Source of the DNA: Sphingomonas alpina
GTDB lineage: Bacteria > Pseudomonadota > Alphaproteobacteria > Sphingomonadales > Sphingomonadaceae
Length of the DNA: 64,000 nt
NCBI RefSeq assembly: GCF_014490665.1
Contig: NZ_CP061038.1
Location: forward strand, 3,162,001-3,226,000
Reading direction: 5' to 3'
The position numbers were made by a program, and so were the translations under genes. Below, one piece after another: positions 1 to 64,000 of the stretch. Under the pieces are notes generated by a model. That model saw only the letters and a program-made list of their open reading frames with translations. It was not told the origin of the DNA and did no database searches. How positions within the stretch are numbered: the first letter of the stretch is position 1; the number at the start of each line of letters is the position of its first letter.

Positions 1-1
1 C

Positions 2-340
2 TTTTCCGATCGCGCCCTTGGCCGGGCCGGAATGGACTATGTCCCGGCGGCGCTCGTGACGCGCCATGCCGATTGGGCTGCGTTCGAGGCGCAGGTGACC
101 GGCAGGGTCGTCTTGCTGACGACCCGCGGCGGAGAACGCCTCGATACGGCGCGGTTCGCCTCCAACGATGTGTTGCTGATGGGATCGGAAGGCAGCGGCG
201 TTCCCGCCAATGTGCACACGCGCGCTGAGCTGGCGGTACGGATACCGCTTATGCCGGGCATGCGATCCTTGAACGTCGCGGTCGCGACGGGCATCGCGCT
301 CGGCGAAGCATTGCGGCAAACCGGAGGATATCCCGCGTGA
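2..340 (+). CDS. trmL: tRNA (cytidine(34)-2'-O)-methyltransferase TrmL, C-terminal part
   Basis: SPOUT-class methyltransferase that adds the 2'-O-methyl group to the wobble base of tRNA-Leu using S-adenosylmethionine. The open frame runs in from the left window edge, so the start is missing. The visible 113 codons carry the SPOUT knot signatures GSEGSGVP (around codon 60) and IPLMPGMRSLNVAVATGIAL near the C-terminus, which form the SAM-binding loops. It ends 4 bases into the hemF start (GTGA overlap), suggesting translational coupling. Family assignment is secure; the tRNA position follows from closest family resemblance. Confidence 0.88.
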   Translation, partial: FSDRALGRAGMDYVPAALVTRHADWAAFEAQVTGRVVLLTTRGGERLDTARFASNDVLLMGSEGSGVPANVHTRAELAVRIPLMPGMRSLNVAVATGIALGEALRQTGGYPA

Positions 341-1202
341 ACGAGACGGGCATCGAGATGGATATCGAAATGGATGGGGAACAGGCGCAGGCGCGCGGCT
401 GGTTCGAACAGCTGCGCGACCTGATCTGCGCCGAGTTCGAGCAGATCGAGCGCGAGGCGGGATCCGGCGCCAGCTTCGAGTATATCGCCTGGGATCGCGC
501 CGACCCTTCGGGCGCGCCCGGGGGGGTGGCGTACGCGGGGTGATGAAGGGCAAGGTGTTCGAGAAGGTCGGCGTCAACGTCTCGACCGTTGGCGGCACGT
601 TCGAGGGCGATTTCGCCAAATCGATCCATGGCGCTGGCGAGGATCCCAGCTTCTTCGCCACCGGCATCAGTCTGGTCGCACACATGGCCAACCCGCATGT
701 GCCGGCGGTACACATGAACACGCGCTTCCTGGTCACCACCAGGCGTTGGTTCGGGGGCGGGGCGGACCTCAATCCGCCGCTGCCGCGCGAGGAGGACACG
801 GCTGATTTCCACGCGGCGCTCAAGACCGCTTGCGATATCCATGACGCCGGCCATTATCCGCGCTTCAAAAAATGGGCCGACGATTATTTCTACATTCCGC
901 ATCGTGGAGTGCATCGCGGCGTCGGCGGCATTTTCTACGATCATCTGGAGGGCGATTTCGCCGCCAATTTCGCTTTCACCCAGGATGTCGGTCGAGCGTT
1001 TCTCGATACCTATCCCCGAATCGTGCGACGCCGGATGAATACCCCCTTCGACGATGCTGAGATTGCCGCAATGCGCGCGTGGCGCGGCCGTTATGCCGAA
1101 TTCAACCTGGTCTATGATCGCGGCACATTGTTCGGGCTCAAGACCGGCGGCAATATCGATGCGATCCTGATGAGCCTGCCGCCGGTCGCGACATGGGACT
1201 GA
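337..1202 (+). pseudogene. hemF: Oxygen-dependent coproporphyrinogen III oxidase, frameshifted
   Basis: HemF decarboxylates coproporphyrinogen III to protoporphyrinogen IX in aerobic heme synthesis. The first 67 codons (GTG start at 337, overlapping the trmL stop) read in one frame to a TGA at 541-543. The rest (from 540) reads in another frame and carries FEKVGVNVSTVGG, the substrate-site stretch HMNTRFLVT and WFGGGADLNP. Both halves together give about 288 residues, the usual HemF length. The break is at a run of seven G (490-496): one extra G would restore APGGGGVRGVMKGKVFEKVG. It may be a sequencing error, a real loss of function or slippage at the homopolymer. The downstream part could restart at 540 (GTG) or 543 (ATG) but would lack the N-terminus. 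Confidence 0.85.
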
Positions 1203-1801
1203 CGCCGGTCCCCGAAAGCGAGGTAGCAACGATCGTTACCACGCTGGAGATGCGCAAGCGTCCGCCCGCGCGCCTCCTGCCCGACTCGCGCCTGCAACTG
1301 GTGGTCTGGGATCGGCCAACATCCGACAAATATCGAGCCTTGTTCCGCCGGGTGGGCGCGCCCTGGCTATGGTTTTCGCGCCTGGTCATGGACGACGAGG
1401 CGCTGGTCCGGATCATTCACGATCCCGATGTCGCCATTTTCGCCATCATCGATCCGGCAGGGATTGAGGTCGGCATGCTCGAACTCGATTTCCGCGAACC
1501 GCGCACCTGCGAGCTATCCTATGTCGGGCTGGTCCCGGAACTTGCCGGACAGGGCCATGGCCGCTGGCTGATGGCGCAGGCACTGACCCGCGCCTGGATC
1601 AAAGGGATCGATCGTGTCTGGGTGCATACCTGCACGCTCGATCACCCGTCGGCGCTGGGTTTCTATCGCAAGTCCGGCTTCGCCCCCATCAAGCGCACCA
1701 TCGAGACGTTTCCCGACCCGCGCCTGACCGGCGCGCTGCCACGCGATGCAGCGCCTCAAATACCGATGTTCGACACCGGCCTCGACGCCAATCGCCGGTA
1801 G
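1193..1801 (+). CDS. GNAT family N-acetyltransferase
   Basis: Protein of 202 residues with a GNAT fold in its second half: a beta-strand LSYVGLVPELAGQGHG matching the acetyl-CoA motif A (Q/R-x-x-G-x-G/A, here QGHGRW), followed by an alpha-helix and the GFYRKSGFAPIKR motif near the C-terminus. It presumably transfers an acetyl group from acetyl-CoA to an amine; the substrate cannot be told. The start overlaps the end of hemF by 10 bases, so it is probably translated from the same mRNA. No signal peptide or membrane segment. Confidence 0.82.
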   Translation: MGLTPVPESEVATIVTTLEMRKRPPARLLPDSRLQLVVWDRPTSDKYRALFRRVGAPWLWFSRLVMDDEALVRIIHDPDVAIFAIIDPAGIEVGMLELDFREPRTCELSYVGLVPELAGQGHGRWLMAQALTRAWIKGIDRVWVHTCTLDHPSALGFYRKSGFAPIKRTIETFPDPRLTGALPRDAAPQIPMFDTGLDANRR

Positions 1802-2535
1802 AGCGCCACCTGGATCAGGATCGCGGCAACCACCCCGGCCGACAGGATCGCGGCTGTCGCCGCATCGATGATGATCGCAATCACCGGATTCGCCATCGGC
1901 GCACCATCAAGGCTGGCGCCGATCAAGGCCAATGGCAGGGCAAAGAGAAAACCGCCGAAAATGGCGATGCACGCCAGCCCGGTCAGTGGAAGACCCATCC
2001 CCTGCGTCGATGCCCAGCTGCGACGGAAGGTTGCGAGAATGCCGATCGGCTGCTCGGCGACGAACGCCGGCGTCACAAGCAACAACCTGCCGGCCAGATA
2101 CAAGGCGGGGAGAATGAGCAACGGCGAGGCCTTCACGAATAATTCGAGCGGCAGCGCCAACAGGATCGCGACGACGATATAGCGAGGCAGAAGGCGCACA
2201 GCCGATCCCAACGCCGCCCTGGTGTCCGGCCGATGGCTGCCCAGATACATGATGGTCAGTGCAAGCACGCCGAACAGGGTGACGAGCGAAATCACCACTG
2301 GCCCTGTGCCATAGGTCAGAAACCATTGCTGACTGGCCGCAGTATAGGATTGAAGGGCAGCCTCCTTGGCCTCGAATCCGGGAAAAACCGGCGGCGCAAC
2401 AAAGGACGGCGTCAGCACGAGAACGGCAAAGCGCGGCAGGAAGAAAATCAACCCGGCAACCCGAATCAGCAGATCTCGATCGGCCTTCCACATCGTCCAT
2501 GCGTCGGCGAGCGCGCCCGCCATATTATTTTTCAT
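1756..2535 (-). CDS. Polytopic membrane protein of unknown function
   Basis: Protein of 259 residues with about six hydrophobic segments (near residues 24-45, 78-98, 116-150, 185-210, 220-245). No catalytic motif was recognised. Its 3' end overlaps the acetyltransferase gene on the other strand by 46 bases. The next gene upstream on the same strand (2566-3390) encodes a protein of similar size and hydrophobic pattern, so the two look like paralogous or functionally paired membrane proteins, resembling the loosely defined YciC-like/GDPD-membrane-domain type. Function unknown. Confidence 0.75.
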   Translation of the reverse strand: MKNNMAGALADAWTMWKADRDLLIRVAGLIFFLPRFAVLVLTPSFVAPPVFPGFEAKEAALQSYTAASQQWFLTYGTGPVVISLVTLFGVLALTIMYLGSHRPDTRAALGSAVRLLPRYIVVAILLALPLELFVKASPLLILPALYLAGRLLLVTPAFVAEQPIGILATFRRSWASTQGMGLPLTGLACIAIFGGFLFALPLALIGASLDGAPMANPVIAIIIDAATAAILSAGVVAAILIQVALYRRLASRPVSNIGI

Positions 2536-2565
2536 CGGAATCCGTTTTTCATTTCACGTCGCGCT

Positions 2566-3390
2566 TCATGCCGATTCAACAATGGCTTCCCGCCGGTCGC
2601 GGACCGCCAGGTACAATTTGGCGGTGAAGGCGGAGTATAGCACGATAAAGGCTGTGGTCACTGCGCCGACCAGGACCGATGTCAGCACTGTCGCGACGGA
2701 AATATCGCCCTCTCCTCCCATCGCCAGCCGCAGGATCGACCCGAAGACCAATTGCGCGGCAATGATCGCGACGCCGGCGACGACGCCGAACAGGATCGTC
2801 ACACCAATGATCTTCCAGACGATACCGCGCGTCAGGATGAATGACCGGCGGAACACCCCCATGCCGCGCCGTTCCCAGACGATGATCGGGTAGATCAGGC
2901 CAAGGCGCGCGGCGATCCAGCACCCCGCCACCGTCAATATCAGGAGATAGATGGCGATAAAGCCGGCGACGCCCGAGGGCAGGTCCTGCTTGCTCCCCGC
3001 CACGGCCGCGGCAAAATCGAAACCCGCAAGACCCATCGCCACGCCGATCGGAGCGATCAGAAACATTGATGCGATGAGCAGCAGCAACATGATACCGATC
3101 GCCGGCGCCACGCGCTTGTTGGCCACGTGGATCGCCGCCGGACGCCCCGCCGCCGGATCGATCGCCAGCGCGATGATTGCGATCTGGCCCCAGAGCGAGA
3201 GGATCGCCGCTACATACCAGATGATGTTGATCGCCACCGCCGCCGAAGGCGCGGTCCTGGCCAGCGGCTGAAGATTGGATTGCAGGGACAACGGCAGGAA
3301 AATCGCAAACAATGCAATAGGTACGATCGCCGAAAGATTATCGCTCAAAAACTCGGTCGCGCGATCCCAGACATTACCCATGTTGACCAT
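2566..3390 (-). CDS. Polytopic membrane protein of unknown function
   Basis: Protein of 274 residues with six or more hydrophobic segments and the cytoplasmic-looking stretch [20 protein letters not shown] between two of them, a pattern common in the broad YciC-like/GDPD-membrane-domain proteins. It lies 30 bases upstream of the other membrane protein gene and is probably cotranscribed with it. It is divergent from lipB; the shared upstream gap is only about 90 bases. No active-site residues are apparent, and the function is not known. Confidence 0.75.
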
Positions 3391-3477
3391 GATCAGATGC
3401 GACTCCCGGGCGCGTCGTTCGCGCTTGGTCTGCTGTTAGCCCAGGCGCGGCGCGCTTGCCAATGCTTGCACAAGCGC

Positions 3478-4167
3478 ATGTGCTGGCCCAATTGCACCGA
3501 TGTGGGTAGCTTTCTTGACGACATCGAATGGCGCGTCGCGCCGCAGCCGGTAGGCTATACCGACGCGCTGGCCGAAATGGAGGGACGCGCGCAGGACGTG
3601 GCCGGCGGGTCGGCGCGCGAACTGGCCTGGCTGCTCGAACATCCCCCGGTCTATACCGCCGGCACCAGCGCCGACCCGGCCGAGCTGATCAACCCGCGTT
3701 TCCCGGTAATCGATGCAGGGCGCGGCGGGCGCTATACCTATCACGGCCCTGGGCAGCGGATTGGCTATATCGTGCTCGATCTCAACAAGCGTGGGCGCGA
3801 TGTGCGCCGTTTCGTCCATGCGCTCGAAGGCTGGGTGATCGACGCCCTGGGCGTGATCGGGATCGAGGCATTTCGCGCCCCGGGCCGGATCGGCATCTGG
3901 ACGCTCGACGCGGGGCGCGAGGCGAAGATCGGAGCGATCGGGGTGCGCGTGAAGAAATGGGTCACGATGCATGGGTTTTCCGTCAACCTGTCCCCGGACC
4001 TCTCGCATTTCGGCGGAATCGTCCCGTGCGGCCTCGCCGAGTTTCCCGTGACCAGCGCCAGGACCCTCGGAAAACCAACGGATTTTGCAACCTTTGACGC
4101 GGCCCTTGCGTTGAGCGCCGACACGTTCCTTGAAACAGTTTCTTCACCACGAGAAAACTGGGCTTGA
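3478..4167 (+). CDS. lipB: Lipoyl(octanoyl) transferase LipB
   Basis: Transfers octanoyl from acyl carrier protein to lipoyl-domain lysines of 2-oxoacid dehydrogenases and the glycine cleavage H protein, the first step of endogenous lipoate synthesis. The 229-residue product has the family signature [20 protein letters not shown], the lysine region [12 protein letters not shown] (around 150-160) and the catalytic cysteine in FGGIVPCGL (about residue 184). ATG at 3478 gives a normal family length; the open frame extends further upstream into antisense of the membrane protein gene, which I do not accept as coding. GTG at 3502 is an alternative start. Confidence 0.93.
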
Positions 4168-4192
4168 GGCACACCCGTATTAAGTCTAATGT
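4164..4192 (+). promoter_or_regulatory. Sigma70-type promoter of the small lipoprotein gene
   Basis: TTGAGG (4164-4169) and TAATGT (4187-4192) are separated by 17 bases, a good housekeeping-type spacing. The -35 box overlaps the lipB stop codon. The short direct repeat GTATTAAG follows at about 4177 and 4208. It would drive the gene at 4257 with a leader of about 60 bases. Confidence 0.45.
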
Positions 4193-4256
4193 CCACCACG
4201 GTTTGGGTATTAAGGTCTCGAGGCCATCCAGATCCATTATCTAGGGAGCTTTCCAA

Positions 4257-4517
4257 ATGCGTGCATTCATCACCAAAGCCATGATCGTTGGCGCGGCTCT
4301 GGCGGTTTCGGCCTGCGGTCCGACCACCACGACGACCACCGACAACACGTTGGTTACCGATCTGAACGCCACCGAAGGCATGGACACCATGACCTCGGAC
4401 AACATGACCGCAGTCGACGGCGCGGGCACCGACAATGGCGCGGCTCTGGCGAACGACACCGTTGTGTCGAACGAAACCGTTGTGTCGAACTCGACGACGA
4501 CCACGAACGCAAACTAA
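4257..4517 (+). CDS. Small Thr/Asn-rich lipoprotein
   Basis: Protein of 86 residues beginning with a lipoprotein signal: positively charged start, hydrophobic core, and lipobox AVSAC with the lipidated Cys at about residue 20. The mature part is almost entirely Thr, Asn, Asp, Ser and Ala with no predicted fold, ending in an STTTTNAN tail. A good ribosome-binding site (AGGGAG) lies 8-9 bases upstream, the gene has its own promoter and a strong terminator, so it is a monocistronic unit. Probably a surface or periplasmic lipoprotein; function unknown. Confidence 0.8.
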   Translation: MRAFITKAMIVGAALAVSACGPTTTTTTDNTLVTDLNATEGMDTMTSDNMTAVDGAGTDNGAALANDTVVSNETVVSNSTTTTNAN

Positions 4518-4542
4518 TCGACCCTCGGGTTGTTAGGTTCGG

Positions 4543-4571
4543 GGGCCGTCCGGGAAACCGGGCGGCCCTTT
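4543..4571 (+). terminator. Rho-independent terminator of the small lipoprotein gene
   Basis: GGGCCGTCCGG (4543-4553), loop GAAA, CCGGGCGGCCC (4558-4568), one G-T wobble in an 11-bp stem, followed by TTTCGATT. Confidence 0.75.
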
Positions 4572-4707
4572 CGATTCCAGTTCCGTGGATCGGCGATGGC
4601 CTGGGCGATGATCCAGCGCGCTGTAACATATGGAATCATGGTAAAAATGCTTGGGACCGCGCACAAAAGGCCCTAACCGGTGCTGGTGCGGCTGTGAGAG
4701 GTTAGTG

Positions 4708-5397
4708 ATGACTGTGGTGCGTATTCTTGTTGCGGCCTTCATGGCCACCGGTACGCTCGCCGCGGCACCGGCGTCGGCGCAATTCTTCATGGCTTCCCGC
4801 GACTTCAGTGGTGCACCGGTGCGCGGCGACGAGCCCGGCATCGGGATCGACTTGCCCGGCGCGACCGACGCGGAACTTCGCGCATCGCTTGTCTGGAGCC
4901 TGCGCGCCGCGTTGAACATCTCCGCATTGCAATGCCAGTTCGAACCGACCTTGCTGACAGTCCCGAACTACAACGCGATGCTGCGCGACCACCGCGACGA
5001 ATTGAAGACCACCTACGATACGCTCGCCAAATATTTTATCCGCATCAACAAGGCGAAGGGCCCCAAAGCCGGCCAGCTGGCGCTCGATCAGTTCGGAACG
5101 CGCATCTATGGCAGTTTCTCGACCGCTTCAGCGCAGTTCGGCTTCTGCCAAACGGCCGCCTTGGTCGGCCGCGAAGCGATCTTTGCACCACGCGGGTCGC
5201 TGCACGAAGTCGCGAGCAACCGGATGCGCTCCTTGCGCAACAGCCTGATCCCCTATGGCGAACAGCGCTTTCCCCGCGGCATGCGCTTCGACCGCCGCAT
5301 GATCCTGCCCCGTCTCGATGCGATATGCTGGACCAAACAAGGCATATGGAACCCGAAAAAATGCGGTCCGGATGTTCAATGGGTGACGCGCTACTAG
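4708..5397 (+). CDS. Exported protein of unknown function
   Basis: ATG at 4708 is preceded by GAGAGG and opens a typical signal peptide (MTVVRILVAAFMATGTLAAAPASA, cut near residue 25). The mature protein of about 205 residues has four cysteines, suggesting disulfides in the periplasm, and a mixed helical character (ALQCQFEPTLLTVPNYNAML, LDQFGTRIYGSF). I recognise no enzyme motif. The gene stands alone and converges on queE; the intergenic gap holds copy A of the 88-nt element. Confidence 0.75.
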   Translation: MTVVRILVAAFMATGTLAAAPASAQFFMASRDFSGAPVRGDEPGIGIDLPGATDAELRASLVWSLRAALNISALQCQFEPTLLTVPNYNAMLRDHRDELKTTYDTLAKYFIRINKAKGPKAGQLALDQFGTRIYGSFSTASAQFGFCQTAALVGREAIFAPRGSLHEVASNRMRSLRNSLIPYGEQRFPRGMRFDRRMILPRLDAICWTKQGIWNPKKCGPDVQWVTRY

Positions 5398-5529
5398 GGA
5401 TATCGAGCGCCGATTGCGGCTCAGATCCACACGGAGAAAGAGCGCGCCGGTATCAGTCCGGCGAGCGATGACATGCCCGATCCTGTATGAAGGTTGGATC
5501 GCCGCAGCTGAGCCGCGTGAGCGAGCGAC

Positions 5530-5617
5530 GAGAGATATGGGACACCGGTTGTTGCATATCTCGTCTGGCGTCGGCCCGACGAGAATCAAATAAATCAATT
5601 ATATATCAGGTATTTAA
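5530..5617 (-). repeat. 88-nt structured intergenic element, copy A
   Basis: Read on the minus strand it starts TTAAATACCTGATATATAA and ends in the hairpin GAGATATG (5562-5555) ... CATATCTC (5539-5532) whose loop holds CCGGTGT. Between them lies a second hairpin, CGTCGGGCCGACG (5581-5569), a perfect 6-bp stem. Same length and architecture as copies at 22349 and 32632. It lies between two convergent genes (4708-5397 plus, queE minus). The rest of this roughly 290-base gap shows no gene. Confidence 0.75.
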
Positions 5618-5685
5618 CTAGATACCACTGCCCTCAGGCATGACAATCGGGCCAGCACGAGGCCCAGCCTTGCCTGCTGAAAAGC

Positions 5686-6318
5686 TCAGCGCAATCCCAG
5701 CAATTTGTGCGTCTGGATCGTGAGCCGCCAGTGCGGGCGATCCATGACCAGCGCGATCGCCGCCGCATGATTGGCGACCGCCTGCAGATTATCCATCGGT
5801 TGCAGCAGGAAATGATCGAAATCCCAGCGCTCGATTTCGTCCAGGTCGGTGCCGGCCTGTGGCCAGACCAGCTTCAGCTCGTCGCCTGAGCGCTGAACGA
5901 CCTCGCTTCCTGCCTTGGGGCTGATGCAGACCCAGTCGATGCCGGGGTGAACGGGCAAGGTGCCGTTGCTTTCGATCGCGATCTCGAAATCGCGTGCATG
6001 CAGCGCATCGACCAGCGCGTCATCGACCTGAAGCATGGGCTCGCCCCCAGTCAGCACAACGAAGAGACTGGTATCTCCCTCACCCCAGAAGCCGAGCGCG
6101 GCTTCGGCAAGTGCGTCGGCCGTGGCGAATTTCGCGCCACCCAACCCATCCACGCCGACGAAATCGGTATCGCAAAACTGGCAGATCGCGCTCGCCCGGT
6201 CCTGCTCGCGGCCCGACCAGAGGTTGCAACCGGCAAAACGCACGAACACGGCGCGCCGTCCGGCGTTCACGCCCTCGCCCTGCAGGGTGAGGAACATCTC
6301 CTTGACGGCATAGCTCAT
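5686..6318 (-). CDS. queE: 7-carboxy-7-deazaguanine synthase QueE
   Basis: Radical SAM enzyme converting 6-carboxytetrahydropterin to 7-carboxy-7-deazaguanine in queuosine synthesis. The 210-residue protein starts MSYAVKEMFLTLQGEG; the cluster cysteines are in FAGCNLW (Cys about 31) and AICQFCDTDF (CxxC about 46-49), with a longer insertion between the first and second Cys than in classical CX3CX2C enzymes, as is usual in this QueE subgroup. LTGGEPMLQ is the SAM-contacting GGE motif. It is 12 bases downstream of queC, clearly one operon. Confidence 0.93.
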   Translation of the reverse strand: MSYAVKEMFLTLQGEGVNAGRRAVFVRFAGCNLWSGREQDRASAICQFCDTDFVGVDGLGGAKFATADALAEAALGFWGEGDTSLFVVLTGGEPMLQVDDALVDALHARDFEIAIESNGTLPVHPGIDWVCISPKAGSEVVQRSGDELKLVWPQAGTDLDEIERWDFDHFLLQPMDNLQAVANHAAAIALVMDRPHWRLTIQTHKLLGLR

Positions 6319-6330
6319 GTCGAACGGGCC

Positions 6331-7020
6331 TTAGGGAATAACGGCATAGGCGGTCGGATCGGGCAGGCCCGCATCCTGAAAGCCCTTCGAGCGCAACCGG
6401 CAGGAATCGCAGCGCCCGCAATGCAGCCCGCCGGGCGCCGGGTCATAGCAGGACCAGCTGACGCCGGCATCGAGCCCGAGCCGGGCGGCTTCGCGCACGA
6501 TATCGGCTTTGCTCATATGCTGCAGCGGTGCGTGGATGCGGAATGGTGCGCCTTCGACGCCGGCCTTGGTGGCGAGTTCCGCCAAGGCCTCGAACGCGGC
6601 AATGAATTCGGGGCGGCAATCGGGATAGCCCGAATAATCCAGCGCATTGACCCCGATATACAGATCACGCGCGCCAGCCGCCTCCGCCCAGCCCAGCGCA
6701 AGGCTGAGGAAGATCGTGTTGCGCGCCGGGACATAGGTGACCGGAATCCCCGCCTCGACACCCGTCTTGGGCACATCGATATCCGCGGTCAGCGCCGACC
6801 CGCCGAACGCGGACAGGTCGAGCGGCATGACGATATGGCGTTCCGCACCGAGCAGATGGGCAATGCGCCGCGCCGCGGCGAGCTCGACATGGTGGCGCTG
6901 GTTATAATCCATCGACAGCGCAAGCAGCCGGTGTCCGTCCTCGCGCGCGCGCGCCGCCGCGACCATCGAATCAAGGCCGCCCGAGATCAGGACGACCGCA
7001 TAAGTATCTGCAGATGTCAT
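6331..7020 (-). CDS. queC: 7-cyano-7-deazaguanine synthase QueC
   Basis: ATP-dependent conversion of 7-carboxy-7-deazaguanine to preQ0. The PP-loop SGGLDS is at about residues 12-17; the zinc-binding cysteines are at the C-terminus ([15 protein letters not shown]). ATG at 7020 gives [18 protein letters not shown]; an in-frame codon 39 bases upstream exists but lies in the leader and is less likely. Queuosine genes queC and queE are adjacent; queD was not seen in the window. A structured leader with a terminator-like hairpin precedes the gene. Confidence 0.94.
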
Positions 7021-7067
7021 TATGCGACCCGCGCTAGGACCATTGACCCGCCACCGCAACCCTGAGC

Positions 7068-7152
7068 AAAAAAACGGGCCGCCCGTAAGCGACCCAGGGG
7101 TGGCTCCTCCCGGAGCCCTCTAGGGAAGAAAGCGTGCCCGTAAATGACACGC
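7068..7152 (-). promoter_or_regulatory. Structured leader upstream of queC ending in a terminator-like hairpin
   Basis: On the minus strand, three hairpins follow one another: GCGTG/CACGC (7152-7132), GGCTCC-GGGA-GGAGCC with a GNRA-type tetraloop (7117-7102), and ACGGGC/GCCCGT (7086-7074) followed directly by seven T (7074-7068). It lies between the stop at 7186 and the queC start at 7020. It could be an attenuator or riboswitch-like leader of queC-queE, a terminator of the upstream gene, or a small RNA. It does not match preQ1-I by eye. Confidence 0.5.
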
Positions 7153-7185
7153 AAGATTCCTATCATCCTGACGGTAAACAAGCTC

Positions 7186-7614
7186 TTAACGGGACGCAGT
7201 TCCGGCGCCGCATGCGCCGGTCCGACGCGCTTCATAGCTCATGTCGAACGGCGCACCGTCGGCGATCCCCTGCGTCTGCAGCTTGAACAGACGCCCCGTT
7301 TCGACGGTAATGGTGGTGCGTCCATGCCCCGAACCCGGACAGGTATAATGGACGATCGCCGAATTGGCCGTATCGGCAACGACGAACCGCGAGCATTGCG
7401 CCTTGCCGTGCTGAAGCTGGAGCAGGACGCGCGGATCGGCGACGCACAGGCTGCGCGAACCGGGTCCGCCGACTTCACGCAGCTGCCACTGCCCCTGTTC
7501 GATCGCATCGAGCGCAGCGAGATGCGGTGCTGCGGCAGGCCCTTCGGCAGCAGCGACACCACCCAGAAACAGCAGCCCGAACAGTGCCGGGCGGATCATC
7601 GTCGAAACCCGCAT
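7186..7614 (-). CDS. Small exported protein, DUF3617-like
   Basis: Protein of 142 residues with a signal peptide (hydrophobic stretch around residues 7-22, cut after AEG/AA). The mature part starts with a GQWQLREV strand, has three cysteines (SLCVAD, AQCSRF, YTCPG plus a late GAC), and a TTITVETGRLFKLQTQG segment. The pattern of a GxW opening, spaced Cys and beta-strands with polar repeats resembles the periplasmic DUF3617 family; role unknown. Upstream on the same strand is hslO, 115 bases away. Confidence 0.65.
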   Translation of the reverse strand: MRVSTMIRPALFGLLFLGGVAAAEGPAAAPHLAALDAIEQGQWQLREVGGPGSRSLCVADPRVLLQLQHGKAQCSRFVVADTANSAIVHYTCPGSGHGRTTITVETGRLFKLQTQGIADGAPFDMSYEARRTGACGAGTASR

Positions 7615-7710
7615 CTTCTCAATTCCACCCGTCGATGGCCGCGAACTACGCGGCTCCTATCGGCACCCCCTCGCCATTTGGGGAACGTGCCGGAGACTTA
7701 CAATAACGGT

Positions 7711-7755
7711 CACGAAACGACATTGATTGTCACAAAACGACATTTGTCACGGCGA
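7711..7755 (-). repeat. Short direct repeats across the hslO stop codon
   Basis: On the minus strand GTGACAA-ATGTCGTTTT is followed by GTGACAATCAATGTCGTTTC and then GTGACCG. The repeat begins inside the last codons of hslO and continues past its TGA. It could be a binding site for the gene at 7186-7614 or merely a tandem duplication. Confidence 0.4.
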
Positions 7756-8641
7756 CAGGAAATTTTTGTGCGCAAAAGGCGCAATCGACCGTGATCATGC
7801 CGTCGTCCCCCGCCATGGCGCGCTGCTCCTCGACCGGAAACTTGCCCAACACCTGCGCGATATACTCCGGCGAGCAACGGCAACCCCGCGTCATCGCAAC
7901 CTCCGACAGCAGGCGTACCTCGTCTTCCTCGTTGAACAATCGCCAGATCAGCGTTTCGAGCGACAAGACCGGATCGGCGAGTTCGTCGATGCCCATCGTC
8001 CCGCCGAGAATCGCGACATGCTCCCATTCCGGATGGTCGAGCCGCGTATGGAGGCGCTCACGCCCCTCCTCGCCCTCAGGCAGATGCTGCAGGAACAGCC
8101 CGCCCGCGACATGGCTGCCATCGGCACGGCGCGCAATGCCGAGCTTGACCAGGGTCGGTATCTGTTCCGACTGGACGAAATAATTCTGCGCCGCCTGCGC
8201 CAGCGTATCGCCGTCGAGCGGCACAATGCCCTGATAACGCTCGCGGGTAGCCGCCTGATCGAAGGTGATCGCGAGATAGCCGGCGCCGAACAGCGCGAAC
8301 AGGCTCGGCTGTTCCGGTCCTGCCGCGAGGCGCTCTGCGTCGAAATCGACATAACCGCGCAACTCGCCGCCCTTGTAATCGCACACCAGCAGCTTGACCA
8401 CGCCACCATCGGTCTGCGCCTGCAGGGTCAGCTGGCCGCCGGCATCCTTCAGGGTCGAGCCGATCAGCGCGGCAAGCGTCAGCGCCTCCGCCAGCAAAGC
8501 CTCGATCGCGGGCGGATAGGCATGCGCGGCGAGAATCGTATCGAGCACCGGTCCGAGCCGCACGATCCGCCCACGCGCATGCCGCGCCGGAATGGTGAAA
8601 CCGAGCGCGCGGTCGGTGTCGCTAATGTTATCGTCTTCCAT
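7730..8641 (-). CDS. hslO: Redox-regulated chaperonin Hsp33
   Basis: Hsp33 is a cytosolic holdase activated by oxidation of a zinc-bound cysteine cluster. The 303-residue protein has the N-terminal domain from about 10 to 230 and the C-terminal redox switch GCRCSPEYI (CxC) and CAFCAQKF (CxxC). ATG at 8641 gives MEDDNISDTDRALGF; the frame remains open upstream only because it reads through the dispersed inverted repeat (SRRSGIPAFAGMT), which is not coding. The start codon touches the repeat edge, so the repeat forms the 5' untranslated region or promoter neighbourhood. Confidence 0.93.
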   Translation of the reverse strand: MEDDNISDTDRALGFTIPARHARGRIVRLGPVLDTILAAHAYPPAIEALLAEALTLAALIGSTLKDAGGQLTLQAQTDGGVVKLLVCDYKGGELRGYVDFDAERLAAGPEQPSLFALFGAGYLAITFDQAATRERYQGIVPLDGDTLAQAAQNYFVQSEQIPTLVKLGIARRADGSHVAGGLFLQHLPEGEEGRERLHTRLDHPEWEHVAILGGTMGIDELADPVLSLETLIWRLFNEEDEVRLLSEVAMTRGCRCSPEYIAQVLGKFPVEEQRAMAGDDGMITVDCAFCAQKFPVAVTNVVL

Positions 8642-8726
8642 CGTCATTCCCGCGAAAGCGGGAATCCCGCTTCTTCTACTGACGCTGCACAAAGGCAGCG
8701 GGATCCCCGCTTTCGCGGGGATGACG
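8642..8726. repeat. Dispersed inverted repeat (GTCATTCCCGCG family), copy 1
   Basis: Begins CGTCATTCCCGCGAAAGCGG and ends with the near-complementary CGCTTTCGCGGGGATGACG; each arm is itself a palindrome (CCCGCGAAAGCGGG). About 25 central bases differ from copy 2 at 49291. This is the family familiar from sphingomonad and other proteobacterial intergenic regions. Confidence 0.85.
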
Positions 8727-8776
8727 GAAGATAGGCGCTACAATCTGCGAGACAACTCGCCGGCTTGGTCAGAGTC

Positions 8777-8812
8777 TGTTTGAAAATTCACGAAAGAGCG
8801 AATTTTCAAACA
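8777..8812 (-). terminator. AT-rich inverted repeat downstream of argF
   Basis: TGTTTGAAAATTC (8777-8789) and GAATTTTCAAACA (8800-8812), 13 bp perfect with a 10-base loop, partly extended by AGAG/CTCT. It begins 6 bases after the argF stop and probably ends the argD-argF transcript, though it lacks a classical GC stem plus T-run. Confidence 0.4.
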
Positions 8813-8817
8813 AGCTC

Positions 8818-9741
8818 TCAGCCGATCTGCCCGAAGCACCAGCGCAGGATCGATTTCTGCGCATGCATGCGGTTCTCCGCCTCTTTCCAGATCAGCGATT
8901 GCGGCCCGTCCATCACCGCGTCGGTCACTTCCTCGCCGCGATGCGCGGGCAGGCAGTGCATGAACACCGCATCCGCCCTGGCCTTGCCCATCAGCGTCTC
9001 GTCCACCTGATAGGGCCACATCGCCTTGAGCTTGGTCTCGGCATGCTCCTGGCCCATCGAGATCCAGGTATCGGTGACCACGACATCGGCGCCCTCGACC
9101 GCCTCCGCCGCGGTACCGACGACCCGTGCACGCCCCTGCCCCCGCGCGACATCGCTTTCCGACGGCATGAACCCTTGCGGGCATGCCGCCACGACATCGA
9201 AATGCATCAGCGCGGCGGCTTCCATGATCGATGCCAGCACATTGTTGCCGTCGCCGAGCCACGCCCATTTCAGGCCGGGCAGCGGCTTGCCCGCCTCGAT
9301 CACGGTCAGCAGATCGGCCATGATCTGGCTCGGATGCGAGGCGTCGGTCAGGCCGTTGATCACCGGCACGCTGGCATATTCGGCCATCTGCTCGATCTTG
9401 GCGTGATCGTCGGTGCGGATCATGATCGCGTCGCAATAGCCCGACAGGACGCGCGCGGTATCGGCGATCGTCTCACCGCGCCCGAGTTGGGTCGTACCCG
9501 CATCGAGCACGATCGAACTGCCGCCCAATTGCCGCATCGCCATGTCATAGGACACGCGCGTGCGGGTCGAGTTCTTTTCGAACACCATGCCCAGCACATG
9601 GCCGGCAAGCGGGGCATCGGCGTCGGCCTTACCCTTTGGCCAGCCCTGGCGCAGTGCCTTGCGGTCCAGCGCGTCGGCGATCATCGCCGCGATCCCGTCG
9701 CCCCCGGCATCCGACAGGTCGAGGAAATGACGGTAGCTCAA
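8818..9741 (-). CDS. argF: Ornithine carbamoyltransferase
   Basis: Makes citrulline from ornithine and carbamoyl phosphate. The 307-residue protein shows the carbamoyl-phosphate motif FEKNSTRTR (about 48-56), the ornithine-side motifs and HCLPAHRG (about 267-274). The start is TTG at 9741, overlapping the argD stop (TTGA), which gives [15 protein letters not shown], the expected N-terminus; the frame extends upstream only as a shadow of argD. The overlap means translation is coupled to argD. Confidence 0.93.
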
Positions 9742-10928
9742 TCGTCCGCGGCGGGCACATAGACCCGCGCCGCCTCGCTCAACCGCTCGATGCACTCCGC
9801 GATATGGCTCTCGTCGATCACCAGCGGCGGCAGGATGCGCACGACATTGTCGCCGGCCGCCACGGTCAGCAGGCCGTGATTGTCGCGGCAATGCGCGACG
9901 AAGCGGCGGCTGTCCGACTTGAGCTTGATGCCGAGCATCAGGCCATGACCACGCACATGATCGAAGAGATGGTCGTGATTGGGCAGCATCTGCTCGAGCG
10001 CCTGGCGCAGCCGTGCGCCCATCTTTTCGACATTTTCGAGGAAACCGGGCTCGAGGATCACGTCGAGCACCGCTTCGCCCGCCGCCATCGCCAGCGGATT
10101 GCCGCCATAGGTCGATCCGTGCGTGCCGATCACCATGCCCTTGGCCGCTTCCTCGGTCGCGAGGCACGCGCCAAGCGGGAAGCCGCCGCCGATCCCCTTG
10201 GCTGCGGCGATGATGTCCGGCACCACGCCGTACAGTTCATGCGCAAACAGCTTGCCGGTGCGGCCATAACCCGCCTGGACTTCGTCGAGCACGAGCAGCA
10301 GGCCGTGATCGTCGCACGCCTTGCGCAGGCCCTTGATGAATTCCTTGGTCGCCGGACGGATACCGCCCTCGCCCTGGATCGGCTCGACCAGGAAGCCGGC
10401 AGTATTATCGTCGATCAGCGCCAGCGCGCCTTCGAGGTCGTTGAAATTGGCGTATTTGAAGCCCGGCAGCAGCGGTTCGAACCCGTCGCGCATCTTCGCT
10501 TGGTTGGTCGCGCTGATCGTGCCGAGCGTGCGGCCATGGAACGCCGTATCGAAGGTGATCAGGTCGTGGCGTTCGGGGTTGCCGTTGACGAAATGGTAGC
10601 GCCGCGCGGTCTTGATCGCGCACTCGACCGCCTCGGCGCCCGAATTGGTGAAGAACACCGTGTCGGCAAAGCTGGCATCGACCAGCCGCTGCGCGAACTT
10701 CTCGCCTTGTGGCGATCCGTACAGGTTCGACACGTGCATGAGGGTCGCCGCCTGATCGGCGATCGCCTTGACCAGCTTGGGATGACCGTGACCGAGTGCA
10801 TTGACCGCGATGCCGCTGGCGAAGTCGAGATATTTCTCGCCCTGTTCGCCATAGAGATACACGCCCTCGCCTCGCACCGGCCGCACCCCGCAGCGGGGAT
10901 AGACGGGCATGAGTGGGGTGATCGGCAT
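9738..10928 (-). CDS. argD: Acetylornithine aminotransferase
   Basis: PLP-dependent class III aminotransferase of arginine synthesis (N-acetylglutamate semialdehyde to N-acetylornithine); may also act in lysine synthesis. The 396-residue protein has [21 protein letters not shown] and the PLP lysine in [11 protein letters not shown] (about 244). ATG at 10928 is preceded by AGGAG at 7 bases. A terminator-like hairpin lies just upstream and a palindrome further upstream. Forms an operon with argF. Confidence 0.94.
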
Positions 10929-10940
10929 GACAATGCTCCT

Positions 10941-10972
10941 GAAAAAGCAAAGGGCGACCCATGCGGTCGCCC
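10941..10972 (-). promoter_or_regulatory. Terminator-like hairpin just upstream of the argD ribosome-binding site
   Basis: On the minus strand GGGCGACC-GCATG-GGTCGCCC (10972-10952) is followed by TTTGCTTTTTC and then, within 5 bases, by the argD AGGAG. A stem of 8 bp plus T-rich tract fits an intrinsic terminator; its place inside the argD leader suggests attenuation rather than plain termination, but it may also end the transcript from 11096-12368. Confidence 0.5.
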
Positions 10973-11021
10973 GAACGGCATTTTTAAGCGGGTTGGGGCA
11001 AGAGCGCAACACCGTGCGCCG

Positions 11022-11038
11022 TGTGAATTTGGTTCACA
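11022..11038. promoter_or_regulatory. Palindrome upstream of argD, operator-like
   Basis: TGTGAATTTGGTTCACA is a 17-bp palindrome, about 95 bases upstream of the argD start. It resembles half of the ArgR box pattern (TGAAT...ATTCA) and also loosely CRP-type sites, with a spacing that fits neither exactly. Confidence 0.4.
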
Positions 11039-11095
11039 GGGCGCACGGACATATCCGGCTCGGGCTGGACCTGAGCCGCCCGGCGATGAAGATGG

Positions 11096-11467
11096 TCAGA
11101 AGCTCTTGGTCGACTCCGAGCGCTGCTTGAGCTTCACCACGCCGTCGCGCACGTCGAATTCGTAGGTAAGCTGCTGGATTCGCTCCTCGCGGGGAAGCGA
11201 GACGATATAGGATGTGGAGGTCACGGCCTTGATCTGCGAGATGCCGCCCTCATCCACCCCCGGAAAGCTGGCATGGAGATCGTCGAGAATGATCCGGATC
11301 ATGCAGGTCGACCGGGCCAGCTGGTCGTTGGCGCAACGCTGTTCTGACATGACGGCATCCTTTTTTGAAGACGATGTACTGGCGGCGATGACCGGGCCGG
11401 ACCACGCCGCGAGCAGCATGGCGAGGCACGACAGCCGGGGAAATATCGATCGCGATGCAGTGATCAT
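11096..11467 (-). CDS. Small exported protein downstream of the metzincin gene
   Basis: Protein of 123 residues: signal peptide (MITASRSIFPRLSCLAMLLAAWSGPVIAA), then a mature domain of about 95 residues with two Cys (QRCAND, STCMIRI) that may form a disulfide, and a basic end. No family recognised. It starts 7 bases after the stop of the putative metallopeptidase gene, so the two are surely cotranscribed; it might be a partner or inhibitor of that enzyme, which is a guess from position only. Confidence 0.7.
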   Translation of the reverse strand: MITASRSIFPRLSCLAMLLAAWSGPVIAASTSSSKKDAVMSEQRCANDQLARSTCMIRIILDDLHASFPGVDEGGISQIKAVTSTSYIVSLPREERIQQLTYEFDVRDGVVKLKQRSESTKSF

Positions 11468-11474
11468 GGAGAGT

Positions 11475-12368
11475 CTACCTTCCGCGCTTGAGCGTTTTCA
11501 GTACCGCGCCCGCCTCGAACTCGGCGACGTTGCGCGGATAAATCTGCGACATCACCGCCACGATCGGACGCGTTTTCAGGATCGGGGGCGAATAGACCGG
11601 CAAACTGGGCGAGAGCCTGAACAGCGACATGGCAGACTGAGCGGCAGCCAGGTCGTTGAATGCGGTTATCCAGGGTGCGGCATGGACCACATCGAGGCGC
11701 ATGCCGCCGCCCATCACCGAGTTCTTGTCCTGATCGGTCACGCCGTAACAGGCGCTGATATTGGTGTCTCCCGTTGCAGGGCATCCCGCCGATCCGATGG
11801 CGACATGTCCCAAGCCAAGCAGATGCCCCACCTCATGCACATGGGCGCGCTGCATGATCTTGTTGCCCTTGCTGTCGGTTCCCTTCTGGACCAGATTCGT
11901 ATCCTTGCTGTCGAACAGCACCGAATGCGATCCAAAAAAATTCTCCGTGGCGGCCAGGCGGACGACATCGATCACGACATGGTGCGTACCAACCGTGTCG
12001 TCGTTACCGATCAGCTCGAACCGGCAGAATATATTGGGGATGAAGATCTCGGTTCCCTGCCGGAACGCGAAATCGCCCGCCCGATTGTCGAGCCAGAATT
12101 TCTTGTCCCAGAATTTCTGCGCCGAATTGCAGAAATTCAGCTTCCAGGCAGCCCAGTCGGCGGCCGTCCATTTGACGATCTGGCGCAGTGTCTCTCCCGA
12201 CCTGCCATAATCCGGATAGGTGCCGGTGGCCGCCCCGGCCATCGGGTTGATCTGGCGGAATCCGATACGCAGGGTGAGCTTCAGGTCCGCATTGTTTCGT
12301 GGTGAGCAGCGGTCCGTGTCGAGCACCGCATCATAACCCGGATATCGCTTGGTAAACTTCACAGGCAT
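11475..12368 (-). CDS. Putative zinc metallopeptidase of the metzincin type
   Basis: Protein of 297 residues with the zinc site HEVGHLLGLGH (HExxHxxGxxH) near residue 185 and a possible Met-turn SVMGGGM about 35 residues later, as in metzincins. The N-terminal half has no recognised domain and there is no signal peptide, so if secreted it would need a dedicated route. ATG at 12368 directly follows GGGAG; GTG at 12362 has a better spacing (6 bases) and may be the true start. A 10-bp inverted repeat covers the promoter and leader. It is followed by a small exported protein gene. Confidence 0.72.
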   Translation of the reverse strand: MPVKFTKRYPGYDAVLDTDRCSPRNNADLKLTLRIGFRQINPMAGAATGTYPDYGRSGETLRQIVKWTAADWAAWKLNFCNSAQKFWDKKFWLDNRAGDFAFRQGTEIFIPNIFCRFELIGNDDTVGTHHVVIDVVRLAATENFFGSHSVLFDSKDTNLVQKGTDSKGNKIMQRAHVHEVGHLLGLGHVAIGSAGCPATGDTNISACYGVTDQDKNSVMGGGMRLDVVHAAPWITAFNDLAAAQSAMSLFRLSPSLPVYSPPILKTRPIVAVMSQIYPRNVAEFEAGAVLKTLKRGR

Positions 12369-12372
12369 CTCC

Positions 12373-12411
12373 CTATACTCATGGGCGCATGGCGAAGCCT
12401 TATGAGTATAG
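12373..12411. promoter_or_regulatory. Inverted repeat in front of the metallopeptidase gene
   Basis: CTATACTCAT (12373-12382) and ATGAGTATAG (12402-12411) are perfectly complementary, centres 29 bases apart. On the minus strand the distal arm includes a good -10 box (TATACT) and the proximal arm touches the ribosome-binding site, so a dimeric repressor or an mRNA hairpin could control expression. Confidence 0.45.
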
Positions 12412-12493
12412 TTTGGATTGCACTCAACCCTCGGACTGCCGGGCCTGGCCCGGACACACCGAAACGCTTCGCGCGCCTGCCCGACTCTGCCGC

Positions 12494-13810
12494 TTATGCA
12501 GAGGGTCGCGACGAAACCCGGTGCCGATGAGAAGTCGCCAATAACCCCAATAGCCTCTCGGCCGCGATGCTGGCGCCGTCTTCGCCCGCCACCCGCTTGC
12601 CGATCGTGGCAGCGGAAGCAGAAAATCCGGGATGGTCGAGGAGGCTTTGGATCAGCGATGCCCCCTCGGTCGCGAAGCGCCGGGGCGTGGTTGAAAGTCC
12701 GACGCCGATCCGCGTGATGCGATCGGCATGATCGAACTGATCACCCATGAACGGGACGACCAGTTGCGGCTTCCCGGCCCGGAGTGCCTGTCCGGTCGTC
12801 CCGACACCGCCATGATGGATGATCGCCGCGGCGCAGGGAAACAGCAGCGAGTGCGGGGCATAGCTGCACACCATGATATCACGCGATGCCGCCGTGACCG
12901 CCTCCCCCGTCAACAATATCGCGCGCATCCCGAGTTCGGCGGCGATGGCGGCACTGTGCCGGTAGAAATCGGCCGCCGCAAAAGGGAGGAAGGAGCCGAG
13001 CGAGACGATCAGCGGTGGCGGCCCTTCCGCGAGGAAGGCAGCGAGCCCAGGATCGAGCATCGAGGGCGCGCCGTCCGCACTGTCGAACCATGGGAAGCCG
13101 GTCAATGACGCGGGCCTGGGCGCATCAGCGGGAAGCGCTGCCAGTACCGGTGAATAGGTGCCGAGCGACAGCATGGGGGGTGTGCCGGGTTCAAGGATCG
13201 GCGCCGCGTGCGATCGCGCCAGCCCATGGGCTTCGCGTACCCGATTGACGCGCCGGCCATAACGGCGACGCATCTCGAGCTTCACCGCGCCAAGGACAAA
13301 GCGGTTCCAGCCTGTCCCGATCAGGCCCAGCGGTGGCCTGGCCAGCGCGGCAAACCCAGGCGCCACTGGAGGATCGCCCGGCGAGAACCACGACATGGGC
13401 TGCAGGATGATCGAAACGAACGGGATCGCCAGTCGCTCCGCGACGATCGGCGCGGCAAGCGCGAAAGCCGATCCGACCAGCAGGTCCGCTCCCTCGGCAA
13501 TCCGCAGCAGCCGATCGGTGCTGTCGGCAAGCGGCGGCAACAGCACATGGTCGATCAAAAAATGGGTATCGTCGATGACCTGGCGAACGATCATCTCGTC
13601 ATCAAGACCGGTGGCGCGACCCACTTCTTCGAATGTCGGCAACAGCGCTTCGGCTTTCACGCCTGCTGCGCGGCATTTGTCGACATGGTCCTGTGGCACG
13701 GCGAGGACCGGCGATACCCCGCGCGCCTTGAGCGCAAGGGCGATGGCGATGAAAGGGTGAAGGTCGCCCAGCGAGCCAATCGTGGCCAGGACGATCTTCG
13801 GCGTCTTCAC
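12494..13810 (-). CDS. GT1-family glycosyltransferase (UGT/MGT type)
   Basis: Protein of 438 residues with GT-B fold. N-terminus IVLATIGSLGDLHPFIAIAL is the acceptor-side start typical for sterol/macrolide/rhamnolipid-type glycosyltransferases; the donor-binding stretch SYAPHSLLFPCAAAIIHHGG followed by VGTTGQALRAGKP and PFMGDQFDHADRI (about 330-375) is the family signature. It probably transfers a sugar from a nucleotide sugar to a small lipophilic acceptor. 33 bases downstream of the ABC-2 permease gene on the same strand, suggesting cotranscription, maybe glycolipid synthesis and export. Acceptor unknown. Confidence 0.85.
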   Translation of the reverse strand: MKTPKIVLATIGSLGDLHPFIAIALALKARGVSPVLAVPQDHVDKCRAAGVKAEALLPTFEEVGRATGLDDEMIVRQVIDDTHFLIDHVLLPPLADSTDRLLRIAEGADLLVGSAFALAAPIVAERLAIPFVSIILQPMSWFSPGDPPVAPGFAALARPPLGLIGTGWNRFVLGAVKLEMRRRYGRRVNRVREAHGLARSHAAPILEPGTPPMLSLGTYSPVLAALPADAPRPASLTGFPWFDSADGAPSMLDPGLAAFLAEGPPPLIVSLGSFLPFAAADFYRHSAAIAAELGMRAILLTGEAVTAASRDIMVCSYAPHSLLFPCAAAIIHHGGVGTTGQALRAGKPQLVVPFMGDQFDHADRITRIGVGLSTTPRRFATEGASLIQSLLDHPGFSASAATIGKRVAGEDGASIAAERLLGLLATSHRHRVSSRPSA

Positions 13811-13843
13811 CCGCGGCCCCGATCGTACGCGCCGACCACCGCG

Positions 13844-14707
13844 CTAGTTCTTCAACCGCCAGCCGCCCTTGAGCAGCGCGTAGCAAAGCAGCCCGAGCGC
13901 CACGTCGATCGTCAGGATCACGATGCTGCCGATCCAGATCGGCGAATCCGCGGTGCCGAGAAAGCCGTAGCGAAAGCCCGAGATGATGTAGAAGAACGGG
14001 TTGGCGTGACTGATCGCCTGGAATGTCGGCGCCAGCTTGTCGACCGAATAGAAGGTGCCCGACAACAAGGTCAGCGGGCCGACGACGAAATTGGTCACCG
14101 CTGCGGCATGATCGAACTTTTCCGCCCAGATCGAGGTCAGCACGCCAAGCAGGGCGAGGAAGGTCGCGCCGAGCAGGCCGAACCACAGGATCGCGATGGG
14201 GTGATGCGGGAAGACATGCACGCCGGGCCAGACCAGCATCGCCAGCCACACCGCAAAGCCGACGCAAAAGGCGCGCGTTACCGCCCCGCCGACCAGCGCC
14301 GCGAGCAATTCGGCAGTCGACAGCGGCGGCATCAGATAATCGACGATCGTGCCCTGGATCTTGCCCACCAGCAGCGAGAAGCTGGCATTGGCGAACGCAT
14401 TGGTCAGCATGCCCATCACGATCAGGCCGGGGGCGAGAAAATCGGCAAAGGCGACCTGGGTTCCGCCGACATGGACTGCGCTGCGGCCGCCCATCGCGAC
14501 GGTGAAAACGATCAGATACAGCAAGGTTTGGATCGCCGGCGCCCAGATCGTCTGGAGCTGCACCTTGAAGAATCGGCGCACCTCCTTGATATAGAGGGTT
14601 CGAAGACCGCCCCAATTGACATTCCGGATGACAGGAACGCCTGGGGCGTTAACAACCGCCGATTGAATATGACTGGTTTCTGGGCCGAATGGGGGCTGGC
14701 TGCTCAT
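13844..14707 (-). CDS. ABC-2 type transporter permease
   Basis: Protein of 287 residues with six hydrophobic segments and the ABC-2 permease layout: N-terminal cytoplasmic part (GGLRTLYIKEVRRFFKVQLQTIWAPAIQTLLYLIVF), central loop region, and the typical ending NPFFYIISGFRYGFLG plus a last membrane segment. The start MSSQPPFG at 14707 is chosen because upstream codons belong to the divergent gcrA region. No ATPase gene is adjacent, so the partner must lie elsewhere. Similar proteins (YadH type) export polysaccharides or lipids. Confidence 0.85.
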   Translation of the reverse strand: MSSQPPFGPETSHIQSAVVNAPGVPVIRNVNWGGLRTLYIKEVRRFFKVQLQTIWAPAIQTLLYLIVFTVAMGGRSAVHVGGTQVAFADFLAPGLIVMGMLTNAFANASFSLLVGKIQGTIVDYLMPPLSTAELLAALVGGAVTRAFCVGFAVWLAMLVWPGVHVFPHHPIAILWFGLLGATFLALLGVLTSIWAEKFDHAAAVTNFVVGPLTLLSGTFYSVDKLAPTFQAISHANPFFYIISGFRYGFLGTADSPIWIGSIVILTIDVALGLLCYALLKGGWRLKN

Positions 14708-14771
14708 GGCGAACGCGCTAATGACTGCCGCCGCTGCCCGCAAGCCAGTTGGCAAGATTTGAGGATTTGAG

Positions 14772-15473
14772 ATGAGCTGGACCGACGAGCGTATCGATAC
14801 GCTGAGGAAGATGTGGGAATCGGGCAGCACGGCGAGCCAGATCGCCGAAGAGCTGGGCGGCGTCAGCCGTAATGCGGTGATCGGCAAGGCGCATCGCCTT
14901 GGCCTGCAATCGCGCCCCTCGCCGGTAAAGGCCAATGAGCCCGATGCGAAAGCGGCTGCTGCCGCACCGGCCGCGCCCAAGCCTGCACCGCCCCCTCCCG
15001 CGCCCAAGCCGCCGGTCGAGCGAGTCGCAGCGCCTCCGCCCCCGCCTGCCCCCGCGCCAGTGGTGATTGCCGACGACGAAGACGAGGATGACGATGGCGA
15101 AGACGTCGCCGTTGCGCGGCCTGTCGCGGCGCCGCAGCCGATCATGCGCTCGGTCGGCCCCGGCGGCTTTCTTCGCCAGGCGCCCGGCGAGCAGCAGGCA
15201 CCGATCACCCCCGCCCCGCCCCGCCGTCTGGTTCCGGCCAAGCCGTCTGCCGATATGGCAGGCAAGACCACCCTGCTCGATCTCAACGACAAGATCTGCA
15301 AATGGCCGCTCGGCCATCCGGGCGAGCCCGATTTCCATTTCTGCGGCGAGAAGGTGAACCCGGGCTTCCCATATTGCGTGGCGCATTGCGGTCATGCCTA
15401 TCAGGCGCAGTTGCCGCGCCGCGACCGCCGTCCTCCGCCACCGCTGCCGTTCGGCGGCGTGCGCGCACGCTAA
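14772..15473 (+). CDS. gcrA: Cell cycle regulator GcrA
   Basis: DNA-binding transcription regulator of alphaproteobacteria that acts with sigma70 at methylated GANTC sites. The N-terminal helix-turn-helix MSWTDERIDTLRKMWESGST...ISRNAVIGK-like segment (residues 1-45) is diagnostic; a long Pro/Ala-rich and acidic linker (about 55-130) leads to the C-terminal sigma-interacting domain with cysteines (KICKWPLG, FHFCGEK, YCVAHC). 233 residues, within the family range though the linker is long. Divergent from the ABC permease gene. Confidence 0.94.
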   Translation: MSWTDERIDTLRKMWESGSTASQIAEELGGVSRNAVIGKAHRLGLQSRPSPVKANEPDAKAAAAAPAAPKPAPPPPAPKPPVERVAAPPPPPAPAPVVIADDEDEDDDGEDVAVARPVAAPQPIMRSVGPGGFLRQAPGEQQAPITPAPPRRLVPAKPSADMAGKTTLLDLNDKICKWPLGHPGEPDFHFCGEKVNPGFPYCVAHCGHAYQAQLPRRDRRPPPPLPFGGVRAR

Positions 15474-15800
15474 GCTGCTGATTCCGGGACCGCTAATACG
15501 CGGATTGCGGATTTGGGGTTCGGAACGGAGTTATCCTCTTGCTCAAGGGTGAGAGGATAACGAAGGCGTACGGATTGGACCGCTGGTTCCGGTCCGGACG
15601 CCCTTCACTCAGGTTCGCCACTACTTCGTAAGGCACTATTTCGCGCGCTCCCGAAGCGCCCGGGCCGCCCCAAGCCGCTACCCGTCTTCTGCTAGGGGAG
15701 GTGGGAAATGCGTAATTTACGCAACTCAGCTCCCTCAACCCTTTTCTCAACGGCAACCTCAGCGGACCATTATCCCTTTGTAACACAGGGATAATTGGGA
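15474..15800. other. Non-coding gap between gcrA and the TadE-like gene with three inverted repeats
   Basis: 327 bases without a convincing gene. It holds GTTATCCTCT/AGAGGATAAC (15530-15539 and 15552-15561), the 15-base palindrome TGCGTAATTTACGCA (15709-15723) and ATTATCCCT/AGGGATAAT (15769-15795). The first may be the gcrA terminator although no T-run follows. Confidence 0.6.
15769..15795 (+). promoter_or_regulatory. Hairpin overlapping the ribosome-binding region of the TadE-like gene
   Basis: ATTATCCCT (15769-15777), 9-base loop, AGGGATAAT (15787-15795), perfect 9-bp stem. The 3' arm contains AGGGA, the best purine-rich ribosome-binding candidate, 9-14 bases before the ATG at 15801, so the stem could hide it. 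Confidence 0.4.
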
Positions 15801-16214
15801 ATGACCTTCGCTCGCCTGCTTCGCGCCAAACGCGGCACTTCGGTCGTGGAGTTCGCGTTGATCCTGCCGCTGTTCGCCTGCATGCTGTACGGCATCCTTG
15901 GCTATGGCCAGTATTTCCTGCTCGCGCACAGTGTTCAGCAGCTGGCCAATGATGCCGCCCGTGCGACGGTTGCCGGGATGACCGCCACCGAACGGCAGAC
16001 GCTCGCGTCGGCCAGTGTCGCAGCCTCGCTGCCCTCGCTGCCTCAATTGCGCGCCAATCGGATCACCACCACCACCACCGAAACTGGGCAGGTCGTCACC
16101 GTAAGTGTGCGGTTCGATGCCAGCACGGTGCCAATGTTCCGCAATACCATGATCCCGATGCCGGATCCGATGATCGAACGGCGCGCGGTCATTCGTCCGG
16201 GAGGGGTCTCATGA
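15801..16214 (+). CDS. TadE-like pilus assembly / pseudopilin protein
   Basis: Protein of 137 residues with a short charged N-terminus (MTFARLLRAKRGTSVVEFAL) and one membrane segment just after the conserved glutamate (VVEFALILPLFACMLYGILG), the TadE signature: such minor pilins are processed and placed in the inner membrane by the Flp/Tad secretion apparatus. ATG at 15801 preferred over TTG at 15795. It overlaps the next gene by ATGA. No other tad genes are in the window. Confidence 0.82.
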   Translation: MTFARLLRAKRGTSVVEFALILPLFACMLYGILGYGQYFLLAHSVQQLANDAARATVAGMTATERQTLASASVAASLPSLPQLRANRITTTTTETGQVVTVSVRFDASTVPMFRNTMIPMPDPMIERRAVIRPGGVS

Positions 16215-17869
16215 AAAATCTTGCTATGAAACGGCTTGTTCGCGACCAGAGCGGCGGGGTCGGCATGATCGCCGCCGCAGCCCTGCCGATGATCCTCGGC
16301 TTTGCCGCGTTCGCGGTCGATATCGGATCGGCCACGCTGGAAACACGCCGGTTGCAGGGGCTGGCCGATGCCGCCGCTCTGGCCGCCGCCGCCGACCCGC
16401 AACAGGCCCAGGCGCTTGCCCAGGCATCGGTGGCGGAAAGCGGCTGGCCGCGTGCGGTCACCGTGGTTGCGACACGCGGCGATTATACCCGCGACGCGGC
16501 CGTCGCGCCCGGTGCGCGGTTCACCCCCAGCAGCAGCGCGACCGATGCGGTTCGCGTATCGCTGCAGACGCCATCGCCAACCTATTTCGCGCGCATCTTC
16601 GGGCAACGTTCGATCCCGATCGCACGCACTGCAACCGCAGCGCGCGAGCGGCTTGCCGCGTTCAGCGTCGGCAGCCGCCTCGCCGCGCTCAATGGCGGCC
16701 TGCTCAATTCCTATCTGTCGGCTCTGACCGGCAGCAGCCTGTCGCTGTCGGTGATGGATTACAACTCGCTGGCCGGCGCCGATGTCGACCTGTTCGCGAC
16801 ACTCGACGCGTTGCGCACGACCGCCAGCCTCAATGCGCTGACCTATCAGGACGTACTCGACGCACGCGTCACCCGCTCGCAGCTCCTCAATGCACTCGCC
16901 AATGCGCTCGACGGCAGCAACGCCAGCGCGGCCGGCGCGATGCGCACCATGGCGACACAGGTGTCGGGGGGCAGCATCTCGCTCAACACGCTGATCGATC
17001 CAGGCACATTCGGTAGCCAGGCGTCGGGCGGCCGCGGTCTCGTCAAGGTCAACAGCATGGCCTTTGTCAGCACGGTTCTGCAGCTTGCTGCGCCCAGCCG
17101 CCAGGTCGCGCTTGATCTCGGCGCGAGCGTGGCCGGGTTGGTTTCGACCAAGGTGTGGATCGCGATCGGCGAACGGCCGGCGCAATCGCCCTGGATCGCG
17201 ATCAGCGACAATGGTACGCCGATCATCCGCACCGCACAGGCTCGCATCTATACCGAGGTGCAGGTGGGCAACCTCTCGCTGCCTGTTGTCGGCAACTTGG
17301 TCGCCATCAAATTACCGCTGTTCGTCGAGCTGGCCAGTGCGGAGGCGCGGCTGAGCGGCATAGATTGTTCGACTCAGGCGAGCCGCGGGGTGACGATCGA
17401 AGCCAAGCCCAACCCCGGCCAGGCCGCGATCGCAGCCGTCAACAACACCAGTCAGCTGGCCGATTTCCAGCATCCCGTGACGCTGAGCAATGCCAAGATC
17501 GTCGATACGCTGCTGATCGACGTCGAGGGCCGGGCCGGTCTCAACCTCGGTCAGTCGGAGCCCTGGCAGACATTGCGCTTCGACAATGCCGCGATCACCG
17601 CCGCCACCCCGAAAACCGTATCGAGCGGCAGCGCAGTGCAAAGTGTCGCCGCCTCATTGGTCAGCAATGTGGATCTGACCCCGGTCATCATCGGCTTGCC
17701 GCTCCCGCTCGGCGGATTATTGTCGGCGGTGGGCTCTCAGCTCACCATCCTCGCACCCTTGGTCGACGGGTTGCTCAACACGGTCACCGGCGCACTTGGT
17801 GTCCATTATGGCCAGGCCGATGTCCGGGTGACCGGCATGCGCTGCGGCATGGCGAGCCTGGTCGCCTGA
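16211..17869 (+). CDS. TadG-like membrane-anchored protein
   Basis: Protein of 552 residues starting MKNLAMKRLVRDQSGGVGMIAAAALPMILGFAAFAVDIG, the TadE/TadG N-terminal anchor with one membrane segment and a helix ETRRLQGLADAAALAAA, followed by a long Ala/Ser/Thr-rich periplasmic part with beta-rich repeats and few cysteines (GIDCST, MRCGM). It lacks an obvious von Willebrand A domain. It is coupled by a 4-base overlap to the TadE-like gene, so the two are probably minor pilins or pilus-associated proteins working together. Confidence 0.8.
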   Translation: MKNLAMKRLVRDQSGGVGMIAAAALPMILGFAAFAVDIGSATLETRRLQGLADAAALAAAADPQQAQALAQASVAESGWPRAVTVVATRGDYTRDAAVAPGARFTPSSSATDAVRVSLQTPSPTYFARIFGQRSIPIARTATAARERLAAFSVGSRLAALNGGLLNSYLSALTGSSLSLSVMDYNSLAGADVDLFATLDALRTTASLNALTYQDVLDARVTRSQLLNALANALDGSNASAAGAMRTMATQVSGGSISLNTLIDPGTFGSQASGGRGLVKVNSMAFVSTVLQLAAPSRQVALDLGASVAGLVSTKVWIAIGERPAQSPWIAISDNGTPIIRTAQARIYTEVQVGNLSLPVVGNLVAIKLPLFVELASAEARLSGIDCSTQASRGVTIEAKPNPGQAAIAAVNNTSQLADFQHPVTLSNAKIVDTLLIDVEGRAGLNLGQSEPWQTLRFDNAAITAATPKTVSSGSAVQSVAASLVSNVDLTPVIIGLPLPLGGLLSAVGSQLTILAPLVDGLLNTVTGALGVHYGQADVRVTGMRCGMASLVA

Positions 17870-17876
17870 CGAAAAA

Positions 17877-17906
17877 CGGCCGCCCGCGCACGCGGGCGGC
17901 CGTTTT
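17877..17906. terminator. Bidirectional terminator between the TadG-like and outer-membrane barrel genes
   Basis: CGGCCGCCCGCG (17877-17888) and CGCGGGCGGCCG (17891-17902), 12-bp perfect stem, with AAAAA on the left and TTTT on the right, so it can stop transcription from both converging genes. Confidence 0.85.
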
Positions 17907-17924
17907 CCCCATTTCTACCCGGCG

Positions 17925-18764
17925 TTAGAAGCGGAACTGCGCCGTGGCGCGGACGCTGTGCCAGCGGAACTGGTCGCCGCTGCGCGCGAAGTCGGTTCCG
18001 GTGGCGTTGGGTGCAAGGATGAACGGGTTGGTGGCAGGCGCCGAACCGGCACCGGCGCGGACCCGGTAATCATCGTCCTTGTACTGATTGTAGAGATATT
18101 CGAGGCCGATCGAGAAATGCTGGCCGAGCTTCTGCTCGATACCACCACCCGCGACATAGCCCCAGCTGCTGTTCTTGCCGCGCTCAGTGAAGCTGTTCAC
18201 GGCATTGCTGGTGGTGAAGCTGTGGTCGAGCTTGGCATAAGCCGGGCCACCGGTCGCATAGAACAGGGTCGTGTTGGCGGCATAGCCGAGACGCAGGCGG
18301 ACATTGGCGTTGTAGTCGACTTCGCGCGTCATCGTATAGCTGGCGGGCGTCGTGCTGAACGCCGAGACGCTGTCGCGAATCTGGCTCTTGCCGAATTCGC
18401 CGACCAGGCCGGCGACGATGTTGCCGAACTGCTTGTCGAAGCCGATCCGCGCCGAATAGCTGATATTGTCCTTGTCGTTGCGGCAGGCGAGATTGGCGGT
18501 CGAAGTCGCGGCGCCGCCGCAATATCCCGGCGAGAAGGCATTGGCGCCACCCGAGGTGACGACCGGGTCGCCGAATTTGCCGTCGAGATTGCGGTCGAAC
18601 AGGATCGTTTCATTGCCGTCATTGGGCTGGGCGTCGAAGCCGATCGTCCCGCCGACATAGACGCCGTCGAACGGCGCCTTTTCGGTATCCTGGGCAAAGG
18701 CCGGGGCGGCGACCGCGAGAGCGGCAGTGCCGGCGGCAAGGGTAAGCATGTACAGGCTGCGCAT
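17925..18764 (-). CDS. Outer membrane beta-barrel protein
   Basis: Protein of 279 residues: signal peptide (cut after APAFAQ, about residue 25), then FDGVYVGGTIGF, alternating beta-strands (YSARIGFDKQFG, VRLRLGYAANTTLFYATGGPAY, FSIGLEYLYNQYKDDDY) and a C-terminal ATAQFRF ending in Phe, the signal for BAM-mediated insertion. It fits the small porin/Omp25-like opacity protein family with a predicted 8-stranded barrel. Divergent from parE. The cargo or role is unknown. Confidence 0.87.
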   Translation of the reverse strand: MRSLYMLTLAAGTAALAVAAPAFAQDTEKAPFDGVYVGGTIGFDAQPNDGNETILFDRNLDGKFGDPVVTSGGANAFSPGYCGGAATSTANLACRNDKDNISYSARIGFDKQFGNIVAGLVGEFGKSQIRDSVSAFSTTPASYTMTREVDYNANVRLRLGYAANTTLFYATGGPAYAKLDHSFTTSNAVNSFTERGKNSSWGYVAGGGIEQKLGQHFSIGLEYLYNQYKDDDYRVRAGAGSAPATNPFILAPNATGTDFARSGDQFRWHSVRATAQFRF

Positions 18765-18850
18765 CGTGTTACTCCAAATGGTGCGTTAGCGAAGGCAGGA
18801 ACGTTCGCAGTTGCAACATGGACGCGCAGTTCGTCTCATTGACGGGAGAG

Positions 18851-18868
18851 TGTGACAAACCAGTCACA
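18851..18868. promoter_or_regulatory. TGTGAC/GTCACA palindrome between the barrel gene and parE
   Basis: TGTGAC-AAACCA-GTCACA, a perfect 6-6-6 inverted repeat, 87 bases upstream of the barrel gene start and 50 bases upstream of parE. Spacing (TGTGA-N8-TCACA) is two bases longer than for CRP/FNR-type sites, so the binding protein is unclear. Confidence 0.4.
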
Positions 18869-18882
18869 GCACCGGCTCGCGC

Positions 18883-20898
<2,016 letters not shown>

Positions 20899-20977
20899 TC
20901 GTGCCAATCCTGTTCGCCTCACGCGACAGTGTTCCGGCAATCGTTCCGGATAAAACCGTGCGCCTGACGGAGCCGAT

Positions 20978-22294
20978 ATGCGTTTGCTGCTTGCCCTGTT
21001 CGCCACCTTGCTCGTGCCCATTGTCGCGACCGCGCAGACGCCGCCGGCAGCATCCGTGAAGGCCGCCCCTGAACTCGAGGCAAGGATCGCCGAGCTTCCC
21101 ACGCTGCTCATGGGTGGAGGCGATTATAACGCCAGTTTCTCGGCCGCCTTCCGAACCGCGGTTCCGAAAGAGACGTTTGCGACAATCGGCACGCAGCTCT
21201 CCACATCGGATGGCAAGGTTACGGGGATCGAGCGCATCACGCCGGCCAGCGCGTGGAGCGCGGTCGTACTGGTCGGTTATGAGCGCGGCATCGCGACGAT
21301 GCAGATCGTGGCCGATCCGGCGCCACCACACCAGATCACCGGCCTGCTCATTACCGGCATGTCCGCACGCGAAGCGACGCTGGGTGCCGTGATCGACACG
21401 CTGGCGAAACTGCCCGGGGTGACCGGGTTCGCCTTTGCCAGGCTCGACGCGGCCGGTCCGGTCATGCTGCAGTCGCGCGCGCCGGACCGTGGCTTGGCAA
21501 TCGGATCGGAATTCAAGCTGGTGATTCTCGCCGAACTGGTCCGCTCGATCTCGGCCGGCGAGCGGCGCTGGGAGGACGAGATCACGCTGGCTGGCACCGG
21601 GTTGCCCGGCGGCGCCTATATGTCGAGCCCCGCCGGGACCAAGGTCTCGCTCTATGACCTGGCGGAAAAGATGATCTCGGTCAGCGACAACAGCGCGACC
21701 GATATCCTGCTCAAGCTCGCCGGTCGCGCAAAGGTCGAAGCGATGCTCGGCACGGTCGGCATCGCCGATCCCGCGGGCATGCGGCCGTTTCTGTCGACGC
21801 TCGAGCTCTTCAAGCTCAAGGGCGCATCAGGCGGTGCGCTCGGCGAGCGCTGGGCCGGCCTTGACGAGGCGGGGCGACGCGCGCTGCTCGACGGCGACGT
21901 CGCGAGGCTGCCGGTGTCCGCCATCAATCCGGCATTGTTTGCGAGCGGCAAGCCAATCCGCGTCGGCAGCATCGAATGGTTCGCATCCCCCGCCGACATG
22001 GTTCGGGTGATGGACTGGCTGCGCCGCCACACGGAGAGCGGCCCGGCCGCTCGCGCACGGGAAATCCTGGCGAAGAATTCGGGTGTCGGCGCAGGCCCGG
22101 CGGGGCGCTGGCAGTATCTCGGCTTCAAGGGTGGCTCGGAACCGGGGGTCATCGCCATGACCTTTCTGCTGCAGGGCAAGGATGGCCACTGGTATGCCAT
22201 GTCGGGAAGCTGGAACGACGTTGCCGCACCGGTCGACGAGGGCCGCTTCGCCGGACTGATGGCGCGCGCGGTGGAGCTGGCGGCGGGGAGCTAA
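20978..22294 (+). CDS. Exported serine hydrolase, class A beta-lactamase fold
   Basis: Protein of 438 residues with a signal peptide (cut after ATAQ, residue 20), an N-terminal domain of about 130 residues of the Cpl-7/ORF12-like type that is common ahead of such enzymes, and a class-A beta-lactamase-like domain with S177-E-F-K180 (SxxK), S236-D-N (SDN loop) and K384-G-G (KTG-like). A classical omega-loop ExxLN is not evident, so true beta-lactamase activity is uncertain; it may be a peptidase or esterase of the periplasm. 79 bases after parE. Confidence 0.82.
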   Translation: MRLLLALFATLLVPIVATAQTPPAASVKAAPELEARIAELPTLLMGGGDYNASFSAAFRTAVPKETFATIGTQLSTSDGKVTGIERITPASAWSAVVLVGYERGIATMQIVADPAPPHQITGLLITGMSAREATLGAVIDTLAKLPGVTGFAFARLDAAGPVMLQSRAPDRGLAIGSEFKLVILAELVRSISAGERRWEDEITLAGTGLPGGAYMSSPAGTKVSLYDLAEKMISVSDNSATDILLKLAGRAKVEAMLGTVGIADPAGMRPFLSTLELFKLKGASGGALGERWAGLDEAGRRALLDGDVARLPVSAINPALFASGKPIRVGSIEWFASPADMVRVMDWLRRHTESGPAARAREILAKNSGVGAGPAGRWQYLGFKGGSEPGVIAMTFLLQGKDGHWYAMSGSWNDVAAPVDEGRFAGLMARAVELAAGS

Positions 22295-22348
22295 CATGCC
22301 GTGTACTGAATCCGGTCCACCCGCGCCAAGCGCAGGCCATCAGGCGTA

Positions 22349-22436
22349 TTAAATGCTTGATATATAACTGCTTTATTGACGCATCGTCGAGGCGATGGCG
22401 GAGAGATATTTTACACGACCGGTGTAACATATCTCC
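22349..22436 (+). repeat. 88-nt structured intergenic element, copy B
   Basis: Starts TTAAATGCTTGATATATAA, then an internal hairpin CATCG-TCGAGG-CGATG (22382-22397), then the 3' hairpin GAGATAT...ATATCTC (22403-22434) with inner pairing TACAC/GTGTA around CCGG. An outer 7-bp inverted repeat CAGGCGT/ACGCCTG (22341-22347 and 22445-22451) flanks this copy only. Lies between the convergent serine hydrolase and membrane protein genes. Confidence 0.75.
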
Positions 22437-22492
22437 GGCAGTCCACGCCTGAGCAAACCCGCCGCACGAGCGTCGAAACAGCTCGGCCCGGG

Positions 22493-22753
22493 CTATTCTC
22501 CACTCATTCGCCGTTGATGATAACGCAGGCGCACGACAATCCCCGCCAGCATGTGCAGCACGCCGAGGATGATGAACACCAGCGGCAGGATCGACGGCAG
22601 CGCCGGCATCGAAAAATGCCGGAACAGCACCAGCGCCAGGCCCACCAGCATAAGAATCACGCCCATATAACGGATCGGCCGCGCAATGCCGCGCAACTCC
22701 GCGCGATAGGTTGCGCGTCCTTCGGGCGTGGCCAGATCAGGCGGCGGGATCAC
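22493..22753 (-). CDS. Small membrane protein
   Basis: Start GTG at 22753 overlaps the stop of the acetyltransferase gene (GTGA), giving 86 residues MIPPPDLATPEGRATYRAEL and so on; a longer frame exists but would lie inside the upstream gene. Two hydrophobic segments (VGVILMLVGLALVLF-like and SILPLVFIILGVLHMLAGIVV) with a basic C-terminus indicate a hairpin in the inner membrane. Function unknown. Last gene of a run of overlapping genes beginning at metZ. Confidence 0.7.
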   Translation of the reverse strand: MIPPPDLATPEGRATYRAELRGIARPIRYMGVILMLVGLALVLFRHFSMPALPSILPLVFIILGVLHMLAGIVVRLRYHQRRMSGE

Positions 22754-23283
22754 GCGGCCTTCCACTCGTCGCGCAACAATCCCCAGATGAAGCTGTCGCG
22801 CACGCCGATATGCGTCTCCCATTCGCCGCGCAGCCGCGCCTCGCGGGTGAAGCCGAGCCGCTCGAGCAGGGCGTTCGACGCGACATTGTCGGGATCGGTA
22901 TCGGCAAAGACCCGGCGATTACCTTCTTCCACGAACAGCAGGTCGAGCAGACGCGTCACCGCTTCATGCGCATAGCCCTGCCCCCAGGCGCTGCGCACAA
23001 GCATGTAACCGATCTCCACCACGCCGGTGCGGCGCTTGCCTGCGGCGATGGTGCCGATCGCCCGGTCGTCGCCCTTCAGCGTGATCGCCCAGCCGCGCCA
23101 GTCCCCGCCCTCCAGCATCGGCAGCAGATAATTGCGCGTTTCCTCGACGCTCACATGCGGAGCGCTCGACCACCATTGCATCAGCTCGGCATCGCGATAC
23201 GCCTCGAACAGCGCCTCGGCATCCTCGATCCGCTGCGGCCGCATGACCAGCCGCTCGCTTTCAAACCACTGCACGTCGGTCAT
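22750..23283 (-). CDS. GNAT acetyltransferase, RimJ/RimL type
   Basis: Protein of 177 residues starting MTDVQWFESERLVMRPQRIED, the typical ESERLxLRPxxxxDA opening of RimJ/RimL-like N-acetyltransferases. Acetyl-CoA motif SAWGQGYAHEAV (Q-x-x-G-x-A/G-type) near residue 105 and the late NVASNALLERLGFTREARLRG. It could acetylate a protein N-terminus or a small amine. Start chosen at 23283, one base past the preceding stop. Member of the overlapping gene run. Confidence 0.85.
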   Translation of the reverse strand: MTDVQWFESERLVMRPQRIEDAEALFEAYRDAELMQWWSSAPHVSVEETRNYLLPMLEGGDWRGWAITLKGDDRAIGTIAAGKRRTGVVEIGYMLVRSAWGQGYAHEAVTRLLDLLFVEEGNRRVFADTDPDNVASNALLERLGFTREARLRGEWETHIGVRDSFIWGLLRDEWKAA

Positions 23284-23284
23284 G

Positions 23285-24175
23285 TCAGGACGACATCCGA
23301 TCGTCGAAGCCATCGTTGAACTGCTTGATCTCGTCGATCATTGCCGGACGGGCGCAATAATCGACCTCGAACGCCGTCAGCGGGGCAGCCGGTGGATCAT
23401 CGGCCTCGCGCTTGATGCCCGGCTCGAGGCAGCGCTCCGCCGCCGCATGATTACCCATCATGTCGATTGGCGCGCGCGATGCGTCGCTGCGCCCGATCGG
23501 CCCGGCCAGCCTGGTCAGGAAATCCGTCAGGCCCTTGCGGTTGTCGATCGCATCCTGATCGCTGCCGCCCATATCCGGGGCGATGATGATCGCGGCGCGA
23601 AGCGCCTCGGCGCCCGCGAAATCGCCAATCTCCCGCAGGGCGTTGGCGGCACGCGCACGCAGTGAGACCGAGTCGACACTGTTCGCGACCGGCATGGCGC
23701 GAACCTGCGCGACAAAAGTTTCGGCATAGCGCCGCGCCTGCGCACTTGTCGGATCGGCGTTCTTCGCTTCCCAGGTCGCAGCGAGCAGCTGCCACGGCGC
23801 ATCCTCATCACCGAGCCGGCTCGCCAGCCACCAGGCGAGATAATGCGGCGTCTCCGATTGGCGCAGCGCCTGATATTCGTCGTCCGCTACCAGCGGTTGG
23901 AGACGCTTGACCGTCGCCGCATCGAAGTCCCGGTACATGACCAGGCCGTTTTTCGGGCATTGCGGCAGCAATCCAGGGTTGGGCCCGGTGCCGAGCCTCA
24001 TGCCGTCCGGCAATTGTCCCCAGCTCGTGGCGCTCATCTGCTCGGCGAATTCGAATTTCTCGCCACCGATCGGGCAGGTCTTGGTCACTTGCGCGAAGGT
24101 GCTCGCCGAGGCGGGCAGCGCGGCGACGAGGCACAAAGGCGCGAGAAGCGCGGCAAGGCGCCTCGCGGCGCTCAC
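23285..24175 (-). CDS. Exported protein of unknown function
   Basis: GTG at 24175 overlaps the lysR-type stop (GTGA) and opens a signal peptide MSAARRLAALLAPLCLVAALPASAS. The 296-residue product then has TKTCPIGGEKFEF and LLPQCPKNG, spaced CP pairs that may bind a metal or form a disulfide, and a helical C-terminal two thirds with tetratricopeptide-like character (ALREIGDFAGAEALRAAI). I do not know the family with certainty; related proteins are usually annotated as hypothetical in sphingomonads. Confidence 0.72.
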   Translation of the reverse strand: MSAARRLAALLAPLCLVAALPASASTFAQVTKTCPIGGEKFEFAEQMSATSWGQLPDGMRLGTGPNPGLLPQCPKNGLVMYRDFDAATVKRLQPLVADDEYQALRQSETPHYLAWWLASRLGDEDAPWQLLAATWEAKNADPTSAQARRYAETFVAQVRAMPVANSVDSVSLRARAANALREIGDFAGAEALRAAIIIAPDMGGSDQDAIDNRKGLTDFLTRLAGPIGRSDASRAPIDMMGNHAAAERCLEPGIKREADDPPAAPLTAFEVDYCARPAMIDEIKQFNDGFDDRMSS

Positions 24176-24963
24176 GCGGTCAGCGCTTCCACCAGCGCCT
24201 TGACCTTTTTCTGCCGCCATTGCGGCAGCGGCGCGACCAGCCAGTAACCGAGCCGGTAAGGCTTGGGGTCGCCGATCGCGACCACGCGTCCCGCCGCGAT
24301 ATCGGCGGCTGCGAGCAGTTCGGGCACGGTCGCCCGGCCCAGTCCTTGGGCCGCGGCATCGAGCGCGAGCCCGGCATCCCCGACCCGCACCAGCGATGTT
24401 GCGGGATCATTGACGCAGCCCGGCCACGAAATACGCGTATCGATGCCGCCGCCCGGGCGCTCGATCGTGATCATGCCTTCGGACTCGATCGCTTCACCCT
24501 CATGCTCGCCCGGGCCGTCACCCCAGCGGATCGCCAGATCGAGATTGGCTTCGGTGAAATCGACATCCTCGTCCGCCGACACCAGCACGAAGCGCAACTC
24601 GCCATCGCTGCGCGCAATCTCGGCGAGACGCGGCATCAGCCATTTCTCGGTCAGGTCGCGCGGCGCGGCGATGGTCAACGACTTGGAGGTCTGCCCCGCT
24701 TGCATGGCACGCACCGCTTCCTCGAACTGCAGGAAGCCGTGACGCAACGCCGCCAGCCCCGCCTCGCCCTCAGGCGTGAGCTCAAGCCCCTTGGTGGTGC
24801 GGCGGAACAGCACCACGCCCAGCGTGTCCTCCAACGCGCGAATCTGCTGCCCGACCGCGGCGGGCGTGACAGCAAGTTCATCGGCGGCGCGGGTGAAGGA
24901 CAAATGGCGCGCCGCCGCGTCGAGCACGCGCAGGCCATTGAGCGGGAGGTGCGTCCGCTTCAT
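24172..24963 (-). CDS. LysR-family transcriptional regulator (GcvA-like)
   Basis: Protein of 263 residues. Residues 5-65 form the winged HTH: PLNGLRVLDAAARHLSFTRA, ADELAVTPAAVGQQIRALED, LGVVLFRRTTKGLELTPEG. The remaining part is the periplasmic-binding-like effector domain. The PLNGLRVFEAAARHLSFT-type start is characteristic of the GcvA/AmpR subgroup. It overlaps apaG by ATGA and the next gene by GTGA, so it is unusually embedded in an operon instead of being divergent from its target. Confidence 0.9.
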   Translation of the reverse strand: MKRTHLPLNGLRVLDAAARHLSFTRAADELAVTPAAVGQQIRALEDTLGVVLFRRTTKGLELTPEGEAGLAALRHGFLQFEEAVRAMQAGQTSKSLTIAAPRDLTEKWLMPRLAEIARSDGELRFVLVSADEDVDFTEANLDLAIRWGDGPGEHEGEAIESEGMITIERPGGGIDTRISWPGCVNDPATSLVRVGDAGLALDAAAQGLGRATVPELLAAADIAAGRVVAIGDPKPYRLGYWLVAPLPQWRQKKVKALVEALTA

Positions 24964-25376
24964 GCCCCCACCGCCGGCGCGAGCAGCGCGAATTTGGGGA
25001 TGTCGACATCGAACCCCGATCCGTCCTCGCCGATCATATGATAGCTGCCCTGCATCGAGCCCGTGGGGGTCGCCAGCGGGCAACCCGAGACATAGTCGAA
25101 GCTCCCGCCCGGCGCGATCAGCGGCTGTTCGCCGACCACACCCTCGCCCTCGACCGAATGGCGCGCGCCACGCCCATCGGTGATGACCCAGTGGCGGGTG
25201 AGCAGCTGCACCGCCTGCTCGCCTTCATTCTCGATACGGATATGATACGCCCAGAACCAGCGGCCGCGCTGCGGTTCGGATTGTTCGGGCAGATAGCTGA
25301 CCGAAACCCGCACAACGACGCCGCGGGTTTCCGCGACATTGGGGAACAGTGCCTTCATGCCCGACAGGCCGGTCAC
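24960..25376 (-). CDS. apaG: ApaG-domain protein
   Basis: Small fibronectin-III-like fold protein of unknown biochemical role (called Co2+/Mg2+ efflux protein in some databases, related to the F-box-associated ApaG domain). Contains VRVSVSYLPEQSEPQRGRWF, HIRIENEG, LLTRHWVITDG, GEGVVGEQPLIAPGGSFDYVSGCPL and GSMQGSYHM, all conserved family strands. GTG at 25376 overlaps the metZ stop (GTGA) and would give 138 residues; ATG at 25358 gives 132, nearer the usual length. Both are plausible. Confidence 0.9.
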   Translation of the reverse strand: MTGLSGMKALFPNVAETRGVVVRVSVSYLPEQSEPQRGRWFWAYHIRIENEGEQAVQLLTRHWVITDGRGARHSVEGEGVVGEQPLIAPGGSFDYVSGCPLATPTGSMQGSYHMIGEDGSGFDVDIPKFALLAPAVGA

Positions 25377-26581
25377 AACCCGACTGCCCTGAGCGCCTGA
25401 TCGAGATCGTCGATCACGTCCTGCGGATCTTCCAGGCCGACATTGAGGCGCAGCAGATTCTCGGTCACGCCCATCTCGATCCGCTTGTCCTCGGCAACGC
25501 CGGAATGGGTGGTCGAGGAGGGATGAGTCATCAGCGACCGTGAATCGCCGATATTGTTCGAAATGTCGATCAGCGCCAGGGCGTCGAGCAGGCCGTGCGC
25601 CTGTTTGCGCCCGCCCTCGACCTCGAACGCGAAGATCGGCCCGCAGGCGTCCATCTGGCTCATCGCCAGATTATGCTGCGGATGGCTGGCCAGGCCGGGA
25701 TGGAGGATGCGCGGTACGCGCTTTTCGATGAACGAGCCCACCTTCAACGCATTCTCGCTCTGGCGGCGGATACGCAGATCGAGCGTTTCGAGCCCCTTCA
25801 GCACCACCCAGGCATTGAACGCGCTGAGCGTCGGCCCGGTATTGCGGGTGAAGGGCAGCAGCGTGTTGTTGATGAAATCCTCGGTTCCGCACACTGCGCC
25901 GGCGAGCACACGGCCTTGCCCGTCCATCATCTTGGTCGCGCTATAGGCCGTCACGTCGGCGCCGAATTCGAGCGGCCGCTGCAGCGCCGGTGTCGCGAAG
26001 GCATTGTCGACCACGCTGACGATGCCGTGCCTGCGCGCGATGTCGCACACCGCCTTCAGATCGACCACGTCCATCGTCGGATTGGCCGGGGTCTCGAAGA
26101 AGAAGACTTTGGTATTGGGCTTCACCGCATCGGCGAACTGTTGCGGATCGCGGGCGTCGACGATCGTCACCTCGATGCCGAATTTCGGCAGCAGCGTGTC
26201 GGTCAGCCAGCGGCATGATCCGAATGCGGCGCGGCCCGCGACCAGATGGTCGCCGGTCTGCAACTGGCACAGCAGCACGGCGGTCATCGCTGCCATGCCC
26301 GTGGCCATCGACCGGCATGCTTCGGCGCCTTCGAGCAGCGCGATTCGATGTTCGAGCATCTCGACCGTCGGGTTCTGCAGTCGCGAATAGGTCATGCCGA
26401 CCTGTTCGCCGGCAAACCGCGCGGCAGCATCGGCGGCGCAGTCATAGGCATAGCCCGACGTCAGGAAGAGCGCTTCCGACGTCTCGCCGAATTCCGAGCG
26501 GGCGGTGCCGCCACGGATCGCCTGAGTCGCTGGGCGCCAGGTGCGGGTGATGTCGCGATTTTGTCCGGTACGGCGTTTCAT
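25373..26581 (-). CDS. metZ: O-succinylhomoserine sulfhydrylase MetZ
   Basis: PLP enzyme of the Cys/Met-metabolism family making homocysteine from O-succinylhomoserine and sulfide. The 402-residue protein has TRAIRGGT-like start (ATQAIRGGTARSEFGE), YSRLQNPTVEMLE, and the PLP lysine in YSATKMMDGQGR (about residue 217). The TRSGYAYDCAADAAARF segment is typical for the MetZ subgroup and separates it from cystathionine gamma-synthase, though the substrate is inferred. ATG at 26581. Leads the run of overlapping genes down to 22493. The 105-base gap to the divergent gene shows no SAM riboswitch I can recognise. Confidence 0.88.
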   Translation of the reverse strand: MKRRTGQNRDITRTWRPATQAIRGGTARSEFGETSEALFLTSGYAYDCAADAAARFAGEQVGMTYSRLQNPTVEMLEHRIALLEGAEACRSMATGMAAMTAVLLCQLQTGDHLVAGRAAFGSCRWLTDTLLPKFGIEVTIVDARDPQQFADAVKPNTKVFFFETPANPTMDVVDLKAVCDIARRHGIVSVVDNAFATPALQRPLEFGADVTAYSATKMMDGQGRVLAGAVCGTEDFINNTLLPFTRNTGPTLSAFNAWVVLKGLETLDLRIRRQSENALKVGSFIEKRVPRILHPGLASHPQHNLAMSQMDACGPIFAFEVEGGRKQAHGLLDALALIDISNNIGDSRSLMTHPSSTTHSGVAEDKRIEMGVTENLLRLNVGLEDPQDVIDDLDQALRAVGL

Positions 26582-26686
26582 GGCGCCGCTTTGCCGGGTG
26601 GGGTCACCTCTCGTCAATGCCCTCAGGCCAACAGGCGTGTCGGCGTCCCTTGAAAGCCGGTCGCGAAGAAGGGATAGCGATGCGCG

Positions 26687-27928
26687 ATGCAGACCGCCGC
26701 CACCCCGCCCCGCCCGACGCTGATCGCCAGCGGAATCGGTGCGGCGGCACAGTTTCTCTTCACGCTGAATCTGACCCGCCCAACGAAGGTCGTGTTCGAC
26801 GAGACGCATTATGTCCCGGCCGCGCGCGTGCTGATGAAGCTCGCCTATCCGACCAACACCGAGCATCCGCTGCTCGGCAAGGCGCTGATCGCGACAGGCA
26901 TGACATTGTTCGGCGACAATGCGCTGGGCTGGCGGATCATGTCGACGATCGCAGCGACAGCGATCGTGATCGGCGTGTTCGCGATCCTGTGGATGTTGTT
27001 CCACCGCACCCGCACGGCAATGTTCGGCGCGCTGTTCGTGATCTTCAACTTCACCGTCTTCATCCAGGCGCGGATCGGGATGCTCGACGGTTTCATGGCG
27101 GCGTTCGTCATCCTGGCGATCGTCGCGCTGCTGCGCGCAATGCGCAGCCCGCCCGGCAAGGTGATGCGCCGCTGGGTGCTGGGCAGCGTGCTGCTCGGCC
27201 TGGCGGTCGCGACCAAATGGACTGCGGCGCCGTTCGTCGCCTATGCCGCGATCGCCTTTCTGGTGATGCGCCGGCGCGATGCGGCGGCCTGGCCGGGGCT
27301 GCGCCCGATCCCTGCCCTGCTGATCCTCGGGACGGTGAGCATCGCGACCTATTTCCTGACCTTCGCGCCGGCCTTTTTCTATGCCCAGGAACCGCTGACG
27401 CTGGGCCAGCTGATCCCGTTCCAGCTTCACATGTATGCGCAACAGACTCAGGTCCTGCCGTCTCACCCCTATCAGTCGAGCTGGTGGAGCTGGCCGCTGA
27501 TGATCCGGCCGATCTGGTATCTCTACGAAAAGGTCGATGGCGCGGTGCGCGGCATCCTGTTGCTCGGCAACCCGGCGATCCTGTGGGGCGGACTGGTGGC
27601 CGTCGCGGCTTGTCTGGTCATCGGCATCCGCCGGCGATCGCTCAAATTCCTCGGCATCGCCGGCTTGTGGATCGGGTCCTATGCGATCTGGGCGGTCATC
27701 CCCAAATCACTGGGTTTCTTCTATTATTATTACTTGCCGAGCATTTTCCTGTGCATCGCACTGGCCGCGCTGATCGATCACCGACGCGGCAAATGGCGCC
27801 ATTGGGACTGGGCCTATCTCGCACTGGTCACGCTGCTCTTCGTGATGTTCTACCCGATCATCTCGGCCGCGGCATTGCCCAACGACCAGGCATTCCTGCA
27901 CTGGATGTGGTTGCGGAGCTGGCCCTAA
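26687..27928 (+). CDS. PMT-family membrane glycosyltransferase
   Basis: Protein of 413 residues with about ten hydrophobic segments. The N-terminal VFDETHYVPAARVLM has the acidic pair (D-E) characteristic of dolichyl-phosphate-mannose protein mannosyltransferases and ArnT-like enzymes, and NTEHPLLGKALIATGMTLFG is the typical EHPPLGK motif of this family. Such enzymes use polyprenyl-phosphate sugars on the outer leaflet of the inner membrane to modify proteins or lipids. A GT2/GtrA-type gene sits head-on downstream, a plausible supplier of the polyprenyl-sugar donor. Confidence 0.87.
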   Translation: MQTAATPPRPTLIASGIGAAAQFLFTLNLTRPTKVVFDETHYVPAARVLMKLAYPTNTEHPLLGKALIATGMTLFGDNALGWRIMSTIAATAIVIGVFAILWMLFHRTRTAMFGALFVIFNFTVFIQARIGMLDGFMAAFVILAIVALLRAMRSPPGKVMRRWVLGSVLLGLAVATKWTAAPFVAYAAIAFLVMRRRDAAAWPGLRPIPALLILGTVSIATYFLTFAPAFFYAQEPLTLGQLIPFQLHMYAQQTQVLPSHPYQSSWWSWPLMIRPIWYLYEKVDGAVRGILLLGNPAILWGGLVAVAACLVIGIRRRSLKFLGIAGLWIGSYAIWAVIPKSLGFFYYYYLPSIFLCIALAALIDHRRGKWRHWDWAYLALVTLLFVMFYPIISAAALPNDQAFLHWMWLRSWP

Positions 27929-27933
27929 CCTGC

Positions 27934-27954
27934 TCCTCCCCGTTCCGGGGAGGA
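27934..27954. terminator. Hairpin between the two convergent glycosyltransferase genes
   Basis: TCCTCCCCG-TTC-CGGGGAGGA, perfect 9-bp stem with a 3-base loop. It resembles the common sphingomonad intergenic palindrome of CTCCTCCCCG type; no long T-run follows, so termination is inferred from position. Confidence 0.6.
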
Positions 27955-27961
27955 ACGAAAG

Positions 27962-29062
27962 TTAATAGCGCCCCCAGGTAAATCTCGACGAAAGCGCATA
28001 GTTCCACACCGCGCTGACCAGGATTCCCGACAGCGCCGAAAAGGCCCAGGTGTCCGCCCGCGCATCGTAAAGGAACGCAGCGACGCCGACATTGGCGACC
28101 GCGCCGACCGAGCAGACGATGCAGAAGGTCACCCAGCCGTCGAACAATTCCTTTGCTCCCTTCAGCCGGCTGTCGCGATAGGTCAGCGCGTTGTTGAGGA
28201 AGAAATTGAACGTCATTGCCGCGATCGTCGCAACGATCGTCGCGCCGATGAAGCTCATGCCCAGTTCCTTGAACAATATGCCGAGGAACAGGAAATGCAC
28301 ACCGGCGCCAAGCGCGCCGATGGCGGAGAACATCGCGAACCGCACCGGAACGACGCGCCCGAACATCCGGTCGTAGATGGCGATGAGATATTCCATTGCG
28401 ACGACATGATCGAGCTTGCTCTCGCCTTCGGTGCGCACGCGGAAGGTGTAGGGAAGCTCGAGGAATTTGAGCGGCTTGGGGCTGCCGGTCATCAGGTCGA
28501 GCAGGATCTTGAAGCCGATCGCATTGAGATGCGGCGACAGTTCGCGCACGATCTGGGTGCGGATCATGAAGAAACCGCTCATCGGGTCGCTCAGATCGGC
28601 CTTCAGGACTCGCCGCGAAAGCTTTGTGGCGAACGCCGATTTCGCCACCCGGTCACGATCCCAGTCGCCGGTGCAGCCACCATCGACGAAGCGCGACCCG
28701 ATCACCACGTCGAGCGCTTCGTCCGCCTGCAGCGCATCGAGCATCTTGGGCAGGATGGTTTCGTCATGCTGCAGATCGCCGTCGATCACCGCGACCACCG
28801 GGGCCGCGGTCGCGCACATGCCCTCGATACAGGCCGAGGACAGGCCGCGCCGGCCGATCCGCTGGATCACCCGCACACGCCGGTCTAACCGCGCGATCTC
28901 GCGCGCCGCCTGCGCCGTGCCGTCGGGACTGTCGTCATCGACGAAGATCGCTTCCCAGTTGCGGCCCTGCAGCGCCGCGTCGAGCTTCGCGACCAGAGTC
29001 GGCACATTGCCGATCTCGTTGAAGGTCGGAATGACGACCGCCAGTTCGAGCAGATCCTTCAC
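27962..29062 (-). CDS. Dpm1-like glycosyltransferase (GT2) with C-terminal GtrA domain
   Basis: Residues 1-230 are a polyprenyl-phosphate glycosyltransferase: VVIPTFNEIGNVPTLV, FVDDDSPDGTAQ, the DxD-type site VIDGDLQHDE (about 93-102) and SDPMSGFFMI. Residues 235-360 are a GtrA-like domain with four membrane segments (FAMFSAIGALGAGVHFLFLG, NFFLNNALTYRDSR, ALSGILVSAVWNYALSSRFT), probably a flippase for the lipid-linked sugar. 366 residues. Likely function: make and flip polyprenyl-phosphate sugar, possibly used by the neighbouring PMT enzyme. Confidence 0.9.
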   Translation of the reverse strand: MKDLLELAVVIPTFNEIGNVPTLVAKLDAALQGRNWEAIFVDDDSPDGTAQAAREIARLDRRVRVIQRIGRRGLSSACIEGMCATAAPVVAVIDGDLQHDETILPKMLDALQADEALDVVIGSRFVDGGCTGDWDRDRVAKSAFATKLSRRVLKADLSDPMSGFFMIRTQIVRELSPHLNAIGFKILLDLMTGSPKPLKFLELPYTFRVRTEGESKLDHVVAMEYLIAIYDRMFGRVVPVRFAMFSAIGALGAGVHFLFLGILFKELGMSFIGATIVATIAAMTFNFFLNNALTYRDSRLKGAKELFDGWVTFCIVCSVGAVANVGVAAFLYDARADTWAFSALSGILVSAVWNYALSSRFTWGRY

Positions 29063-29072
29063 GCGCCGGCCT

Positions 29073-30122
29073 TCAATTCAGCGCCGCGAGCACCGCGTCG
29101 CCCATCGCCCGGGTCGACAGCGTGCCGCCCAGGTCGAGCGTCCGCGCGCCGGCGACCAGTGCAGCGGAAACCGCCGCCTCGATCCGCTGCGCTGCCGCCT
29201 CCTGGTCCAGCGAATGCCGCAACAGCATCGCGGCCGACAGGATCGTCGCACAGGGGTTGGCCTTGCCTTGCCCGGCAATGTCCGGAGCCGAGCCGTGAAT
29301 GGGTTCATACATGCCGTTTTCGCCGCTCCATGCCCGCAAGGAGGCCGAGGGCAGCATGCCGATCGACCCGGCGCACATGCTCGCTTGATCCGACAGGATG
29401 TCGCCGAACAGATTGCCCGTGAGTATGACGTCGAACTGGCCCGGATTCCGTACAAGCTGCATCGCCGCGTTGTCGACATACATATGGGTCAGCGTCACTT
29501 CGGGGTAGTCGGCCGCGACCTCATTGACGACATCGCGCCACAATTGCGACGTTTCCAGCACATTGGCCTTGTCGACCGAGCACAGGATTCGTTCGCGCCG
29601 CTTCGCCATCTCGAACGCGACGATCGCGATCCGCCGCACCTCGTCCTCGGCATAGGACATCCGATCATAGCCCTCGCGTCGGCCATCGCTGGTGATATGC
29701 CGGGCCTTTTCGCCAAAATACACGTCACCGGTCAGCTCGCGCACGATCACCATGTCGATCTCTGCGGCAATTTCGGGGCGAAGCGTGGACGCGTCCTCCA
29801 GGCCGGGGAAGAGCGTTGCCGGCCGTAGATTGGCGAACAGCCCCAGTTCCTTGCGCAGGGCGAGAAGCGCCTGTTCGGGACGCAGCGGCCGCTCCAGCGT
29901 GTCGCATGTCGGATCGCCGACCGCGCCGAACAGAATCGCATCGGCGCGCTTCGCCAATGCCAGTGTTTCCGGCGGCAACGGATGCCCGGTTGCATGATAG
30001 GCCGCGCCGCCCACCAGTGCCTCTTCGAAGCTCAGATCGAGATCCAGCGCTTCGAGCACGCGGCGCGCTTCGGCGACGACTTCGGGACCGATCCCGTCTC
30101 CGGGCAGCAAGGCAATGAGCAT
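29073..30122 (-). CDS. leuB: 3-isopropylmalate dehydrogenase
   Basis: NAD-dependent beta-decarboxylating dehydrogenase of leucine synthesis. The 349-residue protein shows [20 protein letters not shown], the substrate-binding [23 protein letters not shown], the [15 protein letters not shown] tyrosine region, KANVLE, the metal aspartates in [13 protein letters not shown] and the NAD site [20 protein letters not shown]. It ends 10 bases before the GT2/GtrA gene, perhaps cotranscribed. leuC and leuD were not found here. Confidence 0.95.
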
Positions 30123-30170
30123 GGCGTCTTCCGCTAGGTTGGCGCCGCGGCAATGCCCGCCCCCGGTCGC

Positions 30171-30797
30171 TCACGCAACCGCCCTTTTGAGCCTTTCCAC
30201 CAGCCGGGCTCGCGCAGCGAGCGTGTCGGCACGACGATCGGTCAGGATATCCACCTCCAGCGCCTCGCCGGTGATGCGCAGCGCGGCAAGGATATCGCTC
30301 CAGCCCGCTTCTCCCCCGCTGCGCAGGATGGCGGGCAGATCGTCAAGCTCGAGACCATAACCAAGCTCAGCCAGCAGCAGCAGCTCATAGCGCGCCAGCG
30401 CCAGCGCCCAGCCGCGCGCGGCAGGCGCTGCCTCGATCGCACCGATCACCCCATCGAGCGCGGCATAGAGGCGCGGATAGGGCTGCGCTTCGGGCAGCGC
30501 GGTCGCGGTCAGCACCGTCACCCATTCGAGCGCGGCAGCGGGCAATGGCTCGGCATAAAGCGGTGCGCGGCTGTGGATCAGCTCGACGGTCAGTCCGGCA
30601 AGCTGATCGTCGGTCCGTGCCCGCCATTCACCAAGGACCAGATTGGCCGGCTGCAGGATCGGGCGAATGCGCCGCGACTTGCCGCCACGGACATAGCCGG
30701 GCTGCAATCCATGTTCCGCGGTTAGCGCCCGCACCACCGCACCATGTTCGCCGTGCTGGCGAACGGCGAGGATCAGGGCTTCGGCGCGGAGATGCAT
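30171..30797 (-). CDS. recO: DNA repair protein RecO
   Basis: Mediator of RecA loading in the RecFOR pathway. The 208-residue protein opens with an OB-fold ([63 protein letters not shown] is typical) and continues with the helical RecO C-terminal domain ([23 protein letters not shown]). The zinc-finger cysteines present in many RecO proteins are missing, which is usual in alphaproteobacteria. 48 bases upstream of leuB on the same strand. Confidence 0.9.
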
Positions 30798-30864
30798 GGA
30801 TGGGGTGTAGCCGGGGATGCGCGCGACTTCACCCCATCGCTTTCATGGGCGGCCATGCAGATGC

Positions 30865-30898
30865 TTGACGGTTTTCTCTATATATGTAGAGTTATGAT
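30865..30898 (+). promoter_or_regulatory. Candidate promoter/operator of the PadR operon
   Basis: TTGACG (30865-30870) is followed by the AT-rich near-palindrome TCTATATATGTAGA (30877-30890) and TATGAT (30893-30898) only 3 bases before the ATG. PadR regulators usually bind ATGT-N8-ACAT-like or TA-rich palindromes in their own promoters, so autoregulation is likely. Confidence 0.35.
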
Positions 30899-30901
30899 GC
30901 A

Positions 30902-31207
30902 ATGCGACACCGTAAACCTTCCCGCCAGACACTTGCCGTGTTGCAAGCCCTGCTGTCCCGTCCGGCCGATTGGCGGTACGGTTATGACCTGACAAAGGAC
31001 ATCGGCTTAAAATCGGGCACGCTCTATCCCGTGCTGATGCGGTTGGCGGATCAGGGGCTGCTTGAGTCCGAATGGCATGTGTCCGACCGTCCGGGTACGC
31101 CGGCACGGCATGCCTATCGCCTTACCCGGGCAGGCCTCGCCTTCGCGCACGCCAGCATCGATGCCGCTGCTGAGGCACGGCCCAGACACGGGATCGCCCC
31201 TGCATGA
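30902..31207 (+). CDS. PadR-family transcriptional regulator
   Basis: Protein of 101 residues with the PadR winged helix: SRQTLAVLQALLSRPADWRYGYDLTKDIGLKSGTLYPVLMRLADQGLLESEW and the wing with TPARHAYRLTRAGLAFA. The GTLYPVLxRLxxQGLLxSxW motif is diagnostic. No C-terminal dimerisation extension beyond about residue 95. It overlaps the membrane protein gene downstream by ATGA and probably represses the three-gene operon; the signal is unknown. Confidence 0.9.
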   Translation: MRHRKPSRQTLAVLQALLSRPADWRYGYDLTKDIGLKSGTLYPVLMRLADQGLLESEWHVSDRPGTPARHAYRLTRAGLAFAHASIDAAAEARPRHGIAPA

Positions 31208-31833
31208 CGCATCGCCTGGCTTTCACGCTGTGCCGGGTCGCTGGCCACATGCTCCCGGCCGCACGAAAGCCGTGGGCCGACGCGATGACCGCCGAGCTCG
31301 CGCACGCGGAAGATGACCGCGCGGCGCTGGCCTATGCCGGCGGCTGCCTGCTGGCCGCCCTGCACGAACGGATGTGCGATTTCGACACCCGATTTACCGC
31401 CGGCCTATGGTCGATCGCCATCGTCACGAGCCTGTTTGCCGTCGTTCAGTTCGCCTGCGCCGCGCATGGCATCCGCGCCCTTCTGGGTGCTCGCGACGGG
31501 ATGAGCGAGGCCCTGCTGCATCATGGAGCGAGTCCCGCACTGATGGCGAGCTATGAAGCGGCTCGCCCGATCGTCATCGGCTGTTTCATCATCCTTGGCT
31601 GTACGCATCTCGCTGCAGCCTGGTTTCTAAGCCGCACACAGTTTCACCGGTTCCTCATCGCATGGTGCGCTGCGCTCCTTGTCGCCAGCGTTGCGGTGGC
31701 GATCCAGCTGTCGATCGTCTGGAGCATCGATGGCGTGCCGTCGGAATTCCATGCTCTGATCCTGCAGGCGGTGGTGCTGCCGGCGCTGCTCGCCTGGTCC
31801 CAGAGCCGGCACAAATATTCGGGGAGGATATGA
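31204..31833 (+). CDS. PadR-associated membrane protein
   Basis: Protein of 209 residues; a cytoplasmic N-terminal part of about 60 residues (WADAMTAELAHAEDDRAALAYAGGCLLAAL) followed by four membrane segments (about 68-88, 120-140, 147-170, 180-198). Proteins with a WAxAMxAELxxxxD N-terminus and four helices often follow PadR genes, where they may act as a membrane-bound partner. Overlaps its neighbours by 4 bases on each side. Confidence 0.75.
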   Translation: MTHRLAFTLCRVAGHMLPAARKPWADAMTAELAHAEDDRAALAYAGGCLLAALHERMCDFDTRFTAGLWSIAIVTSLFAVVQFACAAHGIRALLGARDGMSEALLHHGASPALMASYEAARPIVIGCFIILGCTHLAAAWFLSRTQFHRFLIAWCAALLVASVAVAIQLSIVWSIDGVPSEFHALILQAVVLPALLAWSQSRHKYSGRI

Positions 31834-32555
31834 TGGCGAGATCCGTGAAGGCCATGCTTGCGTTTCTCGTCTTCTCCGGCCTTGCCGGTGTCAGCCAAGC
31901 TCGCACGCCGACATCGAAGGCCGAAGCGATCATCGCAGCGTCCAAACGCGCGACGGGCGGCACCGCATGGAATAAACCGCAAGGGTGCTTCGAACAGGGT
32001 ACGCACGCAGATGGCGCAATCTCCTATCGGACGAGATTCAGGCTCTTCGGCTATGGGATGCGTATCGACAGCGAGCGCGGCGACACCAGCCGCTCGATGG
32101 GATTCAACGGGAAAGCAAGTTGGCTGGCTGCCGGTGATGGCAAGGTTGATGTCCGATCCGACCCGGCGTCCCTCCGCGAAGGCATCGTCACAAACTACCT
32201 CAGCATAAACGGGTTCTTCTTCCCCGATCGCTTCCCGGCCAGGTTCAAATATCTTCGCGAAGTACGGGAGGCCGGCAAGAGGCTTCATGTGATCGAGATC
32301 ACGCCCCAGGGAGGTCGACCCTTCGAGGCCTGGTTCGACAGTCGCACCCACCTGATCCAGCGCGTGGTTGACCGCCACGGCGCGTCCCCGACCACGGTGG
32401 AGGCCGGCGACTATCGCAAGGTCGGCGACTTCACGATCGCCTTCAAACTGAATGTGCTGGGACGGGACGGCGCGGTGGCCGACAAAGGCACCGTGACATC
32501 GTTCCACTGCGGTCCGATTGAAAGCACCATTTTCGATCCGCCGCTTCCGCGTTGA
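31830..32555 (+). CDS. Exported protein, LolA/outer-membrane-lipoprotein-sorting-like
   Basis: Starts at the double ATG (31830), with GGGGAGGA immediately before it and an ATGA overlap with the upstream gene. A signal peptide (MMARSVKAMLAFLVFSGLAGVSQA) precedes a domain beginning AEAIIAASKRATGGTAWNKPQ and containing FNGKASWLAAGDGKVDV and YRKVGDFTIAFKLNVL; this beta-rich outline is like LolA-type or PadR-operon secreted proteins. 241 residues. Function unknown; the gene is the last of the PadR operon. Confidence 0.72.
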   Translation: MMARSVKAMLAFLVFSGLAGVSQARTPTSKAEAIIAASKRATGGTAWNKPQGCFEQGTHADGAISYRTRFRLFGYGMRIDSERGDTSRSMGFNGKASWLAAGDGKVDVRSDPASLREGIVTNYLSINGFFFPDRFPARFKYLREVREAGKRLHVIEITPQGGRPFEAWFDSRTHLIQRVVDRHGASPTTVEAGDYRKVGDFTIAFKLNVLGRDGAVADKGTVTSFHCGPIESTIFDPPLPR

Positions 32556-32631
32556 TCTGATAGCCCGGCGACACTGGAACGGCCACCATGCCTGCCGTGC
32601 GGACAAACGGCAAGATCCTTCTATTTTTAGA

Positions 32632-32719
32632 TTAAGCATTTGATATAACAGTATTATACCATCCTCTCACAGAGGTGACGATGGAAAGGATATGCGACAT
32701 TCCGGTGTCCCATATCTCC
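32632..32719 (+). repeat. 88-nt structured intergenic element, copy C
   Basis: Starts TTAAGCATTTGATATAA, has an internal hairpin CCATC-CTCT...AGAG...GATGG (32659-32684), and ends GGATATG...CATATCTCC (32688-32719) with CCGGTGT in the loop side. Most diverged copy, but same length and motif order as copies A and B. It lies between the convergent PadR-operon and glyoxalase-like genes. Confidence 0.7.
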
Positions 32720-32800
32720 CCGCTCGTCCTTTGCGTCCTGTGCCGCCGATGCGTGAGATCCGACTTGGCCGCGCCAAGCCCCTTAGCCCATGGAGTCACC

Positions 32801-33178
32801 TCAGCCTCGCTGATACACTGCCTCCAGGCGATGGCCGTCAGGGTCGATGACAAAGGCTGCATAATAATGGTCGCCATAGTCGGGCCGCAGGCCCGGCGCG
32901 CCGTCATCGGTCCCGCCATGGGCGAGCGCGGCTACATGAAATTGATCGACCGCGTCCTCATCATCGGCGTCAAAGGCCAGATGAAACCCCTGATCCAGGC
33001 CGATAGCCTCTTTTGAGCGCTGCTTCAGCGCCAGACCCTCGGTATCCGGCCTTGGGCCATAGCCGACCGATTCATCGCCGGTGAAGACGCGTGAGCTGCC
33101 GAGGCACCGGAGTGCGGCATCGTAGAACAGGATCGACCGGGCCAAATCGGAAACGCCGATGGAGAGATGACTGATCAA
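32801..33178 (-). CDS. Glyoxalase/VOC-family protein
   Basis: Protein of 125 residues beginning at TTG 33178 (MISHLSIGVSDLARSILFYDAAL), preceded by GGAG at 7 bases; this start reproduces the standard family N-terminus. C-terminal DHYYAAFVIDPDGHRLEAVYQ is the second VOC strand-helix-strand with the metal Glu. Members bind a divalent metal and act in glyoxalase, dioxygenase or resistance reactions; the exact reaction is not predictable. Confidence 0.85.
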   Translation of the reverse strand: MISHLSIGVSDLARSILFYDAALRCLGSSRVFTGDESVGYGPRPDTEGLALKQRSKEAIGLDQGFHLAFDADDEDAVDQFHVAALAHGGTDDGAPGLRPDYGDHYYAAFVIDPDGHRLEAVYQRG

Positions 33179-33258
33179 GATGAAACTCCAGAATTGGCGG
33201 GCTCGCACCTTGTGCCTAATTCAACCGAACGATGACCGTAACCCCGGTCCGCCGGACA

Positions 33259-33948
33259 CTAGGTCAACAGCCAGGCAAAGCTACGCGCGATGAAGGCCTG
33301 GCCGCCCGCTTCAATCGGGGCGGCATGGGCCATGAGCACCTTTTCCACCGGCCACTCCAGGATCCGGCGAAGGGCAGCACGCGCTGCGCTTCGGTTGGTG
33401 AACGCACCGCGGAATTTCCGCGGCACCGCCGGCTCGGGCGCTGTCATGAGATCGAGCCTCGCCACCAATGCCCTCCAGCCGGTGAACCATCCCGGCTCGA
33501 AATGCTGGATCAGATCGGTGAAGATCGCCGTGCGGCTATTCCGGTGGAAGAAAACCACTTCGGTGGTGATCGCATTGCCCCGAACGGCCACCTGATCGAT
33601 TTCCCCCGACCATTCCGGCGCGGGATCATCATCGAGATCGGCATCGAAAACGATGTCCTTGCGCTGGTTGCGCAGTCCCGGCGGGGCGTAGAGCCTTGCA
33701 TCGGGATAGGCCGCCTGCCAGTCGCCGATGAACAGATGATGCAGCGAGTTGGGCGCGACGATGTGGCGAACCGGCCCAAGCGCATCGACCGCCGCACGAA
33801 GCCCATCGGCAAGCGCGACCGGCGACCAGATGAACAGCGTGCCGTCGGACAGTCGGATGACGGCCATTCGCGTCGGATATCGGAAGCCCGCCACGGTTGC
33901 GATGGGGCCTTCCGCAATCCAGATCTCGTCACCGAATGGTTGCAGCAT
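33259..33948 (-). CDS. DUF4336-domain protein (metallo-beta-lactamase-like fold)
   Basis: ATG at 33948 with GGAAAGGAA before it gives 229 residues: MLQPFGDEIWIAEGPIATVA, RLSDGTLFIWSPVALADGLRAAVDALGPVRHIVAPNSLHHLFIGDW, AIFTDLIQHF. This is the DUF4336 pattern, distantly similar to metallo-beta-lactamases but with the HxHxDH motif reduced (SLHHLFIGDW). Enzyme activity unknown. 71 bases downstream of the FemAB-like gene and on the same strand. Confidence 0.8.
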   Translation of the reverse strand: MLQPFGDEIWIAEGPIATVAGFRYPTRMAVIRLSDGTLFIWSPVALADGLRAAVDALGPVRHIVAPNSLHHLFIGDWQAAYPDARLYAPPGLRNQRKDIVFDADLDDDPAPEWSGEIDQVAVRGNAITTEVVFFHRNSRTAIFTDLIQHFEPGWFTGWRALVARLDLMTAPEPAVPRKFRGAFTNRSAARAALRRILEWPVEKVLMAHAAPIEAGGQAFIARSFAWLLT

Positions 33949-34019
33949 TTCCTTTCCCGCGCACTCCCGCCGACCGAAAGGCGCATTGGAACTTCCAGGC
34001 CGATCAGGGCAGTTCGGCT

Positions 34020-34946
34020 TTACGCCCGCCGCAACTTCTTTGCCAGATTGCCCAACCCCAGTTTTTGCACCACCGTCTTGCCCAGCGCGGTGGTCCGATC
34101 GAAACTGCCCAGCGCGACGATCGTCAGCCGGTTCACCACGCTGGGACGGAACAGCAGCAGGTCGAGGCATGCCACGCCGCCGGTGGCGAACTGACGCTTG
34201 TGCTGCCCCTCGCCTTCGGTGAAATCGAAGTGCTTCAGCTTTCCCTCTGCCCCGCCCTCGGCATAGAGATCGCGCATCGCTTCCATATGCAGTACGCCGC
34301 CCGGCGACAGCTCGTTGAATGCCGGATCATGCCCGACATACTCGTACCGCACCGTGCCGTTGACCACCGGGCAATAGAGATAGGCGGCGGGCTCGCCGGC
34401 GACATAGAGCAACCAGCCGCGCACCGCGTCCGCCGCCGCCATGCTGTACATCTGGCGAAGAAATGCCGCGTCGTCGGGCAAGCCCGACCCGAGCAGTTTC
34501 TCCTGATAGGTACGGGCCGAGATCCGCCGCGCGATATCATGAAAGACGGCCATCTCGTCGGGTGTCCGGAAGCGCCGGACGTCGAGTGCGCCACCGGACA
34601 CGGTCGCGACCTTCTTCGCCTTGCGCTTCATCCCGCTGCGCGCGTTCGGCGACATGGTTGCGAGCCAGTCATCATGGCCGATCGTCAGGTCGGCATAATG
34701 GCGCGTGTAGCGTTGCCGTACGAACGCGATCATCCCGCCGCCCGCCTGCATCATCGCGCCTCGGCTCGCCTCGGGCAATGAGGTGATCTGATAGCCATGC
34801 GCGTCGCGACCAAGCGGCGGCAGGGCCGGCAGCCGCCCCTCCAGTACATCGTCGAGAGTCATCGGCACCCGCACCATCCGGCGCTGGATCGACGCCAGCG
34901 TCCGCGCGCCAATCTGGAAGCGCAGCGGCAGTGGCACGGCGGTCAT
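34020..34946 (-). CDS. GNAT-superfamily protein of CelD/FemAB type
   Basis: Protein of 308 residues. The middle has MSPNARSGMKRKAKKV (typical W-x-x-x-L-S-x-x-x-R-x-x-x-R-R pattern of the BcsL/CelD acetyltransferase_6 domain) and the C-terminal half YLYCPVVNGTVRYEYVGHDPAFNELSPGGVLHMEAMRDLY plus FDFTEGEGQHKRQFATG, the conserved GNAT_6 end (D-F-x-x-G-x-x-x-Y/H-K). It probably acylates an envelope polysaccharide or lipid. Overlaps the deacetylase-like gene by ATGA. Confidence 0.82.
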   Translation of the reverse strand: MTAVPLPLRFQIGARTLASIQRRMVRVPMTLDDVLEGRLPALPPLGRDAHGYQITSLPEASRGAMMQAGGGMIAFVRQRYTRHYADLTIGHDDWLATMSPNARSGMKRKAKKVATVSGGALDVRRFRTPDEMAVFHDIARRISARTYQEKLLGSGLPDDAAFLRQMYSMAAADAVRGWLLYVAGEPAAYLYCPVVNGTVRYEYVGHDPAFNELSPGGVLHMEAMRDLYAEGGAEGKLKHFDFTEGEGQHKRQFATGGVACLDLLLFRPSVVNRLTIVALGSFDRTTALGKTVVQKLGLGNLAKKLRRA

Positions 34947-35896
34947 GCGGCACGCTCCTCGATCATGTTGGACCAGAGCTGTTCGGCACGGCGCCAGCTG
35001 GTGCGCAGTGAATTGGGGCCCAGCGGTGCGTCGGCATGGTCGAGCGCCAGCGCCGGCCGATCCGCGAAATGGACGGTGGGCAGATCGCCGCGGCGGTCGT
35101 CAAGCATCGCACACAACGCGTCGAAGCGACGGACATGGACGGCATTGGGGCGCGTCCCGGCGCGATTGGCGAGTTCGAAACTATGGCTGACGATGGTCAG
35201 CGCGGCATGCGCCTCGGCCATGGCATGGTCGAGCGCCGCGGCCATCTCGCCCGCCGATAGCGCGCAAATCTGGAAATTGCGCAAGGCGCCCGGGCGGTCC
35301 TCGATCAAGGTTACCGGGACTTCGATCAGCCCCTCACGCGACACCGGCGCGATCTGGCGAACGGGCAGGCCGATTGCGCTCGGCCAGGGATGCTCGGCGC
35401 CATTATGGCTGCTATCATAGGCAAAGCCGAGGCTCGCCAGTGCCCGCAGCGTGTCATCGTTCGCGCTATAGCTGCCCGCACGGAACGCGATCGGGTGCGG
35501 CGCACCAGCCGCGACCAGCAACTCGGTGGCGCCGGAAATCAGGTCGCGCTGCTGCGCTTGCGGAAAATCGATCAGCTCGAAACGGCCATGCGTCTTGCCA
35601 CCATCGCCTGCCGCCGCGCCGGTCCAGTTGGGATGGAGGTGAAGCTGCACCTCCTGCCCCGCATCGATCACTGCGCCGACGATCCGCTTCATCGGCTCGA
35701 GGCCGAACAACAGAGCGGGCAACGGATCGACGAAGAAGCAGGCCTTTAGCCCATGCCGGGCAAGCCGGTCGAGCTGATAGGCAAGGCCTACGCCGGCCGG
35801 CTCGAGCGAGCGCTTGAAGATCGTTTCGACATCGAGCGATGCGGCATGATGCCGCCAGGCAAGCTCGGTATCGACAGTGAGGAAAACGCTGGTCAT
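34943..35896 (-). CDS. Polysaccharide deacetylase-like protein
   Basis: Protein of 317 residues starting MTSVFLTVDTELAWRHHA, which is the NodB first motif (T-x-D-x-E), then KACFFVDPLPA, VQLHLHPNW (H-x-H, metal ligands) and FRAGSYSANDDTLRALASLGFAYDSSH (the R-x-G-x-x-S motif). Such NodB-type proteins remove acetyl groups from glycans. ATG at 35896; an ATG three codons further upstream exists. Coupled to the FemAB-like gene, suggesting joint work on an envelope glycan. Confidence 0.82.
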   Translation of the reverse strand: MTSVFLTVDTELAWRHHAASLDVETIFKRSLEPAGVGLAYQLDRLARHGLKACFFVDPLPALLFGLEPMKRIVGAVIDAGQEVQLHLHPNWTGAAAGDGGKTHGRFELIDFPQAQQRDLISGATELLVAAGAPHPIAFRAGSYSANDDTLRALASLGFAYDSSHNGAEHPWPSAIGLPVRQIAPVSREGLIEVPVTLIEDRPGALRNFQICALSAGEMAAALDHAMAEAHAALTIVSHSFELANRAGTRPNAVHVRRFDALCAMLDDRRGDLPTVHFADRPALALDHADAPLGPNSLRTSWRRAEQLWSNMIEERAA

Positions 35897-35962
35897 GCGG
35901 CCCATAGCTAACGGCGCGTGGTGAAGATTCTCCCAACGACGACGACATGGCGACCCATCATC

Positions 35963-38758
35963 TCACGGCTTGATGCCATATTTCGCATAGGTCTGATCGA
36001 TGATCGGCGAGATCATCCGCGCTGCAGCCAGGTCGACGTCACTTGCCTTGGCATCGCCCATCCGCTTGCGCACCATTCCACGCATATAGATGCTTTCCGG
36101 CCGATCCGGCTCCAGGTCGAGCGCCGCGTTCAAATCGGCCAGCGCATCGTCAAGCCGGTTGAGCCGGAAATATACCATGGCGCGGCTGTCGAGCGGTTCC
36201 TGCGGCGAATCGCTCAGCTCGATCGACTTGGTGCAGTCCTTCAACGCGGTGTCGAGCATCGTGTCGAGGGTGCCTTTCAGCCAGCACCGGCTGTTGAGCA
36301 ATCCGGGGTTGCCCGGGCTTGTCGCAATCGCCGCATCGATCGTCTCGATTGCCGCTTCCTTGTCGCCGGCCTCCCCCAATATCACGGCCTTGGTCGCCAT
36401 GAAGTCGGCCTTGTCCTTGCCGCCCTCACCGATACGCTCGTCCAGCAGGCTGAGCGCCTGATCCTTGTTGCCGCGATCGGCGTAAAGCGTTGCGAGCTGA
36501 GTCACTGCACTGCTCGACGCCGGGTCGATCTTGCGCGCCGTGGTCAGGTCGGCGAGCGCCTTGTCGCGATCGCCGAGCCCGCTGAGCAATCGCGCACGCC
36601 ACAAATAACTGTCGACGCTCGGTTCGATGGCGATCGCACGGGTCACGTCATCGATCGCCTGGCGCGGTTCGTAAATCTTCTCGAAGAACCAGGCGCGGTT
36701 GGTATAGGGCTCGGCCTTGCCCGGCCCATCGCTGATCGCCTGTTTGTACAGTGCGAGAATGGCGTCGAACTTCTTCGCGCGCTTGCCCGCTTCGACGATC
36801 TGCCACGCGGGCGGCAGATCGGCCGGTGCTACCACGCGAAGCAGATGCTGCTTGGCCTGGGCAAGCCGCTGGCGCACCGCCCCGATATCGGCGGCCGCGA
36901 TTTCCCCGCCGCTCTCGATCACCTTCGCGTCGGTCGTGATCACGCCATTGGCCAGCGTTGCGGTGCGATCCACTTTGGTGCCCGCCAGAGTGTCGGACAA
37001 AGTCATATTGCCTTCCAGCGTATAGCCCTTGCCGCCATCGGGCAGGATGATCCGCGTGCGAATGGCGGTGTGTTGCGCGTCCCCGGTCGAGACCGGGATA
37101 TCGCGCCAGGCGGTGCGGGTGCGATCCGGCGCGAAGCTCAGATCGGAGACGCCGCTGTCGATCGCGATGCGATAGCGCTCATTCTCACGCGTCCAGTCGG
37201 GATAGGCCACGCCGGAGGCATGCAGCGTCGCGGTGCCGGCCGCATCGTCGAAGCTCAGTCGGCGGGTGATGATGGTGGGCGAAGTGACGAGGTTCTCGCT
37301 CATTTTCTTCGCCATCTCGGTCAGCTGATCCTTGCTGGCCTGGGCTGCGCCGGCTTTCATGAGCTGCGCGAGAGGGCCGCGCATGGTCATCGCGGCTTTG
37401 AAAGGAGCCGGGAAATTCGCGCCTGCCGATTCGTCCAGCTCGACCTCGGCCGCCATTTCGGGCCGTGCGCTCGGTCGCATCGGCAACGGCATCAGTGCTG
37501 CGCCTGCCGTACGCAAAGGCAATACATTGCGGAACGCCGGCGTGTCGCGGATATCGGCGAACTGCGTCCCGGCACCGGTACCGTCGAGCCACAGGGTCTC
37601 GCCCGCGACCGTTGCCCGCACAAAGACGTGATCGAAGGCGCCCGGGCTGGGCAGCCGATCCGGCAAGGCATCGCCGAGCTGGCTGCTCGCCAGCACCGGT
37701 TCGGCCTCGATTCCCATTTGATGCAGCATGGCGAGCAGCAACAGCGTCTTCGCCTTGCAGTCGCCATAGCGTAGCGACCAGGTCTGGGTCGGCGTCTGGG
37801 GTACGTAATTGCCACCATCCATACCTTTGAAGAGATAGCGGATCTTGTCTTGAACCAGCGCCAGCGCCAACGCGGTACGCTTTAGAGGATCCGAGTCCGC
37901 CGCCATGATCTTGGCGACCTCGCCCGCCAACGGGCTGCCTGGGGCAATGAGGCCATCGGTGGCATAGAGGGGCGCCATGATCGACGAGATCGATGCCCAG
38001 TCGCCAAAGCTGGTCGCTTCCAGCATCGGGAGCCGTCGGAACCGTGTCGGCGAATCACTCGGCATTTCCGGCTGTTTGGCGAGCGGCAGCGCGAGACTGA
38101 GTTCGCGATAGCCGCCGATGGTCGTCACCTCTGGCTGAAGGCCCGCCACATTGAGCCGCCAGTGCATCGGCGCATCCTTCGGCCAGATCAGCCGGGTCCG
38201 CCCGAACTGGATCCTGAAGGGATCCGTGGGCAACAGCGAGATCGTCTGGAGATTACCCTTGAGCGTCGGATCCTTCTGCGTGATCGAGATACTCATATGG
38301 AGGACATCGCCGACCCGCAGCCCTTCGACCGCCAGCGTTGCGGTGAGCACACCATTGAGCATGCGCTGTTCGAGCTGCTCTTCACGCTGCAGTACCGAGA
38401 AGCGCTGACCGGCGGCAATCAGGTCGACATGCTCGGAGCCTCGGATGATCTCCAGCTTGTGGATGATCAGATCGCCCTTGTCCGGCTGCCAGGGCAGTTT
38501 GATCGAGCCGATCTGATCAAGCATCTGGGTCGAGGCGACTCGCGCAGCGGTTTCGACATAGCTGGTGATCTGACCGTCTTTCAGCAATTGCTGGCCGTCG
38601 AGCAGAAGGAAGACCGGCGATTCATCCTTGATCGATGCCGTGTCGATCGCCGGAGCCGGCTTGATCCAGTCGGGTGCGGGCGCATAAATCGGCTTGTCGC
38701 TCGCCTGAGCAGCACTCGCTGCCGCAATGAGTGCCGTGAAGAAAATAGGCCGCAACAT
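35963..38758 (-). CDS. DUF3857 / transglutaminase-like / TPR exported protein
   Basis: Large protein of 931 residues. Signal peptide MLRPIFFTALIAAASAAQAS; DUF3857 about 60-250; transglutaminase-like domain about 280-420 with Cys in RYGDCKAKTLLLLAML (about 333), His in FDHVFVRA and Asp in WLDGTG, so the triad looks intact; then a beta-rich part and at least six TPR units from about 640 to the end (DKALADLTTARKIDPASS, DALADLNAALDLEPDRPES). Typical for sphingomonad periplasmic proteins of unknown role, possibly peptide or cell-wall metabolism. ATG at 38758. Confidence 0.85.
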   Translation of the reverse strand: MLRPIFFTALIAAASAAQASDKPIYAPAPDWIKPAPAIDTASIKDESPVFLLLDGQQLLKDGQITSYVETAARVASTQMLDQIGSIKLPWQPDKGDLIIHKLEIIRGSEHVDLIAAGQRFSVLQREEQLEQRMLNGVLTATLAVEGLRVGDVLHMSISITQKDPTLKGNLQTISLLPTDPFRIQFGRTRLIWPKDAPMHWRLNVAGLQPEVTTIGGYRELSLALPLAKQPEMPSDSPTRFRRLPMLEATSFGDWASISSIMAPLYATDGLIAPGSPLAGEVAKIMAADSDPLKRTALALALVQDKIRYLFKGMDGGNYVPQTPTQTWSLRYGDCKAKTLLLLAMLHQMGIEAEPVLASSQLGDALPDRLPSPGAFDHVFVRATVAGETLWLDGTGAGTQFADIRDTPAFRNVLPLRTAGAALMPLPMRPSARPEMAAEVELDESAGANFPAPFKAAMTMRGPLAQLMKAGAAQASKDQLTEMAKKMSENLVTSPTIITRRLSFDDAAGTATLHASGVAYPDWTRENERYRIAIDSGVSDLSFAPDRTRTAWRDIPVSTGDAQHTAIRTRIILPDGGKGYTLEGNMTLSDTLAGTKVDRTATLANGVITTDAKVIESGGEIAAADIGAVRQRLAQAKQHLLRVVAPADLPPAWQIVEAGKRAKKFDAILALYKQAISDGPGKAEPYTNRAWFFEKIYEPRQAIDDVTRAIAIEPSVDSYLWRARLLSGLGDRDKALADLTTARKIDPASSSAVTQLATLYADRGNKDQALSLLDERIGEGGKDKADFMATKAVILGEAGDKEAAIETIDAAIATSPGNPGLLNSRCWLKGTLDTMLDTALKDCTKSIELSDSPQEPLDSRAMVYFRLNRLDDALADLNAALDLEPDRPESIYMRGMVRKRMGDAKASDVDLAAARMISPIIDQTYAKYGIKP

Positions 38759-38826
38759 GATCTTACCCCCGGACGAAGCGCCGGACTCTAATCGAGTGCC
38801 CGCGATCGGCAAACGGGGAATCATCG

Positions 38827-40749
38827 TTATCGGCTATGATAGAAATCATAGACCTGTTGCGCGACCGCCGACGACACGCCCGGCGCCTGTTGCAGATCCT
38901 GCAGGCTTGCATTGCGCACCGCGCGGCCTGTGCCAAAATGCATCAGCAGCGCCTTTTTGCGCGCCGGCCCGATGCCCGGCACTTCGTCGAGTGGCGACGC
39001 ACCGATCGCCTTGGCGCGCTTGGCACGGTGTGCGCCAATCGCGAAGCGATGCGCCTCGTCGCGCAGGCGCTGGAGATAGAACAGCACCGGCGCATTGACC
39101 GGCAACTGAAACTCGCGCCCGTCGAGCATATGGAACACCTCGCGCCCGGCATGGCGATCCGGCCCCTTGGATACGCCGACCAGACAGACATCCTCGATGC
39201 CCAGTTCCTCCATCACGCCCTTCACCGCGTTGAGCTGGCCGCGCCCGCCGTCGATCAGCACCAGATCGGGCCAGTCACCCGCGTCACGATCAGGATCTTC
39301 CGCCTGCGCGCGGGCGAAACGGCGGCCGAATACCTCGCGCATCATCGCAAAGTCATCGCCCGGCTCGGTGTCGGGGTTCTTGATGTTGAACTTGCGGTAC
39401 TGGCCCTTGCGGAACCCCTCCGGCCCGGCGACGACCATCGCGCCGAGCGCGTTGGTGCCCTGGATATGACTGTTGTCGTAGATTTCGATTCGGTCGGGCG
39501 GCTCACCCAGGTCGAACAGGTCGGCAACCTCCTGCAGCAGTTTCGCCTGGGTCGTACTCTCGGCAAGCCGCCGGTCGAGCGCTTCCTCGGCATTGCGCTT
39601 GGCCTGATCGAGCAACCGGCGGCGCGTACCGCGTTGCGGCATCGACAGCGTCACCTTGAACCCGGCCGCGGCGCCCAATGCCTCGCCCAGCAGTGCGGCC
39701 TCGTTCAGCTCGCGATCGACGAAGATCGTGCGCGGTGGTGGCACCTCCTCATAGAATTGCGTCAGGAAGCTGCTCAGTACCTCATCCTCGGGCACGTCGT
39801 TGGTGTGCGCGGGAAAGAAACTGCGATGGCCCCAATTCTGCCCCCCGCGAATGAAGAAGGCCTGGATGCCCATCACGCCGTTCTTGCAGGCAAGCGCGAA
39901 GATATCGGCATCGCCCAGCCCTTCGGCGTTGATCGCCTGGGTGCCCTGTATGAAGGTCAGCGCGCGCAGCCGGTCGCGCAGGATCGCGGCGAGTTCGAAA
40001 TCCATCGCTTCCGCCGCCGCCTGCATCTGGCCGCCGAGCTTGGTCTGCACCTGAGTCGATTTGCCGGCGAGGAATGACTTCGCGTCAGTGACGAGCTCGT
40101 CGTAGCCGGCCGCGTCGATCCGCCCGACGCACGGCGCCGAGCAGCGCTTGATCTGGTAGAGCAGGCAGGGCCGGTCGCGGTTCTTGAAGAAGCCGTCGGT
40201 GCAGGAGCGCAGCAGGAACAGCTTCTGCAATGCGTTGAGCGTGTTGTTGACTGAGCCGGCACTGGCGAAGGGGCCGTAATAATTGCCCTTGGCGCGCCGC
40301 GCGCCGCGATGCTTCTGGATGCGCGGGTAATCATGATCGGCGCGCAGCAGGATGAAGGGGAAGCTTTTGTCGTCGCGCAGCAGCACGTTGTAGGCGGGGC
40401 GGTAGCGCTTGATCAGTTGCGCCTCGAGCAGCAGCGCCTCGGCCTCGTTATTGGTCGTGACGATGGTCATCGAGCGGGTCTGCGCGACCATGCGCTGCAG
40501 CCTTTTGGGCAAGCGGTCGACCTGGACATAGTTGGTCACGCGGTTCTTCAGCGCGCGCGCCTTGCCGACATAGAGCACGTCGCCGCGCGCATCCTGCATG
40601 CGATAGACGCCCGGCCGCGTCGGCAACGTCGCCAGCACGTTGCGGATCGCCGCCACGCCCGCTTCCAGATCGGGCGCATCGCTGCCGCGGACGGTGAAGG
40701 TCGATTTCTCTTCGTTGAAACGATCGGGGGCGTTGGGCGACGACATCAT
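38827..40749 (-). CDS. uvrC: Excinuclease ABC subunit C
   Basis: UvrC makes both incisions in nucleotide excision repair. The 640-residue protein has the GIY-YIG domain (PGVYRMQDARGDVLYVGKARALKNRV, about 44-70), the UVR motif (QTKLGGQMQAAAEAMDFELAA, UvrB contact), the RNase H-like endonuclease domain (IEIYDNSHIQGTNALGAMVV and LVLIDGGRGQLNA with the catalytic Asp residues) and C-terminal helix-hairpin-helix motifs (LDEVPGIGPARKKALLMHFG). Divergent from the SDR gene; starts are 75 bases apart. Confidence 0.95.
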   Translation of the reverse strand: MMSSPNAPDRFNEEKSTFTVRGSDAPDLEAGVAAIRNVLATLPTRPGVYRMQDARGDVLYVGKARALKNRVTNYVQVDRLPKRLQRMVAQTRSMTIVTTNNEAEALLLEAQLIKRYRPAYNVLLRDDKSFPFILLRADHDYPRIQKHRGARRAKGNYYGPFASAGSVNNTLNALQKLFLLRSCTDGFFKNRDRPCLLYQIKRCSAPCVGRIDAAGYDELVTDAKSFLAGKSTQVQTKLGGQMQAAAEAMDFELAAILRDRLRALTFIQGTQAINAEGLGDADIFALACKNGVMGIQAFFIRGGQNWGHRSFFPAHTNDVPEDEVLSSFLTQFYEEVPPPRTIFVDRELNEAALLGEALGAAAGFKVTLSMPQRGTRRRLLDQAKRNAEEALDRRLAESTTQAKLLQEVADLFDLGEPPDRIEIYDNSHIQGTNALGAMVVAGPEGFRKGQYRKFNIKNPDTEPGDDFAMMREVFGRRFARAQAEDPDRDAGDWPDLVLIDGGRGQLNAVKGVMEELGIEDVCLVGVSKGPDRHAGREVFHMLDGREFQLPVNAPVLFYLQRLRDEAHRFAIGAHRAKRAKAIGASPLDEVPGIGPARKKALLMHFGTGRAVRNASLQDLQQAPGVSSAVAQQVYDFYHSR

Positions 40750-40823
40750 TGTCTCATATGGTGTCGTTTCATTTAGGACTCCGGCGCGCAGGCAACAACG
40801 GCTATATCGAGCAGCAGAGGGGA

Positions 40824-41549
40824 ATGACGATGCAGCTTGCGGGAAAGACGATCCTGGTCACTGGCGGAACCGACGGCATCGGCCTTGCGCTGGCCCGCCG
40901 GCTCAAGGCAGCGGGGTCGACCGTCATCGTCGTCGGCCGCAATGCCGAACGCATCGCGGCAGCGCAGGCGGAGGGGTTCGAGGCGCTTGTCGCCGACCTC
41001 AGTCGTGAGGCGGGCTGCGCCGAACTGCTCGCGGCGGTCGCCGGCCGGCCGATCGACATCCTGGTCAACAATGCCGGCATGGGCGTGCCGTTCGATGTCG
41101 CCGCGCCGATCGACATGGGCGTGGTCGACCAGTCGATCTTCCTCAACCTCAATGCCCCGATCCGCCTGATCGCCGGCATGCTCGATGCGCTGCGCACCCG
41201 GCCCGAGGCGATGATCGTCAATGTCACGTCAGGCCTGGCGATCGCGCCGGCCGCCACGACGCCGGTCTATTGCGCGACCAAGGCGGGGTTGCACAGCTTT
41301 ACCCGGGCGCTGCGCGCGCAGCTGGCGGACAGCAAGATCCATGTGCTCGAGGTACTGCCGCCAGTGGTCGAGACGCGGATGACCGAGGACAACCACCACA
41401 GCAAGATGCCCGCGCCGGAATGCGCACGACAGATCGTCGTGGCGATGGAGAAGAGCCGGGATCAGGCCAATGTCGGCATGACTGCAGTGCTCAATGCGGT
41501 CTACAACGTCTCGCCGGCGATCGCGCGGCGGATCATGCTCCGCTACTGA
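40824..41549 (+). CDS. Short-chain dehydrogenase/reductase (DltE-like)
   Basis: NAD(P)-dependent oxidoreductase of 241 residues: nucleotide motif ILVTGGTDGIGLALARRL (TGGxxGIG), NNAGMG, and catalytic YCATK (about 149-153) preceded by the Ser in NVTSGLAI. The TGGTDGIG variant is typical of DltE-like SDRs. ATG at 40824 preceded by AGGGGA; the ATG six bases later is an alternative. Substrate unknown. Confidence 0.88.
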   Translation: MTMQLAGKTILVTGGTDGIGLALARRLKAAGSTVIVVGRNAERIAAAQAEGFEALVADLSREAGCAELLAAVAGRPIDILVNNAGMGVPFDVAAPIDMGVVDQSIFLNLNAPIRLIAGMLDALRTRPEAMIVNVTSGLAIAPAATTPVYCATKAGLHSFTRALRAQLADSKIHVLEVLPPVVETRMTEDNHHSKMPAPECARQIVVAMEKSRDQANVGMTAVLNAVYNVSPAIARRIMLRY

Positions 41550-41583
41550 CGCCGCGCAACGGCGCCAGCAGCGGAGCCTGTAC

Positions 41584-41916
41584 TCACTTGATCGCGGCGA
41601 GGTCGGCGCCGACCTTGACCAAAGCTTCGGGCGGGATCGCGCCGCCGGACATCGGCTGAAGCTGGTTCAGCGACATGCCCTTGAAGCTGTCGTACATCGC
41701 ATGGGTGGTGACACCCGGCAGATCCGTATCGAGTACGGCCTTGCCGGCCGGATCGGCAGCGATCGTCTCGATCGGCGTGTCGAGGTTGAACTTGGTCGCA
41801 GCAGCAGCGGCGGCAGGCGCCGCCGGCGTGGTCGGTGCCGCGGCGGGCGCGGTCTGGGCTGCGACGGGAGCGGCGGCAGCAAGTGCGAGGACGGCGCCGA
41901 GGACGACAGACTTCAT
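41584..41916 (-). CDS. Small exported Ala/Pro-rich protein
   Basis: ATG at 41916 opens a signal peptide MKSVVLGAVLALAAAAPVAAQ; the mature part begins with an Ala/Pro/Thr linker and then a short domain KFNLDTPIETIAADPAGKAVLDTDLPGVTTHAMYDSFKGMSLNQLQPMSGGAIPPEALVKV of about 60 residues seen in many sphingomonad exported proteins. 110 residues. Located just behind the ATP synthase operon terminator, so probably an independent unit. Function unknown. Confidence 0.75.
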   Translation of the reverse strand: MKSVVLGAVLALAAAAPVAAQTAPAAAPTTPAAPAAAAAATKFNLDTPIETIAADPAGKAVLDTDLPGVTTHAMYDSFKGMSLNQLQPMSGGAIPPEALVKVGADLAAIK

Positions 41917-41929
41917 TGGGAATGCCTCT

Positions 41930-41979
41930 TTCAAAAGAAAGCGGCGCAGAATCGCCGCAGATCCGGCCTTTAGCCGGAT
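41930..41979 (-). terminator. Terminator of the ATP synthase F0 operon
   Basis: On the minus strand ATCCGGC/GCCGGAT (41979-41961) and then GCGGCG-ATTCTG-CGCCGC (41958-41941) followed by TTTCTTTTG. The second is a canonical intrinsic terminator; the first may assist. Confidence 0.75.
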
Positions 41980-42039
41980 TAGTGGCATTTCGAAATGTAA
42001 TGATTGCACCCGTCCCGCGGAGGCGAGTGCAACGAAATG

Positions 42040-42594
42040 TCAGTTCAGGCGGCCCAGGCCAGCGATCGTGCGATCGACCAGCGCCTTGTCGGCGGTCGCG
42101 CCATGACGCTCGGCGATGATCGCGGCAGCGGCCTTGGCGGCGGCATCGGCTGCCTTGGCGCGGACTTCACCGATCGCAGCGCGCTCGGCGGCGGAGATCT
42201 TGTCCTCGGCCATCTTGCCGCGACGTGCGACCAGTTCCTGCGCATCGCTCTCGGCCTTGGCGAGCAGCAGCTTCGCCTCCGCTTCGGCATGGGCGACGAT
42301 CGCGGCGGCATCGCCGGCGCTCGCCGCATTGCGCGCCCTGGCTTCGGCGAGCTGCGCCTCGGCCTCGGCACGAAGCCGCGCGGCTTCATCGAGATCGGTG
42401 CGGATCGCCGCGATCTTCGCATCGAGCATCCCCGCGATCATCGCCGGGACTTTCTTCCACAGCAGGATCGCGATGACGACGAGCATCGACAGCGCGACAT
42501 AGCCGGGTGCGGCCACGCCGAATGCGGTCGGCTCGTGATGCAGCTCGACCACGCCGGTCTGCGCCACGGTCTCTACGGGATGCGCCTCAGCCAT
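42040..42594 (-). CDS. atpF: ATP synthase F0 subunit b
   Basis: Peripheral stalk subunit. The 184-residue protein has one N-terminal membrane segment (AAPGYVALSMLVVIAILLWKK) followed by a long alternating Ala/Glu/Lys helix (KIAAIRTDLDEAARLRAEAEAQLAEARARNAAS...) that forms the coiled coil. It overlaps the preceding b' gene by 8 bases. Alphaproteobacteria carry two diverged b-type genes; here this is the second. Confidence 0.9.
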   Translation of the reverse strand: MAEAHPVETVAQTGVVELHHEPTAFGVAAPGYVALSMLVVIAILLWKKVPAMIAGMLDAKIAAIRTDLDEAARLRAEAEAQLAEARARNAASAGDAAAIVAHAEAEAKLLLAKAESDAQELVARRGKMAEDKISAAERAAIGEVRAKAADAAAKAAAAIIAERHGATADKALVDRTIAGLGRLN

Positions 42595-43081
42595 GCGCCA
42601 GTTCCACCTTTACCTGCTTTTCGATCGCGGCACGATCGACCGCGACGCCCGAAAGCTTCGCGACGATGTCCTGCACCGCATCGACGGTCGATGTTTCGAT
42701 GTCGGTCATCGCCTGCTGCCGGGCGCCGTCGATCCGTGACGTCGCGGCGGCGATACGGTCGTTGATCTCCGCATCGCCGGCCTTGACCTGCGTCTCGGCA
42801 TTGGCGGTGGCCCGGGCCTTGGCCTCGGTCACCGCCTTGAACGCCTGGCTGCGGGCCGAGTCCAGACCCGTCTGATACTCGGTTTCCGAAGCCTGGGCGG
42901 TCGCGCGCGCCGCCTCCGCCGCGGCGATGTCGCCCGAGATGCGGGCGGTACGATCATCGATCGTCCGCTCGATCTTGGGCACCATCGCCTTGCCGATCCC
43001 GAAATAGATCAGGGCGAATACGATCGCGAGCCAGAACAGCTGCGACGCGTAGATCTCTCCGATCTGGGATAACTGAGGCAT
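42587..43081 (-). CDS. atpG: ATP synthase F0 subunit b'
   Basis: Peripheral stalk subunit of 164 residues: membrane segment SQLFWLAIVFALIYFGIGKAMVPKIERTIDDR near the N-terminus, with F-W-L-x-I-x-F typical of b', then a coiled coil (ISGDIAAAEAARATAQASETEYQTGLDSARSQAF). Gene order a-c-b'-b is that of alphaproteobacteria and photosynthetic bacteria; the symbol atpG (also atpF2) for b' follows that usage and must not be confused with gamma. Confidence 0.9.
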   Translation of the reverse strand: MPQLSQIGEIYASQLFWLAIVFALIYFGIGKAMVPKIERTIDDRTARISGDIAAAEAARATAQASETEYQTGLDSARSQAFKAVTEAKARATANAETQVKAGDAEINDRIAAATSRIDGARQQAMTDIETSTVDAVQDIVAKLSGVAVDRAAIEKQVKVELAHG

Positions 43082-43096
43082 TGGAGGCGCTCGCTC

Positions 43097-43327
43097 TTAC
43101 TTGACGACGAAGAGGATGAGGATCGCGACGACGAACGCGATCAGGCCGAGCAGCTCGGATGCCGCGAAGCCGATGAACAGGCGGCCCTGCTGACCGTCAG
43201 CCGCACCAGGATTGCGCAGCGCGCCTTCGAGGAACGAGCCGAACACGTTGCCCACGCCGAGCGCGGCCAGGCCAACGCCGATCGCCGCGAGGCCGGCACC
43301 GATGTACATTGCACCAAGATCAGTCAT
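43097..43327 (-). CDS. atpE: ATP synthase F0 subunit c
   Basis: Proton-translocating ring subunit, 76 residues, two membrane hairpins with the polar loop RNPGAADGQQGR at about 38-49 and the proton-binding Glu58 in FAASELLGLIAF. The glycine-rich N-terminal helix (GAGLAAIGVGLAALGVGNVFG) is standard. 15 bases upstream of the b' gene. Confidence 0.95.
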   Translation of the reverse strand: MTDLGAMYIGAGLAAIGVGLAALGVGNVFGSFLEGALRNPGAADGQQGRLFIGFAASELLGLIAFVVAILILFVVK

Positions 43328-43372
43328 GTCAAAACTCCCAAAATAATCTTCAAGTGGTGGAAAAATCAGAAC

Positions 43373-44155
43373 TTAGTGCAGATGCACCGCGTCATGAAGG
43401 TAAAGCGAGGTGAGCAGCGCGAAGACATAGGCCTGAATCGCGCAGACCAGCAATTCGAGTGCGCTGACGCCGACGATCATCACGAAGCTGAGCAAGCTGA
43501 CGACCGGGCCCATCGCGCCACCGGCGTTGAGGCCCTGAACGACGAAGCTGCCGAACACTTCGAGCAGGATGTGCCCGGCGGTCATCGCGACGAACAGTCG
43601 CAGCCCAAGGCTGAACGGGCGCACCAGGAACGACAGCAGTTCGACCGGGGGGATCAGCCACATCAGCCACAGCGGCGTGCCGTGCGGTACGAACAGCGAG
43701 AAGAATTTCAGGCCATGCTTCCACAGGCCGACCAGCAGCACGATGCCGAACGACAGGAACGCCAGCACCGCAGTGACAGTGATATGGCTGGTTACCGCGA
43801 AGGTGTGCAGACCGGGCAGGATCGCCAGCGGCAGCACGCCGACCAGATTGGCGAACAGGATGAAGAAGAACAGCGAGAAGATGTACGGCGCGAACTTCTT
43901 GCCGCCCGAGCCGATATTCACCTTCACCATATTGTCGATGAAGCTCACCGCGCCTTCGGCGGCAACCTGCCAGCGGCCGGGAATCAGCTGACGCTTCAGC
44001 CCGCCCGACATGAAGACGGCGAGCAACACGAACACGACGACCATGAACAGCGCCGAGTTGGTGAACGAGACGTCGTACCCGAACAGTTCGATATGGCGGC
44101 CGAGCACGGGCTCAACCAGGAACTGTTCCATCGGATCGATTTTGCCGGCGCTCAC
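43373..44155 (-). CDS. atpB: ATP synthase F0 subunit a
   Basis: Membrane stator subunit that carries the proton half-channels. 260 residues with five to six membrane segments; essential Arg lies in RPFSLGLRLFVAMTAGHILLEVF, with the conserved glutamate/histidine neighbourhood PPVELLSFLVRPFSL. It overlaps atpI by 4 bases. The F1 genes are not in this window, as is usual when F0 and F1 operons are separate in alphaproteobacteria. Confidence 0.95.
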   Translation of the reverse strand: MSAGKIDPMEQFLVEPVLGRHIELFGYDVSFTNSALFMVVVFVLLAVFMSGGLKRQLIPGRWQVAAEGAVSFIDNMVKVNIGSGGKKFAPYIFSLFFFILFANLVGVLPLAILPGLHTFAVTSHITVTAVLAFLSFGIVLLVGLWKHGLKFFSLFVPHGTPLWLMWLIPPVELLSFLVRPFSLGLRLFVAMTAGHILLEVFGSFVVQGLNAGGAMGPVVSLLSFVMIVGVSALELLVCAIQAYVFALLTSLYLHDAVHLH

Positions 44156-44442
44156 TCTGCGCGCTCCTTCGAAATACGGAAGATGTTACGGAAGGCCACG
44201 ACAATGGCCAGCGCGATCAGGATCAGCATGATCCACGGCTTGGTGCCGAACCATTGGTCCAGCGCCCAGCCGAGCACGCCGCCGCCAAGCGGGGCGCCGA
44301 TCAGCTCGGCCAGCACGCGCGACCCTTGCGCATAGCCCTTGGCCGGCTTCGCCACGCCGACATCACCGGCACGCGCCTCTTCCGCCGCACGCGCCTTGGC
44401 GATGCGGAGATCGAGGTCATCGGTCTGGCGGTCGTCGACCAA
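44152..44442 (-). CDS. atpI: ATP synthase protein I (AtpI/AtpZ)
   Basis: Small assembly factor for the c ring, first gene of the F0 operon. The recognised part is DLDLRIAKARAAEEARAG, GSRVLAELIGAPLGGGVLGWALDQWFGTKPWIMLILIALAIVVAFRNIFRISK with two membrane segments. The start is uncertain: TTG at 44442 (96 residues, AGGA about 10 bases upstream) fits the family length; the open frame continues upstream through the leader without a convincing ATG. Confidence 0.82.
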   Translation of the reverse strand: MVDDRQTDDLDLRIAKARAAEEARAGDVGVAKPAKGYAQGSRVLAELIGAPLGGGVLGWALDQWFGTKPWIMLILIALAIVVAFRNIFRISKERAE

Positions 44443-44456
44443 CGCGAAAGCATCCT

Positions 44457-44492
44457 GATAAGAAAACGCCGCCGGGCTTGCGCACGGCGACG
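44457..44492 (-). promoter_or_regulatory. Terminator-like hairpin in the atp operon leader
   Basis: On the minus strand CGCCG-TGCGCAAGCC-CGGCG followed by GCGTTTTCTTATC lies between promoter and atpI start. It may attenuate the operon; weak stem (5-6 bp), so only a suggestion. Confidence 0.3.
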
Positions 44493-44536
44493 AGAAACCT
44501 GGGAGAACTGCTGCACAGGGCCCCCGTTGCGGCGTC

Positions 44537-44565
44537 CGTTTAGAAAAGGGGGGGTCCTGAGTCAA
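44537..44565 (-). promoter_or_regulatory. Promoter of the ATP synthase F0 operon
   Basis: On the minus strand TTGACT (44565-44560), 17-base spacer, TAAACG (44542-44537). It gives a leader of about 90 bases before the atpI start. Confidence 0.55.
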
Positions 44566-44663
44566 CCGGTGTGAACGGCGGGGATGATCTGCCCCTACCC
44601 GCCCCGACAAACCATGCGAGCCCCGATTCGAAACCCGGCATGGACACTCCGGTCGCCCGTCAT

Positions 44664-44868
44664 GCTGGCTGTTATTCGCTGTTATCCGGCAATATGTTTT
44701 TTGCTGGCTGTTATTGCCGCCGCCAAACCTCGATTCCTGCCGATAAATCAGCATGTTGATACCCCCTGGCTGTTATTCGATAACAGCCACCGAACAGCGA
44801 ACGGAACAGCCAGCATAACAGCCAGCAATCGGGCCGGAACAGCCAGCCGGTGCGCCGGAACAGCCAGC
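44664..44868. repeat. Cluster of AACAGCCAGC repeats in both orientations
   Basis: GCTGGCTGTT occurs at 44664 and 44703 and CTGGCTGTT at 44766; the complementary AACAGCCAGC occurs at 44805, 44817, 44838 and 44859. The third unit pairs with the following ATAACAGCCA to form a perfect 10-bp hairpin with loop TCG (44767-44789). Spacing between units (12 to 63 bases) is irregular, so it is neither CRISPR nor a simple tandem repeat. Confidence 0.7.
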
Positions 44869-44936
44869 GATCGATTCAACCGATCGGCGAAATCGGCTTT
44901 CGGGGGTCTGGGATCATCCATCAGCGAGGCTGTACC

Positions 44937-45494
44937 ATGAACGAACAGACGCTTGAATCGAACGAGGCGCAGGACACCGCCGGAGAAACGCCGGCCGCGA
45001 TAGAGACGCGCGAGCGCAGGCACGGGCCGGGAAGGCGTTTTGTCAAAGGCATATCCGGCAACCCCGCCGGGCGGCCACCCGGTCGCCGTGCGACGGGCGC
45101 GCGTGGCGACCGCCTGCCCGGCGCGGACCAGCCGACCCGGGCGATGATCCTGGAGGAAGCCTATCGAATGGTGCGGGTGGAGGATGCGGACGGCGAGATC
45201 GAGATGCCGGCGAACCAGGCAGTGTTCCGGGCGCTGACCGCAGCGGCGATGCGGGGCAACCAGCTCGCGCAGCAGCGCTGGACCGCGATCGTGCGATTGG
45301 CCGAGCAGGAGCAGAAGGACGCGCAGGTCGCCCTGTTCAATATGCTGGAACGCGGCGGCGTGAATGAGCGCTATTGCGCCGAGCAACGCGGATACGTGCC
45401 GTTATGGACGAGCGACGACGATATCCTGATCGACGGGGTATCGGGGGTGGCGGTGGTGCGACCAATGTCGGGGGAGAGTGAGGATGAGGCGTAG
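44937..45494 (+). CDS. DUF5681-domain protein
   Basis: Protein of 185 residues with the DUF5681 hallmark GRRFVKGISGNPAGRPPGRR at about 27-46 (the F-x-K-G-x-S-G-N-P-x-G-R-P motif), followed by a helical part (TRAMILEEAYRMVRVED, ANQAVFRALTAAAMRGNQLAQQRW). Such proteins occur next to mobile or phage-like genes and may bind DNA via the basic motif; role unknown. ATG at 44937. Preceded by the AACAGCCAGC repeats. Confidence 0.8.
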   Translation: MNEQTLESNEAQDTAGETPAAIETRERRHGPGRRFVKGISGNPAGRPPGRRATGARGDRLPGADQPTRAMILEEAYRMVRVEDADGEIEMPANQAVFRALTAAAMRGNQLAQQRWTAIVRLAEQEQKDAQVALFNMLERGGVNERYCAEQRGYVPLWTSDDDILIDGVSGVAVVRPMSGESEDEA

Positions 45495-45607
45495 CGCTGG
45501 CCAATGCGTACTTATCGCGGGAAAGAGCGATCGTTTCACGGATATCGCGCCAGCACTGGAGCGGTCGGTGGTTAACGACGTTCCTGGGCGCAGTGTTTGA
45601 CGGCGCA
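45495..45607. other. Short gap between the DUF5681 gene and the transposase-like remnant
   Basis: About 110 bases without recognisable gene or signal. It remains open in the remnant's frame but shows no family resemblance. Confidence 0.5.
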
Positions 45608-45742
45608 ATGCGCTATGCCATGCTCCGCAAGGCGCAGAGCTTCGGTCATCCGGTCGGATCGAAGGAATGGCTCACCGACATGGAAGCCCGCAGCGCCCTG
45701 CCCCGCGCGCCGCGCAAGCGCGGGCCGGTGCCGGAGAATTAG
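45608..45742 (+). pseudogene. C-terminal remnant of a REP-associated tyrosine transposase
   Basis: An ATG at 45608 or a read-through from upstream gives MRYAMLRKAQSFGHPVGSKE followed by WLTDMEARSALPRAPRKRGP and a TAG at 45740-45742. The pattern (G-R/H-P-V-G-S-x-x-W/F ... L-E-x-x-x-x-x-x-x-R-x-x-R-K-R-G-P) is the usual C-terminal tail of Y1_Tnp/RAYT proteins; the catalytic HUH and Tyr parts are absent here. It reads into the left end of the SUKH cassette, its stop sharing bases with the inverted repeat. A fragment, not an active gene. Confidence 0.5.
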
Positions 45743-45767
45743 GGGTTATTGCACGTGTTACCGTAAT
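45742..45767 (+). repeat. Left terminal inverted repeat of the cassette
   Basis: 26 bases starting GGGGTTATTGCACGTG; contains the E-box-like palindrome CACGTG. Its first base is the last base of the transposase-remnant stop codon. Confidence 0.8.
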
Positions 45768-45781
45768 AGAAACCTGGGAAT

Positions 45782-46417
45782 ATGGCGACTATGACACAAA
45801 CCCCGCACAGCGACGATCATTTGTTCGAGTATTTATCTCATATGATGAATAAATTCGACGAAAGTGAGATTGTAACCACAGAAAGTGATAATAAATTTAT
45901 CCACAAAATTGCAGAAAATAACCTTGGATATCTTCATGTTCTATATGGAGGATCATCATCATCTTCTTTAAATTCCTTACGGAACTTCTATATCCATCGA
46001 GATTATTTGGAATTTATGAGATCGTATTCTGGAGCAAGTTTATTCGACAATACTTTTCAAATATTCGGACTTAGAGATAATTTAAAAAGAAGTATTCTTC
46101 TCAATGATCAAAACGCTATTTCTTTAAAAAACAGATCCGGCATAAATGTGAAAAGTTATTTAGATGTTGTAGATGATTTTTGGTTAAAAGTTTCCTGTGT
46201 ATCTTTTTTTGAAAAATCATATTTTATAGAGTTAAGCAAAGATGGCGATATAAGATTAGTTTCGGAATCGGTATTTACAGAAAAATTTTATTCATTCTCT
46301 CAGTGGTTTAAATTTATTTGCCAATTCATTGATAGTTCTTCTTACACCAATGGATGCGATATAAGTAAAGGAGAAGCTTTAGAGTTAGAATTTGAAAGTA
46401 TTGTTTTTAACGCGTGA
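45782..46417 (+). CDS. SUKH / SMI1-KNR4-like protein
   Basis: Protein of 211 residues. The middle matches the SUKH outline: NFYIHRDYLEFMRSYSGASL followed by FDNTFQIFGL (P/H-x-D-Y-x-x-F-x-x-x-x-G-x-x-L-F), then WLKVSCVSFFEKSYFIELSKDGDI and FYSFSQWFKFICQFID (the W-x-x-x-F end). SUKH proteins are mostly immunity proteins against toxins of polymorphic or contact-dependent systems. Start options: ATG 45782, 45791 or 45842. Very low GC and AT-ending codons show recent transfer. No toxin gene lies beside it. Confidence 0.65.
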   Translation: MATMTQTPHSDDHLFEYLSHMMNKFDESEIVTTESDNKFIHKIAENNLGYLHVLYGGSSSSSLNSLRNFYIHRDYLEFMRSYSGASLFDNTFQIFGLRDNLKRSILLNDQNAISLKNRSGINVKSYLDVVDDFWLKVSCVSFFEKSYFIELSKDGDIRLVSESVFTEKFYSFSQWFKFICQFIDSSSYTNGCDISKGEALELEFESIVFNA

Positions 46418-46502
46418 CGCCAAGCGCCATCCTACACTCCCCAGCAGGACATCACGGCGGGCAGCGATGGCGAGAGCCCGGATTACGGGATTACCGAATT
46501 GA

Positions 46503-46528
46503 ATTACGGTAACACGTGCAACAACCCC
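46503..46528 (-). repeat. Right terminal inverted repeat of the cassette
   Basis: Reverse complement of the left end with one mismatch (position 46522). Confidence 0.8.
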
Positions 46529-46767
46529 TTTACTCGGCGTAGTGCGTCGCTAGCCTTAGCCAATGGCCAGACTCGCCCGTATCGTCCGGCCCAGCATTCG
46601 CACCATGTGACGTAGCGCAGTAACCGGCGCGATCGGGTGTTCTTCAAGGATGCGAGGGTGGCGGAGCGTCGCCTATGACGATCTGGGCTATTGCCTGATG
46701 CCCAGCCAGTACCGCAGCACCCGCTGTCATCAATCCCGACAATAACTGACCCCGAAGCTTCATAAAT

Positions 46768-46788
46768 CGGCAATCATGCCGTTTTTTT
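46768..46788 (+). terminator. Orphan terminator upstream of the TonB receptor
   Basis: CGGCA-ATCA-TGCCG followed by seven T. It would end transcription coming from the island on the plus strand and insulate the receptor gene. Confidence 0.55.
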
Positions 46789-46848
46789 ACCTCGCTACAG
46801 GCCTGCCGGTCGCCGTTGTGCGGCGCAACATAATTGGCAGGGACGGCA

Positions 46849-49263
46849 ATGATCTTTTTCGACAAACGAGTTTTCTGGCTGAGCGGCGCGGCAGTGATGG
46901 CGCTGGCGGCGGCCTCCCCTGCCCTGGCCAAGGATGAGGTTGCCGCCCCGGCGACCCCGGCCGCCGACGCTACCACGGATGCTCCCGTGGACGGGGCCGA
47001 CGATGCGATCATCGTCACCGCGCGTACCACGCGGTCGGTGACTCAGGTCACCGGCACCGACATCCAGAAAATCCTGCCCGGCGTCTCCCCGCTCAAGGCA
47101 ATCCAGACACTGCCCGGCGTGACCTTCCTGACTGCTGACCCCTGGGGCAATAACGAGCAGAATATCTCGCTGTTCATCCATGGCTTCAATGCGCAGCAGC
47201 TTGGCTACACGCTCGACGGCGTGCCGCTCGGCGACCAGACCTATGGCAATTATAACGGCCTGTCGCCGCAGCGCGCGATCATTTCGGAAGATGTCGGCCG
47301 CGTCACGCTCGCTTCGGGTGCCGGCGATCTCGGCACTGCATCGACCAGCAATCTCGGCGGCACGATCGACACCTTCTCCAGCGACCCCAAGTCGGAAATG
47401 GGTGCGACGATCGCGCAGACGCTGGGCAGTTATGACACGCAGCGCACTTATGTCCGGCTCGACAGCGGCACATTCGGCAATGGCAACAGCTTCTATATCT
47501 CCGGCCTGCGCCACAAGGCGAAGGCATGGGATTTCAACGGCAAGCAGGGCGGATACCAGGCCGACGCCAAGTTCGTGCATGACGATTCGACCGGCAAGCT
47601 GACGCTCTATGCCGCCTATTCGGACAAGATCGAGCCGAATGAGGACGCGACGGTGATCAATCTCGCCAATCGCGCCACCGCGCCGTATGCGCGCCCGTTC
47701 CTCTATCCCAATTTCCAGGCCGCGCTGCCCTATTTCTCGCCCGTCACGTTCGATGACAAAAACCCCAATTATCGCAATTATTACAGCGACGCGCAGCGCA
47801 CCGACTGGCTCGGCTATGCCAAATATGACTGGCATATCAGCGACAAGGTGACCTTCTCCAACCAGGTCTATTACCATCACGACGACGGCGTCGGCGTGGT
47901 CGCCGGCCCGATCAAGGTTGCCGGCCTGCCGCAGCTTTTCTCCTATTATTTTCCCGGGACCGGCCTGCCGACGACAACAGAAAACCTCACCCGCCTGAGC
48001 AATTTGTTCGGCGGGTCCGGCCTGGCGACCCGGACCACGGAATATCGCATCGACCGCGGCGGCCTGTTGTCGAGCGTGCAGGTCGAGCTGGGCAATCACC
48101 AGATCGAGATCGGCGGCTGGTACGAGCGTCAGAGCTCGTCGGCCAAGCGCCGCTGGTACGCGCTGGACGTCAGCAATCCGTCCACGCCCTATCAGCGGCC
48201 GAACGACACGCTGACCCCGCTGATCACGCAATATTGGAGCGAAGTGCGCGTCGATGAACTCCAGACGCATATCCAGGACAGCTGGAAGCCAATCCCGACA
48301 CTGACCGTCCAGGCCGGCTTCAAGAGCACGTTCCAGCGCGCGCGGCAGTTGATGAAGGTGCAGCCGATACCGGGATCCTTCACCGGATCGACGGCGCTGC
48401 CCAATGGCGAGATCAGCACCAACACCTGGTTCCTGCCGCAGCTCGGCGTGTTGTGGGAGGCCGGCGACCATATCCAGCTGTTCGCCAATGCGCAGAAGAA
48501 TATCCGCCAGTTCCAGACCAGCGCGGCGAGCGGCCTGTCGCCCTTCGCTTTGGGCAGCCAGAAAGCGTTCGATATCTTCCGCGATACGGCAAAGCCCGAA
48601 ACCAGCTGGACCTATGAAGCCGGTGTTCGTGCGCAACAGTCGTTCGGCGGCGGGATCAGCTTTGACGGCCAGATCAGCTATTATCATGTCGATTTCAGCA
48701 ACCGGCTGCTGTCGGTCAGCCCGACCCCGGTGATCACCTCGATCGTCAGCGGCTCACCGCTGATCAACAATGTCGGCGGCGTGAAGACCGACGGGGTGGA
48801 TATCGCCGGCACGCTGCGCGTCGGATCGCATTTCTCACTCTACAATGCGCTGTCCTACAATGTGTCGAAATATCAGGACAATTATGTCAGCGGCACCACC
48901 ACGGTGCCGACCGCGGGCAAGAAGGTGCCGGGATCACCGGACTGGGTCTATAAATTCATCGCCAGCGCGAATTACAGCATTTTCGACGTGCAGCTGGTCG
49001 GCGACTATCTCGGCAAGCGTTATGCGACCTATACCAACGACCTGTCGGTCCCGAGCTATTTCACGCTTTCGGGGCGGCTCGGCGCGGCGATTCCGCTTGG
49101 CGACAGCGCGTTCGTGAAGGAGCTGAATATCAGCCTCAACGTCACCAACATCACCGACAAGAAGGCCGCGTCGACGCTGAGCATCGGCGCCGCATCGGGG
49201 ACGTTCAATCAATTCCCGCTCGCACCGCGCCAGTGGTTCGGGACGATCAGCGCGAAGTTCTAG
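46849..49263 (+). CDS. TonB-dependent outer membrane receptor
   Basis: Protein of 804 residues. Signal peptide MIFFDKRVFWLSGAAVMALAAASPALA (cut about 27), a TonB-box-like start DAIIVTARTTRSV, plug domain about 40-170 (VSPLKAIQTLPGVTFLTADP, ISLFIHGFNAQQLGYTLDGVPLG), and a 22-strand barrel ending in SAKF with C-terminal Phe and FPLAPRQWFGTISAKF. ATG at 46849 (GGGA upstream) is preferred to TTG at 46834. Substrate (siderophore, vitamin or carbohydrate) cannot be deduced; no substrate-specific neighbours. Confidence 0.9.
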   Translation: MIFFDKRVFWLSGAAVMALAAASPALAKDEVAAPATPAADATTDAPVDGADDAIIVTARTTRSVTQVTGTDIQKILPGVSPLKAIQTLPGVTFLTADPWGNNEQNISLFIHGFNAQQLGYTLDGVPLGDQTYGNYNGLSPQRAIISEDVGRVTLASGAGDLGTASTSNLGGTIDTFSSDPKSEMGATIAQTLGSYDTQRTYVRLDSGTFGNGNSFYISGLRHKAKAWDFNGKQGGYQADAKFVHDDSTGKLTLYAAYSDKIEPNEDATVINLANRATAPYARPFLYPNFQAALPYFSPVTFDDKNPNYRNYYSDAQRTDWLGYAKYDWHISDKVTFSNQVYYHHDDGVGVVAGPIKVAGLPQLFSYYFPGTGLPTTTENLTRLSNLFGGSGLATRTTEYRIDRGGLLSSVQVELGNHQIEIGGWYERQSSSAKRRWYALDVSNPSTPYQRPNDTLTPLITQYWSEVRVDELQTHIQDSWKPIPTLTVQAGFKSTFQRARQLMKVQPIPGSFTGSTALPNGEISTNTWFLPQLGVLWEAGDHIQLFANAQKNIRQFQTSAASGLSPFALGSQKAFDIFRDTAKPETSWTYEAGVRAQQSFGGGISFDGQISYYHVDFSNRLLSVSPTPVITSIVSGSPLINNVGGVKTDGVDIAGTLRVGSHFSLYNALSYNVSKYQDNYVSGTTTVPTAGKKVPGSPDWVYKFIASANYSIFDVQLVGDYLGKRYATYTNDLSVPSYFTLSGRLGAAIPLGDSAFVKELNISLNVTNITDKKAASTLSIGAASGTFNQFPLAPRQWFGTISAKF

Positions 49264-49290
49264 CAGGAAGGCTTTTGATTAACCCACCGC

Positions 49291-49378
49291 CGTCATTCCC
49301 GCGAAAGCGGGAATCCCGCTGCCTTGCGTCACGCCTCGCGGAAGAAAAAGCGGGATCCCCGCTTTCGCGGGGATGACA
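49291..49378. repeat. Dispersed inverted repeat (GTCATTCCCGCG family), copy 2
   Basis: Begins CGTCATTCCCGCGAAAGCGG and ends CGCTTTCGCGGGGATGAC like copy 1 at 8642; the middle differs. It lies 27 bases downstream of the TonB receptor stop. Confidence 0.85.
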
Positions 49379-49474
49379 GTGGGAGGGTATATCTGAAGCC
49401 GCCCAATTCTGGAGCGACGTTGGTTTGCGCTGGGAGTGGGCCAGCTCAGGATCTGTTCCAGCCGACACCAAAAA

Positions 49475-49498
49475 GGGCCGCGATTCGCATCGCGGCCC
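49475..49498. terminator. Bidirectional terminator between the TonB receptor and ydbL
   Basis: GGGCCGCGA-TTCGCA-TCGCGGCCC, 9-bp perfect stem, preceded by AAAAA and followed by CTTTCTT, so functional in both directions. Confidence 0.8.
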
Positions 49499-49527
49499 CT
49501 TTCTTATCGCTCAACTGACGGCGCACC

Positions 49528-49908
49528 TTACGGGCAGCGCGGGTCGCGTTCCGGGGGCGCGGATGTGCGCGTCTTCCAGCTGCCGTCGGGCGCCATATAT
49601 TTCTCGCCCGGCTTGGTCTGCGTGATCAGGTTGCAGCCAAAGGTCAGGCCCTGGTCGATCACCGTCACGTTCGCGGCCGCGGCCTTTTGGGTATAGGTCG
49701 CCTTGCGCTGAATGTTGATGTTGGAGACCATCGCCCGCAGCTGCGGCGTACCCGCACCGACCACGCCGAGATAGCCGTCGGGTTGTTCGCCCACCTGGCC
49801 GGCGTCGCGCGCGGCCTGATAGGCCGGGTCGCGCTGCGCCAGGGCCATGCTTGAAACAGAAGCGAGCACCAGGCCCGCCGCAATCATCATCTTGTCCATC
49901 GTCTTCAT
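49528..49908 (-). CDS. ydbL: YdbL family (DUF1318) periplasmic protein
   Basis: Protein of 126 residues with a signal peptide (MKTMDKMMIAAGLVLASVSSMALAQ) and the DUF1318 core RDPAYQAARDAGQVGEQPDGYLGVVGAGTPQLRAMVSNINIQRKATYTQKAAAANVTV. In E. coli YdbL works with YdbH and YnbE in a bridge for lipid transport between the membranes. Its start shares one base with the ynbE stop (TGATG), so it is coupled. Confidence 0.85.
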   Translation of the reverse strand: MKTMDKMMIAAGLVLASVSSMALAQRDPAYQAARDAGQVGEQPDGYLGVVGAGTPQLRAMVSNINIQRKATYTQKAAAANVTVIDQGLTFGCNLITQTKPGEKYMAPDGSWKTRTSAPPERDPRCP

Positions 49909-50111
49909 CAGAAAATTCCCGGATTGGCCTGGATGGTCGTTTTCGCCTCACCATCGAGACGGTACACGACCTCCTGTTTCACGTTGATGTTGAGGTTGAT
50001 CACAATCGGCTTGTCGGGCGCGCTGACATTCACGCATCCCGCCAGACCGGACAGTGCCACCACCCCAAGGGTCATCGTTCTACTTCGTTTCCAGATCACT
50101 GCATCTGTCAT
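49908..50111 (-). CDS. ynbE: YnbE-like outer membrane lipoprotein
   Basis: Protein of 67 residues or fewer with lipobox LSGLAGC and a short mature part VNVSAPDKPIVINLNINVKQEVVYRLDGE, the YnbE family outline, forming beta-strands that pair with YdbH. ATG at 50111 overlaps ydbH by 32 bases; GTG at 50099 (MIWKRSRTMTLGVVAL...) would give the better signal peptide. Confidence 0.85.
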   Translation of the reverse strand: MTDAVIWKRSRTMTLGVVALSGLAGCVNVSAPDKPIVINLNINVKQEVVYRLDGEAKTTIQANPGIF

Positions 50112-53100
50112 GGCACGGTCCTGCTTTCTTGAGGCTGAATGGCCCCGGGCTGCCCGGGGGCAGTCTGGGAGCCTGTATCGGTGGCGTTCCTTGAGGCGGG
50201 GTGGCGCGTTTCTTCTGTTCCTCGATCAACGCCGGCAGGTTCCGCTCGATCAGCCGTTTCGGATCGTAGAAGGATTGAGCCGAATCGATCAACTGCCGAA
50301 ACGGCGCCGTGATGCGGACATTGAACACGAAGGGCAGTTTCTGCAGCCGGTCGAACAGGAAATTGCGCTTCGCCCCATCGCCCTGCCCGACGCCCGCAAA
50401 GCGCACCTCGGTGATCATTTCGCCGGCCAGCGGCCCGTTCATGATCACCTCGAGATTGCGGTAGCGCAGGGATTTCAGCGCCTGGAAGGCGAGATTGCCC
50501 CAGAAGCCGACATCCTCCTGAGTCACTTCGCCGAGATAGGCGACCGTCCCGCCCCCGGCGCGCATGGTCAAATGCCCATTCTCGATTCGACCGCCGGCCT
50601 GGTCGAAGATCATCGGCATGCTGCCGTCGAACGTGCCGGTCGCGTTGAGATTGTCGAAATCGAACTGCTGCAGGAACTTGCCCGCATCCATGCCGGTCAC
50701 GCGGAACGTCATGCGGCGCTGCTGCGCCTCGGTGAAGTCGAGCAGGGTCGGCTCCAGCACCAGTTGGCCGCCAGCCAGCGGCCAGTCGCCGCTTTCCACC
50801 TGCACGCGGGTGCCGGCGAGGGTGCGAAAGACGATGCGCCCCTCATTGACCGGGATGCCCGGGTTGATCGTCTTGATCGTGACGACCTGCCCCGGTGCGC
50901 TTTCCAGGTTGAGCAGGTCGGTGAAGTGAATCTCGCCCGCAATGCCGGTGACCGGACCAAAGGCAGCGGCCAGATCGACATTGGCGGTGCGGAACACGCC
51001 GTCGCTGGTCACCGCATCGGCATTCCAGCGGATCTGGCCGGTGCCGGCCACCGTGCCCGCGACATTGGCGATCACGCCAAAGGTCAGCCGGGTCAGTTCG
51101 TCGGGCTGGAACTTGTCGTTGAAATTCAAGCCGGCGACGGCGAGGTCGGCCTTGCCGGCACCGTCCGACAAGTCATGCACGATCGCGACGGTCGCAACCT
51201 GCACGCCCTTTTCGGGATGCACCAGGGTGCCGGTCGCGGCGATCTTGCTGTCGACCAGCGTCAGCACGACATCGCGCGCGGCAAGCGGCTTGAAGCGCGG
51301 ATCCGGTTCGGCATCGGCCACACTCATCGCGCCGTGCAGACCGAGCCGGCCACCCTCGAGCGTCCAGTCGCCCGCCGCCGCCGACATCAGCAGCGGCACC
51401 TTGCCGATCTGGCCCGCGCCACCGGCGAAGCTGCCCCTGACGATGTTGCCGTCGAGCCGTCCGTCGAGCGTGGCGAAGTCGAGCCGGGTCAGCCGCTCCT
51501 CGGTGCCGAGCCGCACCGCCAGATCGGTCAGGCCGAAGCCGGTATCGCCGAGCGTGATGCGCGAACCGGCGGCCGCCAGCGTGACCGGTGTGCTGCCGAG
51601 ATTACCGGCGAGGCGAGGTGCGGCAATCGTCGCGCCGCCGCCCAGCCGCCCATTGTCGAGGCGCATCAGCGCGCCACCGACCGGGCAGAGATCGAGGCTC
51701 GCCGGGCGCAGCACCAGGCCGGACACCGCCAGCCGCTGGAACGACAAAGGCGTGCAGACGGGATTGAGCAACAGCCGCGAGCCGCCGTTCCATGCGCCGT
51801 CGAGCGCGACGCTCAAGCCATCCACGCGCCCGTCGCCGAGCGGACCCGACAGCGTGGCCCTGGTCGAGACGCGCGTATTACCGCCCGGGGTCGCGCTGAA
51901 CCGGACCGGGGTCAGCGCCAGGCTGGCGCCGTTCGCCGTATAGGGCTGGCGCAGCGTGGCGACGCCGGTGACCGGCTTGCCCGGCGCCGATTGCGCCAGC
52001 GTGGCCGACATGAGAGGGAAGCCTCCGCCACCGATATCGAGCTGCCCGGCGATGCGCACGCCGTCTTTGGGCCAGCCATAGGAGAGAGCCGCGTTGTCGA
52101 GCGTGGCTTCCAGGCCGGACGGCGAGGAAAGGGCGACTTTCGAAACATCGACCCGGCCCGAATTGCCGCCGATCACCGCTGCAACATCGCCGTTGACGCT
52201 GAACGCGTTGCCGGCCGTGATCGCCGCTTTGGCCAGTTGCGCCACGATCGGCCCGACCGGCGTCCCCTGTCCCATGGTCGCCAATTGCCCGATCGGGGCG
52301 AGATAGGATTTGGCCAGCGCAACCGTCCCCGCACCGATCGTGCCGGTGAAGCCACTCTGGCTGGCGATCCGATAGTCGCCGGCGATGGCCAGTGAGGACC
52401 CGCTTGCCACCGCGCTGCCGAAGCGGCTCGCGGCGAGATCGACCCGTCCCTTCGTCTCGGCGGCGGTGCCGGCAAAGCCGATCGTGCCGCTGATCGCAGC
52501 CAGTTGCGCCTGCGGGTGCCGCACGGTCGCCACCGCCAGCCGCGCCTTGCCGGTCCAGCGGTCCAGCGTTTCGCTCAGTGCCAAGCCGAGATCGCCGCCC
52601 AGCCCAGCGACTCGCGTGTCGCCGCACGTGACCGCCACGGCACGAACCGGTCCGGTCAGCGAAGGCCTTGCTTTCGTGATCCTGATCTTCAGCGCCGCCG
52701 CCGGCTTCTCGGCGATGCAGCTGCCGGCGTCGAGCCGGTCCGACACCGCCGCCAGCGTGCCGGCAAAGCCATCATCCAGCCGGCCGCGCCCGCTGAGCTT
52801 CAACCCGATCACACCGTGCGGCGTTTCCAGCCGCATGCGGCCATCGGCGACATCCAGGCCGATCGCGGGAAGCGCGAAGGGCTTGCCGCTCGGCGCCGGC
52901 AGCAGGCGATCGAGCGCGCCCAGCGATATTTTGCCATCGATCAGTTTGCCGCGCAGCCGCACATGCCCCGCCCGCACCGCATCGACCGACGCGCCGGAAA
53001 AGCCGACATTGGTGCGCAGTTCGATCCAGTCCGCCACCAGATCGGGATGGGCCGGATCGCCGAGCACGACATTGGTCAGCCGCTGCCGGTCGAAGCCGAG

Positions 53101-53325
53101 ATCAGCGATGGAATATCGCGCGGGCACATGGTTTTCGGCCAGAAAGCTGTCGACATAATTGGACGCAATCGTCTTGCGCTGAGTCCAGAGCGCCATCAGA
53201 GCGCCGAGCAGAACCAGCGCGATGACCGCAATGATCCGCGCCCCACGCCCCAGCCTGGGGAGCGCACGGCGGCGCCTCCGGCGCTCCGGTGCGGCGTCTG
53301 GCAGGTCAACTGGGTCAGCCGTCAC
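50080..53325 (-). CDS. ydbH: YdbH family AsmA-like intermembrane lipid transport protein
   Basis: Protein of 1081 residues: one N-terminal membrane anchor (IIAVIALVLLGALMALW, about 30-47) followed by a very long beta-rich part with repeated NGRLGGGAT/GxxxL strand patterns, as in AsmA-like (TamB, YhdP, YdbH) proteins that form a hydrophobic groove across the periplasm. C-terminal MNGPLAGEMITEVRFAGVGQGDGAKRNFLFDRLQKLPFVFNVRITAPFRQLIDSAQSF is the YdbH/DctA-YdbH signature. In operon with ynbE and ydbL. Confidence 0.87.
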   Translation of the reverse strand: MTADPVDLPDAAPERRRRRRALPRLGRGARIIAVIALVLLGALMALWTQRKTIASNYVDSFLAENHVPARYSIADLGFDRQRLTNVVLGDPAHPDLVADWIELRTNVGFSGASVDAVRAGHVRLRGKLIDGKISLGALDRLLPAPSGKPFALPAIGLDVADGRMRLETPHGVIGLKLSGRGRLDDGFAGTLAAVSDRLDAGSCIAEKPAAALKIRITKARPSLTGPVRAVAVTCGDTRVAGLGGDLGLALSETLDRWTGKARLAVATVRHPQAQLAAISGTIGFAGTAAETKGRVDLAASRFGSAVASGSSLAIAGDYRIASQSGFTGTIGAGTVALAKSYLAPIGQLATMGQGTPVGPIVAQLAKAAITAGNAFSVNGDVAAVIGGNSGRVDVSKVALSSPSGLEATLDNAALSYGWPKDGVRIAGQLDIGGGGFPLMSATLAQSAPGKPVTGVATLRQPYTANGASLALTPVRFSATPGGNTRVSTRATLSGPLGDGRVDGLSVALDGAWNGGSRLLLNPVCTPLSFQRLAVSGLVLRPASLDLCPVGGALMRLDNGRLGGGATIAAPRLAGNLGSTPVTLAAAGSRITLGDTGFGLTDLAVRLGTEERLTRLDFATLDGRLDGNIVRGSFAGGAGQIGKVPLLMSAAAGDWTLEGGRLGLHGAMSVADAEPDPRFKPLAARDVVLTLVDSKIAATGTLVHPEKGVQVATVAIVHDLSDGAGKADLAVAGLNFNDKFQPDELTRLTFGVIANVAGTVAGTGQIRWNADAVTSDGVFRTANVDLAAAFGPVTGIAGEIHFTDLLNLESAPGQVVTIKTINPGIPVNEGRIVFRTLAGTRVQVESGDWPLAGGQLVLEPTLLDFTEAQQRRMTFRVTGMDAGKFLQQFDFDNLNATGTFDGSMPMIFDQAGGRIENGHLTMRAGGGTVAYLGEVTQEDVGFWGNLAFQALKSLRYRNLEVIMNGPLAGEMITEVRFAGVGQGDGAKRNFLFDRLQKLPFVFNVRITAPFRQLIDSAQSFYDPKRLIERNLPALIEEQKKRATPPQGTPPIQAPRLPPGSPGPFSLKKAGPCHDRCSDLETK

Positions 53326-53419
53326 GCCGTTCGATACTCCTGGATGGCGTCACGACTGGGCCTAGAATAGACGCTTGGCCGCTTCGCGCAATTGCGCAGC
53401 CGCCGCCAATGGGTAATTC

Positions 53420-54124
53420 ATGGAACAGATGAGCGTTCCCGACCCCGATACAGCCGGTGATGCTACCGGCCACCGCGCCCGCTTGCGCAAGCGGCTCAAC
53501 GAGCATGGCGGCGATGGGCTGCTGGATCATGAACTGATCGAATATCTCCTCGCGCTCGCCATTCCGCGCCGCGACACCAAGCCGCTGGCCAAGACATTGC
53601 TGGCGGAATTCGGCGGCATCGGCGGGGTGCTGGTGGCCGACCCGACTTCGCTGGCGCGCATCTCGGGCATGGGCGAAACCGCGATCGCCGCGATCAAGAT
53701 CGCCAATGCCGCCGCGCTGCGCATGCTCCAGGCCGAGGTCAAGCAGCGCCCGCTGCTCGGCAACTGGCAGGCGCTGCTCGATTATCTCCATGCCGATATG
53801 GCACATCATTCGATCGAGCGCGTGCGGGTGCTCCACCTCAACACCCGCAACATGCTGATTCGCGACGAATTGATGAGCCAGGGGTCGATCGACGAAGCGG
53901 CGGTCTATGTCCGCGAAGTGATCCGCCGCGCGATCGAGCTGGGCTCGGCAGCGATCATCCTGGTGCACAACCATCCAAGCGGCGACCCGACCCCGAGCCG
54001 CGCCGATATCGACCTGACCCGCAACATCGTCGAGGCGGGCAAACGGATGGGCATCGCGGTGCATGATCATATCATCATGGGCACCAGCGGACATGCGAGC
54101 CTGAGGGCGCTGGGGCTGATATGA
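53420..54124 (+). CDS. radC: RadC family JAB-domain protein
   Basis: Protein of 234 residues: N-terminal UPF0758 helix-hairpin-helix domain (LLDHELIEYLLALAIPRRDTKPLAK...LARISGMGETAIAAIKIA) and C-terminal JAMM metalloprotease-like domain with E-x-n-H-x-H-x10-D, here VHNHPSGDPTPSRADIDLT (His-x-His at about 196). Despite its name its role in DNA repair is doubtful; homologues occur in many mobile elements and chromosomes. ATG at 53420; ATG at 53429 is possible. Confidence 0.92.
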   Translation: MEQMSVPDPDTAGDATGHRARLRKRLNEHGGDGLLDHELIEYLLALAIPRRDTKPLAKTLLAEFGGIGGVLVADPTSLARISGMGETAIAAIKIANAAALRMLQAEVKQRPLLGNWQALLDYLHADMAHHSIERVRVLHLNTRNMLIRDELMSQGSIDEAAVYVREVIRRAIELGSAAIILVHNHPSGDPTPSRADIDLTRNIVEAGKRMGIAVHDHIIMGTSGHASLRALGLI

Positions 54125-54253
54125 GCCGCATGGCTGGAAGCGCCTTGCGGCGCGACACGTTGCATTGACCAAGCTTACACGACCGCCAAGGTTCATTGCG
54201 GACAGTGCCGGAAGAGATTATCTTTCGATCCGATAAGCTTGGGAGAGAAATCG

Positions 54254-54547
54254 ATGTTTCGCTCGATTATCGTCATCGCTGCAGTGGCGGCATTGCCCGC
54301 CCCGGCCGTTGCCAAGAACAGTGTCCTGGCCGCGGCGGACCAGGATCGTGTCGTCTGTGTCCCTAAGCGTGACGCCGCCGGCAAGCGGATCGGCGGCGAG
54401 TTCTGCCAGACGGGCCGCGAATGGGAAATCGCCCTGACCAAGCTCCGGCCGAAAAATGCCGGGTGGTCCTCCGTATACAATAAAAGCGCCTATCTTGCGG
54501 GCCCTGGCTATTACCAGACAGATTTCAGGCTTGTGGCGCACCGCTGA
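54254..54547 (+). CDS. Small exported protein
   Basis: ATG at 54254 preceded by GGGAGAG; signal peptide MFRSIIVIAAVAALPAPAVA, then a basic mature part of about 77 residues with two Cys (RVVCVPKRD, EFCQTGREW). Small sphingomonad-type exported protein of unknown function. The mature part ends in YYQTDFRLVAHR. Confidence 0.7.
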   Translation: MFRSIIVIAAVAALPAPAVAKNSVLAAADQDRVVCVPKRDAAGKRIGGEFCQTGREWEIALTKLRPKNAGWSSVYNKSAYLAGPGYYQTDFRLVAHR

Positions 54548-54638
54548 TCGGGCGTCCTGCGCGCATAGGCATTGAAGAGCGAGCCAAATGCGGCGCTGGC
54601 TGATTCGAAGTTTCCGGAATTGGCTCCCGGAATCAGAA

Positions 54639-54668
54639 CGGCCGCCATATCCTGGGATATGGCGGCCG
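54639..54668. terminator. Palindromic terminator between two convergent small genes
   Basis: CGGCCGCCATATC-CTGG-GATATGGCGGCCG, 13-bp perfect stem with a 4-base loop. T-runs are short, but position between converging genes makes a bidirectional terminator likely. Confidence 0.6.
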
Positions 54669-54699
54669 CCCCGGAGGGACATTTCCCTGACGCTAGCGG

Positions 54700-55254
54700 T
54701 TAGCCCTGCGACAGGAAGCCCGTCAGCTCGGTCTTCGAAACCGACTTGCTCTTGTCGGCATCGGCGGTGGCGAAGGCCTGGCCGATCCACTTCTTGACCT
54801 CGGCACTGTCCGACTTGGTTGCCGGATCGCTGGCAGTCTTCAGCGCGACCATCCACGATGCGAACTCGGTTTCGCTGAGATCGCCATTCGCGTCCTTGTC
54901 ATAAGACGGGAACTCGGTGTTCACGACCTGCGCGACCTGTTCCGCCTTGCTGGTGGCGGGTGCGGGCTGCTGCGCGACCGCCTGTTCGGCGGGCGCCGCA
55001 GCAGAATCCGTCGGCGTGGTCTGCGCTACGGCAGAATCTTGCGCCGCCGGCGTGCCCGTGGCGGCCTGATCGGTCGCTGCCATTGCATCAGGCGCAGTCT
55101 GGCTCTCGGCAGGAGCCGGACTTGTTGCAGTCTGCGTCGTCGGTTGCGAAGTTGTTGCTGCAGGAGTTGCAGGATCGCCCGACACCGGCTTATCTTGAGC
55201 CAGAGCAGGAACAGTAATAGTCATCGCACCGGCAAGAAGAATATATTTCAACAT
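54700..55254 (-). CDS. Exported EF-hand calcium-binding protein
   Basis: ATG at 55254 opens a signal peptide MLKYILLAGAMTITVPALAQ. The protein of 184 residues then has a Thr/Ala/Pro-rich linker (about 25-110) and two EF-hand loops DKDANGDLSETEF and DADKSKSVSKTEL near the C-terminus. A calcium-binding periplasmic or surface protein. Divergent from purB. Confidence 0.82.
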   Translation of the reverse strand: MLKYILLAGAMTITVPALAQDKPVSGDPATPAATTSQPTTQTATSPAPAESQTAPDAMAATDQAATGTPAAQDSAVAQTTPTDSAAAPAEQAVAQQPAPATSKAEQVAQVVNTEFPSYDKDANGDLSETEFASWMVALKTASDPATKSDSAEVKKWIGQAFATADADKSKSVSKTELTGFLSQG

Positions 55255-55460
55255 GATTTCTCTCCGAATAAATAGTATCGGAATGCTCGATGGCGTTATC
55301 ACTACCCTCCAGAGCACTCAAAGGTATCAACCTCCCACTATCCAGATAGTTCATATTTTCACGATTTGAAGCGTCGGCTCGTCCCTGCTAACGCGCGCTT
55401 CATCGCGAGTCCGTTCGCGATTCACGATGAACAGAACTCCGATTTTCAGGAACCGTTGCA

Positions 55461-56762
55461 ATGGTGCCACGCTATTCCCGCCCCGACATGGTCGCTCTCT
55501 GGACTCCGGAGGCCCGATTCCGCATCTGGTTCGAGATCGAGGCGCATGCAACCGATGCGCTTGCCGAACTCGGCGTGGTGCCAAAAGAAGCCGCCGCCGC
55601 AATCTGGGCCAAGGGCGCGTTCGAGGTCGACCGCATCGACGAGATCGAGCGCGAGACCAAGCATGACGTGATCGCCTTCCTGACCAACGTTGCCGAGCAT
55701 GTCGGCCCCGAAGCGCGCTTCATGCATCAGGGAATGACCAGCTCGGACGTGCTCGACACCTGCCTTGCGGTGCAGCTCGCCCGCGCCTCCGATATCCTCA
55801 TCGCCGATATCGACGCGCTGCTGGCGGTGCTGAAGCGCCGCGCGGTCGAGCATAAGCTGACCCCGACGATCGGCCGCAGCCACGGCATCCACGCCGAACC
55901 GGTGACCTTCGGGCTGAAGCTGGCTCAGGCCTATGCCGAATTCGACCGCAACCGCGCGCGCCTCGTCGCAGCGCGCGCCGACATCGCCACCTGCGCGATC
56001 TCCGGCGCGGTCGGCACGTTCGCCAATATCGACCCGTTCGTCGAAGCGCATGTCGCGGAGAAGATGGGGCTGAGCATCGAGCCCGTCTCGACCCAGGTCA
56101 TCCCGCGCGACCGCCATGCGATGTTCTTCGCAACGCTCGGCGTGATCGCCTCATCGATCGAGCGGCTCGCGACCGAGATCCGTCATTTGCAGCGCACCGA
56201 AGTGCTCGAGGCGGAGGAATATTTCTCGCCCGGGCAGAAGGGGTCGTCGGCGATGCCGCACAAGCGCAATCCGGTGCTGACCGAAAATCTCACCGGCCTG
56301 GCGCGCATGGTGCGCGGATTTGTCACGCCCGCCCTGGAGAATGTCGCGCTGTGGCACGAGCGCGACATCAGCCATTCCTCGGTCGAGCGCTATATCGGCC
56401 CCGACGCGACGATCACACTCGACTTCGCACTCGCGCGCCTGACCGGCGTGATGGACAAGCTGGTCGTCTATCCGGCGCGGATGGAGAAGAATCTCAACAA
56501 GATGGGCGGCCTGGTCCATTCCCAGCGCGTGCTGCTCGCGCTGACTCAGGCCGGGGTCAGCCGCGAGGACGCCTATCGCCTGGTCCAGCGCAATGCGATG
56601 CGGGTGTGGGAATCGGACGGCGCACTGTCGCTGCAGGAATTGCTCAAGGCCGACCCCGAAGTCACCGCGGCCCTGTCGGTCGCCGAAATCGACGACAAGT
56701 TCGACCTTGGCTATCATCTGAAGCATGTCGATACGATCTTCGCGCGCGTGTTCGGCGAATGA
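55461..56762 (+). CDS. purB: Adenylosuccinate lyase
   Basis: Cleaves SAICAR to AICAR and adenylosuccinate to AMP in purine synthesis. The 433-residue protein starts MVPRYSRPDMVALWTPEARF; it has THDV-like KHDVIAFLTNVAE (catalytic His), the HGMTSSDV-like MHQGMTSSDVLDT, GRSHGIHAEPVTFG (second His) and the fumarase-superfamily signature QKGSSAMPHKRNP (about 258-270) with the catalytic Ser loop. Preceded by a purine-rich site, no operon partner recognised. Confidence 0.96.
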   Translation: MVPRYSRPDMVALWTPEARFRIWFEIEAHATDALAELGVVPKEAAAAIWAKGAFEVDRIDEIERETKHDVIAFLTNVAEHVGPEARFMHQGMTSSDVLDTCLAVQLARASDILIADIDALLAVLKRRAVEHKLTPTIGRSHGIHAEPVTFGLKLAQAYAEFDRNRARLVAARADIATCAISGAVGTFANIDPFVEAHVAEKMGLSIEPVSTQVIPRDRHAMFFATLGVIASSIERLATEIRHLQRTEVLEAEEYFSPGQKGSSAMPHKRNPVLTENLTGLARMVRGFVTPALENVALWHERDISHSSVERYIGPDATITLDFALARLTGVMDKLVVYPARMEKNLNKMGGLVHSQRVLLALTQAGVSREDAYRLVQRNAMRVWESDGALSLQELLKADPEVTAALSVAEIDDKFDLGYHLKHVDTIFARVFGE

Positions 56763-56833
56763 GGAGAATCATTCGCGCCCGATACTGATTGATGTACGCC
56801 TTGGCGCATCAATCATTCGGGGCGAATGACGAC

Positions 56834-57688
56834 ATGGCGACGATCGGTGCTTCGGTAGGACTGGGCGGCTTCAATGACGAAGCCGATGTCATCACCGTTC
56901 AACATCTGCTCAACGCCTGCATCCCCACATTTGGCCTCGCGAGGCTGGTCGAAGACGGCGATTGTGGTCCGGGCACAATTCTCGCCATCCAGGCCTATCA
57001 GTCGAAAGTGCTCGGCGCAGCGCTTCCCGACGGCCGGATCGACCCCGGCGGCCGCAGCTGGGCCGCGCTGGCGGCAGGACAATGCCTCAAGCCGGCAAAG
57101 CCCCCCGCGCCGGCCACCAGGAGCGCCCCGCTCAGTGGGGCTGCGTGGTGGGACGCCAACCAGGCGAAATATCCCAACAGCAGCAAGCTCGCCGATCTCG
57201 CCTCGCCGTTTCGCGAGAAAGTGATCGCCTTCACCAATGCGCTAAAGGCCGGCGGTGCGCGGATCAGCGTGGGATCGACACTGCGCAGCCCGGTGCGCGC
57301 GAAGCTGATGCTCTACAGCTGGGAAGTCGCCAATGGCGAGCGTGCACCGAATGCGGTGCCGGTGATCCCGGGCTGCGCGATCAATTGGGATCATGGCGAT
57401 CTGGCCAAATCGAAAAAGACCGCGCGCGAGATGGTCAGAAAATTCGGCATCGTCCGCAAGCCCTCGACCGGCCTGTCACTACACACCATGGGCCGCGCGA
57501 TCGACATGACGGTCAGCTGGACCGGCACGATCGTGGTAAAGGATGCAACCGGCGTCGAGCGCTCGCTCGATACGCCGCGCAGCGGGGAAAACAACACTGC
57601 ACTGCACGCGATCGGCGCAACCTACGGCGTGATCAAATTCGCCTATCTGCCAGCCGATCCACCGCACTGGTCCGACAATGGGCATTGA
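56834..57688 (+). CDS. Peptidoglycan-binding / M15-like endolysin-type protein
   Basis: Residues 1-90 form a peptidoglycan-binding-1-like domain (ADVITVQHLLNACIPTFGL...GDCGPGTILAIQAYQ). The C-terminal domain has the M15/VanY-like zinc pattern: SLHTMGRAIDMTVSW (H-x6-D) and a late PPHWSDNGH (H-W). It probably cleaves a peptidoglycan peptide bond, as phage endolysins do. 284 residues from ATG 56834; ATG 56792 is an alternative start. No other phage genes nearby and no signal peptide. Confidence 0.75.
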   Translation: MATIGASVGLGGFNDEADVITVQHLLNACIPTFGLARLVEDGDCGPGTILAIQAYQSKVLGAALPDGRIDPGGRSWAALAAGQCLKPAKPPAPATRSAPLSGAAWWDANQAKYPNSSKLADLASPFREKVIAFTNALKAGGARISVGSTLRSPVRAKLMLYSWEVANGERAPNAVPVIPGCAINWDHGDLAKSKKTAREMVRKFGIVRKPSTGLSLHTMGRAIDMTVSWTGTIVVKDATGVERSLDTPRSGENNTALHAIGATYGVIKFAYLPADPPHWSDNGH

Positions 57689-57820
57689 CGCTTCCGAAAC
57701 CATATCCCTGCCGTAACGATTGCGTTTTCTGCATTCGCGACTGTGCGCAACAATGTTGCACCGCAGCATAATAATTGTATTTCGGCCGGACCGGACTTAA
57801 CCGGTATTCGGAGACGACCC

Positions 57821-57907
57821 ATGCGTAGTTTGGAAGCCGTGGTCAGCAGCGTGCTGGCAGTTGCGGCCCAGGCGCTGGTGGTCGGGTTGGTCATCACGAC
57901 CTTCTGA
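57821..57907 (+). CDS. 28-residue hydrophobic small protein
   Basis: ATG at 57821, GGAG 7 bases upstream, TGA at 57905-57907. The peptide is MRSLEAVVSSVLAVAAQALV followed by VGLVITTF, one membrane span without charges after residue 6. A promoter-like TTGCAC...TAATAAT (57753-57777) precedes it and a hairpin follows. Size, ribosome-binding site and codon use support a real gene; conservation is untested. Confidence 0.5.
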   Translation: MRSLEAVVSSVLAVAAQALVVGLVITTF

Positions 57908-57920
57908 TCCATCAGCCGGA

Positions 57921-57945
57921 CCGCCCCTTCTTGCAGGAGGGGCGG
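57921..57945. terminator. Hairpin after the small ORF and the dnaK-dnaJ operon
   Basis: CCGCCCCT (57921-57928) and AGGGGCGG (57938-57945), 8 bp perfect. Lies between the converging small ORF and dnaJ; no T-run of note. Confidence 0.5.
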
Positions 57946-57968
57946 ACACGGCCGGGATCATCATCACA

Positions 57969-59090
57969 TTATCCCGCGACCGCTTTCTTCATCTTGTTGA
58001 AGAAGCCCGTGGTCTGCGGATGTTCCTTGCCCGTTTCGGTCGCACGGAATTGTTCAAGCAATTCGCGTTGGCGCGACGTCAGGCTGGTCGGTGTCTCGAC
58101 CTCGATCCGGACGACCAGATCGCCGCGACCTCGCCCTTGCAGCACCGGCATGCCGGCGCCGCGCTGGCGCAGCTCGCGCCCCGATTGGGTACCGGCCGGG
58201 ATCTTGATGCTGTGCAAGTCCCCGTCCGGCCCCGGGATGTGAATCTCGCCGCCCAGCGATGCGGTGGTGAAGCTGATCGGCGCACGCGCGAACAATGTCG
58301 TTCCCTCGCGTTCGAAGATCGAATGCCGGACAACATGCAGGAAGATATAGAGGTCCCCCGCCGGTGCACCGCGCGCGCCTGCCTCTCCCTCGCCGGTCAG
58401 GCGCACACGCGTGCCCTCATCGACGCCGGGCGGAATGTTGACCGTCAGCGTCTTGGTCTTCTCGACCCGGCCTTCGCCGTGACAGGCGTTGCACGGATCG
58501 CTGATCACCTGGCCCTGACCATGGCAGCTCGGGCAGGCGCGCTCGACCACGAAGAAGCCCTGCTGCGCACGCACCTTGCCGGCACCACCGCAGGTCGAGC
58601 AATTCTTCGCGCTGGTACCTGGCTTCGCGCCCGACCCGGAACAGGTGTCGCAGGCGGCCGAGACATCCACCGTCACGTCGGTCGATTTGCCCTGGAACGC
58701 CTCTTCGAGCGTGATTTCCATGTCATAGCGCAAATCGGCGCCGCGCCGCGGGCCGCGCTGGCCGCCACGCTGGCCGCCGCCCATGAACTCGCCGAAAATA
58801 TTTTCGAAGATATCGCTGAAAGCGTTGAAGTCCTGGCCGCCCCCACCGCCGCCCTGCCCATTGCGGAATGCCGCATGGCCGAACCGGTCATAGGCCGCAC
58901 GCTTCTGCGGATCCTTGAGGCATTCATACGCCTCGCTGATCGCCTTGAACCGGCCTTCAGAATCCTTGCACCCGGAATTCTTGTCGGGGTGATATTTCAT
59001 GGCGAGCTTGCGGTACGACGATTTGATCGTCGCATCGTCGGCGCCGCGCTCGATCTCGAGCAGTTCGTAGAAATCGACTTCGGTGGTCAT
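57969..59090 (-). CDS. dnaJ: Chaperone protein DnaJ
   Basis: Hsp40 co-chaperone. The 373-residue protein has the J domain (1-70, HPD at residues 34-36), a Gly-rich region with long [11 protein letters not shown], the zinc-binding central domain with four CxxCxGxG repeats ([36 protein letters not shown]) and the C-terminal substrate-binding domain. 67 bases after dnaK, in the same operon. Confidence 0.97.
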
Positions 59091-59103
59091 ATTGGGCCCC
59101 CGC

Positions 59104-59141
59104 CCTCCCCGTCATCCCGGATGAATCCGACATGACGGGGG
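59104..59141. repeat. Palindromic repeat between dnaK and dnaJ
   Basis: CCCCGTCAT...ATGACGGGG arms enclose CCCGGATGAATCCG. Belongs to the dispersed GTCATCCCGGAT-type intergenic palindromes common in sphingomonads; may form a hairpin that tunes the dnaK:dnaJ ratio. Confidence 0.6.
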
Positions 59142-59157
59142 GTACGCATCTACTGAG

Positions 59158-61068
59158 TTACGCTTTCTGGTTGTCGTCGACTTCCGAGAACTCGGCGTCG
59201 ACCACATCTTCGGCAGGTGCCGCTTCGGCATCCGCGTCAGCCGCAGGCGACGCTTCCGACGCTGCCTGCTTCTCGTAGATTGCCTGACCGAGCTTCATCG
59301 CGACCTGCGCCAGCGCGTTGGTCTTTTCCTTCATCGCCTCGGGATCACCGCCTTCGACCGCGGTCTTGGCATCAGCGATCGCCGCTTCGATCTCACCCTT
59401 CAGTGTGGCGTCGACCTTGTCGCCATGCTCGGCAATCTGGCGCTCGGTCGTGTGGATCAGGCTGTCGGCATTGTTCTTCGCCTCGGCCGCCTCACGGCGC
59501 TTCTTGTCGTCCTCGGCGAACTGCTCCGCGTCGCGGACCATCTGATCGATGTCCTTGTCGCTGAGACCGCCCGAGGCCTGGATGCGAATTTGCTGCTCCT
59601 TGCCGGTGCCCTTATCCCGCGCCGACACATTGACGATGCCGTTGGCATCGATGTCGAAGGTGACCTCGATCTGCGGCACGCCGCGCGGCGCCGGCGGGAT
59701 ACCGACCAGGTCGAACTGGCCGAGCATCTTGTTGTCCGCCGCCATTTCGCGCTCGCCCTGGAACACGCGGATCGTCACCGCCTGCTGATTGTCGTCAGCG
59801 GTGGAATAGGTCTGGCTCTTCTTGGTCGGGATCGTCGTGTTGCGATCGATCATGCGGGTGAACACGCCACCCAGCGTCTCAATGCCGAGCGACAGCGGCG
59901 TCACGTCAAGCAGCAGCACGTCCTTGACGTCGCCTTGCAGCACGCCGGCCTGGATTGCAGCGCCCATCGCCACGACTTCATCCGGATTGACGCCCGAATG
60001 CGGCTCCTTGCCGAAGAAATCCTTCACGACCTGACGCACCTTGGGCATGCGCGTCATGCCACCAACCAGCACGACTTCGTCGATCTGGTTCGACTTCACG
60101 CCGGCATCGGCCAGCGCCTTGCGGCACGGCTCAAGCGTACGCTGGATCAGGTCCTCGACCAGCCGCTCCAGATCGGCACGCGTAATCGTCTTGACGAGAT
60201 GCTTCGGCCCATTCTGATCAGCGGTGATAAAGGGCAAATTCACCTCGGTCGTGGCTGCCGAGGACAGCTCGATCTTGGCCTTTTCGGCGCCTTCCTTGAG
60301 GCGCTGGAGCGCCAGCTTGTCCTTGGTCAGGTCGATGCCTTCGGCCTTTTTGAAATCTTCGGCCAGGAACCGCAACAGCTTGTCGTCGAAATCCTCGCCG
60401 CCCAGGAACGTGTCGCCATTGGTCGCCTTCACTTCGAATACGCCGTCGCCAATCTCGAGGATCGAGATATCGAAGGTGCCGCCGCCAAGGTCATAGACCG
60501 CGATCGTCTTGTTGCTGTCCTTGTCGAGACCGTAAGCCAGCGCTGCCGCGGTCGGCTCGTTGATGATGCGCAGCACTTCGAGACCGGCGATCTGGCCGGC
60601 GTCCTTGGTCGCCTGACGCTGTGCGTCGTTGAAGTATGCCGGCACGGTGATGACCGCCTGGGTCACCGTCTCGCCGAGATAGGCTTCGGCAGTTTCCTTC
60701 ATCTTCTGCAAGGTGAAGGCGCTGATCTGCGACGGCGAATAATCCTTGCCGCCGGCCTGCACCCAGGCGTCGCCATTCGCGCCCTTGACGATGGTGTAGG
60801 GCACCAGTTCGGTGTCCTTCTTGGTCACCGGATCGTCGAAGCGGCGGCCGATCAGGCGCTTCACCGCAAAGATGGTGTTTTCCGGATTCGTCACTGCCTG
60901 GCGCTTGGCCGGCTGGCCGACCAGTCGCTCGCCATCCTTGGCGAACGCGACGATCGACGGCGTGGTGCGCGCGCCTTCCGCATTCTCGATCACCTTGGGC
61001 TTGCCGCCTTCCATCACGGAAACGCAGCTATTGGTCGTGCCCAGATCAATACCGATTACTTTAGCCAT
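59158..61068 (-). CDS. dnaK: Chaperone protein DnaK
   Basis: Hsp70 ATPase. The 636-residue protein starts [20 protein letters not shown] and shows [42 protein letters not shown], the substrate-binding domain ([17 protein letters not shown]) and the acidic tail ending [15 protein letters not shown] at 61068. Preceded by a heat-shock promoter and followed by dnaJ. Confidence 0.98.
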
Positions 61069-61151
61069 TTGGTCCTCTGACCCCCGTCGTTCTAAAAAAA
61101 TGCCTTCCGACCGCATCCCGATGATCGAGACACGATACGTTACAGAAGGCG

Positions 61152-61179
61152 ATATAGGGGGGCTTTCGCTTGCCGCAAG
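61152..61179 (-). promoter_or_regulatory. RpoH-type heat-shock promoter of dnaK-dnaJ
   Basis: On the minus strand CTTG (61179-61176), 17-base spacer, CCTATAT (61158-61152), matching the alphaproteobacterial RpoH pattern CTTG-N17/18-CYTATNT. Leader of about 80 bases before dnaK. Confidence 0.75.
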
Positions 61180-61226
61180 ATTTTCGCTTGCGTAGTTGGG
61201 GCTCAGCTTTCCCGAAGTGAGAGACT

Positions 61227-61670
61227 ATGATGCGCCTTGCGATCCTGCTTACCGCCGCTGCGCTGGTGCTCAGCGCCTGCTCGCCCCCTGCGGAAATCGA
61301 GGCGCGCGACGGCTATGTCCGCCTCGCTGCGGTGAAGGGACGCCCGGCCGCGGCGTATTTCACGCTCCATGGCGGCGCCTCGGATGCGACGCTGATGAGC
61401 GTCGATTCGACTGTCGCGATCAAATCCGAGATGCACGAATCGATGAAGGCCGGAGCCGGCATGACGATGAAACCGATCAGCGACTTGCCGTTACCGGCGC
61501 AAGGGACGCTGGCATTCACGCCCGGCGGAAAGCACGTCATGTTGTTCGACGTCAATCCGGGGATCAAGCCCGGTGCGGTCGTGCCGCTGACCTTTACCTT
61601 CACCAATGGCCAGCGGGTGGACTATAGGGCACGAGCGATCGGCGCTGGCGATCCGGCGCCCGAATTCTGA
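61227..61670 (+). CDS. PCu(A)C-type copper chaperone lipoprotein
   Basis: Protein of 147 residues with lipobox ALVLSAC (Cys about 18) and a copper-binding domain: TLHGGASDATLMSV, SEMHESMKAGAGMTMKPI (H-x-x-M-x...M) and GGKHVMLFDV (H-x-M). PCu(A)C proteins deliver Cu(I) to cytochrome oxidase or other periplasmic copper enzymes. Divergent from dnaK. Confidence 0.88.
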   Translation: MMRLAILLTAAALVLSACSPPAEIEARDGYVRLAAVKGRPAAAYFTLHGGASDATLMSVDSTVAIKSEMHESMKAGAGMTMKPISDLPLPAQGTLAFTPGGKHVMLFDVNPGIKPGAVVPLTFTFTNGQRVDYRARAIGAGDPAPEF

Positions 61671-61680
61671 GCGACGGACT

Positions 61681-62151
61681 TCATCGCAGTGGCAGTTGCG
61701 TGGTCGATTTGATTTCGGACAAGGCCACCATGGAATTGATTTCCTGGACCCCGGGCACCTGCGACAATTTGTCGAAGAAGAACCGTTCATAGGCCTCGAT
61801 GTCCCGGGCGACGATACGCAGCATGAAATCGACGCTGCCCATCATCACGAAGCAATCGAGCACCTCCGGAAAGCTTTGAATCGCTTCGGAGAATTCGGCG
61901 AGATTGGACCGGCCATGGGCGCTGAGCTTGACCTGTGCGAAGATCTGCGCGTTGAGGCCGACCTTACGGCGATCGAGCAGGCTGACCTGCGCCTTGATGT
62001 AGCCCGCCTCTTTCAGCTTGTTGATTCGGCGCCAGCATGGCGGCTGCGACAGGCCGACCATGTCGGCGATCTCACTTGTCGAACGCGAAGAATCAGCCTG
62101 CAGAATCTCCAGAATCTTCAGATCGAACTCATCCAAGTCATCAAGCATCAT
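61681..62151 (-). CDS. Lrp/AsnC-family transcriptional regulator
   Basis: Protein of 156 residues: N-terminal HTH (LDEFDLKILEILQADSSRST...EIADMVGLSQPPCWRRINKLKEAGYIKA) and C-terminal ligand-binding RAM domain (FVMMGSVDFMLRIVARDIEAYERFFFDKLSQVPGVQEINSMVALSEIKSTTQLPL). It is transcribed away from the leucine dehydrogenase gene and very probably controls it in response to branched-chain amino acids. Confidence 0.93.
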   Translation of the reverse strand: MMLDDLDEFDLKILEILQADSSRSTSEIADMVGLSQPPCWRRINKLKEAGYIKAQVSLLDRRKVGLNAQIFAQVKLSAHGRSNLAEFSEAIQSFPEVLDCFVMMGSVDFMLRIVARDIEAYERFFFDKLSQVPGVQEINSMVALSEIKSTTQLPLR

Positions 62152-62210
62152 TTATTCTTTCAATCTACAATCTACAATATTTTTATACTGAAATAGAGCC
62201 GATTTAGCTC

Positions 62211-62222
62211 AATTGCGCAATT
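62211..62222. promoter_or_regulatory. Palindrome in the Lrp / leucine dehydrogenase intergenic region
   Basis: AATTGCGCAATT, a perfect 12-bp palindrome in an AT-rich stretch of about 85 bases (62152-62238) that also has direct repeats CAATCTACAATCTACAAT. A good candidate for the binding site of the divergent Lrp-type regulator. Confidence 0.5.
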
Positions 62223-62268
62223 TTTATCAGCTTCACCCATGGTAATTATCGACCGGAAGGAGAAGCAG

Positions 62269-63330
62269 ATGATCGCCCAAGCCCTGCGTCCGGCCGATTT
62301 CGAGGAATGCCTGCACGTCATCGACGACAAGGCCAGCGGTGTTCAGGGGGTCATTGCGATTCATTCAATGGCCCGCGGCCCCGCGGCCGGCGGGTGCCGG
62401 TTCTGGCATTACGACTCTCCGGCGGCGATGCACGCCGACGCCGTCCGGCTGGCGCGCGGCATGAGCTACAAGAACGCCATGGCCGACCTGCCCTTTGGCG
62501 GGGGCAAGGCGGTGCTGCGCCGCCCCACCGGGTCATTCGACCGCGCCACGGTCTTTCGCGTGTTCGCAGACGCCGTGGCGGCACTGGACGGCGCCTATAT
62601 CACGGCCGAGGATGTCGGTACGAGCATCGCCGACATGAAGGCCGTCCGTGAGCGCACCCGCTATGTGGCGGGGCTTGAGCCCCGTCCCGGCAAGGCCGGC
62701 GGGGACCCTTCGCCCTGGACCGCGCTGGGAATCTTCGAATCGATGAAGGCGACTACTCGCTTTGCGCTCGGATCCGAGCTCAAGGGATTAACCGTCGCGG
62801 TGCAGGGCACCGGTAATGTCGGCATGCATTTGTGCCGTCTGCTCGCGGATGCAGGAGCAAAGCTCATCGTTGCGGATGTCGATCGGCATCGCGTGGAGCA
62901 AGTGACCCTTGCCCTCGGCGCGCGCGCGGTGAGCGTGGAAGAGATCATCGGGGTCGAGGCGGATGTCTTCGCACCCTGCGCCCTTGGCGGGGTCCTCGAT
63001 GCGGCCAGCATTCCGCGGCTCCGCGCCCGAATCGTCTGCGGCGGGGCCAACAATCAGCTGGCGACCGAAAGCGACGGGCAAATGCTGCTCGACCGCGGCA
63101 TCACCTATGCTCCCGATTATGTCGTCAATGCCGGTGGCATCATCAATGTCGCCGCCGAATATCTGGGCGAGACACCGGGACAGGTGCACGAACGCGTGCG
63201 GAAGATTCCCGACCGCCTCCAGGTCATCCTGGCGCGCGCGGCGGCAGTGGGTGAACCGACCAACATCATCGCCGATGGCCTCGCCCGGCAAATCATCGCC
63301 GATGCGCGGCCGGTACCGATACATGCGTGA
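62269..63330 (+). CDS. Leucine (branched-chain amino acid) dehydrogenase
   Basis: NAD-dependent oxidative deamination of leucine, valine and isoleucine. The 353-residue protein has GPAAGGCRFW, DLPFGGGKAVL (catalytic Lys about 80), ITAEDVGTSIADM, the nucleotide-binding VAVQGTGNVGMHLCRLL and GGANNQLATESDG. ATG at 62269 has AGGAG 8 bases upstream, better than ATG at 62239. Leucine rather than glutamate substrate is inferred from the short length (glutamate enzymes exceed 410). Confidence 0.87.
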   Translation: MIAQALRPADFEECLHVIDDKASGVQGVIAIHSMARGPAAGGCRFWHYDSPAAMHADAVRLARGMSYKNAMADLPFGGGKAVLRRPTGSFDRATVFRVFADAVAALDGAYITAEDVGTSIADMKAVRERTRYVAGLEPRPGKAGGDPSPWTALGIFESMKATTRFALGSELKGLTVAVQGTGNVGMHLCRLLADAGAKLIVADVDRHRVEQVTLALGARAVSVEEIIGVEADVFAPCALGGVLDAASIPRLRARIVCGGANNQLATESDGQMLLDRGITYAPDYVVNAGGIINVAAEYLGETPGQVHERVRKIPDRLQVILARAAAVGEPTNIIADGLARQIIADARPVPIHA

Positions 63331-63586
63331 CCTGGCGGTCGTCGAATTTCGGATACGCGCCCTGGCCGATGTGCAGACGCTGCTGCGGCTGGTCAACAAC
63401 TTCGCCCAGCGCGGCCTGACGCCGTCGGACCTGACGGCGCGGGTCGACGGCGCCTGGCTGGACATCTCGATCCGCCAGCCAGGCCTCGACCCAATGGGCG
63501 CTTCGCTGATCGCCGAGAAGATGCGCGCGACGCATCAGGTGAGTGCCGTGGAGATTCGAGCGCCCTGGGAAATGGTGCGCCAATGA
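63323..63586 (+). CDS. Small ACT-like domain protein coupled to leucine dehydrogenase
   Basis: ATG at 63323 overlaps the end of the dehydrogenase gene by 8 bases; product 87 residues: VVEFRIRALADVQTLLRLVNNFAQRGLTPSDLTARVDGAWLDISIRQP with a beta-alpha-beta-beta pattern like ACT/IlvM-type small subunits (regulatory domain binding amino acids). It could be an allosteric partner of the dehydrogenase. Confidence 0.6.
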   Translation: MRDLAVVEFRIRALADVQTLLRLVNNFAQRGLTPSDLTARVDGAWLDISIRQPGLDPMGASLIAEKMRATHQVSAVEIRAPWEMVRQ

Positions 63587-63651
63587 ACCGGATGCTCCAC
63601 CTCGCAAACACCCCCTATCGTCGAGCCTTTATTCGCCCCATTTAGGCGGGC

Positions 63652-64000
63652 ATGCACCGCGACACGACGACAGCTCAGGGAACCGGCCGGCCGCTGACAC
63701 CGGGCGAGGTCGCACTTGCCCGGTCGATGTACCATGACGGCATCGACCTGAGCGGGATCGAGATACGCCGCCGGAAATGGTTCTTCCTTCAACCGCGCAA
63801 CACCGTCATGGCGCCGACCGGCCATGTTCATTTCCATCCGCACAGCGACCTGTGGCGCGAAGATTTCAGTATCGAGGATGTCGAACTGCGCGGACTGTTC
63901 CTGCACGAACTCTGTCATATCTGGCAGAGCCAGCGCGGGCTTTTCCTGCCCCTTCGACGTCACCCTTTTTGCCGCTACGATTACGCCATCCGGCCGGGCC
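63652..64000 (+). CDS. Zincin-like protein (annotated 'vgr-related' in sphingomonads), 3'-truncated
   Basis: ATG at 63652; the frame is open to the right window edge (116 codons visible). It starts MHRDTTTAQGTGRPLTPGEV and has a HExxH zinc motif in LFLHELCHIWQSQRG (about 82-96), preceded by TGHVHFHPHSDLWRED. Such short proteins appear in sphingomonads, some near type VI secretion components, whence the common label. It may be a zinc protease or a structural zincin; the C-terminus is missing. Confidence 0.65.
   Translation, partial: MHRDTTTAQGTGRPLTPGEVALARSMYHDGIDLSGIEIRRRKWFFLQPRNTVMAPTGHVHFHPHSDLWREDFSIEDVELRGLFLHELCHIWQSQRGLFLPLRRHPFCRYDYAIRPG

Follow-up and report, generated by a model that had tools for sequence, protein, structure and literature searches.

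The window analysed here, a 64,000-nt stretch of the Sphingomonas alpina genome, contains three dispersed sequences (5530-5617, minus strand; 22349-22436 and 32632-32719, plus strand), and the question is what these sequences are and what has spread them. A preliminary description took them for a family of structured elements of exactly 88 nt. All three are present at these positions; measured from TTAA to the base past ATATCTC, they comprise 87, 88 and 88 nt, and the 11 genomic copies that match the pattern exactly range from 87 to 89 nt, so that the figure of 88 is approximate. The shared 3' hairpin occurs in all three copies, but its left arm is not always GAGATAT, as the third copy has AGGATATG instead. 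The common architecture is real as well; however, it covers only two modules, A and B, at the 5' end of a longer modular repeat, because the printed flanks of the genome copies show that the element runs beyond 88 nt.

Anatomy and distribution of the repeat

Using profile models run over the loci, we define three modules in the following layout: module A (TTAAnTATCTGATATATAAnnATATTAT), about 25 variable nucleotides, the palindrome B (GAGATATGnnACA..CCGGTGTnnCATATCTC, one to three copies) and, often, module C (GATTCAA..CTCTTTCTCAGTGTCGAAAACA). Module A is an AT-rich box with the consensus TTAAgTATCTGATATATAAnnATTTTAT (61 aligned copies); it is recognisable in 89 of the 103 loci tested, and in 46 of these 89 it starts 53-55 nt before B. 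The stretch between A and B is poorly conserved, with a faint CGnCGAnGCGnCG consensus that corresponds to the internal hairpin of the preliminary description. The number of central units varies, as in BOX-like repeats: among 90 elements, 71 have one B unit, 11 have two and 7 have three, and none was found in the remaining one. The main forms among 111 B units are GTTACA..TGTAAC (36) and GGGACA..TGTCCC (21), the other 54 being imperfect, and the arms are separated by 5 to 7 nt, a range unusual for a rigid dimer site. Module C starts with GATTCAACCATCACACAGGATCGGGCATG and ends with CTCTTTCTCAGTGTCGAAAACAGCATTGCC (tail aligned in 49 copies); it is present in 48 of the 84 placed geneless copies, a share inflated by the 30 loci that came from a BLAST query containing C.

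The copy at 22349..22436 (plus strand) consists of module A (TTAAATGCTTGATATATAAC..., 22347..22372, plus strand; nhmmer A model, E 0.0015) and the module B palindrome (GAGATATTTTACACGACCGGTGTAACATATCTCC, 22403..22436, plus strand; nhmmer B model, E 1.1e-9; exact right arm at genome position 3184420). This copy, hereafter copy B, lies between convergent predicted genes at 20978-22294 (+) and 22493-22765 (-); module C was not found, and no GATTCAA was seen downstream. On the minus strand, copy A has all three modules, namely A (5593..5618; nhmmer, E 7.8e-5), the B palindrome (5532..5562; E 8.8e-10) and C (GATCCAACC...CTCTTTCTCCGTGT, 5426..5502; nhmmer C model, E 1.2e-21), and thus extends at least over 5426-5617. 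The third copy (plus strand) has a module A recognised by eye (TTAAGCATTTGATATAACAGTATTATAC, 32632..32659; unlisted by the A model at E 1) and a B palindrome (32689..32719; nhmmer, E 5e-10); as no module C was found, it comprises A and B only, flanked by convergent predicted genes at 31845-32555 (+) and 32801-33208 (-). All three window copies are geneless (A-B or A-Bn-C) and probably represent non-autonomous derivatives.

The family, which in the preliminary description stood or fell with further copies, has many of them. The pattern of conserved ends (TTAAnnnnnTGATATA-N35-60-CCGGTGTnnnATATC) gives 11 exact matches in the 5.2 Mb S. alpina genome, compared to 0 for the reversed pattern, and the right arm of B (CGGTGTnnCATATCTC) gives 86 exact matches and 132 at one mismatch, compared to one match of the reversed pattern per search; this abundance is far beyond chance. 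The conserved-ends pattern is absent from 30 relatives, and a slightly looser version, applied to one genome for each of 84,980 species, matched only Sphingomonas sp. ERG5 (five places) and no viral contig. It should be noted that the strict pattern misses So64.6b, which is recovered by the right-arm search. Among 295 genomes of the genus, the exact right arm occurs in five: S. alpina (86), So64.6b (42), ERG5 (30), G085 (1) and G249 (1). The single match in G085 is probably due to chance, the B model giving no support, and the single match in G249 is probably real, as GATTCAA follows it. The three B-rich genomes are apparently closely related, their largest matched stretch being 85-87% identical.

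Terminase genes and their palindromes

Six B copies of S. alpina, none with module C, end 59-62 nt upstream of an intact 162-aa frame for a phage terminase small subunit (TerS); loci with TerS-like sequence number 6 of 94 in this genome, duplicates included. The 162-aa protein matches the phage TerS family phrog_309 (E 1.4e-31) and is matched by 404 of 50,697 phage records, of which the best is phage CUB19 (46% identity over residues 4-120) and none covers 80% of the protein; a fold search gave a weak match to the Sf6 TerS fold, with other families also in the fold lists. This TerS, which we call clade 1, is represented by six intact genes and one fragment (68%) in S. alpina, by five apparently intact genes, one with a damaged start (816040) and two degenerate ones in So64.6b, and by two genes in ERG5, the intact ones being at least 75% identical to the query. 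Close TerS copies are confined to exactly the three B-rich genomes. Since these genomes seem closely related, the co-occurrence of B and TerS partly reflects shared ancestry; a point against linking the repeat to a terminase cassette is G249, which has one B copy yet no clade-1 TerS.

An open frame for the terminase large subunit (TerL) follows TerS at L143 (S. alpina), L148, L149 and L151 (So64.6b) and L160 (ERG5), so that in S. alpina TerL is intact behind one of the six TerS genes. These frames carry GHGIGKS, FDEASG and three acidic motifs, which we take to be TerL signatures, and the L143 frame matches phrog_2 (E 2.5e-39); searches of TerL gave no Pfam match, no PDB sequence match and marginal padloc matches. 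L143, L149 and L160 share one genomic place, next to what by eye are presumably ast genes. In So64.6b, the TerS-TerL copies share 93-94% identity over a region that starts at B, not at A, and stops about 25 nt beyond TerL. Just upstream of B they differ, except that one pair has another 48 nt of similarity farther up. Because the similarity begins at B, gene conversion fits these copies as well as transposition does. The CTCTTTCTCA tail of C lies behind a single clade-1 TerS gene (L107), and a derivation of module C by internal deletion of TerS/TerL is only suggestive.

For the six S. alpina TerS copies (15 pairs), dN/dS ranges from 0.06 to 0.35, with a median of 0.18; the median is 0.22 for clade 1 (78 pairs, 13 sequences), compared to 0.45 for a second clade (36 pairs). 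Judged by these ratios, the clade-1 paralogs are under purifying selection, and the copies are hence old and constrained; selection on clade 2 looks weaker.

More distant TerS-like genes (about 30-50% identity) occur in other Sphingomonas. A GATTCA box lies 34-43 nt before the ATG in 49 of 59 distinct TerS-like loci, clade 1 included; the ten loci without it are phage-like or short (L117, L122-L124), truncated (L138), damaged at the start (L246) or of uncertain start (L224, L236, L237, L239). Among TerS relatives on viral contigs (18 of 19 examined), the box is found in one (L297) of the 17 with upstream sequence. Upstream of the genes, clade 2 has the inverted repeat AAATGTCAG..CTGACATTT and clade 3 has TGACAAAATT-50 to 75 nt-AATTTTGTCA. 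Searched in 12 chosen genomes with at most one mismatch, the clade-2 palindrome occurs in G276 (21), G118 (5), G117 (4) and G249 (2), which are the four genomes in which clade-2 TerS was seen; it has 0 matches in the other eight, and the reversed pattern has 0. The TerS count for G276 is a lower bound (12 candidates scored), and 9 of 10 TerS-like matches were examined in G248.

The clade-2 palindrome, too, occurs mostly without a TerS gene. For 18 palindrome regions that do not belong to known TerS loci (G276, 15; G117, two; G118, one; L276 and L277, which do not match the pattern, are left out), no TerS was found within 298-425 nt downstream, except at L269, where a TerS start of 35 residues follows. 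GATTCA lies within 108 nt in 14 of these 18 regions, four have a CTCTTTCTCA-like tail (0.04 expected), and the AT-rich A box is present in many. The comparisons show two TerS clades, each with its own palindrome on a common chassis.

Several side observations were made at these and other loci. At L260, L266, L268, L274 and L275 (G276), the clade-2 palindrome has another palindrome, complete or in part (ACATTGTACAG..CTGTACAATGT), beside it or close by, hinting at stacked sites of different proteins. The inverted repeats at the TerS-like genes of L224 and L237 read AATTCCCTGTT..AACAGGGAATT and may be a fourth type of palindrome, and an inverted CCCGCGAAAGCGGGGATCCCGC-like repeat just upstream of the elements at L004, L006 and L031 belongs to a separate repeat family. 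A second type of orphan-terminase cassette is represented by an orphan TerL at G000:C1 3572278-3573810 (L207 10279-11811, minus strand; 74% DNA identity), before which a protein of 93 aa and one of LexA-like HTH type were recognised by eye, with no phage structural genes recognised by eye within 20 kb. Within the window, a predicted protein at 44937-45494 has a GISGNPAGRPPGR motif and seems reminiscent of DUF5681 proteins, which we take to be neighbours of terminases.

Candidate explanations and genomic placement

We consider it probable that the repeats are the dispersed control region of chromosomal orphan terminase cassettes, with B as a predicted operator/pac-like site of TerS and the geneless copies as non-autonomous derivatives. 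What the genomes display directly is the linkage, the architecture, the distribution, the second palindrome/TerS pair and the purifying selection on the TerS paralogs. A full cassette would consist of A, the palindrome B, a putative promoter (GATTCAA..CTATC..ATG), a TerS-like gene and, in some cases, TerL. The TerS protein, putatively of the helix-turn-helix type, would bind B both as the operator of its own promoter, giving autoregulation, and as a pac-like site; TerS made by one cassette could occupy the B of its own promoter as well as those of the dispersed copies, and geneless A-Bn-C and A-B copies would have spread through the chromosome. We infer that a TerS of several subunits would account for the uneven spacing within B and for the widely separated clade-3 arms more readily than a rigid dimer or one RNA hairpin would. 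Binding of B by TerS is to be proposed with caution, because the related TerS domain of SF6 shows little preference for particular sequences when it binds (excerpt of PMC4737164).

The suggestion of a mobile miniature element, made in the preliminary description, gains support from more than 130 palindrome arms, the patchy distribution and the existence of both geneless and gene-bearing versions. Candidate routes of multiplication are a terminase-driven one, a transposase, and recombination with gene conversion. It is a doubtful proposition that TerS-TerL, a packaging ATPase plus an RNase-H-fold nuclease, mobilises a chromosomal selfish element via B, together with its geneless derivatives, without capsid or transposase.

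It is unlikely, in our judgement, that the repeats are of an ordinary MITE/BOX-like type and owe their movement to an unrelated transposase, with the TerS genes as passengers. The modular A-Bn-C layout, the identity of 70-84% between most copies (BLAST), the intergenic placement and the patchiness are typical of small interspersed repeats, and BOX has been judged parasitic (excerpt of PMC3049150). Against this, each of the two TerS clades has its own palindrome, concentrated in the genomes of that clade, and neither terminal inverted repeats nor a target duplication are apparent by eye in the 49 aligned tails and flanks, the exact element ends being not fixed.

To describe the placement, 90 S. 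alpina elements (L061 and duplicate loci left out) were set against genes predicted with a crude codon-usage gene finder, and only one of them overlaps a predicted gene. The neighbours of the 84 geneless copies are convergent in 44 cases, both opposed in 17, divergent in 13 and both co-directional in 10 (raw counts, with no genome-wide background), and the downstream gene runs in the element's own direction in 23. Such placement would be as expected of elements avoiding promoters, and a role at gene 3' ends is possible. A replication-polarity signal was rejected, as the 72 exact-arm clusters (44 plus, 28 minus) are alike in both contig halves, if the contig start is near the origin as this comparison assumes. 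Copy B is missing at the orthologous place in So64.6b, and the ERG5 contig gives no upstream match; for the third copy there is no syntenic match in either genome among the best 40 scored candidates per genome. Neither a clean empty site nor a target duplication was found, the intergenic sequence of So64.6b and ERG5 being too diverged. The So64.6b counterpart of window positions 22289-22489 (L170, about 2798-2936) has a different inverted repeat (TTCGACAGGCTCAGGGCGAACGG) in place of copy B.

These data bear on the notion of a domesticated regulator, in which the TerS-like proteins would be host transcription factors and the dispersed palindromes a genome-wide regulon. Purifying selection on the TerS paralogs is in line with it, and so is the finding that two B palindromes and a GATTCAA..CTATTC..ATG region are kept upstream of the same type of gene, which we take to be topoisomerase-IV-A-like, in S. 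alpina (L059) and So64.6b (L110), where promoter co-option is possible. Yet more than half of the geneless copies lie between convergent genes, few have a co-directional downstream gene, copy B is absent from its orthologous place, and the distribution is very patchy, all of which makes a regulon rather improbable.

Packaging signals of a resident prophage or gene transfer agent are very unlikely. The recognised neighbours of the cassettes look by eye like housekeeping genes, presumably the ast operon and RNase E. GTA_TIM (PF13547) was found in 0 of 9 genomes, the Caulobacter control being positive, and Phage_portal (PF04860), present in ERG5, G117, G118, G276 and G300, is absent from S. alpina and So64.6b. 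Packaging by a gene transfer agent or a PF04860-portal prophage was rejected as the main reading on these grounds, and for the same reason packaging does not seem to be the present use of B in these two richest genomes, even though TerS and TerL are packaging enzymes and the SPP1 pac site is located at the TerS promoter (excerpt of PMC4737164).

The folding data are divided between the two hairpins. The compensatory internal hairpin of the preliminary description is confirmed for the three window copies, but in the family at large it is weak. Of 61 A-B spacers, 12 surpass 95% of their mononucleotide shuffles in folding, where about 3 would be expected, and the mean z is -0.69; the hairpin looks, tentatively, more like fading shared sequence than a maintained stem. 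The covariation asked for there is seen in the B arms, where, with kinship ignored, the inner pair is Watson-Crick in 81 of 111 units (shuffle mean 48.6) and the outer pair in 68 of 111 (shuffle mean 41.2), values reached by 0 of 2000 shuffles in either case; however, the alignment of the first 11 copies has no two-sided pair change. A structured RNA (small RNA, 3'-UTR or terminator), for which the better-than-shuffled folding of the 88-nt stretch in most of 11 copies (z +0.07 to -4.48), the covarying B arms and the raw count of convergent placements could speak, is the least credible reading and was rejected as the main one, as there is no Rfam match in the window (in line with the preliminary description) and the weak internal hairpin is retained in only a minority of copies, while five loci gave only Rfam matches far below gathering scores and none on the element, module A is an AT-rich box, the clade-3 arms (50-75 nt apart) are too distant for one tight hairpin, a T run after B was not seen by eye, and L010 retains the right arm although the left one is lost. 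Foldability was the sole positive support for the earlier suggestion of a small RNA or RNA-processing signal, whereas the strongest link is to the gene of a DNA-binding TerS. Overall, the preliminary reading is partly supported.

Comparison with known systems

Small interspersed palindromic repeats are common, and the protein that drives them is often unidentified. The pneumococcal BOX has the layout boxA-boxBn-boxC; like BOX, which we compared by description, the present element is modular, interspersed, intergenic and lineage-restricted, with a variable number of central units, and unlike BOX it is the putative control region common to a terminase gene family. REP/BIME are numerous intergenic palindromes tied to RAYT proteins that recognise them, with a GTAG head at the hairpin foot. 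The element resembles them in the large number of its intergenic palindromes and in their tie to a protein family, but the associated protein is TerS/TerL, and the GTAG head is absent by eye from 11 aligned copies, in agreement with the earlier view that this is not a classical REP. Like the cassettes with their TerS and candidate pac-like site, PICI/SaPI satellites have a TerS and a pac site of their own, apart from the phage; the cassettes differ in their size (about 2.1 kb or smaller) and in having many copies per genome, and no integrase was recognised by eye near them in the loci read.

The SPP1 pac site spans the TerS promoters and the gene start and holds repeats (excerpt of PMC4737164), which resembles the repeats and putative promoter directly before TerS in the cassettes. 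Unlike the direct repeats of SPP1, those described here are inverted, and more than 100 copies are dispersed, most of them geneless, with no phage structural genes recognised nearby. Among open-licence PMC articles, as far as titles and the beginnings of abstracts tell, nothing on this element was found. The link between repeat and terminase, with its two palindrome/TerS pairs, lends itself to direct testing; should TerS bind the repeats, proteins of phage packaging would have turned into chromosomal regulators or would power a new kind of mobile element. The small interspersed repeat is of a known kind, and the link to terminases with clade-matched palindromes is, as far as searched, new.
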